Origin: Thermoplasmata archaeon | GTDB lineage: Archaea; Thermoplasmatota; Thermoplasmata; Lutacidiplasmatales; UBA184 | Assembly: GCA_021816865.1 (NCBI GenBank) | Contig: JAKAWX010000001.1 | Coordinates: 1-40,793, forward strand | DNA: 40,793 bases | Direction: 5' to 3' | Shown: positions 1 to 40,793 of the stretch, piece by piece | Numbering within the stretch: the stretch's first letter is position 1 | How the letters are laid out: every line of letters starts with the position of its first letter | The notes under the pieces: model-generated | Seen by the model: the letters and a program-made list of their open reading frames with translations, nothing else | The model's database searches: none | Told to the model about the DNA's origin: nothing | Program-made: the position numbers and the translations under genes

Positions 1-961
1 GCGAACCCCCTTTGGTCGGGGAGCCGGTGAAGGGGGTCATGGAGGTCACGGCCGGCCTCCCGAGGCATGCTCAGGGGTGGGTGAGGAATTTCGGGAAAGC
101 CTGGGGGAAGAATTTCGGGAACTGACAAATCCCTTGGGTTCCACCGGCTCTACGAGTTCTCGGATCGCCGAACCACGAAACGCGACGGCGAGTCCAAGGG
201 GAATCTTCACTTTGACAAGCTCTGTCCGACGGCCGGGGATGTCGATGCGGTCCGCACGTGCATGGGAGTTGCCACCGCCGTCGCCCCAAGGGCCAATGCC
301 GGGTCGTTCGGTCGCAGCTACGCGATGAAGAGCGCGAGCCGCACATGGGAGTCGGCAAAGTCGTAGACCCACGGAATCAGGTCCGAGAGCGCTAGCGGAG
401 CGCCCGGGCGGGTAGGCCCCGCCCGATCCCGCACGTCTTTTCGTTCGCGTCCCTGTTTCCGCTGCCACCTCGGGCCTATCCTGGGCCGGGGCGGGAGCCG
501 CACCGGGGTCTTCCCGACCGGCGGCCGGGCCTCCGCCGCGTAGGGGATCAACGAGAAGCCGATCTCGCCGTGGATGAGCACGTCGGCTCGTCGCCGACGG
601 GGCTCCCTATGACGGGGCCGGGAACGCTGCCTCCGGCTCTTCACCGCGACCAGGTTCTTCTCCCTCGCCGGTCGGGAGGATCGCCGATGCCGGCGGCCCC
701 GGGGAGCAGGCTCGGTAGGCGGACCTCCGGTCGTCGGGCGCCTCGAGGAGAGTTTCCGGCCGTTTTGACCCCCCTCCGGCCCACAGGAAAGGGGTCCCGC
801 TCCTCGAGGAAGCGGCCCGTCCCTCGATAGCTAGAACGCAGCTGGCGAGGGCCGCGCTCGTGGTCACCAGCCGGAAGTCCCGGGACCGACTCGGCGGCAA
901 CGTCCCGGGACCGCCCCTCGTCCCGGCCGCCGACCGCCCCCGAGGTCGCGCGGGCGCGCAC
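1..961. other. no supported gene; possible spacer or decayed region
   Basis: Short open frames occur on both strands, but none has a recognisable domain, a ribosome-binding site or a coherent protein. The leftward frame between about 46 and 290 has a short stretch of ordinary-looking composition (LVKVKIPLGLAVAF) that could be the end of a decayed gene, but I cannot name it. The stretch also holds the small tandem repeat at 84-121 and ends at the sufD promoter. Confidence 0.5.
84..121. repeat. two copies of a 12-base word, 24-base period
   Basis: The word GAATTTCGGGAA occurs at 86-97 and again at 110-121. Flanking bases are partly shared (AGGAATTT and AAGAATTT). The two copies are an exact 24 bases apart, so any frame through them repeats GEEFRE or PKF-like residues. 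It is seen directly; no function can be assigned. Confidence 0.6.
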
Positions 962-962
962 G

Positions 963-988
963 TTATAAACACACCCGAGTGTGTAAAT
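963..988 (+). promoter_or_regulatory. sufD promoter with overlapping inverted repeat
   Basis: A TATA-like TTATAAAC at 963-970 lies about 26 bases before the sufD ATG at 992, the spacing expected for a leaderless archaeal transcript. Directly after it is a perfect inverted repeat, ACACAC-CCGA-GTGTGT (969-984), followed by AAAT. The repeat lies between TATA box and start, where a bound protein would block RNA polymerase. The word GTGTGTAAAT (979-988) recurs at 7055-7064, between sufC and its divergent regulator, so it is a good operator candidate. The regulatory role is inference. Confidence 0.65.
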
Positions 989-991
989 CCA

Positions 992-2383
992 ATGGCTTCG
1001 GCCGCCTCCCGCCCCCAGGAATGGCTGACGCAAGACGAGGTCGTCGGCCTATCGAGGACGCTCGGCGATCCGCCGTCGTTCGAGGGCACCCGCCTCGAAT
1101 CGTTCCACCGGTTCCGCGAACTGCCGCTCGAACCGAACCCGCTCTACCGCGGGTACGGCTACTTCTCGAACGTTGACCTGTCGGACCTCACGCCGGCGGC
1201 GAAGGGAGATCCGGTCGAGCTCCCGCCACCGCTTCCCGCGGCCGTGCGGATCGTCCACGACGCCTCGGGAACGCGCGTCGACGTCCCGAGGGAGCTCGCC
1301 GAGCTCGGGCTTACGGCCCGGTCGCTCCGGGAGCTCTGGTCCGGCAGCGAGGAAGGAGTCACCGGGTTCTTCCGGGGAACGGAGGCCCCCACCGACCGTC
1401 TCTCCGCCCTCGCCACGACGCTGCTGAACCGCGGGTACCGGCTCGAGGTCCCGGACCGGTTCCCGGTTCCCGTGAGGGTCCAGGAGTTCGGCCTCCTGTC
1501 GAGGCCGCACGAGGCGCTCTCGGTCCGCCGGTCGATTCGTGCCGGCGCCGGGAGTCAGGTGCTCTTCACCGAGGAGGTCTTCAGCACCCCCTCGGTCCCG
1601 GAGGGTCAGCGGCTCTACGCGTCGGGCACCGACATCGACCTCGGGGCGGACGCGAAGGTCGTCTACCTCACGGTCCACGCGCCGGACCTGAGGGCGATCT
1701 CGGTATACCGCCGCCACGCGACTACGGCCGCGAACTCGCGCCTCGCCTGGCTCTGGAACGGTCTCGGAGGGTACCGCACGAAGGTGCGAAACCTCACCGA
1801 GCTCACGGGCACCGGATCGGCCGTCGACGACTTCCAGACGTTCTACGGGGCGAAGAACCAATCCTACGACAGCTCGGTCGACGTGACGCACGTCGCGACC
1901 GACACGCACGGCCAGTCGATCACGCGCGGGGTCTTCACCGACGAGGCCCGGGGGATGAGCCGCGGCCTCGTCCGCATCGAGCCGTCGGCGCGCAAGACGA
2001 TCGCGTTCGTCTCGGAGCACGCGATGCTGCTCTCGCGCGGCGCCCGCTCGGACACGATCCCAATTCTCGAGATCCTCTGCCGCGACGTGAAGGCGACCCA
2101 CTCGACGTCGGTCGCGCCGGTCGACCCCGAGAAGGTCTTCTACCTCGAGTCGCGCGGGATGGCGAGGGACGACGCGATCCGCATGATCGGCGAGGGGTTC
2201 CTCTCCTACGTGCTCGACCGCGCCCCGATCTCGGGGCTGCGCGAACTCCTCTACCCGACGCTCGCGGCGCGCTGGGAAGGCCATGAGGTCGTCTGGAAGG
2301 CGGTCCACCCGAGTCTCCCCGAGCTCACGGTCTCGGGCACCGAAGCCGCCCCCGAGTGGCGGTTCGATTCGAAACTGCGCTAG
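992..2383 (+). CDS. sufD: Fe-S cluster assembly protein SufD (SufBD family)
   Basis: This is a 463-residue SufB/SufD-family protein, the partner of SufB and SufC in the scaffold complex that builds iron-sulfur clusters in the cytoplasm. The C-terminal half carries the family's beta-helix-type sequence and ending, including YLESRGMARDDAIRMIGEGF, which parallels the SufB ending. It lacks the SufB cysteine pair, which favours SufD. The frame stays open upstream to 860, but the ATG at 992 is preferred because a TATA box sits 26 bases before it and the family similarity begins downstream. It is transcribed toward the rest of the suf genes rather than with them and has its own promoter with a candidate operator. 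It is somewhat longer than bacterial SufD. SufB paralogue is the only serious alternative. Confidence 0.88.
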   Translation: MASAASRPQEWLTQDEVVGLSRTLGDPPSFEGTRLESFHRFRELPLEPNPLYRGYGYFSNVDLSDLTPAAKGDPVELPPPLPAAVRIVHDASGTRVDVPRELAELGLTARSLRELWSGSEEGVTGFFRGTEAPTDRLSALATTLLNRGYRLEVPDRFPVPVRVQEFGLLSRPHEALSVRRSIRAGAGSQVLFTEEVFSTPSVPEGQRLYASGTDIDLGADAKVVYLTVHAPDLRAISVYRRHATTAANSRLAWLWNGLGGYRTKVRNLTELTGTGSAVDDFQTFYGAKNQSYDSSVDVTHVATDTHGQSITRGVFTDEARGMSRGLVRIEPSARKTIAFVSEHAMLLSRGARSDTIPILEILCRDVKATHSTSVAPVDPEKVFYLESRGMARDDAIRMIGEGFLSYVLDRAPISGLRELLYPTLAARWEGHEVVWKAVHPSLPELTVSGTEAAPEWRFDSKLR

Positions 2384-2692
2384 CGAGCGAGGCGTCCCGC
2401 CCCGTGGCGCGCGTCCTCGACCCCGGGAGCGTCGGTGGGGCGGTGGGCCCTCCTCGAAGCGGCCCTTCCCACGCTTCCCCCCCGCAGAACCTCCGGCGCC
2501 TCTCCGGCGAGGCGAACCTCGCGGACGCGACGCACCCCTCCGTCATCGACCTCGTGACGTCGCCCGCGGGCGTCCTTCGGGCGCCGACACGTCGGTAGAT
2601 GTCGCCACCGGCGGGACCCGAGCCGTTCGGGCCCGGCCGATGCTCGTGTCCGAGTCCGGCGGTGCGCCGACTCCCGTCGCCGGTCCCGCCGG
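2384..2692. other. convergent intergenic stretch, no gene seen
   Basis: About 310 bases lie between the ends of sufD and the doxX-like gene. Frames here are proline/arginine-rich shadows without start signals. No repeat, RNA gene or convincing terminator was seen. Confidence 0.5.
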
Positions 2693-3304
2693 CTAGGCGA
2701 TCCCGTCGGAGGGGGGTTCGGCTGCGGGCGAAACACCGGGTCCGCCGCGGTAGAACCCCTTGATCTCCGCGACGCGCGCCCACGCGGGGAACCGTCGCTC
2801 GAGGAGGGCATCGAGCGAGTAGCGCGCCCGGCCGAACGAGGCGTCGAGGATCATGAGCCCGATGAAGACCCCGGCGTAGACGATCCCCGTGCCGATGTCG
2901 GTCGACCCCGGACCGTACGGCCCGCCGAACCCTTCGGGGACCGCCCAGATGAAGAAGCTGAGGAGGGCGCCCCCGGTGTAGGCGAGCTTGCGGACGAACC
3001 CGAAGACGAGCGCGAGGCCGAGAAGGAGCTCGAGCGATCCCGTGAAGTAGACCCAGAACGCCGGGTCGGAGTTCACCTGGTTCGCCCAGAAGGCGAACCA
3101 CGGACCGAGCCAGGCCGGCTGCCCCGACCCCGAGACGCTGCCCGCGAACGAGCTTACGAACCCTGGCGCGAACTTGAGCGCGCCGTCGAGGAGCCAGATG
3201 ATGCCGAACCCGACGCGGAAGACGTCGCGCAGGCTCTTTGCGTTCCGGACGAACCAGCCGTCGAGGCGTTCCTGGGCGGCGCCGACCGTTCCCGCCGCCC
3301 GCAT
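2693..3304 (-). CDS. DoxX/DoxD-like membrane protein
   Basis: A 203-residue protein with four hydrophobic segments, near residues 30-50, 82-105, 108-130 and 135-155, in the pattern of the DoxX/DoxD family. Family members include the small subunit of archaeal thiosulfate:quinone oxidoreductase and several redox-associated membrane proteins. Recognisable pieces are the first-helix WLLDGALKF and the second-helix GSLELLLGLALVFGF. It starts 73 bases after sufB and runs the same way, so it is probably the last gene of the suf transcript. The context suggests a link to sulfur or redox handling, but the exact substrate cannot be read from sequence. The start is an ATG at 3304; no separate promoter was seen. 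Confidence 0.75.
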   Translation of the reverse strand: MRAAGTVGAAQERLDGWFVRNAKSLRDVFRVGFGIIWLLDGALKFAPGFVSSFAGSVSGSGQPAWLGPWFAFWANQVNSDPAFWVYFTGSLELLLGLALVFGFVRKLAYTGGALLSFFIWAVPEGFGGPYGPGSTDIGTGIVYAGVFIGLMILDASFGRARYSLDALLERRFPAWARVAEIKGFYRGGPGVSPAAEPPSDGIA

Positions 3305-3377
3305 GGAGAGGTTGTGGCGGAGGTCCGACCGTGGTGGCGCGCGATCCCGATACGCGGCGAGAGCTTCGGCGGAGAGC

Positions 3378-4787
3378 CTACCCGACGGCCCCCGCCATCT
3401 CGAGCTGGATCAGCCGGTTCAGCTCGAGGGCATAGTCGACGGGCAGCTCCTTCGCGAACTCGGCGAGGAATCCCATGAGGATCAGGTGGATCGCGTCGGA
3501 TTCGTTCAGGCCCCGGCTCATCAGGTAGAAGATCTGCTCTTCGCCGATCTTCCCGACGACCGCCTCGTGCGTGATCGTCGCGTCCTCCTCGTGGATCTCG
3601 TTGTACGGGTACGTGTCCGAGCGCCCCCGCTCGTCGGGAAGCAGCGCGTCGCACCGGACCGCCGCCTTCACGCCGGTCGCGCCGGGCGCCACGTGGAGGA
3701 GACCGCGGTAGCTCGTCTGGCCGCCGCGGATCGCGATCGACTTTGCGATGATCTTGCTCGAGGTGTCCGGCGCCGAATGGACCGCCTTCGCCCCGGAGTC
3801 GATGATCTGGCCCTCGCTCGCGAACGCGACGGAAAGGATGTCGGCGCGGGCCCCGCGCCCCTTGAGGTAGACCGAGGGGTACTTCATCGTCACCTTGGAC
3901 CCCATGTTCCCGTCAACCCACTCGACCAGCGCGCCTTCCTGGGCGACCGCGCGCTTGGTGACGAGGTTGTAGACGTTCTTCGACCAGTTCTGGACGGTCG
4001 TGTACCGGACCTTGGCGAACGGTTCCGCGACGACTTCGACGACCGCCGCGTGCAGCGAGTCGGTCGAGTAGATCGGGGCCGTGCATCCCTCGACGTAGTG
4101 GACCTTGGCACCCTTGTCGGCGATGATCAGCGTCCGCTCGAACTGCCCGACGTTCTTCGCGTTGATGCGGAAGTACGCCTGGAGCGGGATCCCCGCGTCG
4201 ACGCCAGGGGGGACGTACACGAAGCTGCCGCCCGACCAGACCGCGCTGTTCAGGGCCGAGAACTTGTTGTCGTTGTACGGGACGATCCGGCCGAAGTACT
4301 TGCGCACGATCTCGGGGTGCTCCTTCACCGCCGTGTCCGTATCGCAGAAGATCACGCCTTTCGCGGAGAGGTCCTCCCGGATCTTGTGGTAGACGGTGCC
4401 ACTGTCGTACTGCGCCCCCACGCCGCCAAAGTACTCGCGCTCGGCCTTCGGGATGCCGAGCTTCTCGAACGTGTTCTTGATGTCGTCGGGCAGGTCCTCC
4501 CACTTGCGCTTCGTCTCGCCTTCGAGGAGCGGGTTCGCGTAGTACGTGTAGGAGTCGAAGTCGATGTCGGAGAGGCTCGGGCCCCAGTCGGGCATCGGGC
4601 GCTCGACGAAGTGGTCATAGGCCCGAAGGCGGTATTCGAGCATCCAGTCGGGCTCGTCCTTGAAGTGGGAGATCTGCTCGACGGCGTACCGGGAGAGCCC
4701 CTTCGCGATCCGGAGGCGGTACGTCTCGGGGTTCTTGAAATCGTAGCGAGTGTAATCGAGGGGTGTGATATCTCCGGACGGTGCCAT
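3378..4787 (-). CDS. sufB: Fe-S cluster assembly scaffold SufB
   Basis: A 469-residue SufB, the scaffold subunit that accepts sulfur from SufS and assembles the cluster with SufC and SufD. The whole length matches the family: an N-terminal helical part with YRLRAYDHF near residue 53, EYFGGVGAQYDSG near 118, a central beta-helix including WSGGSFVYVPPG near 184, and a conserved end with YLMSRGLNESDAIHLI near 421. Two cysteines sit where functional SufB cysteines are expected: EGCTAP (C235) and VRCDALL (C379, the E. coli C405 region). The start is an ATG with a GAGGAG ribosome-binding site about six bases upstream and a TATA box at 4818-4826. It lies 152 bases after sufS and so can be transcribed separately as well as from the upstream sufC-sufS promoter. 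Confidence 0.96.
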   Translation of the reverse strand: MAPSGDITPLDYTRYDFKNPETYRLRIAKGLSRYAVEQISHFKDEPDWMLEYRLRAYDHFVERPMPDWGPSLSDIDFDSYTYYANPLLEGETKRKWEDLPDDIKNTFEKLGIPKAEREYFGGVGAQYDSGTVYHKIREDLSAKGVIFCDTDTAVKEHPEIVRKYFGRIVPYNDNKFSALNSAVWSGGSFVYVPPGVDAGIPLQAYFRINAKNVGQFERTLIIADKGAKVHYVEGCTAPIYSTDSLHAAVVEVVAEPFAKVRYTTVQNWSKNVYNLVTKRAVAQEGALVEWVDGNMGSKVTMKYPSVYLKGRGARADILSVAFASEGQIIDSGAKAVHSAPDTSSKIIAKSIAIRGGQTSYRGLLHVAPGATGVKAAVRCDALLPDERGRSDTYPYNEIHEEDATITHEAVVGKIGEEQIFYLMSRGLNESDAIHLILMGFLAEFAKELPVDYALELNRLIQLEMAGAVG

Positions 4788-4817
4788 GGACTCCTCGGGA
4801 ATTCCATCACCCCGGCG

Positions 4818-4826
4818 TATTTAAAT
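4818..4826 (-). promoter_or_regulatory. TATA box of sufB
   Basis: On the minus strand the sequence reads ATTTAAATA, an AT island in GC-rich surroundings, about 35 bases upstream of the sufB ATG. This predicts a leader of about ten bases containing the GAGGAG ribosome-binding site. Confidence 0.65.
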
Positions 4827-4939
4827 GAGAGGTCGCCCCGGCGGCGACACCCGGACCCGCCACGGCGGGCTCGCCACCGGGAGCGGTGCTGTCAGAGGCT
4901 TCGCTACAAACGGTTCCGGACGGCGGGGCGCGGCGTCGC

Positions 4940-6196
4940 TCACTTCGCTCGGGCCGGCGGCGCCTCGGGGGCGCCGAAGAGGCGGTCGACGTCGACCAGC
5001 GCATCCACGAAGAGGTCGATCTCGGCCTCGGTGTTGTACAGGTACGGGCTCGCGCGCGTGAGCGCGGGGACGCCCAAGCGGTCCATGAGCGGTTGGGCAC
5101 AGTGGTGGCCCGCCCGGACGCAGACGCCTTTCGCGTCGAGCAGGCTCGCGATGTCGTGCGGGTGGGCGCCTTTAAGGGCGAACGAGAGGACCGCTTCCCG
5201 CCGGGCCGGGTCGGCGGGACCGACGATCCGCAGGCGGCTGTCGAGCCGTTCCGTCGCGCGCGAGATCGCGCGCCGCAGAAGGTGGGATTCGTGGTCGTGC
5301 ATCTCCTCCCACCCGACCGCTTCCAGGTAGTCGAGCGCGGCGGAGAGCCCCACGGCGCCTCCGACGTTCGGCGTGCCGGCCTCGAACTTCGCCGGCGATT
5401 CCCGGTAGTCGACCCGGTCGAGGTGGACCTCGCGGATCATCTCGCCTCCGCCCATGTACGGCGGTAGGGCTTCGAGGAGGTCCGCCCGGCCCCAGAGCAC
5501 CCCGATCCCCATCGGGCCGAGGGTCTTGTGCCCGGAGAAGGCGAGGAAGTCCGCGCCGAGCGACGCGACGTCGATCGGCCGGTGGGGGGCCGACTGGGCC
5601 GCATCCACCACGACGAGCGCCCCGACGGCGTGCGCGCGGTCCGCGACCTCGCGCACCGGGTTCACCGTCCCGAGCACGTTCGACACGTGGGTCAGCGTCA
5701 CGACCTTCGGTCGGCGCGAGAGCAGCCGGTCGAGCTCGTCGAGCCGTAACTGCCCGTCCTCGTCGATCCCCACGAACTCGAGGTCGATGCCCACGCTCCC
5801 GCGCAAAAGGTGCCAGGGAACGATGTTCGAATGATGCTCCATCACGGTCGAGACGACGAGGTCGCCGCGGCCGAGGGTCCCCCGGCCGAGCGACGTCGCG
5901 AGCAGGTTGATCGCCTCGGTCGTGCCGCGGAGGAAGACGATCTCGGACGGGCTCGATGCGTGCAGGAACCGCGCGACGCGCGCGCGCGCCGCCTCGTAGG
6001 CGTCGGTCGCCTCGACGCTGAGCGCGTACACGCCCCGGTGGACGTTCGCGTTCGACTCCGAATAGTACCGGCTCTCCGCGGCGATCACCGACGCGGGCTT
6101 TTGGGAGGTCGCCGCAGAATCGAGGTAGACCAGCGGGCGCCCCCCGAACGTTCGGGCGAGGATGGGGAAGTCCCGTCGGATCCGCTCGACGTCCAT
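4940..6196 (-). CDS. sufS: cysteine desulfurase SufS
   Basis: A 418-residue PLP-dependent group II cysteine desulfurase that takes sulfur from L-cysteine for transfer to the SufBCD scaffold. Visible landmarks are LDSAATSQKP at residue 25, the EHHSN histidine pair (121-122), the cofactor aspartate in DAAQ (D198), the PLP lysine in SGHKT (K224) and the catalytic cysteine in RAGHHCAQP (C366). Length and motif spacing are normal for SufS/CsdA. It starts 34 bases after sufC, indicating cotranscription. No SufE or SufU partner was seen in the window, so the sulfur acceptor is either SufB directly or encoded elsewhere. Confidence 0.95.
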   Translation of the reverse strand: MDVERIRRDFPILARTFGGRPLVYLDSAATSQKPASVIAAESRYYSESNANVHRGVYALSVEATDAYEAARARVARFLHASSPSEIVFLRGTTEAINLLATSLGRGTLGRGDLVVSTVMEHHSNIVPWHLLRGSVGIDLEFVGIDEDGQLRLDELDRLLSRRPKVVTLTHVSNVLGTVNPVREVADRAHAVGALVVVDAAQSAPHRPIDVASLGADFLAFSGHKTLGPMGIGVLWGRADLLEALPPYMGGGEMIREVHLDRVDYRESPAKFEAGTPNVGGAVGLSAALDYLEAVGWEEMHDHESHLLRRAISRATERLDSRLRIVGPADPARREAVLSFALKGAHPHDIASLLDAKGVCVRAGHHCAQPLMDRLGVPALTRASPYLYNTEAEIDLFVDALVDVDRLFGAPEAPPARAK

Positions 6197-6230
6197 CGCG
6201 CCTCTTCCCCCCGGAAGGGCCCGGGAGGGT

Positions 6231-7007
6231 TTAGGTCGTCGCCTCGGGGAGGAGGCCGCGGATCGCTTCGTATCCTTTCGCTTCGAGCTCCTCCGCGAGC
6301 TCGCGGCCGCCGCTCTTCGCGATCTGACCGTCGACCATCACGTGGACCCGGTCGGGTTTCAGGAACTTGAGGATCCGTTGGTAGTGCGTGATCACGAGGA
6401 TCCCCGCATCGGGCCGGTGCAGCTTCGCCACGGTCTCGCCGACCGATCGCACGGCGTCGATATCGAGCCCCGAATCTGGCTCGTCGAGGATCGTGAACAG
6501 CGGGTGGAGCGTCGCCATCTGCAGGACCTCGACCCGCTTCTTCTCGCCGCCCGAGAACCCTTCGTTGAGCGAGCGCTTGAGGAGCGAGGTGTCCATCCCG
6601 AGGTACCCGAGGTGCGTCGCGAGCTCGCGGTCGAACTCCGCCGTGTCGGCGGTCTGCGCCGTGTGGCGTTGCATGTACGCGGTCCAGAGGAATTTCGAGA
6701 GGGAGAGCCCCGAGACCTCCTGCGGGTATTGGAACCCGAGGAAGAGACCGGCCCGCGATCGCTGGTCGACGCTGAGCTTGAGCAGGTCCGCGCCGTCGAG
6801 GAGGGCGCGGCCCCGCGTTACCTTGTATTTGGGGTGACCCATCAGGGCGTAGGCGAGCGTGCTCTTGCCCGACCCGTTCGGTCCCATCAACGCCGTGAGC
6901 TCTCCGCTTGCGAGCGAGAGGTTGACCCCTTTGAGGATCTCCTTGCCCGCGACCTCGGCGTGAAGGTCCTCGACGAGGAGCGTGTGGTGCGTCGTCGGAG
7001 CGCTCAT
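6231..7007 (-). CDS. sufC: Fe-S assembly ATPase SufC
   Basis: A 258-residue ABC-type ATPase that drives SufB/SufD conformational change during cluster assembly; it is cytoplasmic, not a transporter. Walker A is MGPNGSGKST (41-50), the Q-loop is FQYPQ near 92, the signature is FSGGEKKR (151-158), Walker B is TILDEPDSGLD (172-182) and the switch histidine is in ITHYQR (H208). The sequence EGFSGGEKKRVE is diagnostic of SufC rather than of a permease ATPase. It is first in the leftward suf transcript and is divergent from the regulator gene. The ATG at 7007 follows a TATA-like element at 7036-7046, giving a leader of only a few bases. Confidence 0.96.
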   Translation of the reverse strand: MSAPTTHHTLLVEDLHAEVAGKEILKGVNLSLASGELTALMGPNGSGKSTLAYALMGHPKYKVTRGRALLDGADLLKLSVDQRSRAGLFLGFQYPQEVSGLSLSKFLWTAYMQRHTAQTADTAEFDRELATHLGYLGMDTSLLKRSLNEGFSGGEKKRVEVLQMATLHPLFTILDEPDSGLDIDAVRSVGETVAKLHRPDAGILVITHYQRILKFLKPDRVHVMVDGQIAKSGGRELAEELEAKGYEAIRGLLPEATT

Positions 7008-7035
7008 GTGTATCGTACGAAATGGAGCCGATACC

Positions 7036-7064
7036 GTTATTTAAGCATGGCGCGGTGTGTAAAT
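7036..7064. promoter_or_regulatory. divergent sufC / sufR control region
   Basis: Between the divergent sufC and the regulator gene there is an AT-rich island in otherwise GC-rich DNA. For sufC (minus strand) it offers CTTAAATAAC at about 7036-7046, roughly 33 bases before the ATG. For the regulator (plus strand) TTATTTAAG or TGTAAATTTG could act as TATA box. The word GTGTGTAAAT at 7055-7064 is identical to the right arm and flank of the inverted repeat in the sufD promoter (979-988). This makes the region a likely binding site for the adjacent regulator; that is inference from the shared word. Confidence 0.55.
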
Positions 7065-7097
7065 TTGTACGGGGTCGCACGCGGGCCCCGCCCGAAG

Positions 7098-7745
7098 ATG
7101 ACCGTCGCCGCAGAGGAACTGCTCGAAGGGACCCGAGGACGCATCCTCGAGGAGCTCGCCTCCGCTCCCCGCACCGCACGGGACCTCTCGAAGACGCTCG
7201 GTATCCAGGAGAGCGCCGCCCGGGGGCACCTCGACCGGATGCAGGAGCGGGGTCTCGTGGTCCCGTCCTTCCGCAGGGAAGGGGTCGGTCGCCCCCGGAA
7301 GCGGTACGTGCTCACTCCGCTCGGGCAGGACCTCTTCCCGAAGCAGTACGACCGGATCCTCGACTCGGTGGTGAGCGAGCTCCTCGCGCGCGAAGGGGAA
7401 GGGTACGTGAGCGCGCTGTTCGCCGAGGCGGGCCGCCGGATGGCCCGCGAGGTCGCCGAGGAGATCCCGAAGCGCGGGAGCCTTGCCGAACGCGCCCGCG
7501 ATCTTGTCGCCGCGCTGAACCGGCTCGGCTTCCGCTGCTCGGCGACCGTCTCTCCGCAGGGCGAGGTCCGGATCACCCGGACGAACTGCGTCTTCCGGCA
7601 CAGCGCGCTCTCCCACCCCTACCTCCTCTGCGAGGTCTTCGACAAGCACCTCACCGAAACACTCCTCGGCCAGGTCGGGGTCGACCTCGAGGACTCGATC
7701 GGACGCGGAGGGATGCGGTGTACGCATCTGATCCCGCTTCGGTAA
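7098..7745 (+). CDS. sufR: SufR-like winged-helix regulator with cysteine cluster
   Basis: A 215-residue regulator of the COG2345/SufR type. Residues 12-75 form a winged helix-turn-helix (TARDLSKTLGIQESAARGHL, then the wing GRPRKRYVLT). The C-terminal domain has four cysteines, C147, C164, C178 and C208, the last three spaced as in family members that bind a metal or an Fe-S cluster. In cyanobacteria SufR binds Fe-S and represses suf; here the gene sits directly divergent from sufC, so the same role is likely but inferred. I chose the ATG at 7098; an in-frame ATG at 7047 lies within the promoter island and would add MARCVNLYGVARGPRPK, so it is less likely. It overlaps the downstream cysteine synthase by 28 bases and therefore leads that operon. 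Confidence 0.82.
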   Translation: MTVAAEELLEGTRGRILEELASAPRTARDLSKTLGIQESAARGHLDRMQERGLVVPSFRREGVGRPRKRYVLTPLGQDLFPKQYDRILDSVVSELLAREGEGYVSALFAEAGRRMAREVAEEIPKRGSLAERARDLVAALNRLGFRCSATVSPQGEVRITRTNCVFRHSALSHPYLLCEVFDKHLTETLLGQVGVDLEDSIGRGGMRCTHLIPLR

Positions 7746-8683
7746 CCGGCGGGGCACCCCTCGGTCCGAGAGAGAGGACGGGGGCTCCCCGGATCGACGA
7801 CCCGTTCGTCCGGACCGTTGGCCACACGCCGCTCGTGCCGCTTTCGCGCTTGGCGGCCGGTGGCCGTTTCGAACTCTTCGCCAAGGCGGAGTTCCTCAAC
7901 CCGACCGGCTCGGTGAAGGACCGGGCCGCGCTCGGGATCGTCCGGCGGGCGATCGAGCGCGGCGAGCTCGGAAGGGGGCGCACGCTCCTCGACGCATCGA
8001 GCGGCAACACGGCGGTCGCCTACGCGATGCTCGGGGCCCGCATCGGCTTCCCGGTCGAGATCGTCCTTCCCCGCAACGCCCATCCCGAACGCGTCGTCCG
8101 CATCCTCGGCTACGGCGCGACGATCGTCTACACGGATCCTCTCGAAGGGACCGACGGGGCCCAGCGCGAGGCGCGGCGCCTCGCCGAGTCGGAGCCCGAA
8201 CGGTACCACTACGCCGACCAGTACAACAACCCGGCGAACCCGGGGACCCACTACGCGACCACGGGCCCCGAGATCTGGCGGCAATCGGGAGGACGCGTCA
8301 CCCACTTCGTCGCGGGCGTCGGGACCGGCGGCACGATCTCGGGAACGAGCCGGTACCTGAAGGAACGCTCGCCGACGCTTCGCACCGTCGGGGTCGAGCC
8401 GGCCGGGCCGCTCCACGGCCTCGAGGGGTTGAAGCACCTCGCGACCGCGCTCCGCCCCTCGACCTACGACGAACGCCTCGTCGACGAGACCGTGCGCGTC
8501 GAGACCGAGGACGCCGAAGCGATGCGCCGCCGCCTCGCGACGGAGGAGGGACTCGCGGTCGGCTCATCCGCCGCCGCGGCCGTGGTCGCGGCGCTCCGGG
8601 TCGGCGCGGCGACGTCGGGGGCGGTCGTCGTCACGATCCTGCCGGACGGCGGCCACTCGGCGGCCGTCGGAGCGTCGGCATGA
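7718..8683 (+). CDS. cysM: cysteine synthase, CysM-like
   Basis: A 321-residue PLP-dependent fold-type II enzyme of the cysteine synthase family, which makes cysteine from an activated serine and a sulfur donor. The PLP lysine is in TGSVKDRA (K67), the substrate loop is SSGNT (94-98), and the phosphate loop is GTGGTISG (202-209). The form LDASSGNTAVAYAM resembles the CysO-dependent CysM of actinobacteria, and the neighbouring peptidase and CysO-like fusion support use of a protein thiocarboxylate as donor. The only start codon before the domain is GTG at 7718, with GGAGG five bases upstream, inside the end of the regulator gene. This implies translational coupling. The substrate (O-phosphoserine versus O-acetylserine) cannot be decided here; no serine acetyltransferase is nearby. 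Confidence 0.88.
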   Translation: MYASDPASVTGGAPLGPRERTGAPRIDDPFVRTVGHTPLVPLSRLAAGGRFELFAKAEFLNPTGSVKDRAALGIVRRAIERGELGRGRTLLDASSGNTAVAYAMLGARIGFPVEIVLPRNAHPERVVRILGYGATIVYTDPLEGTDGAQREARRLAESEPERYHYADQYNNPANPGTHYATTGPEIWRQSGGRVTHFVAGVGTGGTISGTSRYLKERSPTLRTVGVEPAGPLHGLEGLKHLATALRPSTYDERLVDETVRVETEDAEAMRRRLATEEGLAVGSSAAAAVVAALRVGAATSGAVVVTILPDGGHSAAVGASA

Positions 8684-9147
8684 GGGCGGTCCGTCTATCG
8701 GAGGAGCTTCTCCGCGCCATGCAGGACCACGCGCGAGCGACCTACCCCGACGAGTGCTGCGGTTTCCTCGTGGCCCGCGAGTCGACCGAGGTCGCCGCGG
8801 GACCCCGCGAGGTCGTGGGGGTCGAGCCCGCGCCGAACGAATTCGAGGGCGAGCGACGGCGCCGCTTCCTCCTTCGGCCCGACGAGCTCCGCAGCGCGGA
8901 GGCGCGCGCGGCCGAGCGCCACGAGGTCGTGGTCGGGTTCTACCACTCCCACCCGGACCACCCCGCGCGACCGTCCTCGTTCGACCAGGAGCACGCTTGG
9001 CCCTGGTACACCTATCTCGTGCTCGGAGTGACCGCCCACGGGGCCGGCGCGCTGGGCGCGTTCGAACTTGACCCGCGCTCGAGGGAATTCCGAGAGGTTC
9101 CCCTCGCCCGAGGGGAGGGGGCGCGCCGCGGCGACGCCGTGTCGTAG
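8680..9147 (+). CDS. JAMM/MPN+ metallopeptidase, Mec-like
   Basis: A 155-residue JAB1/MPN+ zinc peptidase. The full metal and catalytic motif is present: Glu in YPDECCGFLV (E25) and HSHPDHPARPSSFD (H89, H91, S99, D102), the EXnHxHX7SXXD pattern. In Mycobacterium the relative Mec cuts the CysO-cysteine product to free cysteine. Here the gene starts with ATG overlapping the stop of the cysteine synthase gene by four bases and precedes a CysO-like fusion, so a role in the same pathway is likely. Because the CysO-like domain is not free at its C-terminus, this peptidase may also be needed to release it (inference). Catalytic residues are intact, so it should be active. Confidence 0.85.
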   Translation: MRAVRLSEELLRAMQDHARATYPDECCGFLVARESTEVAAGPREVVGVEPAPNEFEGERRRRFLLRPDELRSAEARAAERHEVVVGFYHSHPDHPARPSSFDQEHAWPWYTYLVLGVTAHGAGALGAFELDPRSREFREVPLARGEGARRGDAVS

Positions 9148-9192
9148 GGGTAAGCGAGAACGTATGTGCATCGATTCCGAAACGGAGGAGGG

Positions 9193-10671
9193 ATGACCGC
9201 GGTCACAGTGAAGGTGCCGATGGCGCTGCGCCCGCTCGTCGGCGGGCGCGCCGAGACGGCCGTGGTGGGAGCGACGGTCGGCGAGCTCGTCCGCCGCCTC
9301 GCCGACGACCATCCCGAGCTCAAGCGCCACCTCTTCTCTCCCGAAGGAAAGCTGAGGAGCTTCGTCACGGTCTACCTGAACGACCAGGACATCCGCTATC
9401 TCGCGAAAGAGGCGACGCCGGTGGCCGACGGTGACGTCGTCTCGATCGTACCCGCGATCGCCGGCGGCCTGCCGGAGGGGCCGGGCCCGTCCGCCGGGCC
9501 GGACCCTCCCCGGGCCGCGGGGGCGATGCTCCCGAGCTTCTCGCCGTCCGACCTGCGGCGGTACAGCCGTCACCTCCTTCTCCCCGAGGTCGGCGTCGCG
9601 GGCCAGCGCAGGCTGCGGGACGCGAAGGTCCTCCTGGTCGGCGCGGGAGGTCTCGGCGCCCCGGCGGCGCTCTACCTCGCGGCCGCGGGAGTGGGGGAGA
9701 TCGGACTGGTCGATTTCGACGCGGTCGACCTCTCGAACCTCCAGCGCCAGGTCCTCTACACGACGGACGACGTCGGCCGTCCGAAGCTCGAAGCGGCCCG
9801 GCAGCGTCTCGAGGCGCTCAACCCGGGCGTGCGGGTCGTGGCGCACGGGGAACGCCTCACGAGCGAGAACGCGCTCGACGTGGTGCGCCCGTACGACGTG
9901 GTCGTCGACGGGACGGACAACTTCCCCACGCGCTACCTCGTCAACGACGCGTGCGTGCTGCTCGGAAAGCCGAACGTCTACGGCTCGATCTACCGGTTCG
10001 AGGGCCAGGTGAGCGTCTTCGACGCGTCGCGCGGGCCGTGCTACCGGTGCCTCTACCCGGAGCCGCCGCCTCCCGACCTCGTGCCGTCGTGCGCCGAAGC
10101 AGGGGTGCTCGGGGTCCTGCCCGGGCTGGTCGGTGTCCTCCAAGCGACCGAGACGCTCAAGATCCTGCTCGGTACCGGCACCCCGCTCGTGGGCCGTCTC
10201 CTCCTCTACGACGCCCTCGACCTCCGCTTCCGCGAGCTCACGCTCCGCAAGAACCCGCACTGCGTGCTCTGCTCGAGCGAGGCGACGCAGACCGGGCTCA
10301 TCGATTACCCGGCGTTCTGCGGCGTCCCCGCGCCCGGGGGCGAGTCGAGCGGCGTTCCGTCGATCGAGGCCGAGGAGCTCGCGCGGGCGCTCGCTTCGCC
10401 CGACCCGCCGCTTCTCGTCGACGTGCGCGAGCGCGGGGAGTGGGACATCTCGCACCTCCCCGGGGCGCTCCTCATCCCGCGGGCCGAGCTCCCCGAACGC
10501 GTCGACGAGATCACCCGCGCCCGGGAAATCGTCCTGTACTGCCGGGTCGGCGACCGGTCCGCCCGGTCCGCCCGATGGCTCCTCGACCTCGGCTTCACGC
10601 ACGTGCGCAATCTGGCCGGTGGCCTGCACGCGTGGGCTTCCCGCGTCGACCCGAACTTCCCGGTGTATTGA
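9193..10671 (+). CDS. CysO-like carrier / E1 adenylyltransferase / rhodanese fusion
   Basis: A 492-residue three-domain protein. Residues 1-92 are a ubiquitin-like sulfur carrier of the CysO/MoaD type, with VYLNDQDIRYL near 60 and the end VSIVPAIAGG, very close to mycobacterial CysO and ending in the Gly-Gly (91-92) that is activated as thiocarboxylate. A proline/glycine linker (93-115) joins it to an E1-like MoeB/MoeZ adenylyltransferase: GAGGLGA near 150, DFDAVDLSNLQRQ near 174, zinc pairs CYRC (283, 286) and CVLC (357, 360), and catalytic C300 in VPSCAEAGVLG. Residues 388-492 are a rhodanese with active cysteine C450 in YCRVGDRSA. The ATG at 9193 has GGAGGAGGG just upstream. An internal ATG at 9526 (residue 112) could start the MoeZ part alone, but it has no clear ribosome-binding site. 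The fused Gly-Gly would need cleavage to work as a carrier. Confidence 0.9.
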   Translation: MTAVTVKVPMALRPLVGGRAETAVVGATVGELVRRLADDHPELKRHLFSPEGKLRSFVTVYLNDQDIRYLAKEATPVADGDVVSIVPAIAGGLPEGPGPSAGPDPPRAAGAMLPSFSPSDLRRYSRHLLLPEVGVAGQRRLRDAKVLLVGAGGLGAPAALYLAAAGVGEIGLVDFDAVDLSNLQRQVLYTTDDVGRPKLEAARQRLEALNPGVRVVAHGERLTSENALDVVRPYDVVVDGTDNFPTRYLVNDACVLLGKPNVYGSIYRFEGQVSVFDASRGPCYRCLYPEPPPPDLVPSCAEAGVLGVLPGLVGVLQATETLKILLGTGTPLVGRLLLYDALDLRFRELTLRKNPHCVLCSSEATQTGLIDYPAFCGVPAPGGESSGVPSIEAEELARALASPDPPLLVDVRERGEWDISHLPGALLIPRAELPERVDEITRAREIVLYCRVGDRSARSARWLLDLGFTHVRNLAGGLHAWASRVDPNFPVY

Positions 10672-10978
10672 ACCGCGCCGGGCATTCGCCCGCAATGCTC
10701 GGCGTTCGTCGGCCGGGCGTCGCGCCCTCTCGGGATGGGCCGCGCACTTCGTTGGACCGACACCGGCGGCTCGATCGTCTCCCACCAAGTGGGACCCGGC
10801 GCCTTAGGACCTTCGACCCCCCCGTGCGTCGAGAGGACGGGGCGGGCGGAACCTGCACATTTCGGTCGGCCGGAAGGGACGCCAAGCTTGCGGTCGGTGG
10901 CCCTCCGGGTCCGACCGGCGCCGACGTTGAGGACGCCGGGACCGACGGGGGTCGCTCTTTGGGGGCGGTGGTCCCCGC
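10672..10978. other. convergent intergenic stretch, no gene seen
   Basis: About 300 GC-rich bases between the ends of the sulfur-transfer operon and the PH-domain gene. The frames are shadows. A GGCCGGAAGGGACGCC element at about 10868-10883 recalls an SRP helix-8 tip but lacks the conserved internal loop, so no RNA is called. Confidence 0.45.
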
Positions 10979-11419
10979 CTAGAGCACCGGCGGGGTCGGG
11001 GCCGCGTGGGGGTCGCCGACGTCGACCGCGAGCCGGCCCGAGTACGACCGCACCCGACGCGAGAGCTCGCGGGCGAACGCGTCGGGGTCCCGCGGCGAGA
11101 TGTAGAGCGGGACGTCCCCGGCGCTCACGAGGAGGCCGCGCGAGGCGTCCGTGTAGATCGAGTCGAACCGGCCGACCACCGGGCTCCACATCCGGCCCCG
11201 CCACCCCCACGACCCGAGGAGCCCGCCGGTCGGGGCGAGGTCCCGCAGGGAGGCGTACTCGATCTTGCGGACCTCATCGAGGCGGACCCGCCGACCGCCG
11301 AGGAGCCGCCAGGCGCTCAGCGAGGTGTCGTCGACCCGGTAGCTCGTGGAGAGGTACCGCCCGAGCGAGGCGACAAGGAAGATCCCGATGGCCCACGGGG
11401 CCCACCAGATCGTGATCAC
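10979..11419 (-). CDS. PH-domain (bPH2/YdbS-like) membrane protein, start unclear
   Basis: The recognisable part is a hydrophobic segment (WWAPWAIGIFLVASLG) followed by YRVDDTSLSAW and a PH-like beta domain with TDASRGLLVSAGDVPLYISP, ending after a helix (DAFARELSRRVRSY). This is the layout of bacterial/archaeal membrane-anchored PH-domain proteins of unknown function. The listed start is a GTG at 11419 (146 aa). However, the same frame stays open upstream through the 11420-11570 interval and encodes another clear membrane segment (AAVVGAYLFLLVLVVAFL), with no ATG, GTG or TTG in frame. The gene therefore probably begins further upstream, by a non-standard start or after a sequence error. It follows the ABCE1 gene in the same direction. 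Confidence 0.65.
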   Translation of the reverse strand: MITIWWAPWAIGIFLVASLGRYLSTSYRVDDTSLSAWRLLGGRRVRLDEVRKIEYASLRDLAPTGGLLGSWGWRGRMWSPVVGRFDSIYTDASRGLLVSAGDVPLYISPRDPDAFARELSRRVRSYSGRLAVDVGDPHAAPTPPVL

Positions 11420-11567
11420 CGAGCTGTGCGGCAGGAAGGCGACGACGAGGACGAGGAGGAAGAGGTACGCCCCGACGACGGCGGCCGAGTAGCGGCCCCG
11501 GACCCGATAGCGCCCTTGGGCATCGAGGACCGGTCGGTCGGCCGGGGGCGGCGGGGCGGCCGCGGCG

Positions 11568-13346
11568 TCAGGCGGCGGCTTCGTAGTAGTACTCCCCCTT
11601 CGACCGTTGCTCGCGGTCGAGGACCGAGCCTTCGCGGTTGATCCGGGGCCGCAGCGTCTCCGCGTCCCGGCGGAAGGTGATGTCGACGGTCCGCAGGAGC
11701 CGGTTCATCCCCTCGCGCATCGGGAACGGTCCGTCGCCCCGCCCGCGGGCGCCGTCCTCGCCCTCGGGCCGGAACACCATGAGCTCGTCGCACGCGAGGT
11801 CGAGGAAATAGACGTCGTGGTCGACGACGAGCGCGCTCACCGCCTGGCGCTCGACCTGGCGGCGGATCAGCCGAGCCATCGACATCCGCTCGTCGGCGTC
11901 GAGGTAGGCGGACGGTTCGTCGAGCAGATAGAGCGTCGCCGGGCGCGCGAGGGCGAGCGCGACCGCGGCCCGCTGGAGCTCGCCGCCCGAAAGGTCCGGG
12001 AGGGCGACGTCGAGGATCGATTCGAGGTGGAGGCCGGGCACGAGGTCGCGCTCGAAGAGCTTCGCGTCGAACGTCGGGTCGCCCGCGAGCGCGCCGGCCC
12101 GATCCCGGAGGCTCGCCGGCTGGTTCGCCCGAAGGTACTGGGGCTTGTAGCTCACCGTGACGCCCGGAGGCGCGGTTCCCTTCGTGGGGGTCTCCACGCC
12201 GGCGAGCATCCTCACGAACGTCGTCTTGCCGGTCGCGTTCGGGCCCACGATACCGACCGTCTCGCCCTTCGCGAGCGTTCCGGCGCCGACCGCGAGGTGG
12301 AAGCGCGGGAACGACTTCTCGAGCTCGGTGAACGTGACGAGCGCGTGCTGGCGCATCGGCGGCTTCGGCGGGTGGGCGACGAACCGGACGGACTCGGTGC
12401 GGAACCGCACGTTCTCGTCCTTGAGGTAGCCCGTGAGGTAGGTGTTGATCGCGCTGCGCATCGGGATCGGGTGGCTGATGACGCCGAACGCCGCCGCCTC
12501 GCCGTAGAGCAGGTGCGCCTCGTCGGCGAGGTAGTCGAGGAGCGCGAGGTCGTGCTCGACCACGAGCACGCTCTTCGTTTCCCCGAGCCGGCGCAGCACG
12601 CGGGCGATCCTCAAGCGGTGGACGATGTCGAGGTAGCTTGACGGCTCGTCGATGAGGTAGAGGTCGGCGTCGGTCGCGAGCGTGCGCGCGATCGCGGCGA
12701 GCTGGAGCTCGCCGCCCGAGAGCTCTCGGAGCGAGCGGTCCGCCCGGTGGGAGAGCCCGACGTCCTCGAGGGCACGGGCCGACGATCCCCCGGCGCCTCC
12801 CACGTACTCCCCGACGCGCAGCGGCTCCTCGGCGAGGCGGTCGACGTACTGGGGCTTTACGACGCTTCGAAGCTCGCCCTTCGCGACGCGGTCGAAGTGC
12901 GCGCGAAGTGCGGTGCCACGGTAGTGCTCGAGGACCCGGGGCCACGTCCCGGGGGTGGCGAAGTCGCCGAGGTTCGGCACGTCCACGCCCGCCAGCAGCC
13001 TCAGGGCGGTCGACTTCCCGGTCCCGTTCGGGCCGAGCAGCCCCGTGATCCCCCGTGCCGGGGGGACCGGGAGCCGGTAGAGGCGGAAGCCGTTGTAGCC
13101 GTAGCGGTGGACGATCTCCGACTCGTCGGCCTCGGGAGTGTTGAGGATCTTGATCGCGTCGAACGGGCACTTGTGGACGCAGATCCCGCAACCGATGCAG
13201 AGCGATTCGGAGATGATCGGCCGGCCGAGCGGACCCTCGACGATGCACTCCTGGCCCATCCGCACCGGCGGGCAGTACGCCTGGCACTCCCACTGGCACT
13301 CCTTCGGATGGCACCGGTCCTCCAGGAGGATCGCGATCCGGGTCAC
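11568..13346 (-). CDS. rli1: ribosome recycling ATPase ABCE1/Rli1
   Basis: A 592-residue ABCE1, the essential archaeal/eukaryotic factor that splits ribosomes after termination. The N-terminal domain has the eight-cysteine pattern for two [4Fe-4S] clusters (ECQWECQAYCP, then CIGCGICVHKCP). Nucleotide-binding domain 1 has GPNGTGKST, LSGGELQLAAIA and LYLIDEPSSYLD; domain 2 has GPNATGKTT, LSGGELQRAAVA and LYLLDEPSAYLD. The start is GTG at 13346, overlapping the stop of the upstream ATPase gene as GTGA, which implies coupled translation. Length and domain order are normal. It depends on Fe-S assembly, but its operon partners (a MacB-like transporter and mptA) have no obvious mechanistic link. Identification is secure. 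Confidence 0.97.
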   Translation of the reverse strand: MTRIAILLEDRCHPKECQWECQAYCPPVRMGQECIVEGPLGRPIISESLCIGCGICVHKCPFDAIKILNTPEADESEIVHRYGYNGFRLYRLPVPPARGITGLLGPNGTGKSTALRLLAGVDVPNLGDFATPGTWPRVLEHYRGTALRAHFDRVAKGELRSVVKPQYVDRLAEEPLRVGEYVGGAGGSSARALEDVGLSHRADRSLRELSGGELQLAAIARTLATDADLYLIDEPSSYLDIVHRLRIARVLRRLGETKSVLVVEHDLALLDYLADEAHLLYGEAAAFGVISHPIPMRSAINTYLTGYLKDENVRFRTESVRFVAHPPKPPMRQHALVTFTELEKSFPRFHLAVGAGTLAKGETVGIVGPNATGKTTFVRMLAGVETPTKGTAPPGVTVSYKPQYLRANQPASLRDRAGALAGDPTFDAKLFERDLVPGLHLESILDVALPDLSGGELQRAAVALALARPATLYLLDEPSAYLDADERMSMARLIRRQVERQAVSALVVDHDVYFLDLACDELMVFRPEGEDGARGRGDGPFPMREGMNRLLRTVDITFRRDAETLRPRINREGSVLDREQRSKGEYYYEAAA

Positions 13347-14053
13347 GTTCCGGCCTCCCGTACGTCCCGCACGATGGAGCCGTCCCGCATCGTCAGGTGG
13401 CGGCGCGCCCGGGCGGCGACCTCGGGGTTGTGGGTGACCAGCACGAGGGTCGCCGAGCGGTCGCGACGGACGCGCTCGAGCAGGTCGAGGATCGCGCGCG
13501 TGTTGCCGCTGTCGAGCTCTCCGGTCGGCTCGTCCGCGAGGAGGATCCCCGGACGGTTCGCGAGCGCCCGCGCGACCGCGACCCGCTGTTCCTCCCCGCC
13601 CGACAATTGGTGGGGGAACGCGCGCTCCCGGCCCGCGAGACCGACCTCGCCGAGAAGCTCCGACGCCCGGCGGGTCCGCTCGGCCCGAGGAACGCCGAGG
13701 GGGCGCATCGGGAGCTCGACGTTCTCGAGAGCCGTCAACGTGGGGAGCAGGTAGAACCGCTGAAAGATGAACCCCACCCCCCGCAGTCGAAGGCGCGCGC
13801 GTTCCCGGTCGGAGAGGGAGCCGACCGGTCTCCCCCCCCAGCGCACCTCGCCCGAGGTGGGAGCGTCGAGGAGGCCGATCAGGTTGAGCAGCGTCGTCTT
13901 GCCGCAGCCGCTCGGCCCCTCGACCGACACGAACTCGCCCGAGGGGATCGCGAGGTCGACCGTCCGCAGGGCGACCACCTCTTCGGGCGCGCCGGCCACG
14001 TAGGCGCGAGAGACCCCGGTGAGCTCGACGAGCGGAGGCTGGTGGTCGTTCAC
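13343..14053 (-). CDS. MacB/LolD-type ABC transporter ATPase
   Basis: A 236-residue ATPase of the MacB/LolD/FtsE class, which powers mechanotransmission-type transporters with FtsX-family permeases rather than a substrate channel. Walker A is GPSGCGKTT, the Q-loop is FIFQRFYLLPTLTALENVE, the signature is LSGGEEQRVAVARAL, Walker B is ILLADEPTGELD, and the switch is VTHN. The chosen GTG at 14053 overlaps the permease stop as GTGA, and the typical start (PLVELTGVSRAYV) follows. The frame is open further upstream, but that part is antisense-like Arg/Gly-rich sequence within the permease gene. Its partners are the two permeases just upstream. Confidence 0.92.
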   Translation of the reverse strand: MNDHQPPLVELTGVSRAYVAGAPEEVVALRTVDLAIPSGEFVSVEGPSGCGKTTLLNLIGLLDAPTSGEVRWGGRPVGSLSDRERARLRLRGVGFIFQRFYLLPTLTALENVELPMRPLGVPRAERTRRASELLGEVGLAGRERAFPHQLSGGEEQRVAVARALANRPGILLADEPTGELDSGNTRAILDLLERVRRDRSATLVLVTHNPEVAARARRHLTMRDGSIVRDVREAGT

Positions 14054-15297
14054 CGGAGCGCCTCCCCGATGTCGACGCGCATCGCCCGCCGGCTCGCCAA
14101 CGCGCTCGCGAGGAGCGAGAGAGCGACCACGCCGCCGACGATCGCCGCAAGGACCGTGGGGTCGAAGACCGCGAGTCGGGCGGCCTCCTGGACCGCGGCG
14201 GTCGCCCAACGGGCGAGGCCTTCGACCACGACGTAGCCGGCGGTCACGCCCGCGATCCCCCCGAGGAGCGCGAGCACGGCGCCGTCCCGAACGATCCCGG
14301 CGACGATCGACCGTCCCGGGATCCCGAGCGCCCGGCGGATCCCAATCGACCGCCGGTCGGCCTCGACGCGGCGCAGCAGCACGAGCGCGAGGAATAACAG
14401 ACCGACCGTGAGGCCGACCGACGAGAGCGCGAGGTAGAAGCCGGTGAGGACCGCGCTCGCCGCGTGGAGCTGCTGGGCCTGCTGGTCGAGCGAGGTCACG
14501 CTGTAGTACGGCACGAGCGCCCCCACGGCCGAACGGACCTCTGCGAGCGCCGACGGGTTCGCCGCCGCCGAGCTCGTGAGGGCGATCTCGATCGTGTCGG
14601 CCGCGTCGACCACCGTCGCGGCCGGGGCCGGGCCGAAACCCGTGAGCACCTGCAGGTCCGAGAGCGGGAGAAGAACCGCGAAGGCACCGGTCGGGCCGAG
14701 GAGGCTCGGGGCCACCCCGAAGGTACCGGTGACGTTGAACCGGACGCCCAAGCTCGGGTCGGTCGACGGGCTCAGGAGCAGCGTGTCGCCCGGGAAAACG
14801 TGGTCCGCGAGGGCGTACGGCGTGGAGACGAGCACGTCGTTCGTCGCGGGGCCCGAGTAGGTGCCGTTGGCGTACCGCACCGAGTCGGTGGGGTCGCCGA
14901 GCGGCAGCGGGGACGGGAAGAGCCCGCTCTCGGTGGGCCCGAGCGTCGCCGTGAAGTCCCGGGGCACGACCCCCTCCGCGAGCACGGGGGAGAGCGACCC
15001 TTGCGCCGTGAAGGCATCGATGGCGACGCTCAGGACGGGCGAGACCGCGGTCACCGAGGACATCGCGAGGATGCGGTCCGAAAGGGCGTGCGCTCGCGCG
15101 ATCCCGTGGAGGCCCTGCGCGCTCACGACCAGCTGGTAGCCCGCGTTCTGGAGCTGGGCGAGCTCGTGCGCCGAGACCCCTCCGCCGACGCTGATCAGGA
15201 TGACGGGCAGCGCCACCGCCGCCCCGATGGCGGCGACCGTGAGCACCAACTGGAGGCGCGAGTGCCGGAGCGAGCGGCCCCAGGAGAGTCGCGTCAC
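14050..15297 (-). CDS. FtsX/MacB-type permease (second of pair)
   Basis: A 415-residue permease with one N-terminal membrane segment (LVLTVAAIGAAVALPVILI), a roughly 210-residue extracytoplasmic domain, and three C-terminal segments starting near residue 275 (AVLTGFYLALSSVGLTVGLL), the MacB/FtsX topology. The cytoplasmic loop RVEADRRSIGIRRALG is the coupling-helix region typical of this family. It starts with GTG overlapping the stop of the preceding permease by four bases and ends overlapping the ATPase start. The substrate is unknown; relatives export lipoproteins, peptides or antibiotics, or act on the cell envelope. Confidence 0.88.
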   Translation of the reverse strand: MTRLSWGRSLRHSRLQLVLTVAAIGAAVALPVILISVGGGVSAHELAQLQNAGYQLVVSAQGLHGIARAHALSDRILAMSSVTAVSPVLSVAIDAFTAQGSLSPVLAEGVVPRDFTATLGPTESGLFPSPLPLGDPTDSVRYANGTYSGPATNDVLVSTPYALADHVFPGDTLLLSPSTDPSLGVRFNVTGTFGVAPSLLGPTGAFAVLLPLSDLQVLTGFGPAPAATVVDAADTIEIALTSSAAANPSALAEVRSAVGALVPYYSVTSLDQQAQQLHAASAVLTGFYLALSSVGLTVGLLFLALVLLRRVEADRRSIGIRRALGIPGRSIVAGIVRDGAVLALLGGIAGVTAGYVVVEGLARWATAAVQEAARLAVFDPTVLAAIVGGVVALSLLASALASRRAMRVDIGEALR

Positions 15298-16589
15298 GGG
15301 GCCCGGAGCTCCTCCGCCACGGGCAGCTGCATCGCCCGGGCGGCGGGCGCGATCGCCGCGACGAGCGCGATCGCGAGCACGATCAGGAGACCCGAGGCGA
15401 ACACTCCGTCGTCGAACCCGACGAACGAGAACCCGCTGGGGAGCCCTCCGACGAGGCCGAGGAGGAAGGAGTTCAGGACGAGGGCCCCGAGGTATGCGAC
15501 CGGGAAGCCGATCGCGAGGCCGATCGCGCTCAAGGTCACCGACTCCTCGACGACGAGCGCGCCGACCGAGGCCCGGGTGTGGCCGACCGCCCGCAAGAGC
15601 GCGAGCTCACGGCTCCGGTCGTCGACCGACATCTGGAGAACGGTCGTCGCGAAGAGCGCGGCGACGACGATCCCGACAAGGCCGACCAGCGTCCCGAAGG
15701 TTCGGTAGAGGTTCACGACGTGCTGGATCGCCCCGAGCAGGTTCGAGAGCGTGAAGACGGTCAGGGCGGGGAACGCCGCCTGAATCCGAGCCTGGTCCGT
15801 CGCGGCGGTCGTCGGGTCGTGGAGGTGGACGAGGAGCAGCGACGCGTAGTCGGTCGACGCGCTCGCGCCGCCCACGATCCCCTGCAGCTCCGAGAGGTAC
15901 ACGAACGCGAGGAGCGCGGAGGGGACGAGCCAGAACGGCCCCGAGACGCCGACCACCCGGAACGCGGTCGCGTTGGCGTACCACGGCCCGAGCGCGGCGG
16001 CGGAGGTCGGGGCCGCCGGGCTCGCCCAGATCCGGTCGCCCACTCGGACTCCGAGAACGGAGGCGAGGGCCTGGTCGAGAACGATCTGACCGGTTCGCGG
16101 ACCCGCGTACGTTCCGTTGGCGTAGTGGGGGTCGCCGGGGAGGGTGAATCCTGTCCCGTTGTAGAGCTCGGGGACCTGGAGGCCGGCCGTGTCGGACGGG
16201 ATCCACCCCACCGTCCCCGAGCCGGTCGGGCCCCAGCCGGTCGGGACCGCGCTCGTGTTCGACGCGTTCCACAAGGACGCGTTGCCGAAGACGATCTGGC
16301 TCAGGAGCCAGGGACTCGCCGTCGCGACGTTCGGGTCGGCGGCGGGAACCGCGGAGGCGAGGCGGTGGGCCCCCGAGATCGGCGGGAACTGGCCCGAGGT
16401 GATCGTCGTGTTCGCGCTCGCTCCGATCAGGTCGACCCCGCTCGAGGTCGCGAGCGTCGTCGCGCTCGTCTGGATCCCGTTCGAGAGCGCGAGCAGGAGG
16501 ACGACCAGGCCGACCGACAGACCGATCCCGAAGCTGGTCATTAGCGACCGTCCCGGCCGCCGGCGGATGGCGTCCCAGGCGTAGCGCAC
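15294..16589 (-). CDS. FtsX/MacB-type permease (first of pair)
   Basis: A 431-residue permease with an N-terminal segment (SFGIGLSVGLVVLLLAL), a long extracytoplasmic domain rich in Asn-Gly-Thr/Ser sequons (NGT, NAS, NTS), consistent with archaeal N-glycosylation, and three C-terminal segments from about residue 305. The coupling loop SVDDRSRELALLRAVGHTRA is typical of MacB permeases. The start is GTG at 16589 with GGAGGAG just upstream, 21 bases after the mptA stop. With the second permease and the ATPase it should form a heterodimeric transporter in the cell membrane. The substrate is not deducible. Confidence 0.88.
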   Translation of the reverse strand: MRYAWDAIRRRPGRSLMTSFGIGLSVGLVVLLLALSNGIQTSATTLATSSGVDLIGASANTTITSGQFPPISGAHRLASAVPAADPNVATASPWLLSQIVFGNASLWNASNTSAVPTGWGPTGSGTVGWIPSDTAGLQVPELYNGTGFTLPGDPHYANGTYAGPRTGQIVLDQALASVLGVRVGDRIWASPAAPTSAAALGPWYANATAFRVVGVSGPFWLVPSALLAFVYLSELQGIVGGASASTDYASLLLVHLHDPTTAATDQARIQAAFPALTVFTLSNLLGAIQHVVNLYRTFGTLVGLVGIVVAALFATTVLQMSVDDRSRELALLRAVGHTRASVGALVVEESVTLSAIGLAIGFPVAYLGALVLNSFLLGLVGGLPSGFSFVGFDDGVFASGLLIVLAIALVAAIAPAARAMQLPVAEELRAP

Positions 16590-16610
16590 GATCTCCTCCG
16601 ACGCCGACTC

Positions 16611-17519
16611 CTAGGCTACGATCGTCCGGCGGATCTCGCCGAGGGTGAGCGCGTGGGACGCCTCGACGTCGTACTTGTGGATCGACTCTTCGCTGACGGT
16701 GTGGGCGCGCACGACCGTGGAGTCGGGCAGATCCGGGAACCGCTCGGGGAGGCTCGCGAGGAGGTCGCGGAGAACGTCCTCGACGAACTTAGGGTGGCGG
16801 TGGGCGTCGAGAACGACCCGGCCCTCGTCGCCGCGCTTCAGGATCGCGTACGTCGGGCTCGACTGCGACGCTTCGATCGCGTCGATGACCTCGTCGACCT
16901 CGACCCCGGCGGCGCCGTCGAGCTCGAAGACGAGGCGCGTGCGGTTCCGCTGGTTGTGCGTGATCATCGGAAGCGAGGCAAACTCGGCGTCGGCGAGGCG
17001 CGGGTACTCCCGGGTCAGCGCGTCCCGGCACGTCTCCATCGCGCACGGGCAGGCCGTCATCCCGACCGCCTCGGCCCCCACGGCCCGCAGGAGCGAGACC
17101 GAACCGTCGTCGCCGCGTCGTGCGCGCGCTTCGGCGACCAGCGTGTAATCCTCGAAGCTCCGCTTCGTTTCCGAGATCCCTTTCGGGAGGAAGTACTCCG
17201 CGGAGCCGGCGACGAGCGCCTCGCTCGCGTAGGCATGACGGGCCAGCAGCTCGCGGGCGATCGTCGAGCAGGCCGTTTCGAGGCTGTCGACGGGCCGGAA
17301 CGCGGTCTCGTCGACGATCTCGGCCAGGATCTCGGCGTTGCGGGAAAGGTCGGAACCTTTGCGGTTCGAGGGAAGGTCGACGGCCACGCGGAACTCGACC
17401 GTGAGCGTGTTCGCCCGCTCGGGCCGCTGGACGACGAGCGGCTTGCGGATCCCCGAAAGCCCGACCGAGCGCAGCCTCAGTGGGCCCCGCTCGGGGGGCA
17501 TCGCATGGACGTCCTTCAC
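16611..17519 (-). CDS. mptA: GTP cyclohydrolase MptA (FolE2 family)
   Basis: A 302-residue GTP cyclohydrolase of the MptA/FolE2 (COG1469) family, the first step of pterin biosynthesis toward methanopterin or folate-type cofactors in archaea. Landmarks are GLSGIRKPL near residue 20, the metal-site region MTACPCAMETCR near 150-165 with clustered cysteines, MITHNQRNR near 185, and the C-terminal EESIHKYDVEA. Length fits MptA. GTG at 17519 is listed; ATG at 17501 (residue 7) is the alternative. A weak TATA-like CTATTCAA near 17541-17548 would give a leaderless GTG. It is the first gene of the leftward operon that includes the permeases and ABCE1. Whether the product is dihydroneopterin cyclic phosphate (MptA) or triphosphate (FolE2) is by lineage. 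Confidence 0.92.
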   Translation of the reverse strand: MKDVHAMPPERGPLRLRSVGLSGIRKPLVVQRPERANTLTVEFRVAVDLPSNRKGSDLSRNAEILAEIVDETAFRPVDSLETACSTIARELLARHAYASEALVAGSAEYFLPKGISETKRSFEDYTLVAEARARRGDDGSVSLLRAVGAEAVGMTACPCAMETCRDALTREYPRLADAEFASLPMITHNQRNRTRLVFELDGAAGVEVDEVIDAIEASQSSPTYAILKRGDEGRVVLDAHRHPKFVEDVLRDLLASLPERFPDLPDSTVVRAHTVSEESIHKYDVEASHALTLGEIRRTIVA

Positions 17520-17593
17520 GACCCGAGTACGAAAGTTCGGCTTGAATAGGTTACCGGCCCGACCCCACGACGACCGACGGGCGCCCGCACAGA

Positions 17594-17601
17594 GTTATAG
17601 G
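17594..17601 (+). promoter_or_regulatory. TATA box of the DUF59 gene
   Basis: GTTATAGG lies 27 bases before the ATG at 17624, predicting a leaderless transcript. It separates the DUF59 gene from the divergent mptA gene. Confidence 0.6.
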
Positions 17602-17623
17602 GGACCGGCGGGTGGTCGAACCG

Positions 17624-17986
17624 ATGACCGAGACCGCGCCCCCCCCGTCCCCGTCCGGAGCCCCTCCGCCGTCGAGCGGGCCGTACACGGAGCGCGAGCA
17701 CCTGATCACCGAGAACCTGAAGCAGATCTACGACCCCGAGATCCCGATGAACATCGTCGACCTCGGGCTGATCTACGGGTTCGAGTGGAAGGGCGACGAC
17801 GTGACGCTCAAAATGACGCTCACCGCCCCGGGCTGCCCGGTTGCCGGGATCCTCGCCGAAGAGGTCAAGCTCGCGGTCGAGAAGGTGCCGAACGTGAAGT
17901 CGGCGACGGTCGACATGATCTGGGACCCTCCGTGGAGCCCCGACCGGATGAGCGACTTCGCGAAACGCCAGTTCGGCTATGCCTGA
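17624..17986 (+). CDS. MIP18/DUF59 family Fe-S assembly protein (SufT/PaaD-like)
   Basis: A 120-residue protein with a Pro/Ser-rich N-terminal tail (about 20 residues) followed by a complete MIP18/DUF59 domain: YDPEIPMNIVDLGLIY, the cysteine in MTLTAPGCPV, and the ending WDPPWSPDRMSDFAK. Members (SufT, PaaD, CIA2/MIP18) help mature Fe-S proteins in the cytoplasm. The ATG at 17624 fits the upstream TATA box; the frame is also open from a GTG at 17612. It overlaps the GNAT gene by eight bases (ATGCCTGA), so the two are coupled. Although about 10 kb from sufC, it adds to the Fe-S theme of the window. Confidence 0.9.
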   Translation: MTETAPPPSPSGAPPPSSGPYTEREHLITENLKQIYDPEIPMNIVDLGLIYGFEWKGDDVTLKMTLTAPGCPVAGILAEEVKLAVEKVPNVKSATVDMIWDPPWSPDRMSDFAKRQFGYA

Positions 17987-18584
17987 CGCGTCGGGCGCTA
18001 CGGCCCTTGGCGGGAACGCGTCGCGCCGCCCGAGCACCGCCGTGAACGTCCGGGGGCTCGCGTGGTCCGATTTCGACGATCTGGTCGAGAGCTACTACCA
18101 CCTCTACGAGGAGCGGGATACGGGCCAACCGATCGGCATCACGCTGTTCGCCGACCGACCGTCGCGGGCCGACGAGGTCGACTGGTTCGCGCGGCTCTAC
18201 GGCCGCGTCCTCTCCGGGTCCACGGTAGCGTCGGTCGCCGAGGCGGACGGTCGGGCGGTCGGGATCTGCACGATCGCACCGGTCGGGGCCGGTCCCGGGT
18301 CGGAGGCGGGGCACGTCGGCGAGCTCGGCCTCCTCGTACGCGAAGGGGACCGAGGGAAAGGCGTCGGTGCGGCGCTGCTCGAGCACGCGCTCCGGGCCGC
18401 CCGGGACCGGTTCGAGCTCGTGCGGCTCTCGGTCTTCGCGAACAATGCCCGGGCGATCCGCCTCTACGAGCGGTTCGGGTTCGGGACCGTCGGGCGCCTG
18501 CCGGCGGCGATCCGGCGCGGCACGGAGTACTTCGACGAGCTCCTGATGGTCCGGGACCTCCGGCCCTCGGCCGCCAAGTCTTAA
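17979..18584 (+). CDS. GNAT family N-acetyltransferase
   Basis: A 201-residue GNAT-fold enzyme that transfers an acetyl group from acetyl-CoA to an unknown amine. The acetyl-CoA binding motif A is GELGLLVREGDRGKGVGAAL (near 115-133), and motif B is NNARAIRLYERFGFGTVGRL. About 25 N-terminal residues precede the fold. It starts within the end of the DUF59 gene, so it is co-translated. A RimI-like or small-molecule acetylase role cannot be told apart by sequence alone. Confidence 0.88.
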   Translation: MPDASGATALGGNASRRPSTAVNVRGLAWSDFDDLVESYYHLYEERDTGQPIGITLFADRPSRADEVDWFARLYGRVLSGSTVASVAEADGRAVGICTIAPVGAGPGSEAGHVGELGLLVREGDRGKGVGAALLEHALRAARDRFELVRLSVFANNARAIRLYERFGFGTVGRLPAAIRRGTEYFDELLMVRDLRPSAAKS

Positions 18585-18586
18585 GG
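18577..18586 (+). promoter_or_regulatory. TATA box of the DUF1684 gene
   Basis: AGTCTTAAGG overlaps the end of the acetyltransferase gene and lies about 27 bases before the ATG at 18610, predicting a leaderless message. Confidence 0.5.
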
Positions 18587-18609
18587 GGGCCGTCGGTTCG
18601 GCCGGGCCG

Positions 18610-19374
18610 ATGGCCGCACACGACGCGTGGCGTCGCGAGCTCGAGACGGAGCGGGCGATGAAGGACGAGTTCATGGGCCGGCACGCCGAGTCGCCGTTCG
18701 TCGCGGGCCGGGTGCCGTTCCACCCGTTGCGCTACTACCCGATCGACCGCGACTACCGGGTCCGGGCGGTGCTCGAGCGCCGCCCCGTCCCCGAGGAAGC
18801 GTACCTCCGGACGAACCGGGACAACCAGGCGGTCATGCGGTACCTCGGCGACCTCGTCTTCGAGCTTCACGGCCGATCGCTCCGCCTCCGCCTCTACCAC
18901 GCCGGCGAGGGCGTTGGGACGTCCGTCTTCGTCCCGTTCCGCGACCGGACGAGCGGCTCGGAGTCCTACGGACCGGGTCGCTACGTCACGCTCGAGCTCA
19001 CCGAGTCCGACGTGTACGACCTCGACTTCAACCGGGCGTTCAACCCATACTGCGCGTACACGGACGAGTATGAGTGCGGCTTCCCGCCGGTCGAGAACGA
19101 CCTCCCGGTCGAAGTCCGCGCCGGGGAGGCGGTCTGGGCGGCGGACCGCAATCCGCGTACGCCGTCGAGCGTACATCTCGCCCGACGGGGTCGTCCGCCG
19201 GCGCCCGCGGCCCCGGTGTCGGCGGGGGCTAAAGGTGGGCGAGGACGCCCTCGACCCCGAGCACGACGAACTGGACCCCGACCGCCGCGAGCAAGAGGCC
19301 GAGGACGCGGGTCATCGCCATCACGCCGACGCGGCCGAGCGCCCTCAAGATCCGCTGGCCGTAGTGCAGGATGA
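18610..19374 (+). CDS. DUF1684 family protein with anomalous C-terminal tail
   Basis: Residues 1-180 match the DUF1684 family of unknown function: RYYPIDRDYRVRAVL, LVFELHGRSLRLRLY, FVPFRDRTSGSESYGPGRYV, then LDFNRAFNPYCAY and the cysteine-containing ending YECGFPPVENDLPVEVRAGE. The family normally ends at about this AGE motif. Here the frame runs on for some 75 residues of Arg/Pro/Gly-rich sequence antisense to the 3' end of marC, overlapping it by 146 bases. The tail is probably an accidental read-through of the frame after a lost stop or a small frameshift, rather than a domain. The start ATG has a TATA box at the right distance. Confidence 0.75.
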   Translation: MAAHDAWRRELETERAMKDEFMGRHAESPFVAGRVPFHPLRYYPIDRDYRVRAVLERRPVPEEAYLRTNRDNQAVMRYLGDLVFELHGRSLRLRLYHAGEGVGTSVFVPFRDRTSGSESYGPGRYVTLELTESDVYDLDFNRAFNPYCAYTDEYECGFPPVENDLPVEVRAGEAVWAADRNPRTPSSVHLARRGRPPAPAAPVSAGAKGGRGRPRPRARRTGPRPPRARGRGRGSSPSRRRGRAPSRSAGRSAG

Positions 19375-19885
19375 GGAACGTCGCCGCGGTCGTGACGCCG
19401 ATCGCGAGGAACGTAGCGAGGATCATGAACGGGTCGCTGCCGGCGTTTCCCTCGTAGATCATCACCGTCGAGATCGCCCCCGGCCCGGCGAGCAGCGGAA
19501 TCCCGAGCGGAACGACGGAGATCTCGTCCCGACGCGCGATCGCCTCCTCGCGGTCCTCGCTCGAGAGCTTCGTCCGGCCGATCTCTCCCGAGAGCATGTC
19601 GTAGGCGACGATGAAGAGCAGGATCCCGCCGGCGATCTCGAACGAAGCGAGGGTGAACCCGAACGCCGCGAAGAGGAACCGCCCGACGAGCGCGAACAGC
19701 CCGAGGATCCCGCCGAGCACGATCACGGCCCGCCGGAGGACGACGGCCCGGTCCTCGGGGGTGAACCCGTCGGTCAGGGTGACGAAGAACGGAAGGGTCC
19801 CCACGGGGTCGACGATGGCGAAGACGCTCACGAAGACCGCGGCGTAGATCGCGAGGTCCACCAACGCACCGTCCTCCGAGCGCAA
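19229..19885 (-). CDS. marC: MarC family integral membrane protein
   Basis: A 218-residue protein with six hydrophobic segments in the MarC/UPF0056 pattern: VFVSVFAIVDPVGTLPFFVTL at the N-terminus, GILLFIVAYDML, the second-half repeat VVPLGIPLLAGPGAISTVMI, and the C-terminal LGLLLAAVGVQFVVLGVEG. The function of the family is unresolved despite its name (multiple antibiotic resistance). The start is uncertain: TTG at 19885 is listed, with TTG 19864 and GTG 19861 also in frame just before the first membrane segment. It converges on the DUF1684 gene. Confidence 0.88.
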   Translation of the reverse strand: MRSEDGALVDLAIYAAVFVSVFAIVDPVGTLPFFVTLTDGFTPEDRAVVLRRAVIVLGGILGLFALVGRFLFAAFGFTLASFEIAGGILLFIVAYDMLSGEIGRTKLSSEDREEAIARRDEISVVPLGIPLLAGPGAISTVMIYEGNAGSDPFMILATFLAIGVTTAATFLILHYGQRILRALGRVGVMAMTRVLGLLLAAVGVQFVVLGVEGVLAHL

Positions 19886-19967
19886 TCCCCGGAGCGTGCC
19901 GGCCCATCAACCCTTCGCCCGGACCTGCGGGCGACGGGACCTCGGCCGACGCCGAAGGGCCGCGATC

Positions 19968-20756
19968 TTACCGGACGGCCGCCAGGAGCCGACCCTGCCA
20001 CCGGCTCCACACGACCTCGACCTCGCGAAAGCCGGCGGCGCGCACTCGGCGGACGTGGCCCGAGAGGTCCGGGGTCCGCACGAGGCCGTGGCGGGCCGTC
20101 GTCGGGGGTGGGAACCGGGCGGCGCGGAGCGCGGCCTCGGGCGCGAGCGCCGGGTCGGCGAGGGCCGCCCGCCACCATTCGGTCCAGCTTTCTCCCGGGC
20201 TTCGGTGGTCGCGATCCCACTCCTGCGACGCCCGCCGCGCCCAGCGTCGAAGGCGCTCCGCGTCGGGACCGAACGCCAGCGAATCCCCGTTGAGGAGGAT
20301 CCCGCCGCGGCGAAGACGGTGGGCGACGTCCCGGTAGAGGCGGGAGAGGGTCCGGCCTTCGAGCCAGTGGAGCGCGGTCGTGGAGACCGCGGCGTCGAAG
20401 AGGCCGGGGGGGAGGCGCTCGACCCAGTCGGCCCGCCGGAGGTCGGCGTCCACCCACGTAAGCCGCCCTCCCCACGAGCCGAGGGCGGTCTCGCCGATCC
20501 GTCGTGTGACGGGGTCGAAATCGACCGCCACGACCTTCGCCCGGGGGAAGAGAGCGAGGATCCGTTCGGCGGTCGACCCGGTGCCGCTGCCGAGGTCGAG
20601 CACCCGGCACCGGGCACCCACGGCCCGGCCGAGGACGCTCACGAGCGCTTGGATCTCTTCTTCCCGTTCGGGCACCGAGCGCGCCTGCATCTCCTCCCAG
20701 CGAGCGCGCCACCGCCGGGCCCTCGCGCGTGGGAGCCGAACGGAACGACGCGTCAC
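19968..20756 (-). CDS. class I SAM-dependent methyltransferase
   Basis: A 262-residue Rossmann-fold methyltransferase. Motif I is CRVLDLGSGTGSTAERIL, followed by the acidic end of strand 2 in VVAVDFDP, motif II region LTWVDADLRRADW, and FDAAVSTTALHWLEG after strand 4, which resembles trans-aconitate or UbiE-type small-molecule methyltransferases. GTG at 20756 is chosen as start because the frame upstream of it is Arg/Pro-rich and overlaps the next gene. It lies 26 bases after the unknown beta protein in the same direction. The substrate is not deducible. Confidence 0.82.
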   Translation of the reverse strand: MTRRSVRLPRARARRWRARWEEMQARSVPEREEEIQALVSVLGRAVGARCRVLDLGSGTGSTAERILALFPRAKVVAVDFDPVTRRIGETALGSWGGRLTWVDADLRRADWVERLPPGLFDAAVSTTALHWLEGRTLSRLYRDVAHRLRRGGILLNGDSLAFGPDAERLRRWARRASQEWDRDHRSPGESWTEWWRAALADPALAPEAALRAARFPPPTTARHGLVRTPDLSGHVRRVRAAGFREVEVVWSRWQGRLLAAVR

Positions 20757-20781
20757 GCCCCGCGAAGCCGGGTCAGTGAGA

Positions 20782-21279
20782 TTACGCTTCGCGGTCGCGG
20801 GGGACCGTCGGCGACGGTCGGGGAGCCCGCACCGGGGGACGACGCGGCGGAGCCTTTCGAAGGGGCGCGCGCGAGGCGGGCGGCCGCGGTGCCCGGGCGG
20901 ACGGCCGCCGGCTCCGCGCGCGGGAGGTTCGGGCCGAGGCGCCACGGCGTCGGCGTTTCCCACGGACCGCGACCGGGGTCACGGCGCGAGCCCGCAGGCG
21001 CAGGACGACCGGGGCCGAGTCGGGATTCGTGAAGGCCAGTACGTAGTCGCCGGGCGACGCGGGGTCGAAGTACACCTTGGCGCGGCCGGCGAGGCGGACC
21101 CGCTGAACGAAGGGTCCTTCGCGGTGGCCGATCAGCAGGACGAACGAGCGCCCCGGCCGGGGGTTGTCGAGCGCGACGTCGATCTCGCACGATGGCTCCT
21201 CGAGGTGCATGTCGATACGAACCGTCGACGACGGGTCGAGGACGAGGTACTTCGGAAGGTCGTGAAGCGCAACGGCCAC
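20782..21279 (-). CDS. unknown protein: beta domain plus basic tail
   Basis: I do not recognise this protein. The first part (from GTG 21279) looks like a small beta-sandwich, with alternating strands such as SSTVRIDMHLEEPS, GRSFVLLIGH, RAKVYFDPASPGDYVLAF and PVVLRLRARAV. It is followed by a roughly 60-residue Arg/Pro/Ala-rich tail that could bind nucleic acid or be disordered. The frame stays open to 21384, so an ATG at 21375 (200 aa) is possible, but that would start inside the divergent osmC-like gene. A start at 21279 fits the AT island at 21344-21351 acting as a promoter in both directions. It precedes the methyltransferase gene, probably as one transcript. Confidence 0.5.
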   Translation of the reverse strand: MAVALHDLPKYLVLDPSSTVRIDMHLEEPSCEIDVALDNPRPGRSFVLLIGHREGPFVQRVRLAGRAKVYFDPASPGDYVLAFTNPDSAPVVLRLRARAVTPVAVRGKRRRRGASARTSRARSRRPSARAPRPPASRAPLRKAPPRRPPVRAPRPSPTVPRDREA

Positions 21280-21343
21280 GCTCGGTGCAGCCCGCGAGCC
21301 GACAAAAGATTGGCCGTCCGCCGGAGGTTCGGGCCTCGGCGAG

Positions 21344-21351
21344 GTTAAATC
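21344..21351. promoter_or_regulatory. TATA box of the OsmC gene, possibly bidirectional
   Basis: GGTTAAAT lies 27 bases before the OsmC-like ATG at 21374, the leaderless spacing. On the other strand it reads ATTTAACC and is the only AT island upstream of the divergent unknown gene, so it may serve both. Confidence 0.5.
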
Positions 21352-21373
21352 GGATTCCGGGCTGTTGGAATCC

Positions 21374-21811
21374 ATGGCAGCCACACGGACGGCCCACGCG
21401 GTCTGGGAGCACGACCTCCTGCACGGTCACGGCACGGTAAAGGGGACGAGCGGGGCGCTCGGCGAGCTCGCGGTCTCCTGGTCGGCCCGGACCGAAGCGT
21501 CCGGCGGCAAAACGAGCCCCGAGGAGCTCCTCGCCGCGGCCCACGCGTCGTGCTTCTCGATGGCGCTAGCCGCGGGCCTCGCCCGGATGCAAAAGCCTCC
21601 GGAACGTCTCCGCGTGGGCGCGACGGCGACGTTCGACAAGGTTGGCGACGCCTGGAAGGTCACCACGATGGTCCTCGACGTGAAGGGCACGGTGCCGAAC
21701 CTCACGGCCGCCGAGTTCGAGACCGCCGCGAAGGCGGCGGGAGAGGGCTGTCCGATCTCGAAGGCGCTCAAGGGCAACGTCGAGATCGCCGTGCACGCGA
21801 CGCTCGGCTGA
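21374..21811 (+). CDS. OsmC/Ohr family peroxiredoxin-like protein
   Basis: A 145-residue OsmC-family protein, a class that reduces organic hydroperoxides with two cysteines. The first is in LLAAAHASCFSMAL (near residue 58) and the second in AAGEGCPISKAL (near residue 125), the spacing of the OsmC dimer active site. The N-terminal strand WEHDLLHGHGTVKG is also typical. ATG 21374 is chosen because of the TATA box 27 bases upstream; a TTG nine bases earlier is in frame. It stands alone between divergent and convergent neighbours. Confidence 0.9.
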   Translation: MAATRTAHAVWEHDLLHGHGTVKGTSGALGELAVSWSARTEASGGKTSPEELLAAAHASCFSMALAAGLARMQKPPERLRVGATATFDKVGDAWKVTTMVLDVKGTVPNLTAAEFETAAKAAGEGCPISKALKGNVEIAVHATLG

Positions 21812-21841
21812 GCGGCCCGGCCCTCGCCGATCCGGCGCCCG

Positions 21842-23527
21842 TCAGCTCCCGAAGTCGGAGAGCTGGCGCTGCGTACGGCGCGGCAGCGCGTCTCCCGTCC
21901 CGCGGGGGGCCGCCGGGGTGGTCTCGCCGGTCGCCGGAGCGGGCACGGTCTCGGGAGCTGTCGCAAGGATCGAGTCGACCCGAGGAGCGCCCGGCTCCGT
22001 CGACAGGAGGAACGCGACCTCCTCGGGGGAGAGGTCGAGCTCGCGGGCGATCCGGCGGAGCGTGCCCACGAGCTCGGGTCGCTGCGCCCCGGTGCCGACC
22101 GCGGAAAAGAGGGCCTCGAGGAACGGCAGGATCGTGTCGAGGGTCTTCTCCCGGGAGAGATGGAAGCGTCGGCCGACCTTGCCGACCAGTCCGGTGCGTA
22201 GCCCCCGCAACCCCCGGGAACGACCCATTTCTCCCAGGAACTGGGGGAACGAAGCGCCGCCGCCGCCCGGCACGGGGCCGTCGTTGAGCGCGAGCGCGAC
22301 CCCTCCCGAGAGCAGCTCGGTCGAGTAGCTCCAGAGGCTCCAGACCCGGGCGCGACGGGCCCAGTTGAGGAACCGGTCGGCGACGGCGAGCACGTCGAAC
22401 GCCGCCGCACGGTGGCGAGCGTCGGCGGAGAAGTAGGGCAGGTTCTCCTCGATCCACGGGAGAAGGTCGTCCGGCGGGGCGTCCAGTCGATTCTGGACCT
22501 CGACCGACCGGTAGAAGCGCGGCGATCTCAGGACCTCCTCGGTCAGGGCGGCGAAATCCGAAGAAAGGTCGCGGGCCCCGAGGACGGTCAGCTGGAACGG
22601 GCCGGCCGGCAACGGAGCGATCGCGTCCAGGTCGTTCAGCGCGGCCCGAAGGTCGCCCCGCGCCCGCGTCACGATCGCGTCGAGCGCGCCGCCCACGAGC
22701 TCGATCCCCTCCGTCCGCGCGATCTGGCCCACCCGCGCCCGAAGCTCGGGCTCCCGAACGGGGAAGAACCGTATCCGGGCCACTCCCGTCCGGAAGACGG
22801 GAGAGTACCGGGTCAGGCTCCGCTCGTCGTTCACCGTCAGGACCAGCGGCTGGCGCGTCGACCTCACGAGGCGGGAGATCGCCGCGAGGCCGCCGCGGTC
22901 GCTCAGGTCGCTCGACTTCTGGGTGCCCCGCCACTCCTCGATGTCGGCGCGGGACGCGGACAGCCGGGCCCACGCGGCGTTCCCGGGGGAGCGGGGCACG
23001 GCGCCCCAGTCGGCGAACGCCGGCGGCTTGCCGGAGGGGCGAAGACCGTACGCGGTGTTCAGCGCTTCGATCGTGCGGTAGCGGCCCTGGAGGAACGACG
23101 AAAGCGACGGAGGCGCGGGACGCGGCGCCGCGCTCTCGCTCAGGCGACCGGTAAGGCAGTCGGCTTCGTCGAGGAGGATCAGCGCCCGCCGACGGCCCGG
23201 GGCGCTCTCCGACCCCCCGAGCGTGTGTGTGATCGACGCCCGACCAGCAACCTGTTCGATCGCCGACTCGTTGCGGGCATCGGAGGCGTTCATCTCGACC
23301 AGGGTCCAGCCGCGTTCGCGCGCGAGGGCAAGCGCCGCGGTCGTCTTGCCGACGCCGGCCGGACCCGCCAGCACAGCCGCGCGGCGCGTCGGCGGCTGGC
23401 CGCCGGCCCACTGGTCCGCCCAGGCGCGGAGCTCCGCCCTCGCGCGCGGGTTCCCGACGAGATCATCGAGCCGCTCGGGACGGTATCGTTCGGCGAGCGG
23501 AAGCCGCCGGCTCGGCGGGGGGACCAT
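21842..23527 (-). CDS. rfcL: replication factor C large subunit with extra insertion
   Basis: A 561-residue archaeal clamp-loader large subunit that loads PCNA onto DNA. The N-terminus has ERYRPERLDDLVGN (residues 13-26), Walker A is GPAGVGKTT (55-63), then EMNASDARNE (78-87), Walker B is LILLDEAD (116-123), and sensor 1 is VLTVND (229-234). The C-terminal helical collar follows, and the protein ends with a PIP-like box, QRQLSDFG (near 553-560), for PCNA. In other RfcL proteins Walker B is followed within a few residues by DRGGxxAI; here about 80 residues (129-209) are inserted before DRGGLAAI. A TATA box at 23550-23558 places the ATG as leaderless. Confidence 0.93.
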   Translation of the reverse strand: MVPPPSRRLPLAERYRPERLDDLVGNPRARAELRAWADQWAGGQPPTRRAAVLAGPAGVGKTTAALALARERGWTLVEMNASDARNESAIEQVAGRASITHTLGGSESAPGRRRALILLDEADCLTGRLSESAAPRPAPPSLSSFLQGRYRTIEALNTAYGLRPSGKPPAFADWGAVPRSPGNAAWARLSASRADIEEWRGTQKSSDLSDRGGLAAISRLVRSTRQPLVLTVNDERSLTRYSPVFRTGVARIRFFPVREPELRARVGQIARTEGIELVGGALDAIVTRARGDLRAALNDLDAIAPLPAGPFQLTVLGARDLSSDFAALTEEVLRSPRFYRSVEVQNRLDAPPDDLLPWIEENLPYFSADARHRAAAFDVLAVADRFLNWARRARVWSLWSYSTELLSGGVALALNDGPVPGGGGASFPQFLGEMGRSRGLRGLRTGLVGKVGRRFHLSREKTLDTILPFLEALFSAVGTGAQRPELVGTLRRIARELDLSPEEVAFLLSTEPGAPRVDSILATAPETVPAPATGETTPAAPRGTGDALPRRTQRQLSDFGS

Positions 23528-23549
23528 CGACCCGCCACGCGGCGCGGCG

Positions 23550-23558
23550 CCATAAGCG
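23550..23558 (-). promoter_or_regulatory. TATA-like box of rfcL
   Basis: On the minus strand CGCTTATGG lies about 27 bases before the rfcL ATG at 23527. It is modest in AT content but is the only AT-rich spot in the region. Confidence 0.45.
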
Positions 23559-23631
23559 GAGGGGGAGTCGCGACGGACCCGGGCGACAGCTTTCTCTACG
23601 CGCGCGGCCGTTCCGTCGGGGCCCGGTAAGA

Positions 23632-24639
23632 ATGGATCGGACAGACGAGCCCATGGTCCTGCGACGGACGCTTCCCGGTCGGCCCCTCGTCGTCTCCGCC
23701 ATCGGAGTCGCGGTCGACCCCGAGCCCGTCGCCTCGCCGCACTCGGACCAGGCCACGATCTCCCTCCTCCGGCTGGCCCGGCGGCGGGGCGTCACCACGT
23801 TCGACGCGGCCGGTGCCCGTTCTCCGCCGAGGGCCGAGCGGCTGATCGCCGCCGCGTTCCCGCAGCCCGACCCCGAGCTCACGGTGATCGCGCCGCCCGC
23901 AAGAGCATCGCCTGGCCCTCGGTCCTTGGACCACCGCGCGGGCCCGGCGGCCCCGACGTCGGCGACCGACGAGCTCCGACACGCGGTGGAGGAGACCCGG
24001 CGACGCCTCGCCCCCCAGCCGATCTCGGTGCTCGAGCTCGCCGGGTCGACGGAAGACCCGGGAGTGAGCCCCTTCGCCGTGGAAGCGCTCGACGCGCTGA
24101 CCGCCGACGGCTCCATCTCGGCTTGGGCGGTCCGAGTGGAGAGGGAGTCTCGACCGCTCCCGACCGAGGGGACTCACCACGGGCCGGGAGGGCCGCTCTA
24201 CTCGGTCGCCGCCTCCCTGCTCGATCGAGCGCCCCTCGACTGGGCGGCGAACCTCGCGGACCGCCAGCCCGTCGGTGTCTTCGTCCGGGACCCGTTCGCC
24301 GGCGGGCGGCTCGACGGCCGCCGCTACTCCGCGCTCCTCGCGGACCGGACCCCGACCGGGCCCCCGGTCGACGTGCGCTCGCTCGCCGCCGAGTTCGAGC
24401 CCGTACGTCGGCTCGGATTCCTTTCCCTGCGCGGCCGTCGAACGCTGGCCCAGGCCGCCGTACGATTCCTTCTCGATGCGCCGGGGGTCGTCTCGGTGCT
24501 CGTGCCGGTGCCGCCGCCCGAGCGGTTGAACGAGTTCCTCGGCTCCGAAGGAACCCCTCCGCTGACGGAGGAGGAGCTCGCGCGGCTCGCCGAAGGGGAC
24601 CGCCGGCCGTCGGCCGCCTTCCGCGGTCCCGTCAAGTAG
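23632..24639 (+). CDS. aldo/keto reductase-like protein lacking the catalytic tetrad
   Basis: A 335-residue protein whose landmarks follow the aldo/keto reductase barrel: an N-terminal PGRPLVVSAIGVAV, GVTTFDAA with the conserved Asp, GVFVRDPFAGGRL at the usual SPLxxG site, and the C-terminal cofactor-end pattern AAVRFLLDAPGVVSVLVP followed by PLTEEELARL. Of the tetrad D-Y-K-H only the Asp is kept. The Tyr position falls in AGARSPPR, the Lys strand reads LTVIAPPA, and the His position reads LELAG. It is therefore likely a non-enzymatic or altered family member, intact as a gene. ATG 23632 and ATG 23653 are both possible starts. It is followed after 19 bases by the peroxiredoxin gene. Confidence 0.68.
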   Translation: MDRTDEPMVLRRTLPGRPLVVSAIGVAVDPEPVASPHSDQATISLLRLARRRGVTTFDAAGARSPPRAERLIAAAFPQPDPELTVIAPPARASPGPRSLDHRAGPAAPTSATDELRHAVEETRRRLAPQPISVLELAGSTEDPGVSPFAVEALDALTADGSISAWAVRVERESRPLPTEGTHHGPGGPLYSVAASLLDRAPLDWAANLADRQPVGVFVRDPFAGGRLDGRRYSALLADRTPTGPPVDVRSLAAEFEPVRRLGFLSLRGRRTLAQAAVRFLLDAPGVVSVLVPVPPPERLNEFLGSEGTPPLTEEELARLAEGDRRPSAAFRGPVK

Positions 24640-24658
24640 GGGGGCGCTTTCCGAGGCT

Positions 24659-25108
24659 ATGCTCGCGGTCGGAGAGGAGGCGCCCGAATTCACCGGGACG
24701 CTCGCCGACGGCTCGCCGCTCACCCTTTCGAGCCTGCGCGGCCGTCCGGTGATCCTCTACTTCTATCCGAAGGCGGACACGGCGGGATGCCGACGGGAGG
24801 CGAGGGGGTTCACCGACCTCTACCCCGAGCTGGCTCGAAGGGGCCACGCGGTGGTCGGCGTCAGCGTGGACCCGGTCGCGGCCCAAGAGCGCTTCCGGCA
24901 ATCGTGCGGGATCCCGTTCCCGCTCGTCGCCGACCGGGACGGGTCGATCGCCCGAAAGTACGGGGTCCTCGGAATGTTCGGGCTCGCGAAGCGCATCACG
25001 TTCTTCCTCGACGCGAACGGCCGGGTGCTCGAGGTCGTGCAAGGACTGCTCCCGGGCCCTCACGTCCGGCGCGCGGCCGAGCGGGCCGGGATCCCGCCGC
25101 GGGCCTGA
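24659..25108 (+). CDS. bcp: peroxiredoxin, Bcp/PrxQ type
   Basis: A 149-residue thioredoxin-fold peroxidase. The domain starts GEEAPEFTGTLADG, the active loop is YFYPKADTAGCRREARGF with the peroxidatic cysteine (near 44), and FFLDANGRVLEVVQG follows. In PrxQ the resolving cysteine often lies five residues later (CTTEAC); here that position is Arg. A later cysteine in RQSCGIPFPL near residue 82 may resolve instead, or a thiol from another molecule may do so. It reduces hydroperoxides in the cytoplasm and is probably cotranscribed with the AKR-like gene. Confidence 0.92.
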   Translation: MLAVGEEAPEFTGTLADGSPLTLSSLRGRPVILYFYPKADTAGCRREARGFTDLYPELARRGHAVVGVSVDPVAAQERFRQSCGIPFPLVADRDGSIARKYGVLGMFGLAKRITFFLDANGRVLEVVQGLLPGPHVRRAAERAGIPPRA

Positions 25109-25193
25109 GCCGCGGCGCCGGTCGAGAGCTCGGGGAACCCGCGGGGCCCCGAACGCTCAAGACGCCGGCGCGCTTCGCGTCGCCGAGGCTGTC

Positions 25194-26432
25194 ATGAAGA
25201 TCCGAACCGTCGAACCGATCGAGGTCGCTGCCCCCGCGGACGAGCGTTCGTCGCCGTGGAGCTCGACCGTCATCCTGGTGAAGGTCACGACCGCGAACGG
25301 CGCGGTCGGATGGGGCGAGGCGCCGACCACCTTGATGACGCACCCGGTGCGCGAGAGCGTGCTCGAGGTCGCCCGATTCTACGAGGATCGCGACCTCGCC
25401 GATCACTCGCACGCATTGCGCGAGTTCGAGCGGTACTCGTTCTACCGGTCCCGGTCGATGGAGGCGACGAGCGCCCTCTCCGCGGTCGACATCGCCTGCC
25501 ACGACCTATTGGGCCGGGAGCTCGGGGCCCCGATCTCGACGCTCCTCGGTGGGGCGATCCGGCAGAGCGTGCGCGCCTATTCGAACGGGTGGTACTCGGA
25601 CGCGATCACGCCCGACGAGTTCGCGCGGAAGGCCCGCGCGATGGTCGACACCGGCTTCGGGGCGCTCAAGTTCGACCCGTTCGGCGACCAGTACCGGACG
25701 CTCTCGACCGATGGGCTTGCCGCGGCGGTCGCCCGCGTGAAGGCGGTCCGGGAAGCGGTGGGGGAGTCCGTCGACCTCCTGATCGAGTACCACGGCCGGT
25801 TCTACCCGGAATCCGCGGTGCGGGCCGGGCGGGCGCTCGACGCGTTCCGTCCCCGGTTCATGGAGGAGCCGGTGATCCCGGAGCTCACCGATTCGCTCGC
25901 CGAGTTCCGGCGGCACGTGCGCACGCCGGTCGCGCTCGGGGAGCGTCTGCTGAACGCGGCGGACTTCGAAAGCTTCCTCGCGCGCGGGCTCGTCGACATC
26001 CTCCAGCCCGACATCACGAACTCGGGCGGTTTCACCTACGGCCGCGAGATCGCGGGAGTGGCGGCGGCCCACGGGGCGCCGATCGCCTACCACAACGCCT
26101 TCGGACCGGTGCAGACGGCCGCGACCCTCCAGATCGATGCCGTTCTGCCGACCTTCTTCCTCCAGGAGAGCTTCGAGGCGAGCTGGCCGGAGTGGAAGCG
26201 TTCGCTCGTCCACGGCTACTCGCTCGATCGGGGCGTCTTCGCCATCCCGAACGGCCCCGGCCTCGGGATCACCGTCGACGAGAAGGCCGTCGAACGGTAC
26301 CGGTCGGAGATGGTCGACCCGATCGGGCCCGAGCCGCCGTGGGTTATCGGCGGTACCTGGGTCCGCCGTGCTCCCGCGCCTCGCGGAACGCCCGTGTCGG
26401 AGGCGCAGGCAGGGAAGGACGGGGAGCGATAG
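25194..26432 (+). CDS. enolase-superfamily sugar-acid dehydratase-like protein
   Basis: A 412-residue mandelate racemase/muconate lactonizing-type enzyme. The capping domain (1-125) includes GWGEAPTT and a helix with ALSAVDIACHDLLG. The barrel carries the metal ligands in LIEYHGRF (E198, H200), FMEEP (E224) and LGER (E250), the region DILQPDITNSGGF, and the base histidine in IAYHNAFGP (H300). The HxH-like arrangement and the D/E-x-H motif resemble galactonate/gluconate dehydratases, which in archaea open the Entner-Doudoroff type route. The first metal ligand is Glu rather than the usual Asp. The last 30 residues are low-complexity. The exact sugar acid cannot be assigned. Confidence 0.85.
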   Translation: MKIRTVEPIEVAAPADERSSPWSSTVILVKVTTANGAVGWGEAPTTLMTHPVRESVLEVARFYEDRDLADHSHALREFERYSFYRSRSMEATSALSAVDIACHDLLGRELGAPISTLLGGAIRQSVRAYSNGWYSDAITPDEFARKARAMVDTGFGALKFDPFGDQYRTLSTDGLAAAVARVKAVREAVGESVDLLIEYHGRFYPESAVRAGRALDAFRPRFMEEPVIPELTDSLAEFRRHVRTPVALGERLLNAADFESFLARGLVDILQPDITNSGGFTYGREIAGVAAAHGAPIAYHNAFGPVQTAATLQIDAVLPTFFLQESFEASWPEWKRSLVHGYSLDRGVFAIPNGPGLGITVDEKAVERYRSEMVDPIGPEPPWVIGGTWVRRAPAPRGTPVSEAQAGKDGER

Positions 26433-26472
26433 ACAGGCTCCGGTGGGTTTCCGAACGATCGTCCCCGGGACC

Positions 26473-27165
26473 GCGGTTCCCGCCGCCAGGTGGGGGAAGT
26501 CGAAGACGTTCGCCTCGACCGGGTCGCCGCTCGGTCGATAGGTCCGGCCCGGGTTCTTGCCTTATCCGATTCTCTCCTTCTTCTTCGTGTCAGCCGACAG
26601 GATCGGGTTCCCCGCCTCTGGGAAGCGGGTGACCGGACGGCTGATGTACCGGAATGGTTCCACCCGCTCGCGGAGAGAGCGACCCTCCCCCTCCGTGGCG
26701 CTCGCCCGCAGCGAGCAGCCCAGCTCGTGCAGGGGATGGGCCACGCTCGCGTGGGAGACCGGGTCACCCTGCCGCTTGAGCTCTTCGGCCAAGGTCCGCG
26801 TGGACTTGTGGGTCCCACGTAGCCGCTCCATCGGGTTTCCGGCGGTATTCTCCTCTGGAACCCGTTTGACGGCGGGGAGGAGACCGGGGTGGGTCCCCCG
26901 CTACCGCTTTCCTCCACCCGCCGGCGATCGTGTCCTTTCTTTCTCGCGGAACGGAAAACCTCGCTGCGCTACGAGGACGGCACGACGGACGGTGTCGAGG
27001 GAGAACCCCGTCAGCCGCTCGACATGACGAACCCCTCCCCTGCTGGCCTAAAGGGCCAGGGACCGGCGAGCCACCGGCGCGGCGCCTCGTCCATGCTCGG
27101 GAGCAAGACCAGCCACGGCTCACCCTCCCGGGGTCCGGCCACAAGGTATCCACGAGGGAGGCGGA
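26473..27165 (-). pseudogene. decayed ISAzo13-type transposase remnant
   Basis: Reading the minus strand across frames gives an ordered match to ISAzo13-family transposases: LLPSMDEAPRRWLAG, then in another frame GGVRHVERLTGFSLDTVRR, GTHPGLLPAVKRV, GTHKSTRTLAEELKRQ, VSHASVAHPLHELGCSL, and NPILSADTKKKERIG, which holds the first DDE aspartate. After a stop, GKNPGRTYRPSGDP and ANVFDFPHLAAGTAVP continue the family pattern. At least three in-frame stops (near 27046, 26910 and 26562) and one frameshift are present, and the C-terminal catalytic part is missing. No terminal inverted repeats or target duplication were recognised. The element is dead and has lost its 3' end next to the dehydratase gene. 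Confidence 0.82.
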
Positions 27166-27192
27166 TGTGCCAAGGCAGCTAGGTACAGTCCC

Positions 27193-27675
27193 CTACTCGA
27201 TCACGACCGTGAGGCTGAGGGTAAGTGCCGCTCCGGCATCGTTCGGGACTTCGACCGGAACGAGGAGCGAGCCGTCGTCCGTCCCCCCCGGCACGGCGGT
27301 CGGGAGGGCGGGCTGGATCTGACTGGTGACGGTCACGAAGGGAGCCCCGGCGGTGATCGAGACGACGGAGTGCGAGGACGCGTCGAAGTTGGAGAAGGTC
27401 CAGACGACGTCGAGTGTCCCCCCGGGGACGACCTCGATCGGATAGCCGCCGGACGTGTAGTTGAACTGGCTCGGGCCGAACCACCCGCTTCCGTGACCGG
27501 TCGTCCCCTGCTCGAGAGTCCAGTGAACGGAGTTGACCGTGACCTTCGCCGGAGGGCTCGACGGAAGTACTAGGATCCCTAGGGCGATCAGGACAACCAG
27601 AAGCGCCACGACGAGCGCCGCGACCGCGACCCCAAGGCCGGTGAGCCGTCGACGATTCCAACGTCGCATGGTCAC
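27193..27675 (-). CDS. membrane-anchored extracellular beta-domain protein
   Basis: A 160-residue protein with a basic N-terminus (MRRWNRRR), one strong membrane segment (ALVVALLVVLIALGILVL) and an extracellular domain of about 120 residues with beta-rich, Ser/Thr/Gly-rich composition, such as PAKVTVNSVHWTLEQG and GGTLDVVWTFSNFD. I do not recognise the domain. GTG 27675 or ATG 27669 starts it. It follows the pilin-like gene by 99 bases in the same direction, so both may make a surface structure. It lies next to the transposase remnant. Confidence 0.65.
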   Translation of the reverse strand: MTMRRWNRRRLTGLGVAVAALVVALLVVLIALGILVLPSSPPAKVTVNSVHWTLEQGTTGHGSGWFGPSQFNYTSGGYPIEVVPGGTLDVVWTFSNFDASSHSVVSITAGAPFVTVTSQIQPALPTAVPGGTDDGSLLVPVEVPNDAGAALTLSLTVVIE

Positions 27676-27774
27676 ACCGTCCCCCCGCCCCGATGGACCG
27701 CGGCGGAGACCGGGAGAAGCGTCATCGTTCGCCTCGCCCGCAGGAGCCGAGGCCCCGGCTTCCCCACGACACCG

Positions 27775-28680
27775 TCAGGGTCCGGTCGGGGGAGCGAGGG
27801 AGTAAACCGGGATCGTCGCGAGCAGGGTCTGCGGGGTCCCGAGGTACGTGAGGTAAATCGTGCACGCGGAGGGCGTCGTGAAGCACCACGGTGGGGCGCC
27901 GTGATAGTCGTCGTCGTCAAGGATCGGGTTCCCGTGATTGAGGAAACACCCGTAGAGGTCGGGGTCGACGCACTGGTAGTCCATCGGCCACCCGCCGTTA
28001 TGGATGTAGAGGAGGAACGTGTCGCCGGCCTCGAGAACCGAGGAGTTACCGTCTATCGGGATGAACATCCCGAGTCGATTGTACAGCGTCCCGAACGCCC
28101 CTCCGCCGTATCCACCGGCATTGAAGTTGCCGCAGTGTCCGAGCTTGGGAGCGTTCGGCGCGGGGGACGAGCTCGAGCCGGGGAACCAGGTCATCGACGC
28201 GAGCGTACCACTGACGAGGACCGTCGTGCCGCCGGACGAGCTCGCGTTGTTGCACACGAAATCGAATCCGATGTCGTTGAGAGGGATGTTCGTCGGAGAG
28301 GCGTGAGAGATGATGATCTCGCTCGTGTTGAGCTGCGAGAAATTGCCGTTCACGTTCGGCGGGTAGCACTGGTTGAACCAGGCGTAGCCCCAGGTTCCGG
28401 GCGTCCACCAGGCGTACTGGGAGCTCTGGAGCGGGTACGTCCAGTTGCCCTGGGGTTGGCAGTCGGTCGGGTCGCCCCAGACCGGGTTGCTTCCGCCGCT
28501 TCCCAGGTGGAACGAGACCAGGGGTGGCGCCGGTGGGGTGTAGATGCGGAACGACCAGAGGATGATGCCGGCCGTGAGCGTGAGCCCGACGAGGAGGACC
28601 GCCCCGATGATCTCGGAGACCGCCCCGCGCGATCTTCGCCGCCAGCGCCGGGGCCGGTTCATCGGCGTATTCATGCGCAT
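27775..28680 (-). CDS. archaeal type IV pilin-like surface protein
   Basis: A 301-residue protein with an archaeal type IV pilin N-terminus: a positively charged leader (RRWRRRSRG) followed by AVSEIIGAVLLVGLTLTAGI, the class III signal cut by the prepilin peptidase after the Gly, with the hydrophobic helix as assembly scaffold. The remaining 260 residues are extracellular, rich in Asn/Gly/Ser/Trp, with several sequons (NWT, NAS, NTS) and eight or more cysteines in the mature domain, which is unusual for a pilin and suggests disulfides. The DUF1628-type head is the closest family I can name. Starts at ATG 28680, 28674 or 28662 are possible. Lower GC than its neighbours suggests a variable surface gene. 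Confidence 0.78.
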   Translation of the reverse strand: MRMNTPMNRPRRWRRRSRGAVSEIIGAVLLVGLTLTAGIILWSFRIYTPPAPPLVSFHLGSGGSNPVWGDPTDCQPQGNWTYPLQSSQYAWWTPGTWGYAWFNQCYPPNVNGNFSQLNTSEIIISHASPTNIPLNDIGFDFVCNNASSSGGTTVLVSGTLASMTWFPGSSSSPAPNAPKLGHCGNFNAGGYGGGAFGTLYNRLGMFIPIDGNSSVLEAGDTFLLYIHNGGWPMDYQCVDPDLYGCFLNHGNPILDDDDYHGAPPWCFTTPSACTIYLTYLGTPQTLLATIPVYSLAPPTGP

Positions 28681-29037
28681 CCTGGTCTTATCAATCTTCC
28701 CCCCGATGAGCCGAATCCCTCGATGTCGGGCGGAACTCCGAGGGGTCGCCTCCCCAATGCGGTAGCGGTCCGCCGGTCGGCTCGCCTTCGGGGGCGGTCC
28801 GGGAGCCCCGAACTTCCGTCCATCCCCCTCGCTCCTGGAGTGGCGGCAGGGTCACCCTCGGGCCTGCGGGAGCTCCTTGGGGCCACACCCGGTTCGTGGC
28901 GCGCTGGAGAGAGCCCCTCGCCGACCGGAGTCCCTCGCGCAACCGCAGCCGACTCTACCGGGACGACCCCGGGGCCGCCGTACGGGCGGGAGGGGGATCC
29001 GGTTCCGACCTAAGGTCGAAAGGACCGTGCGACGAGG
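28681..29037. other. intergenic stretch upstream of the pilin-like gene
   Basis: About 350 bases lie between the pilin-like gene start and the end of the zinc-ribbon gene. An AT-rich patch (TTATCAATCTT, about 28687-28697) close to the pilin ATG may be its promoter. No gene or repeat was supported in the rest. Confidence 0.4.
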
Positions 29038-29331
29038 TCAGCTCAAGGGCTTGCCGCACCGGGAGCAGAACGTCGAGGTCGAGAGGTTCTGGGAGCCGCA
29101 GGCCGAGCAGAAGCGCCCCGAAGCCATCGGTGCACCGACGGGGGCGGGCGAACCATACGGGGCGCCCGCGGTGGGCCGGAGCTCCTGGATCGGGACCTTC
29201 TCGCACGTAAAGTAGTAGACGATCGCCGCGGGCCAGCAGACCAGGATCAGCACGACCAGGAGCCACAGCGTGACGTTCCTCTTGTACTGGACGGGCCCCG
29301 GAACCATCGCGGGTTGGGGGTAACCTGCCAC
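29038..29331 (-). CDS. small membrane protein with C-terminal zinc ribbon
   Basis: A 97-residue protein: a short cytoplasmic start, one membrane segment (LWLLVVLILVCWPAAIVYYF), a Pro/Gly linker, and a zinc ribbon CSACGSQNLSTSTFCSRCG with two CxxC knuckles. Zinc-ribbon plus single helix is a common archaeal layout of unknown function. The start is a GTG at 29331, because a TATA-like box (29357-29369) lies about 30 bases upstream. The frame is open much further upstream, but only as antisense sequence of the divergent gene and the tRNA region. The next gene is divergent and shares this promoter island. Confidence 0.72.
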   Translation of the reverse strand: MAGYPQPAMVPGPVQYKRNVTLWLLVVLILVCWPAAIVYYFTCEKVPIQELRPTAGAPYGSPAPVGAPMASGRFCSACGSQNLSTSTFCSRCGKPLS

Positions 29332-29353
29332 GCGGTTTCCAAGCACGGTTCTG

Positions 29354-29369
29354 TCTAATAAATCCCTAG
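29354..29369. promoter_or_regulatory. shared divergent TATA island
   Basis: The sequence TCTAATAAATCCCTAG is a single AT island in the 54-base gap between two divergent GTG-started genes. On the plus strand TAATAAAT is about 27 bases before GTG 29386. On the minus strand GGATTTATTAGA is about 30 bases before GTG 29331. One element, read in both directions, could therefore place both start sites at or next to the start codons. Confidence 0.6.
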
Positions 29370-29385
29370 GCCAATAGCCCACCTT

Positions 29386-29880
29386 GTGACGGTGCGGGAA
29401 CCTACCGTTGGCCCCATAGTCCCGGAGTGGGAATACCTCATCGCCCACCACGCTCCGCATCGATACGGCCGAACGCTCCCGCTCAGGATCGGAGGGCGCG
29501 TGTACCGCTTCTGCGCGAGATGCACGGGCCAAGCCCTCGGGTTCCTCGCGCTCCTCGGCGTGCTCGCGATACGCCCCTCCGTGGGGTCGATCCTGGCTAC
29601 CCCCGCGGTGGCGTTGGTCCTGGGGATTTGTCCCGCCGCAGCGATGGCGGACTGGCTCACCCAAGCCGTGCGCTCTCGGGAATCCAACAACGTCCTTCGG
29701 CTCGGGTCCGGGGCCTTGCTCGGAGTCGCCGTGGGCGGCCTTGTCGCGTACGGCCTCTTCCAGCACTGGGTGCTGTTCGCCCCGGGCATGGCCGTGGTGG
29801 GCCTCTACCTCGGGATCGCCTCCCTGGCCCTCCATCGAACGGGATCGATGCGGCGCGTCGTCGCGGACCACTTTCCCTGA
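29386..29880 (+). CDS. DUF2085 family membrane protein
   Basis: A 164-residue membrane protein of the DUF2085 family of unknown function. The signature is HHAPHRYGRTLPLRIGG followed by VYRFCARCTGQALGF, with a His pair and a CxxC pair just before the first membrane segment that suggest a metal site. Three or four membrane segments follow (ALLGVLAI, VALVLGICPAAAMADWL, GALLGVAVGGLVAYGLF, MAVVGLYLGIASLAL). GTG 29386 is chosen from TATA spacing and fits a leaderless message. Confidence 0.8.
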   Translation: MTVREPTVGPIVPEWEYLIAHHAPHRYGRTLPLRIGGRVYRFCARCTGQALGFLALLGVLAIRPSVGSILATPAVALVLGICPAAAMADWLTQAVRSRESNNVLRLGSGALLGVAVGGLVAYGLFQHWVLFAPGMAVVGLYLGIASLALHRTGSMRRVVADHFP

Positions 29881-30093
29881 GGAAAGTTCCGTCGGTCGGA
29901 TCGCTTGCGTTCGATCCTGCCGCCCCGCTTTGGGAGGATTCGCACAGAGCCCCGTTCGGGAGGGGACGGTCGAGGCGGGTTCGGCCGAGGTCGGGTCCCG
30001 CCGGACCGGCCGGCGGGAGAGAGGCAGGCAACCGTAAGCATCCTCCCCCTCGCGGGGCCAACCCGCTCGCCGGCGAGGGAGAATGGCAGAGAA

Positions 30094-30165
30094 GCCGCCG
30101 GAGAGGATCGAACTCCCGACCTGCTGATTACAAATCAGCCGCTCTACCGACTGAGCTACGGCGGC
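30094..30165 (-). tRNA. tRNA-Thr (UGU anticodon)
   Basis: A 72-base cloverleaf on the minus strand: a 7-bp acceptor stem GCCGCCG/CGGCGGC, D-arm GCTC-AGTCGGTA-GAGC, anticodon arm GCTGA-TTTGTAA-TCAGC with anticodon TGT at 30130-30132, variable AGGTC, and T-arm GGGAG-TTCGATC-CTCTC with one G-U pair. No intron is present and CCA is not encoded. A TATA-like GGTTAAGAAC at 30189-30198 lies about 29 bases upstream. Confidence 0.96.
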
Positions 30166-30188
30166 ACGGGGGACGATTCCGCGGCGGG

Positions 30189-30198
30189 TTCTTAACCG
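30189..30198 (-). promoter_or_regulatory. TATA box of tRNA-Thr
   Basis: GGTTAAGAAC on the minus strand, about 29 bases before the first tRNA base, as expected for an archaeal tRNA promoter. Confidence 0.6.
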
Positions 30199-30265
30199 TC
30201 GGCGCTCGACCCGCGGCGCCGGAGGGGCGTAAGGGCTCTTAGCCCGCGGTCGTTTCGCGGCGTCC

Positions 30266-31960
30266 ATGGTCCGAACCCTCGAGTCCGACCGGGAGATCCA
30301 TGCCCCCCGGGGGACGGCGTTGACTTGCCGCGGCTGGCCCCAGGAAGCGGCGCTCCGCCTCCTGCAGAACAACCTCGACCCGGAGGTCGCTCGCGACCCG
30401 CATCGCCTCATCGTCTACGGGGGGCGGGGAAAGGCCGCGCGGGACTGGGAATCGTACGACCTCATCGTGGAGACCCTGCGGACGCTGGGTTCGGACGAGA
30501 CGCTGCTCGTCCAGTCGGGAAAGCCGGTCGGGGTTTTTCCCACCCACTCCGAGGCTCCGCGGGTGCTGATCGCGAACGCGAACGTCGTGCCGCGCTGGGC
30601 GACGGACGACATCTTCTGGGAGCTCGAGAGCCGCGGGCTCACGATGTTCGGCCAGATGACGGCGGGCAGCTGGATCTACATCGGGACGCAGGGGATCCTC
30701 CAGGGAACGTACGAGACGCTCGCCTCCCTCGCCCGGATCGAGTTCGGTGCTCCGGACCTCGCCGGGCGTTGGGTCCTTACCTCGGGCCTCGGGGAGATGG
30801 GCGGCGCCCAACCGCTCGCGATCACGCTCCTGCACGGCGTCGGGCTGATCGTGGACGTGGACCCCCGGGCCCTTCGCCGCCGTCTCGAGCACCGGTACCT
30901 CGATGCCGAGGCCGGGACCCTCGACGAGGCGCTCGAGCTGGTCCGCGCGGCCACGACCGAGCGCCGGGCGCTCTCGGTCGGGCTGTGCGCGAACGCCGCC
31001 GACGTCTATCCCGAGATCGTGCGGCGCGGCGTCGTGCCGGACGTCGTGAGCGACCAGACCGCGGCGCACGACCTTTTGGTCGGCTACATTCCGCGGGGGA
31101 TGTCCGTCGAGACGGCCGCCGTCGCCCGGTCGGCCGACCGTGCGTCGTACCTCGCCGCCGTCCGCGCCTCGCTCGCCGACGAAGCGCGCGCGATCCTCGC
31201 GCTCGTCGGTTCGGGGTCGAAGGCGTTCGATTACGGCAACAACTTCCGAACTCAGGCGCGCGACGCCGGGGTCTCGAACGCGTTCGATATCGCCGGGTAC
31301 GTTCCGAAGTACATCCGTCCCCTCTTCGCGGTCGGGAGCGGACCGTTCCGCTGGCTCGCGCTCGGGGGGGCGCCGTCCGACATTCACCGCATCGACCGGA
31401 TGATCCGGAGCGAGTTCGCGGACAACGAGCCGCTCGTCCGCTGGATACGGCTCGCCGGCGAGCGGGTCCGCTTCCAGGGCCTTCCCGCCCGGATCTGCTA
31501 CATGGGCTACGGCGAGCGCGAGCGGTTCGGCCACCTCGTGAACGACCTCGTTCGCTCGGGCGAGCTCGAGGCGCCGATCGCGATCGGCCGGGATCACCAC
31601 GACACCGGCAGCGTCGCGAGCCCCTTCCGCGAGACGGAGGCGATGCGGGACGGCTCGGACGCCATCGCCGACTGGCCGATCCTGAACGCGCTCCTCAACG
31701 TGGCGAGCGGCGCCACGTGGGTCTCGGTTCACCACGGTGGCGGGGTGGGAATCGGCAACTCGATCCACGCCGGCCTCGTGATCGTCGCGGACGGGAGCCC
31801 CGAGGCCGACCGGCGCATCGGCCGGGTCCTCCACAACGACCCCGGGATCGGCGTCGCCCGTCACGCGGACGCGGGATATCCCGAATCGATCCGAATCGCT
31901 CGCTCCGCGCGCTTCCGAATCCCGGGCCTCTCCTCCCCGCCCGAGCGCGAAACTCCTTGA
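30266..31960 (+). CDS. hutU: urocanate hydratase
   Basis: A 564-residue urocanase, the NAD-dependent second step of histidine degradation (urocanate to imidazolonepropionate). Family blocks are [14 protein letters not shown] (near 48), [40 protein letters not shown] (near 131), [14 protein letters not shown] near the active-site region, [20 protein letters not shown], and the ending [17 protein letters not shown]. The usual active-site neighbour is CWxG; here it is CYMG, so the Cys is kept. Length is normal. The ATG has an inverted repeat GGGCT-CTT-AGCCC at 30233-30245 just upstream that may overlap a weak promoter. No other hut genes are in the window. It is followed after 22 bases by the M29-like gene. 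Confidence 0.96.
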
Positions 31961-31982
31961 GGGGGGCGGCCTTCGGGTCCCC

Positions 31983-33092
31983 ATGCGGCCATCGATCCCC
32001 ACCGCCGACGCCGACCGGCTCGCCCGAGCCGTCCTGCGGGACCGCCTTGGCGTCCGCCCGAAGGAGAACGTCACCATCGAGGTCTATCCGTCGTCGATCC
32101 CCTGGGCCGTCGGCTTCGTCCGCGAGGCCCGTCGCCTCGGGGCCCGACCGCTCGTCCACTACGAGGACGAGGGGGCCTATTGGGACGCGGCCGTCCGTGG
32201 TCGCGCCCATCTGATCGGTACTCCCGGTGAGCACGAGTGGGCGCTCCTCGAGAAAACGGACGTCTACGTCTACTTCTGGGGCCCCGAAGACCAGGCTCGC
32301 GCCGACGCCCTCTCCGAGAAGACATGGCGCGCGCTCACGGCGTTCAATCCGAAGTGGTACGAGGTCGCCCGGAAGGCCGGGGTGCGGGGCGCCCGCATGT
32401 CGATCGCCCGGGCGACCGAAGCGAACGCCCGGTTCTGGGGAGTCCCGGTCTCGAGGTGGCGTCGGGAGGTCCTTACCGCATCCACACGGAACCTCGAGGG
32501 GCTGCGCCGGGACGTCGCCCGGCTTAGGAAGCGGCTCGAAGGGTCGGGTCACCTGCGTCTCCGCCACCCGAACGGGACCGACCTCACGCTCGCCCTCGTC
32601 GGACGCGAGACGCACGCGGGTCTCGGCGAGGTCTCACCGGCGGCGAAGACCGACCGGTTCGCCTGGATGGCGTCCGTCCCGGACGCGAACGTCTACGTGA
32701 CCGTGGACGAGAGCACCGCCGACGGGCGCGTTGTCTCGAACCGGACGAACTCGATGTACGGCGCACCCGCGCGGGGCGGGCGTTTCGAGTTCGAGAACGG
32801 CCGGCTCGTCCGCGGGGGGTTCGCTTCCGGCGGCCGACCGTTCGCCGCGGCGTTCCGCGGGGGGGACGAGGGCAAGGACCGCCCGTCGCTCATCGAGATC
32901 GGGCTCGACCCGGCGATCCGTGTCGCCCCGATGCTCGAGGAAAGCGAGCGGGGGGCTGTGACGATCGGGGTCGGGAACAACGTCCCCTACGGCGGCAAGA
33001 CCGCGAGCCGGTTCGCGTCGCTGCTTACCGTCGGCGGCGCCGACCTCCTCCTCGACGACCGCCCGATCTTGCGGAACGGCCGCGTCGCCTAG
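31983..33092 (+). CDS. M29-like aminopeptidase family protein, ligands apparently lost
   Basis: A 369-residue protein in the layout of thermophilic M29 aminopeptidases: an N-terminal Rossmann-like part (KENVTIEVYPSSIPWAVGFVREARRLGA) and a C-terminal beta-rich part (ASVPDANVYVTVDESTADG, LIEIGLDPAIR, GAVTIGVGNNVPYGG). In active M29 enzymes the corresponding spots read PxGE, GE, EK-G-HIALG and HxD; here they are PDAN, IEIG, GVGNN and VGGAD, so most metal ligands seem replaced. It may be an inactive or re-purposed relative. Its position directly behind hutU suggests amino-acid catabolism. The assignment to the family is moderately sure. Confidence 0.65.
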   Translation: MRPSIPTADADRLARAVLRDRLGVRPKENVTIEVYPSSIPWAVGFVREARRLGARPLVHYEDEGAYWDAAVRGRAHLIGTPGEHEWALLEKTDVYVYFWGPEDQARADALSEKTWRALTAFNPKWYEVARKAGVRGARMSIARATEANARFWGVPVSRWRREVLTASTRNLEGLRRDVARLRKRLEGSGHLRLRHPNGTDLTLALVGRETHAGLGEVSPAAKTDRFAWMASVPDANVYVTVDESTADGRVVSNRTNSMYGAPARGGRFEFENGRLVRGGFASGGRPFAAAFRGGDEGKDRPSLIEIGLDPAIRVAPMLEESERGAVTIGVGNNVPYGGKTASRFASLLTVGGADLLLDDRPILRNGRVA

Positions 33093-33225
33093 GACGCGAC
33101 GTCGTCCACCCCATGCGACGCCGTCGCAGGGGGTCCAACGGAGGGAGCACGCCGCGGGCCCCTCCCTTATGTCGCCGAACCGGCGATGGAGCCTCCCGAC
33201 GGAGCGCGCTCCGTCAGCAGGAACT

Positions 33226-34638
33226 ATGACGAGAATCGGACGAACGAAGACCTGGGTCGCGACGGCCGGTGCCGTGCTCCTGATCGCCTTCGTGGCGGTC
33301 CCGGCGATCTCGGGCGCCGCGAGCGCCGCGGCGGCGCCCGGCGTCGCGCTCCCGGGGTCGACGACGCAGTGGGCCTACGGCGGAGAGGGATGGTCGAACA
33401 ACACTTTCGTGTCCGGTAACGCCACCCTCGCGTGGGACGCGATGTTCGGCTGGTCGGTGATCTTCACGTCGACCCCCGGCGCGGCGAACGTGACCCTCCT
33501 CGAGGAGCAGCGCACGCTCGGGATCTCGATCCGGGCGAGCTACGCCTCCCCGCTGCGCTCGCTGACGTACACTTACCACGGCCAGGAGGTCGACACCGCC
33601 TTTGCGAACCTGACGACTGCCTCGGGAGTCTATGTCTCGGGGCAGGCGGTGCCCGCGCTCGGGATACTGAACGCCTCGGCGTCCGTCACCGGCGCGATCG
33701 ACCAGTCGGTCAGCCTGACCGCCTACGGAGCGACCCGCAGTGCGTCGCTCGACGTGAACGGGGTCGCCAACGCCTCGGTCCGGTTCGCGCCGTCTCTCGG
33801 ACTGATCCCGCTCAACCTCACCGGAGTGTCGGCGTGGAACTCGAGCGCGGTCGCGACCCCGTCGGCGAACTGGGACCTCTCCTGGACCTGGAGCCAGCAC
33901 GGCTTCAACGGCACGAACGGCTCCGGGTCCGGGTCGAAGGCCGGTAGCGTGAGCGCGACCGGACCCGTCAACCTGACCGGCGCGAAGGTCGCCCTCGACC
34001 ATTCGTTCTTCGACCACAAACCCCGCGTCGCGGTCGTCCTGGCGGTCTCGGGACCGTTCGACCTCCACGACGGGTTCGTCCTCGTCCCGCACGACTTCGA
34101 CATGTTCGGGGATACGAGCCACGCCTACGACTCCTTCGAGTTCGGGAGTGCCTCGGTCTCTTCCGAGACCCTCTACCTGAGCGGGGGAACCGGGGCGCCG
34201 GCCCTGACGGCCGCCGACACGACCTTCGGCGCGGACGACAGCACGGTCAGCGCGATGGCGACCCCGACCTCGGGGCTCGCGCCGGCCACCTCGACCGGTC
34301 CCGGCGCGACCGTCCAGGGCCAGCCGATGAGCGTGGCCGAGGCCCAGAGCGTCGCGAAGTCGCTCACCCAGGGCTTCGGGTCGCTCGCGAAGGCGCCGCT
34401 TGGCGCGGCGCTCGCGGTCGGTCTGATCGCCCTCGCGGTCGTCCTGATCGTCGGGACGGTCGGGGTCGTGGAATGGCGCTCCTACGCCCGGCGCAAGTCC
34501 CGGTCGGGGCTCGTGGGCGGATACGCGACGATCTGGCCGAACGGCGTTCCCCCCGCCGCGGCGACCTCGCCGCCCGCCCCGGGCTCCCCGCCGAGCGAAC
34601 CACCGGCGTCCGTCGAGGGCCCGACCCGGCGGGAGTGA
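33226..34638 (+). CDS. secreted surface protein with C-terminal membrane anchor
   Basis: A 470-residue protein with a Sec-type signal peptide (RTKTWVATAGAVLLIAFVAV, then AISGAASAAAA as cleavage region), an extracellular beta-rich domain of about 360 residues with many sequons (NNTF, NAT, NVT, NLT, NAS, NSS), and a C-terminal membrane helix (GAALAVGLIALAVVLIVGTVG) followed by a basic stop-transfer and a Pro-rich cytoplasmic tail. It is thus a likely N-glycosylated cell-surface protein. I do not recognise the extracellular fold. ATG 33226 gives the canonical signal peptide and has AGGAA upstream; the frame is also open from 33169. Confidence 0.78.
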   Translation: MTRIGRTKTWVATAGAVLLIAFVAVPAISGAASAAAAPGVALPGSTTQWAYGGEGWSNNTFVSGNATLAWDAMFGWSVIFTSTPGAANVTLLEEQRTLGISIRASYASPLRSLTYTYHGQEVDTAFANLTTASGVYVSGQAVPALGILNASASVTGAIDQSVSLTAYGATRSASLDVNGVANASVRFAPSLGLIPLNLTGVSAWNSSAVATPSANWDLSWTWSQHGFNGTNGSGSGSKAGSVSATGPVNLTGAKVALDHSFFDHKPRVAVVLAVSGPFDLHDGFVLVPHDFDMFGDTSHAYDSFEFGSASVSSETLYLSGGTGAPALTAADTTFGADDSTVSAMATPTSGLAPATSTGPGATVQGQPMSVAEAQSVAKSLTQGFGSLAKAPLGAALAVGLIALAVVLIVGTVGVVEWRSYARRKSRSGLVGGYATIWPNGVPPAAATSPPAPGSPPSEPPASVEGPTRRE

Positions 34639-34774
34639 GCGGGACCGTGCGCCACCGGTGGGCCCCTCGGGGCCCACCGAACCCCTTCCCGTGTCCTCCT
34701 CTACGATCGTGCGCCGGGGGCGGTTCCGTCCGCTTCTCCCGGGCGCGCGCGAGCACCGCGTCCGTGGGCCCCGC

Positions 34775-35236
34775 CTACGGGCGGGGACCCGTAAGGCGCT
34801 GGGCCGCCGCCTCGAGGATCCGCCGATCCGTGTCGTACCGGATCCGATCGAGGGCGGTCGTGACGGGGACCCAGTCGAACCGGTCGAAGATCGGTTCGGG
34901 CCGCACGGTGCGCTCGCGGGTGCGGGCGAGGAAGTAGACGACCGACTTGTACACGTTCTGACCGGACGAGCTCCGGAAGAACCGGTACGAGACCTCCCCG
35001 AGCTCCGAGTCGAGCTCGACGGCGCTCAGGCCCGTCTCTTCCCGGATCTCGCGGAGAGCGCCCTCGCGCAGCGACTCTCCCGGGTCGACGTGTCCCTTCG
35101 GGAAGCACCAGCGGTCCTCGTCCCGCTGGTGGAGAAGGAGCACCTCGCGCTCGTCGTCCGAGACGATCACCGCGCCCGCCGCGAGCTCCGCGACGATCGG
35201 CGCGTCGGGTCGGTACGGCTCCGGGTTCGTCGGCAC
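34775..35236 (-). CDS. Nudix hydrolase
   Basis: A 153-residue Nudix hydrolase. The complete Nudix box is GHVDPGESLREGALREIREE followed by TGL (residues 48-70, pattern GX5EX7REUXEEXGU), which binds the metal that cleaves nucleoside diphosphate-linked substrates. The preceding AGAVIVSDDEREVLLLHQR and following VVYFLAR strands fit the Ap4A-hydrolase-like subgroup. GTG 35236 has a TATA-like GGTTGTAAC at 35260-35268, 28 bases upstream. The substrate is unproven. Confidence 0.93.
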   Translation of the reverse strand: MPTNPEPYRPDAPIVAELAAGAVIVSDDEREVLLLHQRDEDRWCFPKGHVDPGESLREGALREIREETGLSAVELDSELGEVSYRFFRSSSGQNVYKSVVYFLARTRERTVRPEPIFDRFDWVPVTTALDRIRYDTDRRILEAAAQRLTGPRP

Positions 35237-35259
35237 CGGCCCGTCCGAACCTGGCGAGC

Positions 35260-35268
35260 GTTACAACC
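35260..35268 (-). promoter_or_regulatory. TATA-like box of the Nudix gene
   Basis: GGTTGTAAC on the minus strand, 28 bases before the GTG start at 35236, consistent with a leaderless transcript. Confidence 0.45.
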
Positions 35269-35361
35269 CTTTGCCCCGGCCGCGCACCCCGGGCGCTCCC
35301 CCCCGGAGCCGACCCCCGGTTCCCGTGCCCCTTATCCCGCCGTGCGTTACGGGCCCGGAGG

Positions 35362-36954
35362 ATGCTCGCGCCGGACGAAGAGTACCACGACCTTGCGACG
35401 TTGATCCGGGCGAAGGGCCAAAAGAACGGCTCGAAGGTGGCGCTGCGTTTCGGGTCGCGAGCGCTCCGCTACGACGAGCTCGATGGGGAGACGGAGAAGG
35501 TCGCTGCGGGGCTCGCCCGCGACGGGATCCGCGCCGGCGACCGCATCGCCGCGCTCCTCTACAACACCCCGGAGTTCCCTCTCCTCTGGTTCGGTGCGGC
35601 GAAGCTCGGCGCGGTCCTGGTCCCGCTGAACACCGGCCTCAAGGGCGAGATCCTCCGCTACGAGCTCGCGGACAGCGCGCCGTCCGCCCTCGTGGTCGAC
35701 CGCCGGCTCTGGTCGGTGTACGAACCCCTGCGCCGGGGCCTCGGGCTCCGTCGGGAGTGGGTCGCCGACCCCGCCTCGGTCGGCGAACCGCTGCCGCACG
35801 GCGCCCGCCCTTTCGTCGAGCTTGCGGTCGACCGCCCGCTCGACCCGGTCCCCGACGTGCGACCGAGCGACCCGGTGTCGGTGATGTACACGAGCGGAAC
35901 GACGGGCCCACCGAAGGGGGCGGTCATCCCGCACGAAAAGCAGGTGGCGACGCCGCGCGAGATCGGCGCGCGCAGCCGACTCTCCGCCGACTCGATCCTG
36001 TTCACCGCGCTGCCGCTCTTCCACTGCAACGCGCAGGAGATGACCGCGCTCACCGCCCTCCTCAACGACCTCACCGCGGCGTTCGACGAGCGGTTCCATG
36101 CCTCGACGTACTGGCGGACCGCGGCGGCCGTCGAGGCGACGCACGTCTCGCTCCTGATCTCGATGATCAACGTCCTCTACAAGCAACCCGCGTCGGAAGC
36201 GGACACCGCCCACCGGGTCCGGACCGCGCTCACGGCCGGCACGACGCGCGCCGTCTGGCCGGAGTTCGAGCGCCGCTTCGGCCTCACGATCGTCGAACTC
36301 TACGGGATGACCGAGTGCGGCTGCACGACGCTGATGAACCCCCCCGAGCAGATCCGCGTCGGGTCGGTCGGCACTCCGCTCGGGTTCGTCGAGGCCGAGG
36401 TCTTCGACGACGACGACCGGCCCGTACCGGACGGCACGCGCGGGGAGCTCGTCGTGCGGCCGAAGGCTCCGTTCACGATGTTCTCGGGGTACCTCAACAA
36501 GCCCGAAAAGACCGTGGAAGCGTGGCGGAACCTCTGGTTCCACACGGGCGACTTCGTGACCCGCGACGCGGACGGGTACTACTTCTTCGTCGACCGGAAG
36601 AAGGACGTCATCCGCCGGCGGGGCGAGAACCTCGCGCCGTACGACGTCGAGTCGGTGCTCAACCGCCACCCCGCGGTCTTCGAGAGCGTCGTGGTCGGGG
36701 TCCCGTCGCCGCTCGGCGAGGAGGACGTCAAGGCCTTCGTCCAGCTCAAACCGTCCGCGCGCGTCGAGCCGAAGGCCCTCTTCGAGTTCTGCGTCCGAGA
36801 GCTCCCGTTCTTCATGGTCCCGAGGTACCTTGAGTTCGTCGACGAGATCCCGAAGACCGCGAACCAGAAGGCGCAACGCTACGTGCTCCGGGGACAGACG
36901 GGAGGGGTCCAGTACGACCGCGAGGAGCTCGGGGTCTCGCTCCGCGGACCGTGA
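35362..36954 (+). CDS. AMP-forming acyl-CoA synthetase (ANL superfamily)
   Basis: A 530-residue adenylate-forming ligase that activates a carboxylic acid to an acyl-AMP and then a CoA thioester. Landmarks are the P-loop YTSGTTGPPKGAV (near 176), LPLFHCNAQ, YGMTECGC (A5 motif, near 315), the A7 region WFHTGDFVTRDADGYYFF with the ribose-binding Asp, the hinge DRKKDVIRRRGENLAP, and the catalytic-lysine region near the C-terminus (ANQKAQRYVLR). The nearest subgroup appears to be CaiC-like (crotonobetaine/carnitine-CoA ligase), but the acid is not certain. The ATG has GGAGG immediately upstream. The PIN gene follows at once. Confidence 0.93.
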   Translation: MLAPDEEYHDLATLIRAKGQKNGSKVALRFGSRALRYDELDGETEKVAAGLARDGIRAGDRIAALLYNTPEFPLLWFGAAKLGAVLVPLNTGLKGEILRYELADSAPSALVVDRRLWSVYEPLRRGLGLRREWVADPASVGEPLPHGARPFVELAVDRPLDPVPDVRPSDPVSVMYTSGTTGPPKGAVIPHEKQVATPREIGARSRLSADSILFTALPLFHCNAQEMTALTALLNDLTAAFDERFHASTYWRTAAAVEATHVSLLISMINVLYKQPASEADTAHRVRTALTAGTTRAVWPEFERRFGLTIVELYGMTECGCTTLMNPPEQIRVGSVGTPLGFVEAEVFDDDDRPVPDGTRGELVVRPKAPFTMFSGYLNKPEKTVEAWRNLWFHTGDFVTRDADGYYFFVDRKKDVIRRRGENLAPYDVESVLNRHPAVFESVVVGVPSPLGEEDVKAFVQLKPSARVEPKALFEFCVRELPFFMVPRYLEFVDEIPKTANQKAQRYVLRGQTGGVQYDREELGVSLRGP

Positions 36955-36982
36955 GACTCCGCCGGCGGCGCTCCGCCGGCTC

Positions 36983-37402
36983 GTGCTCGTGGACACGAAC
37001 GCCGCATTCCTCCCGGTGCGCGTCGGGTTCCCCCTCGAAGAGGAGGTCGACCGAGAGTGCCCTGGGGCCCGGATCGCCGTCCCGACCTCGGTCGTGCGCG
37101 AGCTCGACCGGCTCCGCGCGCGCGGGACGCCGCAGGCCGAAGCCGCCCGCGCGTTCGTCGATCGGCTCCCCACGGTCGCCGCCCCCGGCATCGGCGACGA
37201 CACCCTCTTGCGGGCCGCGGTGCGGGCCGGCGCCTGGGTGGTGACGGCCGACCGGGCGCTGCGCGACCGCCTCCTCGAGGCCGGGGTCGACGTCCTCGCC
37301 CCCCGCGACCGGCACCGTCTCGAGCGGTTTCGCCCTCGGGCGCGTCGGCGCGCGACGCCGTCCCGGCCGCCCTCGACCCAGGTTCGTGTCGGCAACGGTT
37401 AA
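36983..37402 (+). CDS. PIN-domain ribonuclease-like protein
   Basis: A PIN domain of about 139 residues, the fold of FCF1/VapC-type Mg-dependent ribonucleases. Acidic residues lie where expected: LVLVDTNAAF (first Asp), VVRELDRL (Glu), GDDTLLRAA (Asp pair) and VVTADRALRDRL (last Asp). The C-terminus is Arg/Pro-rich. GTG 36983 is chosen because the fold begins directly there; GTG 36989 is equally close. No antitoxin gene is adjacent, and the sequence resembles the stand-alone archaeal FCF1/UTP23-like rRNA-processing group, so a housekeeping RNA role is likelier than a toxin. Confidence 0.78.
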   Translation: MLVDTNAAFLPVRVGFPLEEEVDRECPGARIAVPTSVVRELDRLRARGTPQAEAARAFVDRLPTVAAPGIGDDTLLRAAVRAGAWVVTADRALRDRLLEAGVDVLAPRDRHRLERFRPRARRRATPSRPPSTQVRVGNG

Positions 37403-37405
37403 GAA
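37396..37405 (+). promoter_or_regulatory. TATA box of the zinc-ribbon hydrolase gene
   Basis: CGGTTAAGAA overlaps the end of the PIN gene and lies about 38 bases before the ATG at 37439, predicting a leader of about ten bases. Confidence 0.45.
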
Positions 37406-37438
37406 GCGTCCCGGGCTCGAGCGGTCCGAGAGCGGGGC

Positions 37439-38410
37439 ATGAGGGACGACGACCGGATGCTCGACCTCCCCGAGCCCGAGTTCGGCAGCGGAGTCATCGG
37501 CGTCTGCGACATCTGCGGGACCCGTCAGGCCGTCATCGTCCTCGAGAAGGAGCGCTTCAAGCTCTGCGTCCTCGACTTCCTCAACAAGGCCTGGATCAAG
37601 TCCGACCGCAAGCCCGGTGTGCCGTCGCCGCTCTACCGCAGCGAGCGGGTCTGGTTCGAGACCGAGGCCGTGCCGGACCGACGGGCCCAGGCAATCCGTC
37701 TGCGGCCGACGAAGGTCGTGCGGCACCCGGTCGTCCTCGTCACCCCGGACGTCTACGGCCTCACGACGACCGTCCTCGACGGCGCGATCCGGTTCGCGCG
37801 GGAAGGGTTCGAAGTCCTCTTGCCGGACCTCCTCAAGACCGACGGGATCGGCCCCACCCACCAGCTGGCGCTGCGCACGCGCGCCCAGCTGGGCGGCGGA
37901 GCCTCGCTCCGTTCGAAGCGGGTCGTCGACCTCGTCCGGCTCTACCGGGACGCGCTCGCCCACCTGCGCGAGGGAAAGATGGTCGACCCGGCCCGGTCGG
38001 CGGTCTTCGGCACGTCGTACGGCGGAAGCCTCGCGATCGCGCTCGCCGCCCAGGACCCGAAGCTCTCGGCGGTCGCCGTCGCCTACCCCATGCCCGTCCA
38101 GCCCGCCGACCTTCCGCGCCTCGTGACCGCTCCGATCTTCTTCATCGCAGGCTCGGGCGACCGGGCGGCCGCGAAGGCGAAGGCCCAGCTCGCCGGGACG
38201 CGCTCGGGTCCCGAGTCGTCGCTCGAGACGGTGGACATCCCCGGCGTCGGCCACCACTTCCTCTCCCGGGACCTTGGCGCCTACGATCTCGTGCGGGCGG
38301 AAGAGGCGTGGACGCGTATCGTCGGCTTCCTCCGGCAACGGCTACTCCCCCCTCCGCCGCGGCCCCCGGCGCCGCCAGTGAAGACCGTCGTCGTCGCGCC
38401 CCCGAGCTGA
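37439..38410 (+). CDS. dienelactone hydrolase-like alpha/beta hydrolase with zinc ribbon
   Basis: A 323-residue protein. Residues 20-50 contain a zinc-ribbon-like half, CDICGTRQAVIVLEKERFKLC (C-x2-C, then one cysteine about 16 residues on). The rest is an alpha/beta hydrolase of the dienelactone hydrolase family: VLVTPDVYGLTTTV (oxyanion strand), GFEVLLPDLL, the nucleophile elbow FGTSYGGSLA, the Asp in IAGSGDRAAAK, and the His in GVGHHFLSRD. Classic DLH uses a Cys nucleophile; here it is Ser, so an esterase or thioesterase reaction is more likely. The last 20 residues are Pro-rich. The substrate is unknown. Confidence 0.82.
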   Translation: MRDDDRMLDLPEPEFGSGVIGVCDICGTRQAVIVLEKERFKLCVLDFLNKAWIKSDRKPGVPSPLYRSERVWFETEAVPDRRAQAIRLRPTKVVRHPVVLVTPDVYGLTTTVLDGAIRFAREGFEVLLPDLLKTDGIGPTHQLALRTRAQLGGGASLRSKRVVDLVRLYRDALAHLREGKMVDPARSAVFGTSYGGSLAIALAAQDPKLSAVAVAYPMPVQPADLPRLVTAPIFFIAGSGDRAAAKAKAQLAGTRSGPESSLETVDIPGVGHHFLSRDLGAYDLVRAEEAWTRIVGFLRQRLLPPPPRPPAPPVKTVVVAPPS

Positions 38411-39046
38411 GACGAACCCGGGGACGCTCGCCCGACGACGCGCGCCCGTCTTTCGACCGCACTCGCTCCGAGACGCGGAACTCGAACCCTTCGGCGCACG
38501 AAGGTTCGACCCCGAGCGGCCGGGGGAGCGAGACGAGTTCCCCGGAGTGCACGACGCGGTCGACGAACGCCTGCGACACGATCTCCTCGAGGGTTCGTCA
38601 AGGGACCCCGTTCGCCTACCGGACCACGACCCGGCGGGAGCGGTCCTCGGCGGTCGGGCCGCACCGCAACGCCGGAGCCTCCCGACCGTCTCGGGCCACC
38701 TCCCCGGCCGGCGCGTCGAACGCCGCGGAGGCGCCCGGAGGGGGTCGAGCCCGTCTCGGGTCGGCCGGCGGAGGCCGGCGAAGCAGAGCCCGACCTCCCC
38801 GAAGCCGAGCGTGGGCACGGAGACCCGGGACATCGAGCCCCCGCGCGCGGGGAGCCCCGGTCCGGCGGCAGCAGCTCCCGGCTGCTCTCCCGATGCCTCT
38901 TCAGGAACCGGGCCCGGGTCTCGACCCGGTGGTCGAAGCGCTCGCGGGTGTCCTTGGGCGGTCGGCCCCGGCTCCGCGGCTGGACCACTTCTCGGCCCGT
39001 GTTCCTCACGAGGGACCCCGCACAGGACCGGACGGCCCCGATGGGC
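38411..39046 (-). other. gene-free stretch with a possible decayed gene on the minus strand
   Basis: No intact gene is supported in this stretch. On the minus strand, one frame reads GASAAFDAPAGEVARDG, then after two stops TLEEIVSQAFVDRVVHSGEL and VSLPRPLGVEPSCAEGFEFR. This is protein-like in composition, unlike the surrounding shadows. The pieces share one frame broken by stops at about 38615 and 38600, as in a decayed gene. I cannot name the family. Other long frames here are Arg/Gly-rich shadows. Confidence 0.3.
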
Positions 39047-39055
39047 TCGTTAAGG
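39047..39055 (+). promoter_or_regulatory. TATA-like box of the radical SAM gene
   Basis: TCGTTAAGG lies about 50 bases before the chosen ATG at 39101, which would give a leader of roughly 25 bases. Confidence 0.4.
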
Positions 39056-39100
39056 TCGCTTGCCCCACTCTTCTTGCCCCCACCGCACGCTCTACGGGCC

Positions 39101-40526
39101 ATGCGGGCGAGCGTCGCCCGGGCCGTCCCCGCGACCCCGGGTCCGAGCGACCGGCGATGCTACGCCGGCGCGTTCCTCTCGGTGGTGCGGTCACGGTTCG
39201 TCACCCGGCGGCCGTTCTTCCTCGCCCACGCCGTGTCGTTCGGATGCAACTCGAAGTGCCAGACCTGTTCGTACTGGAAGCTCACCCCCCGGATGAAGGA
39301 GGACCTCTCCGCGACCGAGGTCGTCGCGCTGCTCGACGAGGCGTGGGATGCGGGCATGCGCGCGTACTACCTCTTCGGAGGGGAGCCCCTGGTCCGCAAG
39401 GACGTCGGCGACCTCGTGGCGTACGCGAAGCACAAGGGATTCCTCACGACGATGAACACGAACGGCTCGCTGCTCGCCGCGAAACCGCCGACCTTGACAG
39501 GGCTCGACGTCGCGTTCGTCTCGCTGGACTACTTCACCCCCTACCACGATGTCATCCGCGGCCGCCGGGGGGGCGTTCGACGAGGTGGTGCGCGGGATCG
39601 AGCGGCTGCGCGAGATCGCCGAAACGAAGTTCACCTTCGTCACGACGGTCAGCGCGCTCAACCTCGACGCCATGGAACCGATGGCCCGGTTCGCGCGCGA
39701 CCTCGGGGTCGGCATCTCCTTCAACTCGGTCGAACCCACGCTCGATTTCGGCCTGACGAACGACGGCACCTCCCCCAACTTCCAGCTCGGGCTCACCCCC
39801 GACCAGCTGCGTACGTTCTACGAGACCCTCCTGCGGCTGAAGCGCGAAAGGTATCCGCTGCTCGAGACGGAGACGGTGCTCCGCGACCTCGTCGAGGGCC
39901 GGCCGTGGAAGCGCGAGTTCCCCAAGGTGTTCGTCTACGTCTCCCCCGGCAAGAAGATCCACAGCTGCGACTACCGGTACGGGTACGACCTGCAGACGGG
40001 CTCGTTCGAGGGCTACTTCTCGTCGCGCGCGTGCCGGGAGCACTCCCTCGCCGCCGAGTCGTGCAACCGGTGCGTCCGTACCTGCGTCCGCGGTTACTCC
40101 TACGCCTACGACCTCTACCTCGGGAACCTGATGCGGCTCGCGCTCGAATGTCGCGACCTCTTCGCCCAGGGTGCACGGACGCGACGGGCCTCCACCGGCC
40201 GTCCGGCGGGACCCGAACCCAGCGGGCCGGCCCCGACGACCGGGGGGCTCCTCCTCCGCGCGACGACCGCGGCGGCCCCGAAAGAGCACCAGCTCGGCCG
40301 TCCCCGTAACGAATCTACCGGGCGGGACGCCGCCCCTCCCGCATCCCGTCGGCCCCCGTACCTCCGGCCTCCCTCGGCCCGGCCGTGTCGCCGCCCTCGA
40401 CGCACGGCCAGCACGCTCCCCCTACGTCGCACCCCTCAACCCGGGCGTCGCGGGATGAGGGCGCTCGCGACCCGGGAACTCTCCGCCGAAATGGCGCGGG
40501 TCTTCGAGTCTCCTTTCCGTCCATAA
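39101..40526 (+). pseudogene. radical SAM protein, frameshifted at a G7 run
   Basis: The first part (39101 to about 39566) carries the radical SAM core: SFGCNSKCQTCSYW with CxxxCxxC for the [4Fe-4S] cluster, YYLFGGEPLVRKDVG and TTMNTNGSLLAA. The fold continues only after shifting frame by one base at the seven-G run 39567-39573: before it comes PYHDVIRGRRG, after it GAFDEVVRGIERLREIAE and then SALNLDAMEP. The C-terminal part has clustered cysteines (CDYRYGY, CREHSLAAESCNRCVRTC), like a SPASM/auxiliary cluster domain. The last 100 codons (from about 40180) are low-complexity, so the true end may be earlier. Either a one-base sequencing error or a genuine frameshift explains the break. The substrate is unknown. 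The start at 39101 follows a TATA-like box. Confidence 0.78.
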
Positions 40527-40553
40527 GAAGGCGTTCTGGCGCGGTGCGGGTGC

Positions 40554-40769
40554 ATGGGCTACCACCAGGCCCGCCGGGAGCCGAAGAAAGTATCGGGTTC
40601 GAGGATGCGTCGCCCTGCCGTGCGGGGGTCCCTACCTAATCGCGGGGGTCGGGCGGCCGGGGAAGATTGCCGCGTCACTCAGAGTCACCGGGAAACCGCG
40701 CGCGTCGGAGCTTTGCCACTAAGGCGGGGAGATCACCGCTCAAGAACCGCCAGATTCTCTCAGCCTTGA
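40554..40769 (+). CDS. possible small unknown protein
   Basis: A 71-residue frame starting at an ATG exactly 28 bases after a TATA-like CATAAGAAG (40522-40530). The protein is basic (MGYHQARREPKKVSGSRMRR) with no recognised domain, and its 3' part overlaps the convergent HepT-like gene. The promoter spacing is the main support; it may be spurious. Confidence 0.2.
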   Translation: MGYHQARREPKKVSGSRMRRPAVRGSLPNRGGRAAGEDCRVTQSHRETARVGALPLRRGDHRSRTARFSQP

Positions 40770-40793
40770 CCTCGGGGTACTCATGGACCAAGT
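40675..40793 (-). CDS. HepT-like (DUF86) ribonuclease, C-terminal part
   Basis: The gene runs off the right edge. The visible last 38 residues begin LVHEYPEVKAERIWRFLSGD and end with LPALVAKL and a short basic tail. This matches the C-terminus of HepT/DUF86 proteins, including the HxY of the RX4-6HXY active motif (here H-E-Y). HepT is a toxin RNase or AMPylation target paired with the MntA nucleotidyltransferase, which would be expected just outside the window. With only the tail visible, activity cannot be judged. Confidence 0.65.
   Translation of the reverse strand, partial: LVHEYPEVKAERIWRFLSGDLPALVAKLRRARFPGDSE

What the first reader, a model, noticed from the sequence alone, without database searches (positions are those of the whole stretch)
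9193..10671. CysO-like sulfur carrier fused to its own activating enzyme and a rhodanese
One reading frame joins a CysO-type ubiquitin-like carrier ending in Gly-Gly (residues 91-92), a MoeB/MoeZ E1 domain with all catalytic and zinc cysteines, and a rhodanese with active Cys450. In the known mycobacterial system CysO, MoeZ, CysM and Mec are separate proteins and CysO needs a free C-terminal Gly-Gly. Here the Gly-Gly is followed by a linker, so the carrier must be cut free, act after an internal start, or work while tethered. The Mec-like JAMM peptidase directly upstream is a natural candidate for that cut, giving a self-contained carrier-precursor system in an archaeon.
Basis: partly seen in the sequence, partly recalled or inferred. 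Interest (0 to 1): 0.78.

Follow-up and report, generated by a model that had tools for sequence, protein, structure and literature searches.

The report
Sulfur carrier born fused to its activator
In these archaea, and in many bacteria, a small sulfur-carrying protein is made as the front end of the enzyme that activates it, so it must be cut free before it can work, and comparison of many genomes points to a neighbouring zinc protease as the cutter.

Summary
ORF 9193-10671 (+) is 492 aa: a CysO/ThiS-type carrier (Pfam ThiS 6-92, ending Gly91-Gly92), a disordered linker, a MoeB/ThiF E1 and a rhodanese. It is no artefact: 64 fused loci in Thermoplasmatota and 28 elsewhere (27 bacterial) were found; all 64 keep an internal Gly-Gly before a linker of 12-37 residues.

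Best explanation: a pro-carrier that the upstream Mec-like JAMM protease cuts after Gly92; the freed carrier is then activated by the E1. Support: a JAMM lies in 57 of 64 fused Thermoplasmatota loci. In one clade of four genomes the carrier is a separate gene ending exactly in Gly-Gly-stop and that JAMM was not found. In the same genus 50 of 50 MoaD carriers examined end exactly in Gly-Gly. Unfused bacterial carriers mostly bear short tails after Gly-Gly (22 of 25, 19 of these with JAMM). Twelve genus genomes keep fusion and JAMM without the operon's cysteine synthase.

Caveats: the phylogeny-corrected cap/JAMM test is not significant, most genomes are incomplete, nothing was tested at the bench, and JAMM release of fused carriers was proposed in 2006 and shown for MoaD-MoaE. 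New variant of a known kind.

The parts
9193..9468 (+). CysO/ThiS-like carrier domain, residues 1-92, ending Gly91-Gly92
   Evidence: Pfam ThiS 6-92; matches 3dwg_C, E 1.2e-16 (listed as 9.5 kDa culture filtrate antigen cfp10A, which I recall to be M. tuberculosis CysO); Gly-Gly in 64 of 64 fused Thermoplasmatota loci
9469..9555 (+). variable linker (residues 93-121); proposed cut between Gly92 and Leu93
   Evidence: length 12-37 in 64 loci; first residue Ala/Ser in 48 of 64, second Pro in 35 of 64; pLDDT under 50 at 93-101 and 108-111
9556..10323 (+). MoeB/ThiF-type E1 domain (about residues 122-377)
   Evidence: Pfam ThiF 124-357; Foldseek ThiF 1zfn and MoeB 1jw9, TM (target) 0.95-0.97
10345..10671 (+). 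rhodanese domain with Cys450 (codon 10540-10542), and stop
   Evidence: Pfam Rhodanese 393-483; Cys450 invariant in 57
8680..9147 (+). Mec-like JAMM/M67 metallopeptidase, candidate processing protease
   Evidence: Pfam Prok-JAB 1.4e-22; closest PDB sequence 2kcq; Foldseek 2kcq and P. furiosus JAMM1-SAMP2 complex 5lda
7718..8683 (+). CysM-like PLP-dependent cysteine synthase (start uncertain), overlapping the JAMM start
   Evidence: Pfam PALP 8.2e-71; TIGR01138 cysM best model but below cut-off
7098..7745 (+). SufR-like winged-helix regulator (start uncertain), first gene of the run
   Evidence: TIGR02702 SufR 7.8e-13, below cut-off; found in 51 of 89 classified loci
6231..7007 (-). SufC, divergent from the operon (context)
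   Evidence: ABC_tran; frequent neighbour
4940..6196 (-). SufS-like cysteine desulfurase (context)
   Evidence: Aminotran_5 5.5e-139
3378..4787 (-). SufB (context)
   Evidence: SUFBD_core 5.8e-80

Best explanation
The fusion is a pro-carrier. After translation the Mec-like JAMM protease cuts the peptide bond after Gly92 and yields a free CysO-like carrier plus an E1-rhodanese that begins with the linker. The E1 adenylates the freed Gly92, the rhodanese Cys450 persulfide turns it into a thiocarboxylate, and the neighbouring CysM-like enzyme uses it to make carrier-cysteine, which the same JAMM can hydrolyse to cysteine. The released E1 also serves the separate MoaD. A linked JAMM relaxes the otherwise strict need to end in Gly-Gly, so the carrier may bear a few extra residues or a whole enzyme as its cap. 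Shown: the architecture, Gly-Gly conservation, co-occurrence, the MoaD control. Inferred: the cut, its site, the sulfur chemistry and the product.
For: Gly-Gly internal in 64 of 64 fused Thermoplasmatota loci with variable linkers. JAMM in the locus in 57 of 64; of the other 7, three lie at contig ends (G031, G078, G144) and four have sequence there (G009, G066, G113, G310); six of these seven genomes (all but G144, 75% complete) carry elsewhere a JAMM outside the unlinked second-kind branch. One clade of four genomes (G018, G024, G028, G075) nested among fused ones has a separate carrier ending GG-stop and no such JAMM found. Eight genomes with E1-rhodanese and no carrier just before it also lack such a JAMM. 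Carrier versus JAMM in the locus: 6 independent pairs on starred branches, same direction in 4-6 of them (mean 5.7), median p 0.03, range 0.03-0.125. MoaD in the same genus ends exactly in GG in 50 of 50 examined, of 74 found in 78 genomes. Unfused carriers of the second set: 22 of 25 capped, 19 of these 22 with JAMM. Twelve genus genomes keep fusion plus JAMM but only a distant (41-44%) synthase. Precedents seen as passages: DRJAMM cleaves MoaD-MoaE (PMC8832034); MoaX is cut Gly82|Ser83 and needs it (PMC4326299).
Against: No biochemistry. Cap versus JAMM corrected for phylogeny: 5 independent pairs, JAMM differs in only 1-2, always the expected way, not significant; the split/JAMM-less genus clade is one event. 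Most genomes are incomplete (G028 64%), so absences are weak. G140 has a free Gly-Gly carrier and yet a JAMM elsewhere that groups with that of fused G113, not with the second kind; L200 and L231 have free Gly-Gly with a JAMM in the stretch. L178 and L181 are fused and L196, L204, L236 capped without a JAMM in the fetched stretch (those genomes were not searched further). The JAMMs of G010, G025 (second copy), G061, G081 and G083 are divergent and are not placed within the main branch of operon JAMMs. First linker residue in the window is Leu, not the usual Ala/Ser.
Confidence: 0.74

Rival explanations
1. The fusion is cut after Gly92 by another protease or by itself; the JAMM only releases cysteine from carrier-cysteine, as recalled for Mec.
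For: The MoaX paper left its protease unidentified (PMC4326299); the JAMM's Mec-like role gives it a reason to be in the operon in the many loci with a CysM-like gene.
Against: 12 genus genomes keep JAMM and fusion without the CysM ortholog (incomplete genomes); that JAMM was not found in the genus clade where the carrier ends naturally in Gly-Gly.
Confidence: 0.14
2. The carrier domain is never freed and works tethered, as a docking or regulatory module.
For: E1 enzymes with a fused Ub-like domain, typically encoded with a separate ThiS, were described for example in Campylobacter (PMC1779556, passages).
Against: Gly-Gly is invariant although internal; E1 adenylation needs a free carboxylate (established chemistry, recalled); four genus relatives use a free carrier.
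Confidence: 0.06
3. Separate carrier and E1 are made by internal initiation or by frameshift/termination.
For: An in-frame ATG lies in the window linker (residue 111); 18 of 64 linkers have one.
Against: Starts with SD-like spacing in 5 of 64; the first +1 and -1 stops lie at scattered distances (the 20 shortest of each were shown, 7-115 and 14-257 bases). Internal initiation would not free the carrier.
Confidence: 0.03
4. The carrier is cut free, but its product is not cysteine (for instance tRNA thiolation or a protein modifier). This rival is compatible with the cut and overlaps the best explanation.
For: Twelve genus genomes lack the CysM ortholog; the carrier also resembles SAMP1 (NF041918, below cut-off); the operon faces suf genes.
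Against: In this window the CysM-like gene overlaps the JAMM start, and the order CysM-JAMM-carrier is shared with bacterial loci.
Confidence: 0.25

Closest known systems
CysO-CysM-Mec-MoeZ cysteine pathway of Mycobacterium tuberculosis
   Same: Same four kinds of protein (pathway recalled); MoeZR serves both MoaD and CysO (PMC3227635, abstract)
   Different: There CysO is a separate protein ending in Gly-Gly; here it is the N-terminus of its E1-rhodanese
MoaX (MoaD-MoaE) of M. tuberculosis and MoaD-MoaE of Deinococcus radiodurans
   Same: Carrier made as N-terminal part of a partner enzyme and cut after its terminal Gly; DRJAMM is a JAMM (PMC4326299, PMC8832034, passages)
   Different: Partner is MoaE, the acceptor, not the activating E1
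QbsE/QbsD and HcyS/HcyD (recalled, not read)
   Same: JAMM removes residues after Gly-Gly from a sulfur carrier
Operon class 4c of Iyer et al. 2006 (ThiS/MoaD, E1-rhodanese, JAB, cysteine synthase)
   Same: Same gene set; the paper suggests JAB might cut fused ThiS/MoaD free (PMC1779556, passages)
   Different: Table row 4c gives the E1 as fused to rhodanese only; the passages seen do not describe the three-domain fusion
Ubl-E1 fusion of Thaumarchaeota, said there to be shared with bacteria (PMC2948915, passage)
   Same: Ub-like domain fused before an E1
   Different: Other C-terminal domain; JAMM link and Gly-Gly status not given in the passage

Membership tests
CysO-type sulfur carrier (ThiS/MoaD superfamily) | beta-grasp ThiS fold | tested here: met
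   Pfam ThiS over cut-off; 3dwg_C and 4n6e_B hits
CysO-type sulfur carrier (ThiS/MoaD superfamily) | free C-terminal Gly-Gly as encoded | tested here: not met
   Gly91-Gly92 is internal; free only after a cut that is not shown
MoeB/MoeZ-type E1-rhodanese | ThiF domain followed by rhodanese with active-site Cys | tested here: met
   Pfam; NF006444 (MoeB) over cut-off, MoeZ model NF005902 below it; Cys450 invariant
MoeB/MoeZ-type E1-rhodanese | adenylation and sulfuration activity | not testable with these tools
   needs biochemistry
JAMM/MPN+ metallopeptidase | Glu, His-x-His, Ser, Asp motif | tested here: met
   E25, H89, H91, S99, D102 invariant in 58; fold matches 2kcq and 5lda
Mycobacterial CysO-CysM-Mec pathway | carrier, cysteine synthase, JAMM and E1-rhodanese encoded together | tested here: met
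Mycobacterial CysO-CysM-Mec pathway | CysM prefers O-phosphoserine and thiocarboxylated CysO | not tested
   best PDB sequence match is O-acetylserine sulfhydrylase B 2jc3; specificity residues not examined
JAMM-processed pro-carriers | residues after Gly-Gly removed by a JAMM | tested here: inconclusive
   comparative evidence only

The most novel reading that the evidence does not exclude
JAMM-linked CysO-type carriers are in general made as inactive, capped precursors, and the protease gates sulfur flow like a zymogen switch. The cap can be one residue (in L220 the gene-encoded end is Gly-Gly-Cys, the same as the carrier-cysteine product), a short often Cys-rich tail, or, as here, the activating enzyme itself, so carrier and E1 are born one to one and the JAMM sets the supply of usable carrier.
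Probability: 0.35. Interest if true: 0.72.

Novelty: new variant of a known kind. Interest (0 to 1): 0.58.

Why it matters
It turns an old prediction (JAB proteases free fused ubiquitin-like carriers) into a testable case with built-in natural controls: fused with JAMM, split without that JAMM, and MoaD in the same genomes. It gives prokaryotic JAMM proteases of this type a second job, maturation, beside releasing cysteine, which parallels processing of ubiquitin precursors in eukaryotes. NCBI's model names such a protein MoeB, so its carrier domain is easily overlooked.

Tried and rejected
Assembly error or lost stop: rejected, fused loci are conserved. Separate-gene relatives do exist (G018, G024, G028, G075), but they nest inside fused ones. 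Internal start and frameshift: not conserved. 'Archaeal speciality': rejected. No JAMM in the locus in G009, G066, G113, G310: an unlinked JAMM outside the second-kind branch is there; in G066 an ORF with a TnpB-type TNB domain lies upstream of the fusion. The first tblastn missed divergent JAMMs in G010 and G025 (second copy), found by reading frames and by profile. Plasmid search with the JAMM gave 2 records. Six paper searches of an open-licence library listed no report that I could recognise of a ThiS-E1-rhodanese fusion processed by a JAMM; I saw listings and abstract starts only, and subscription papers are not covered.

Rows dropped: one search left out G035 and G124 (cut by contig ends) and seven distant E1s; one search also left out nine near-duplicates; one search left out five Thermoplasmata loci (L157, L171, L185 have the contig lengths of set-A genomes; L158 and L159 do not, and are both fused with JAMM); one search used 57 of 64 fusions; one search used the window JAMM plus 57 with profile score over 60 (G187 truncated). 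Loci with under 1300 bases before the E1 were kept out of the Fisher test.

Full report
WHAT IS THERE. Window 9193-10671 (+) codes for one 492-residue protein. Pfam finds ThiS at 6-92, ThiF at 124-357 and rhodanese at 393-483, all over the curated cut-offs. The carrier part matches 3dwg_C (1.2e-16), recalled to be mycobacterial CysO, and the E1 part ThiF, Uba4 and MoeB in the PDB. AlphaFold2 with 57 fusions gives mean pLDDT 89.6 and pTM 0.83; residues 93-101 and 108-111, directly after Gly-Gly, are under 50, as expected of an exposed, flexible junction. Upstream on the same strand lie a JAMM gene (8680-9147), a CysM-like synthase (about 7718-8683) and a SufR-like regulator (ends 7745); sufC, sufS and sufB run the other way. 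The JAMM is closest to 2kcq by sequence and by fold, followed by the P. furiosus JAMM1-SAMP2 complex 5lda.

HOW WIDESPREAD. In the window's genus 62 of 78 genomes have a match at 1e-30; in a draw of 389 genomes of the phylum 181 match at 1e-50, most of those listed without the carrier part. I fetched and classified 91 loci: 64 fused (63 genomes, G025 has two), 6 with a separate carrier just upstream, 19 without one, 2 without the E1 on the fetched piece. A scan of named genomes (best 80 of 570 confirmed relatives, so biased to close ones) gave, after removal of 5 Thermoplasmata loci, 28 fused of 75: Acidobacteriota, Gemmatimonadota, Chloroflexota, Ignavibacteriota, Elusimicrobiota, Kiritimatiellota, Verrucomicrobiota, Pseudomonadota (Moritella, Shewanella), KSB1, two unassigned bacteria, and one record titled Euryarchaeota archaeon. 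A tree of E1-rhodanese needs 12 changes between fused and separate carrier, so fusion or fission happened repeatedly. The nearest named relatives are Thermoplasmata archaea.

GLY-GLY IS KEPT ALTHOUGH INTERNAL. In 64 of 64 fused Thermoplasmatota loci the ThiS domain ends in Gly-Gly. The linker up to the RYSRH motif is 12-37 residues and otherwise variable, except that the first residue is Ala or Ser in 48 of 64 (25% of linker residues from the third on) and the second is Pro in 35 of 64 (15%); these counts are not corrected for relatedness, and the window itself has Leu-Pro.

NATURAL EXPERIMENT. Of the 64 fused loci 57 have a JAMM gene in the locus (directly upstream, or downstream in the same run in G047 and G058). 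Three end at a contig edge (G031, G078, G144) and four have sequence there but no JAMM (G009, G066, G113, G310). Six of these seven genomes have elsewhere a JAMM that lies outside the branch of the unlinked second kind (G009, G031, G066, G078, G113, G310); in G031 it stands beside a further carrier fragment on another contig, in G113 and G310 beside a CysM-like gene (by eye). In G144, 75% complete, only the second kind was found. That second, unlinked kind forms its own fully supported branch of 13 examined. G018, G024, G028 and G075 form one branch inside the fused ones; their carrier is a separate gene that ends exactly in Gly-Gly-stop, and PF14464 finds in them nothing or only the second kind (completeness 94, 85, 64 and 86%). 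G140 in another family also has a free Gly-Gly carrier but does have a JAMM elsewhere that groups with that of fused G113: this goes against a strict rule. G174 has JAMM and a separate carrier with a tail that repeats Ile-Ala-Gly-Gly. Eight genomes of the family with E1-rhodanese and no carrier just before it (G004, G030, G036, G065, G070, G071, G072, G382) have no JAMM or only the second kind; G382 has a separate carrier-like ORF on the other strand that also ends in Gly-Gly. Carrier presence and JAMM in the locus go together in 4-6 (mean 5.7) of 6 independent pairs on well-supported branches, median p 0.03, range 0.03-0.125.

IS THE JAMM THERE ONLY FOR CYSTEINE RELEASE? In twelve genus genomes with fusion and JAMM (G007, G010, G022, G025, G061, G063, G067, G068, G077, G081, G083, G084) no CysM ortholog was found, only a general PLP synthase at 41-44% identity. 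So the JAMM is kept with the fusion where the cysteine step of this operon seems to be missing; these genomes are 79-95% complete.

CONTROL AND GENERALISATION. MoaD, the other carrier in these genomes, stands beside moaE in the window's genome. It was found in 74 of 78 genus genomes; of 50 examined (the 30 best and 20 that I chose to include split and carrier-less genomes) 50 end exactly in Gly-Gly. In the second set, 22 of 25 separate CysO-like carriers have 1-14 residues after Gly-Gly, 19 of the 22 with a JAMM in the stretch; three end in Gly-Gly (L200 and L231 with JAMM, L234 without). The Aliarcobacter plasmid carrier, two genes after a JAMM, also has one extra residue. Over both sets, loci with a carrier and enough upstream sequence: capped or fused 98 with JAMM and 9 without, free Gly-Gly 2 with and 6 without, Fisher p 4e-5. 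This ignores kinship: corrected, only 5 independent pairs exist, JAMM differs in 1-2 of them, always as expected, which is not significant.

MECHANISM. Known E1 chemistry needs a free glycine carboxylate (recalled), so a kept but internal Gly-Gly means a cut. The most likely cutter is the JAMM, whose recalled Mec-type reaction is hydrolysis of the bond after CysO Gly-Gly. In print: DRJAMM cleaves natural MoaD-MoaE (PMC8832034, passages); MoaX is cut between Gly82 and Ser83, and both glycines are needed for function (PMC4326299, passages). After the cut the E1-rhodanese can activate the carrier and also MoaD: it is the only ThiF over cut-off in the window's genome, and MoeZR has such a double role (PMC3227635, abstract). 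Cysteine as the product is plausible here, less sure elsewhere in the genus.

KNOWN OR NEW. Iyer et al. 2006 list the operon class and suggest that JAB might free fused ThiS/MoaD (PMC1779556, passages). New here, as far as the listings of six searches of an open library show, are the carrier-E1-rhodanese pro-protein, its spread, and the link between JAMM and a capped C-terminus. I file it as a new variant of a known kind.

Noticed in passing
L143 (G174), just before the E1: Separate carrier whose tail repeats Ile-Ala-Gly-Gly, three times up to the stop, in a JAMM operon.
   Followed up: no
L172, L174, L182, L189, L190, L194, L202, L205, L218, L220: Caps after Gly-Gly contain cysteine in nine Acidobacteriota loci; in L220 (Bacteroidota) the cap is a single Cys, identical to a carrier-cysteine product.
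   Followed up: partly
L066 (G066) 18-1415, - strand: An ORF with a TnpB-type TNB domain lies upstream of the fusion; the JAMM and CysM genes are on another contig.
   Followed up: partly
G000:C10:79426-79731 and relatives (L237-L243, L253, L254): A second JAMM kind (HSHPSGA.[HRY]PS.AD), not seen beside a carrier, occurs in many genomes of the genus (nine examined in a tree, eight of the genus and G382; the rest judged by Pfam score); target unknown.
   Followed up: partly
window 2693-7745: SufR-like regulator and the carrier operon run divergently from sufC, sufS and sufB; SufR was found in 51 of 89 classified loci, not in G004, G009, G071, G072. This suggests a link with iron-sulfur demand.
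   Followed up: no
L136 (G382) 2238-2402, - strand: Carrier-like ORF ending in Gly-Gly on the strand opposite to the E1-rhodanese, near a weak PLP-enzyme match.
   Followed up: no
L155 (Aliarcobacter cibarius plasmid pACIB): CysM-JAMM-carrier run broken by two IS elements, beside a family 2A encapsulin with a cysteine desulfurase cargo; the E1 region has no annotated gene.
   Followed up: no
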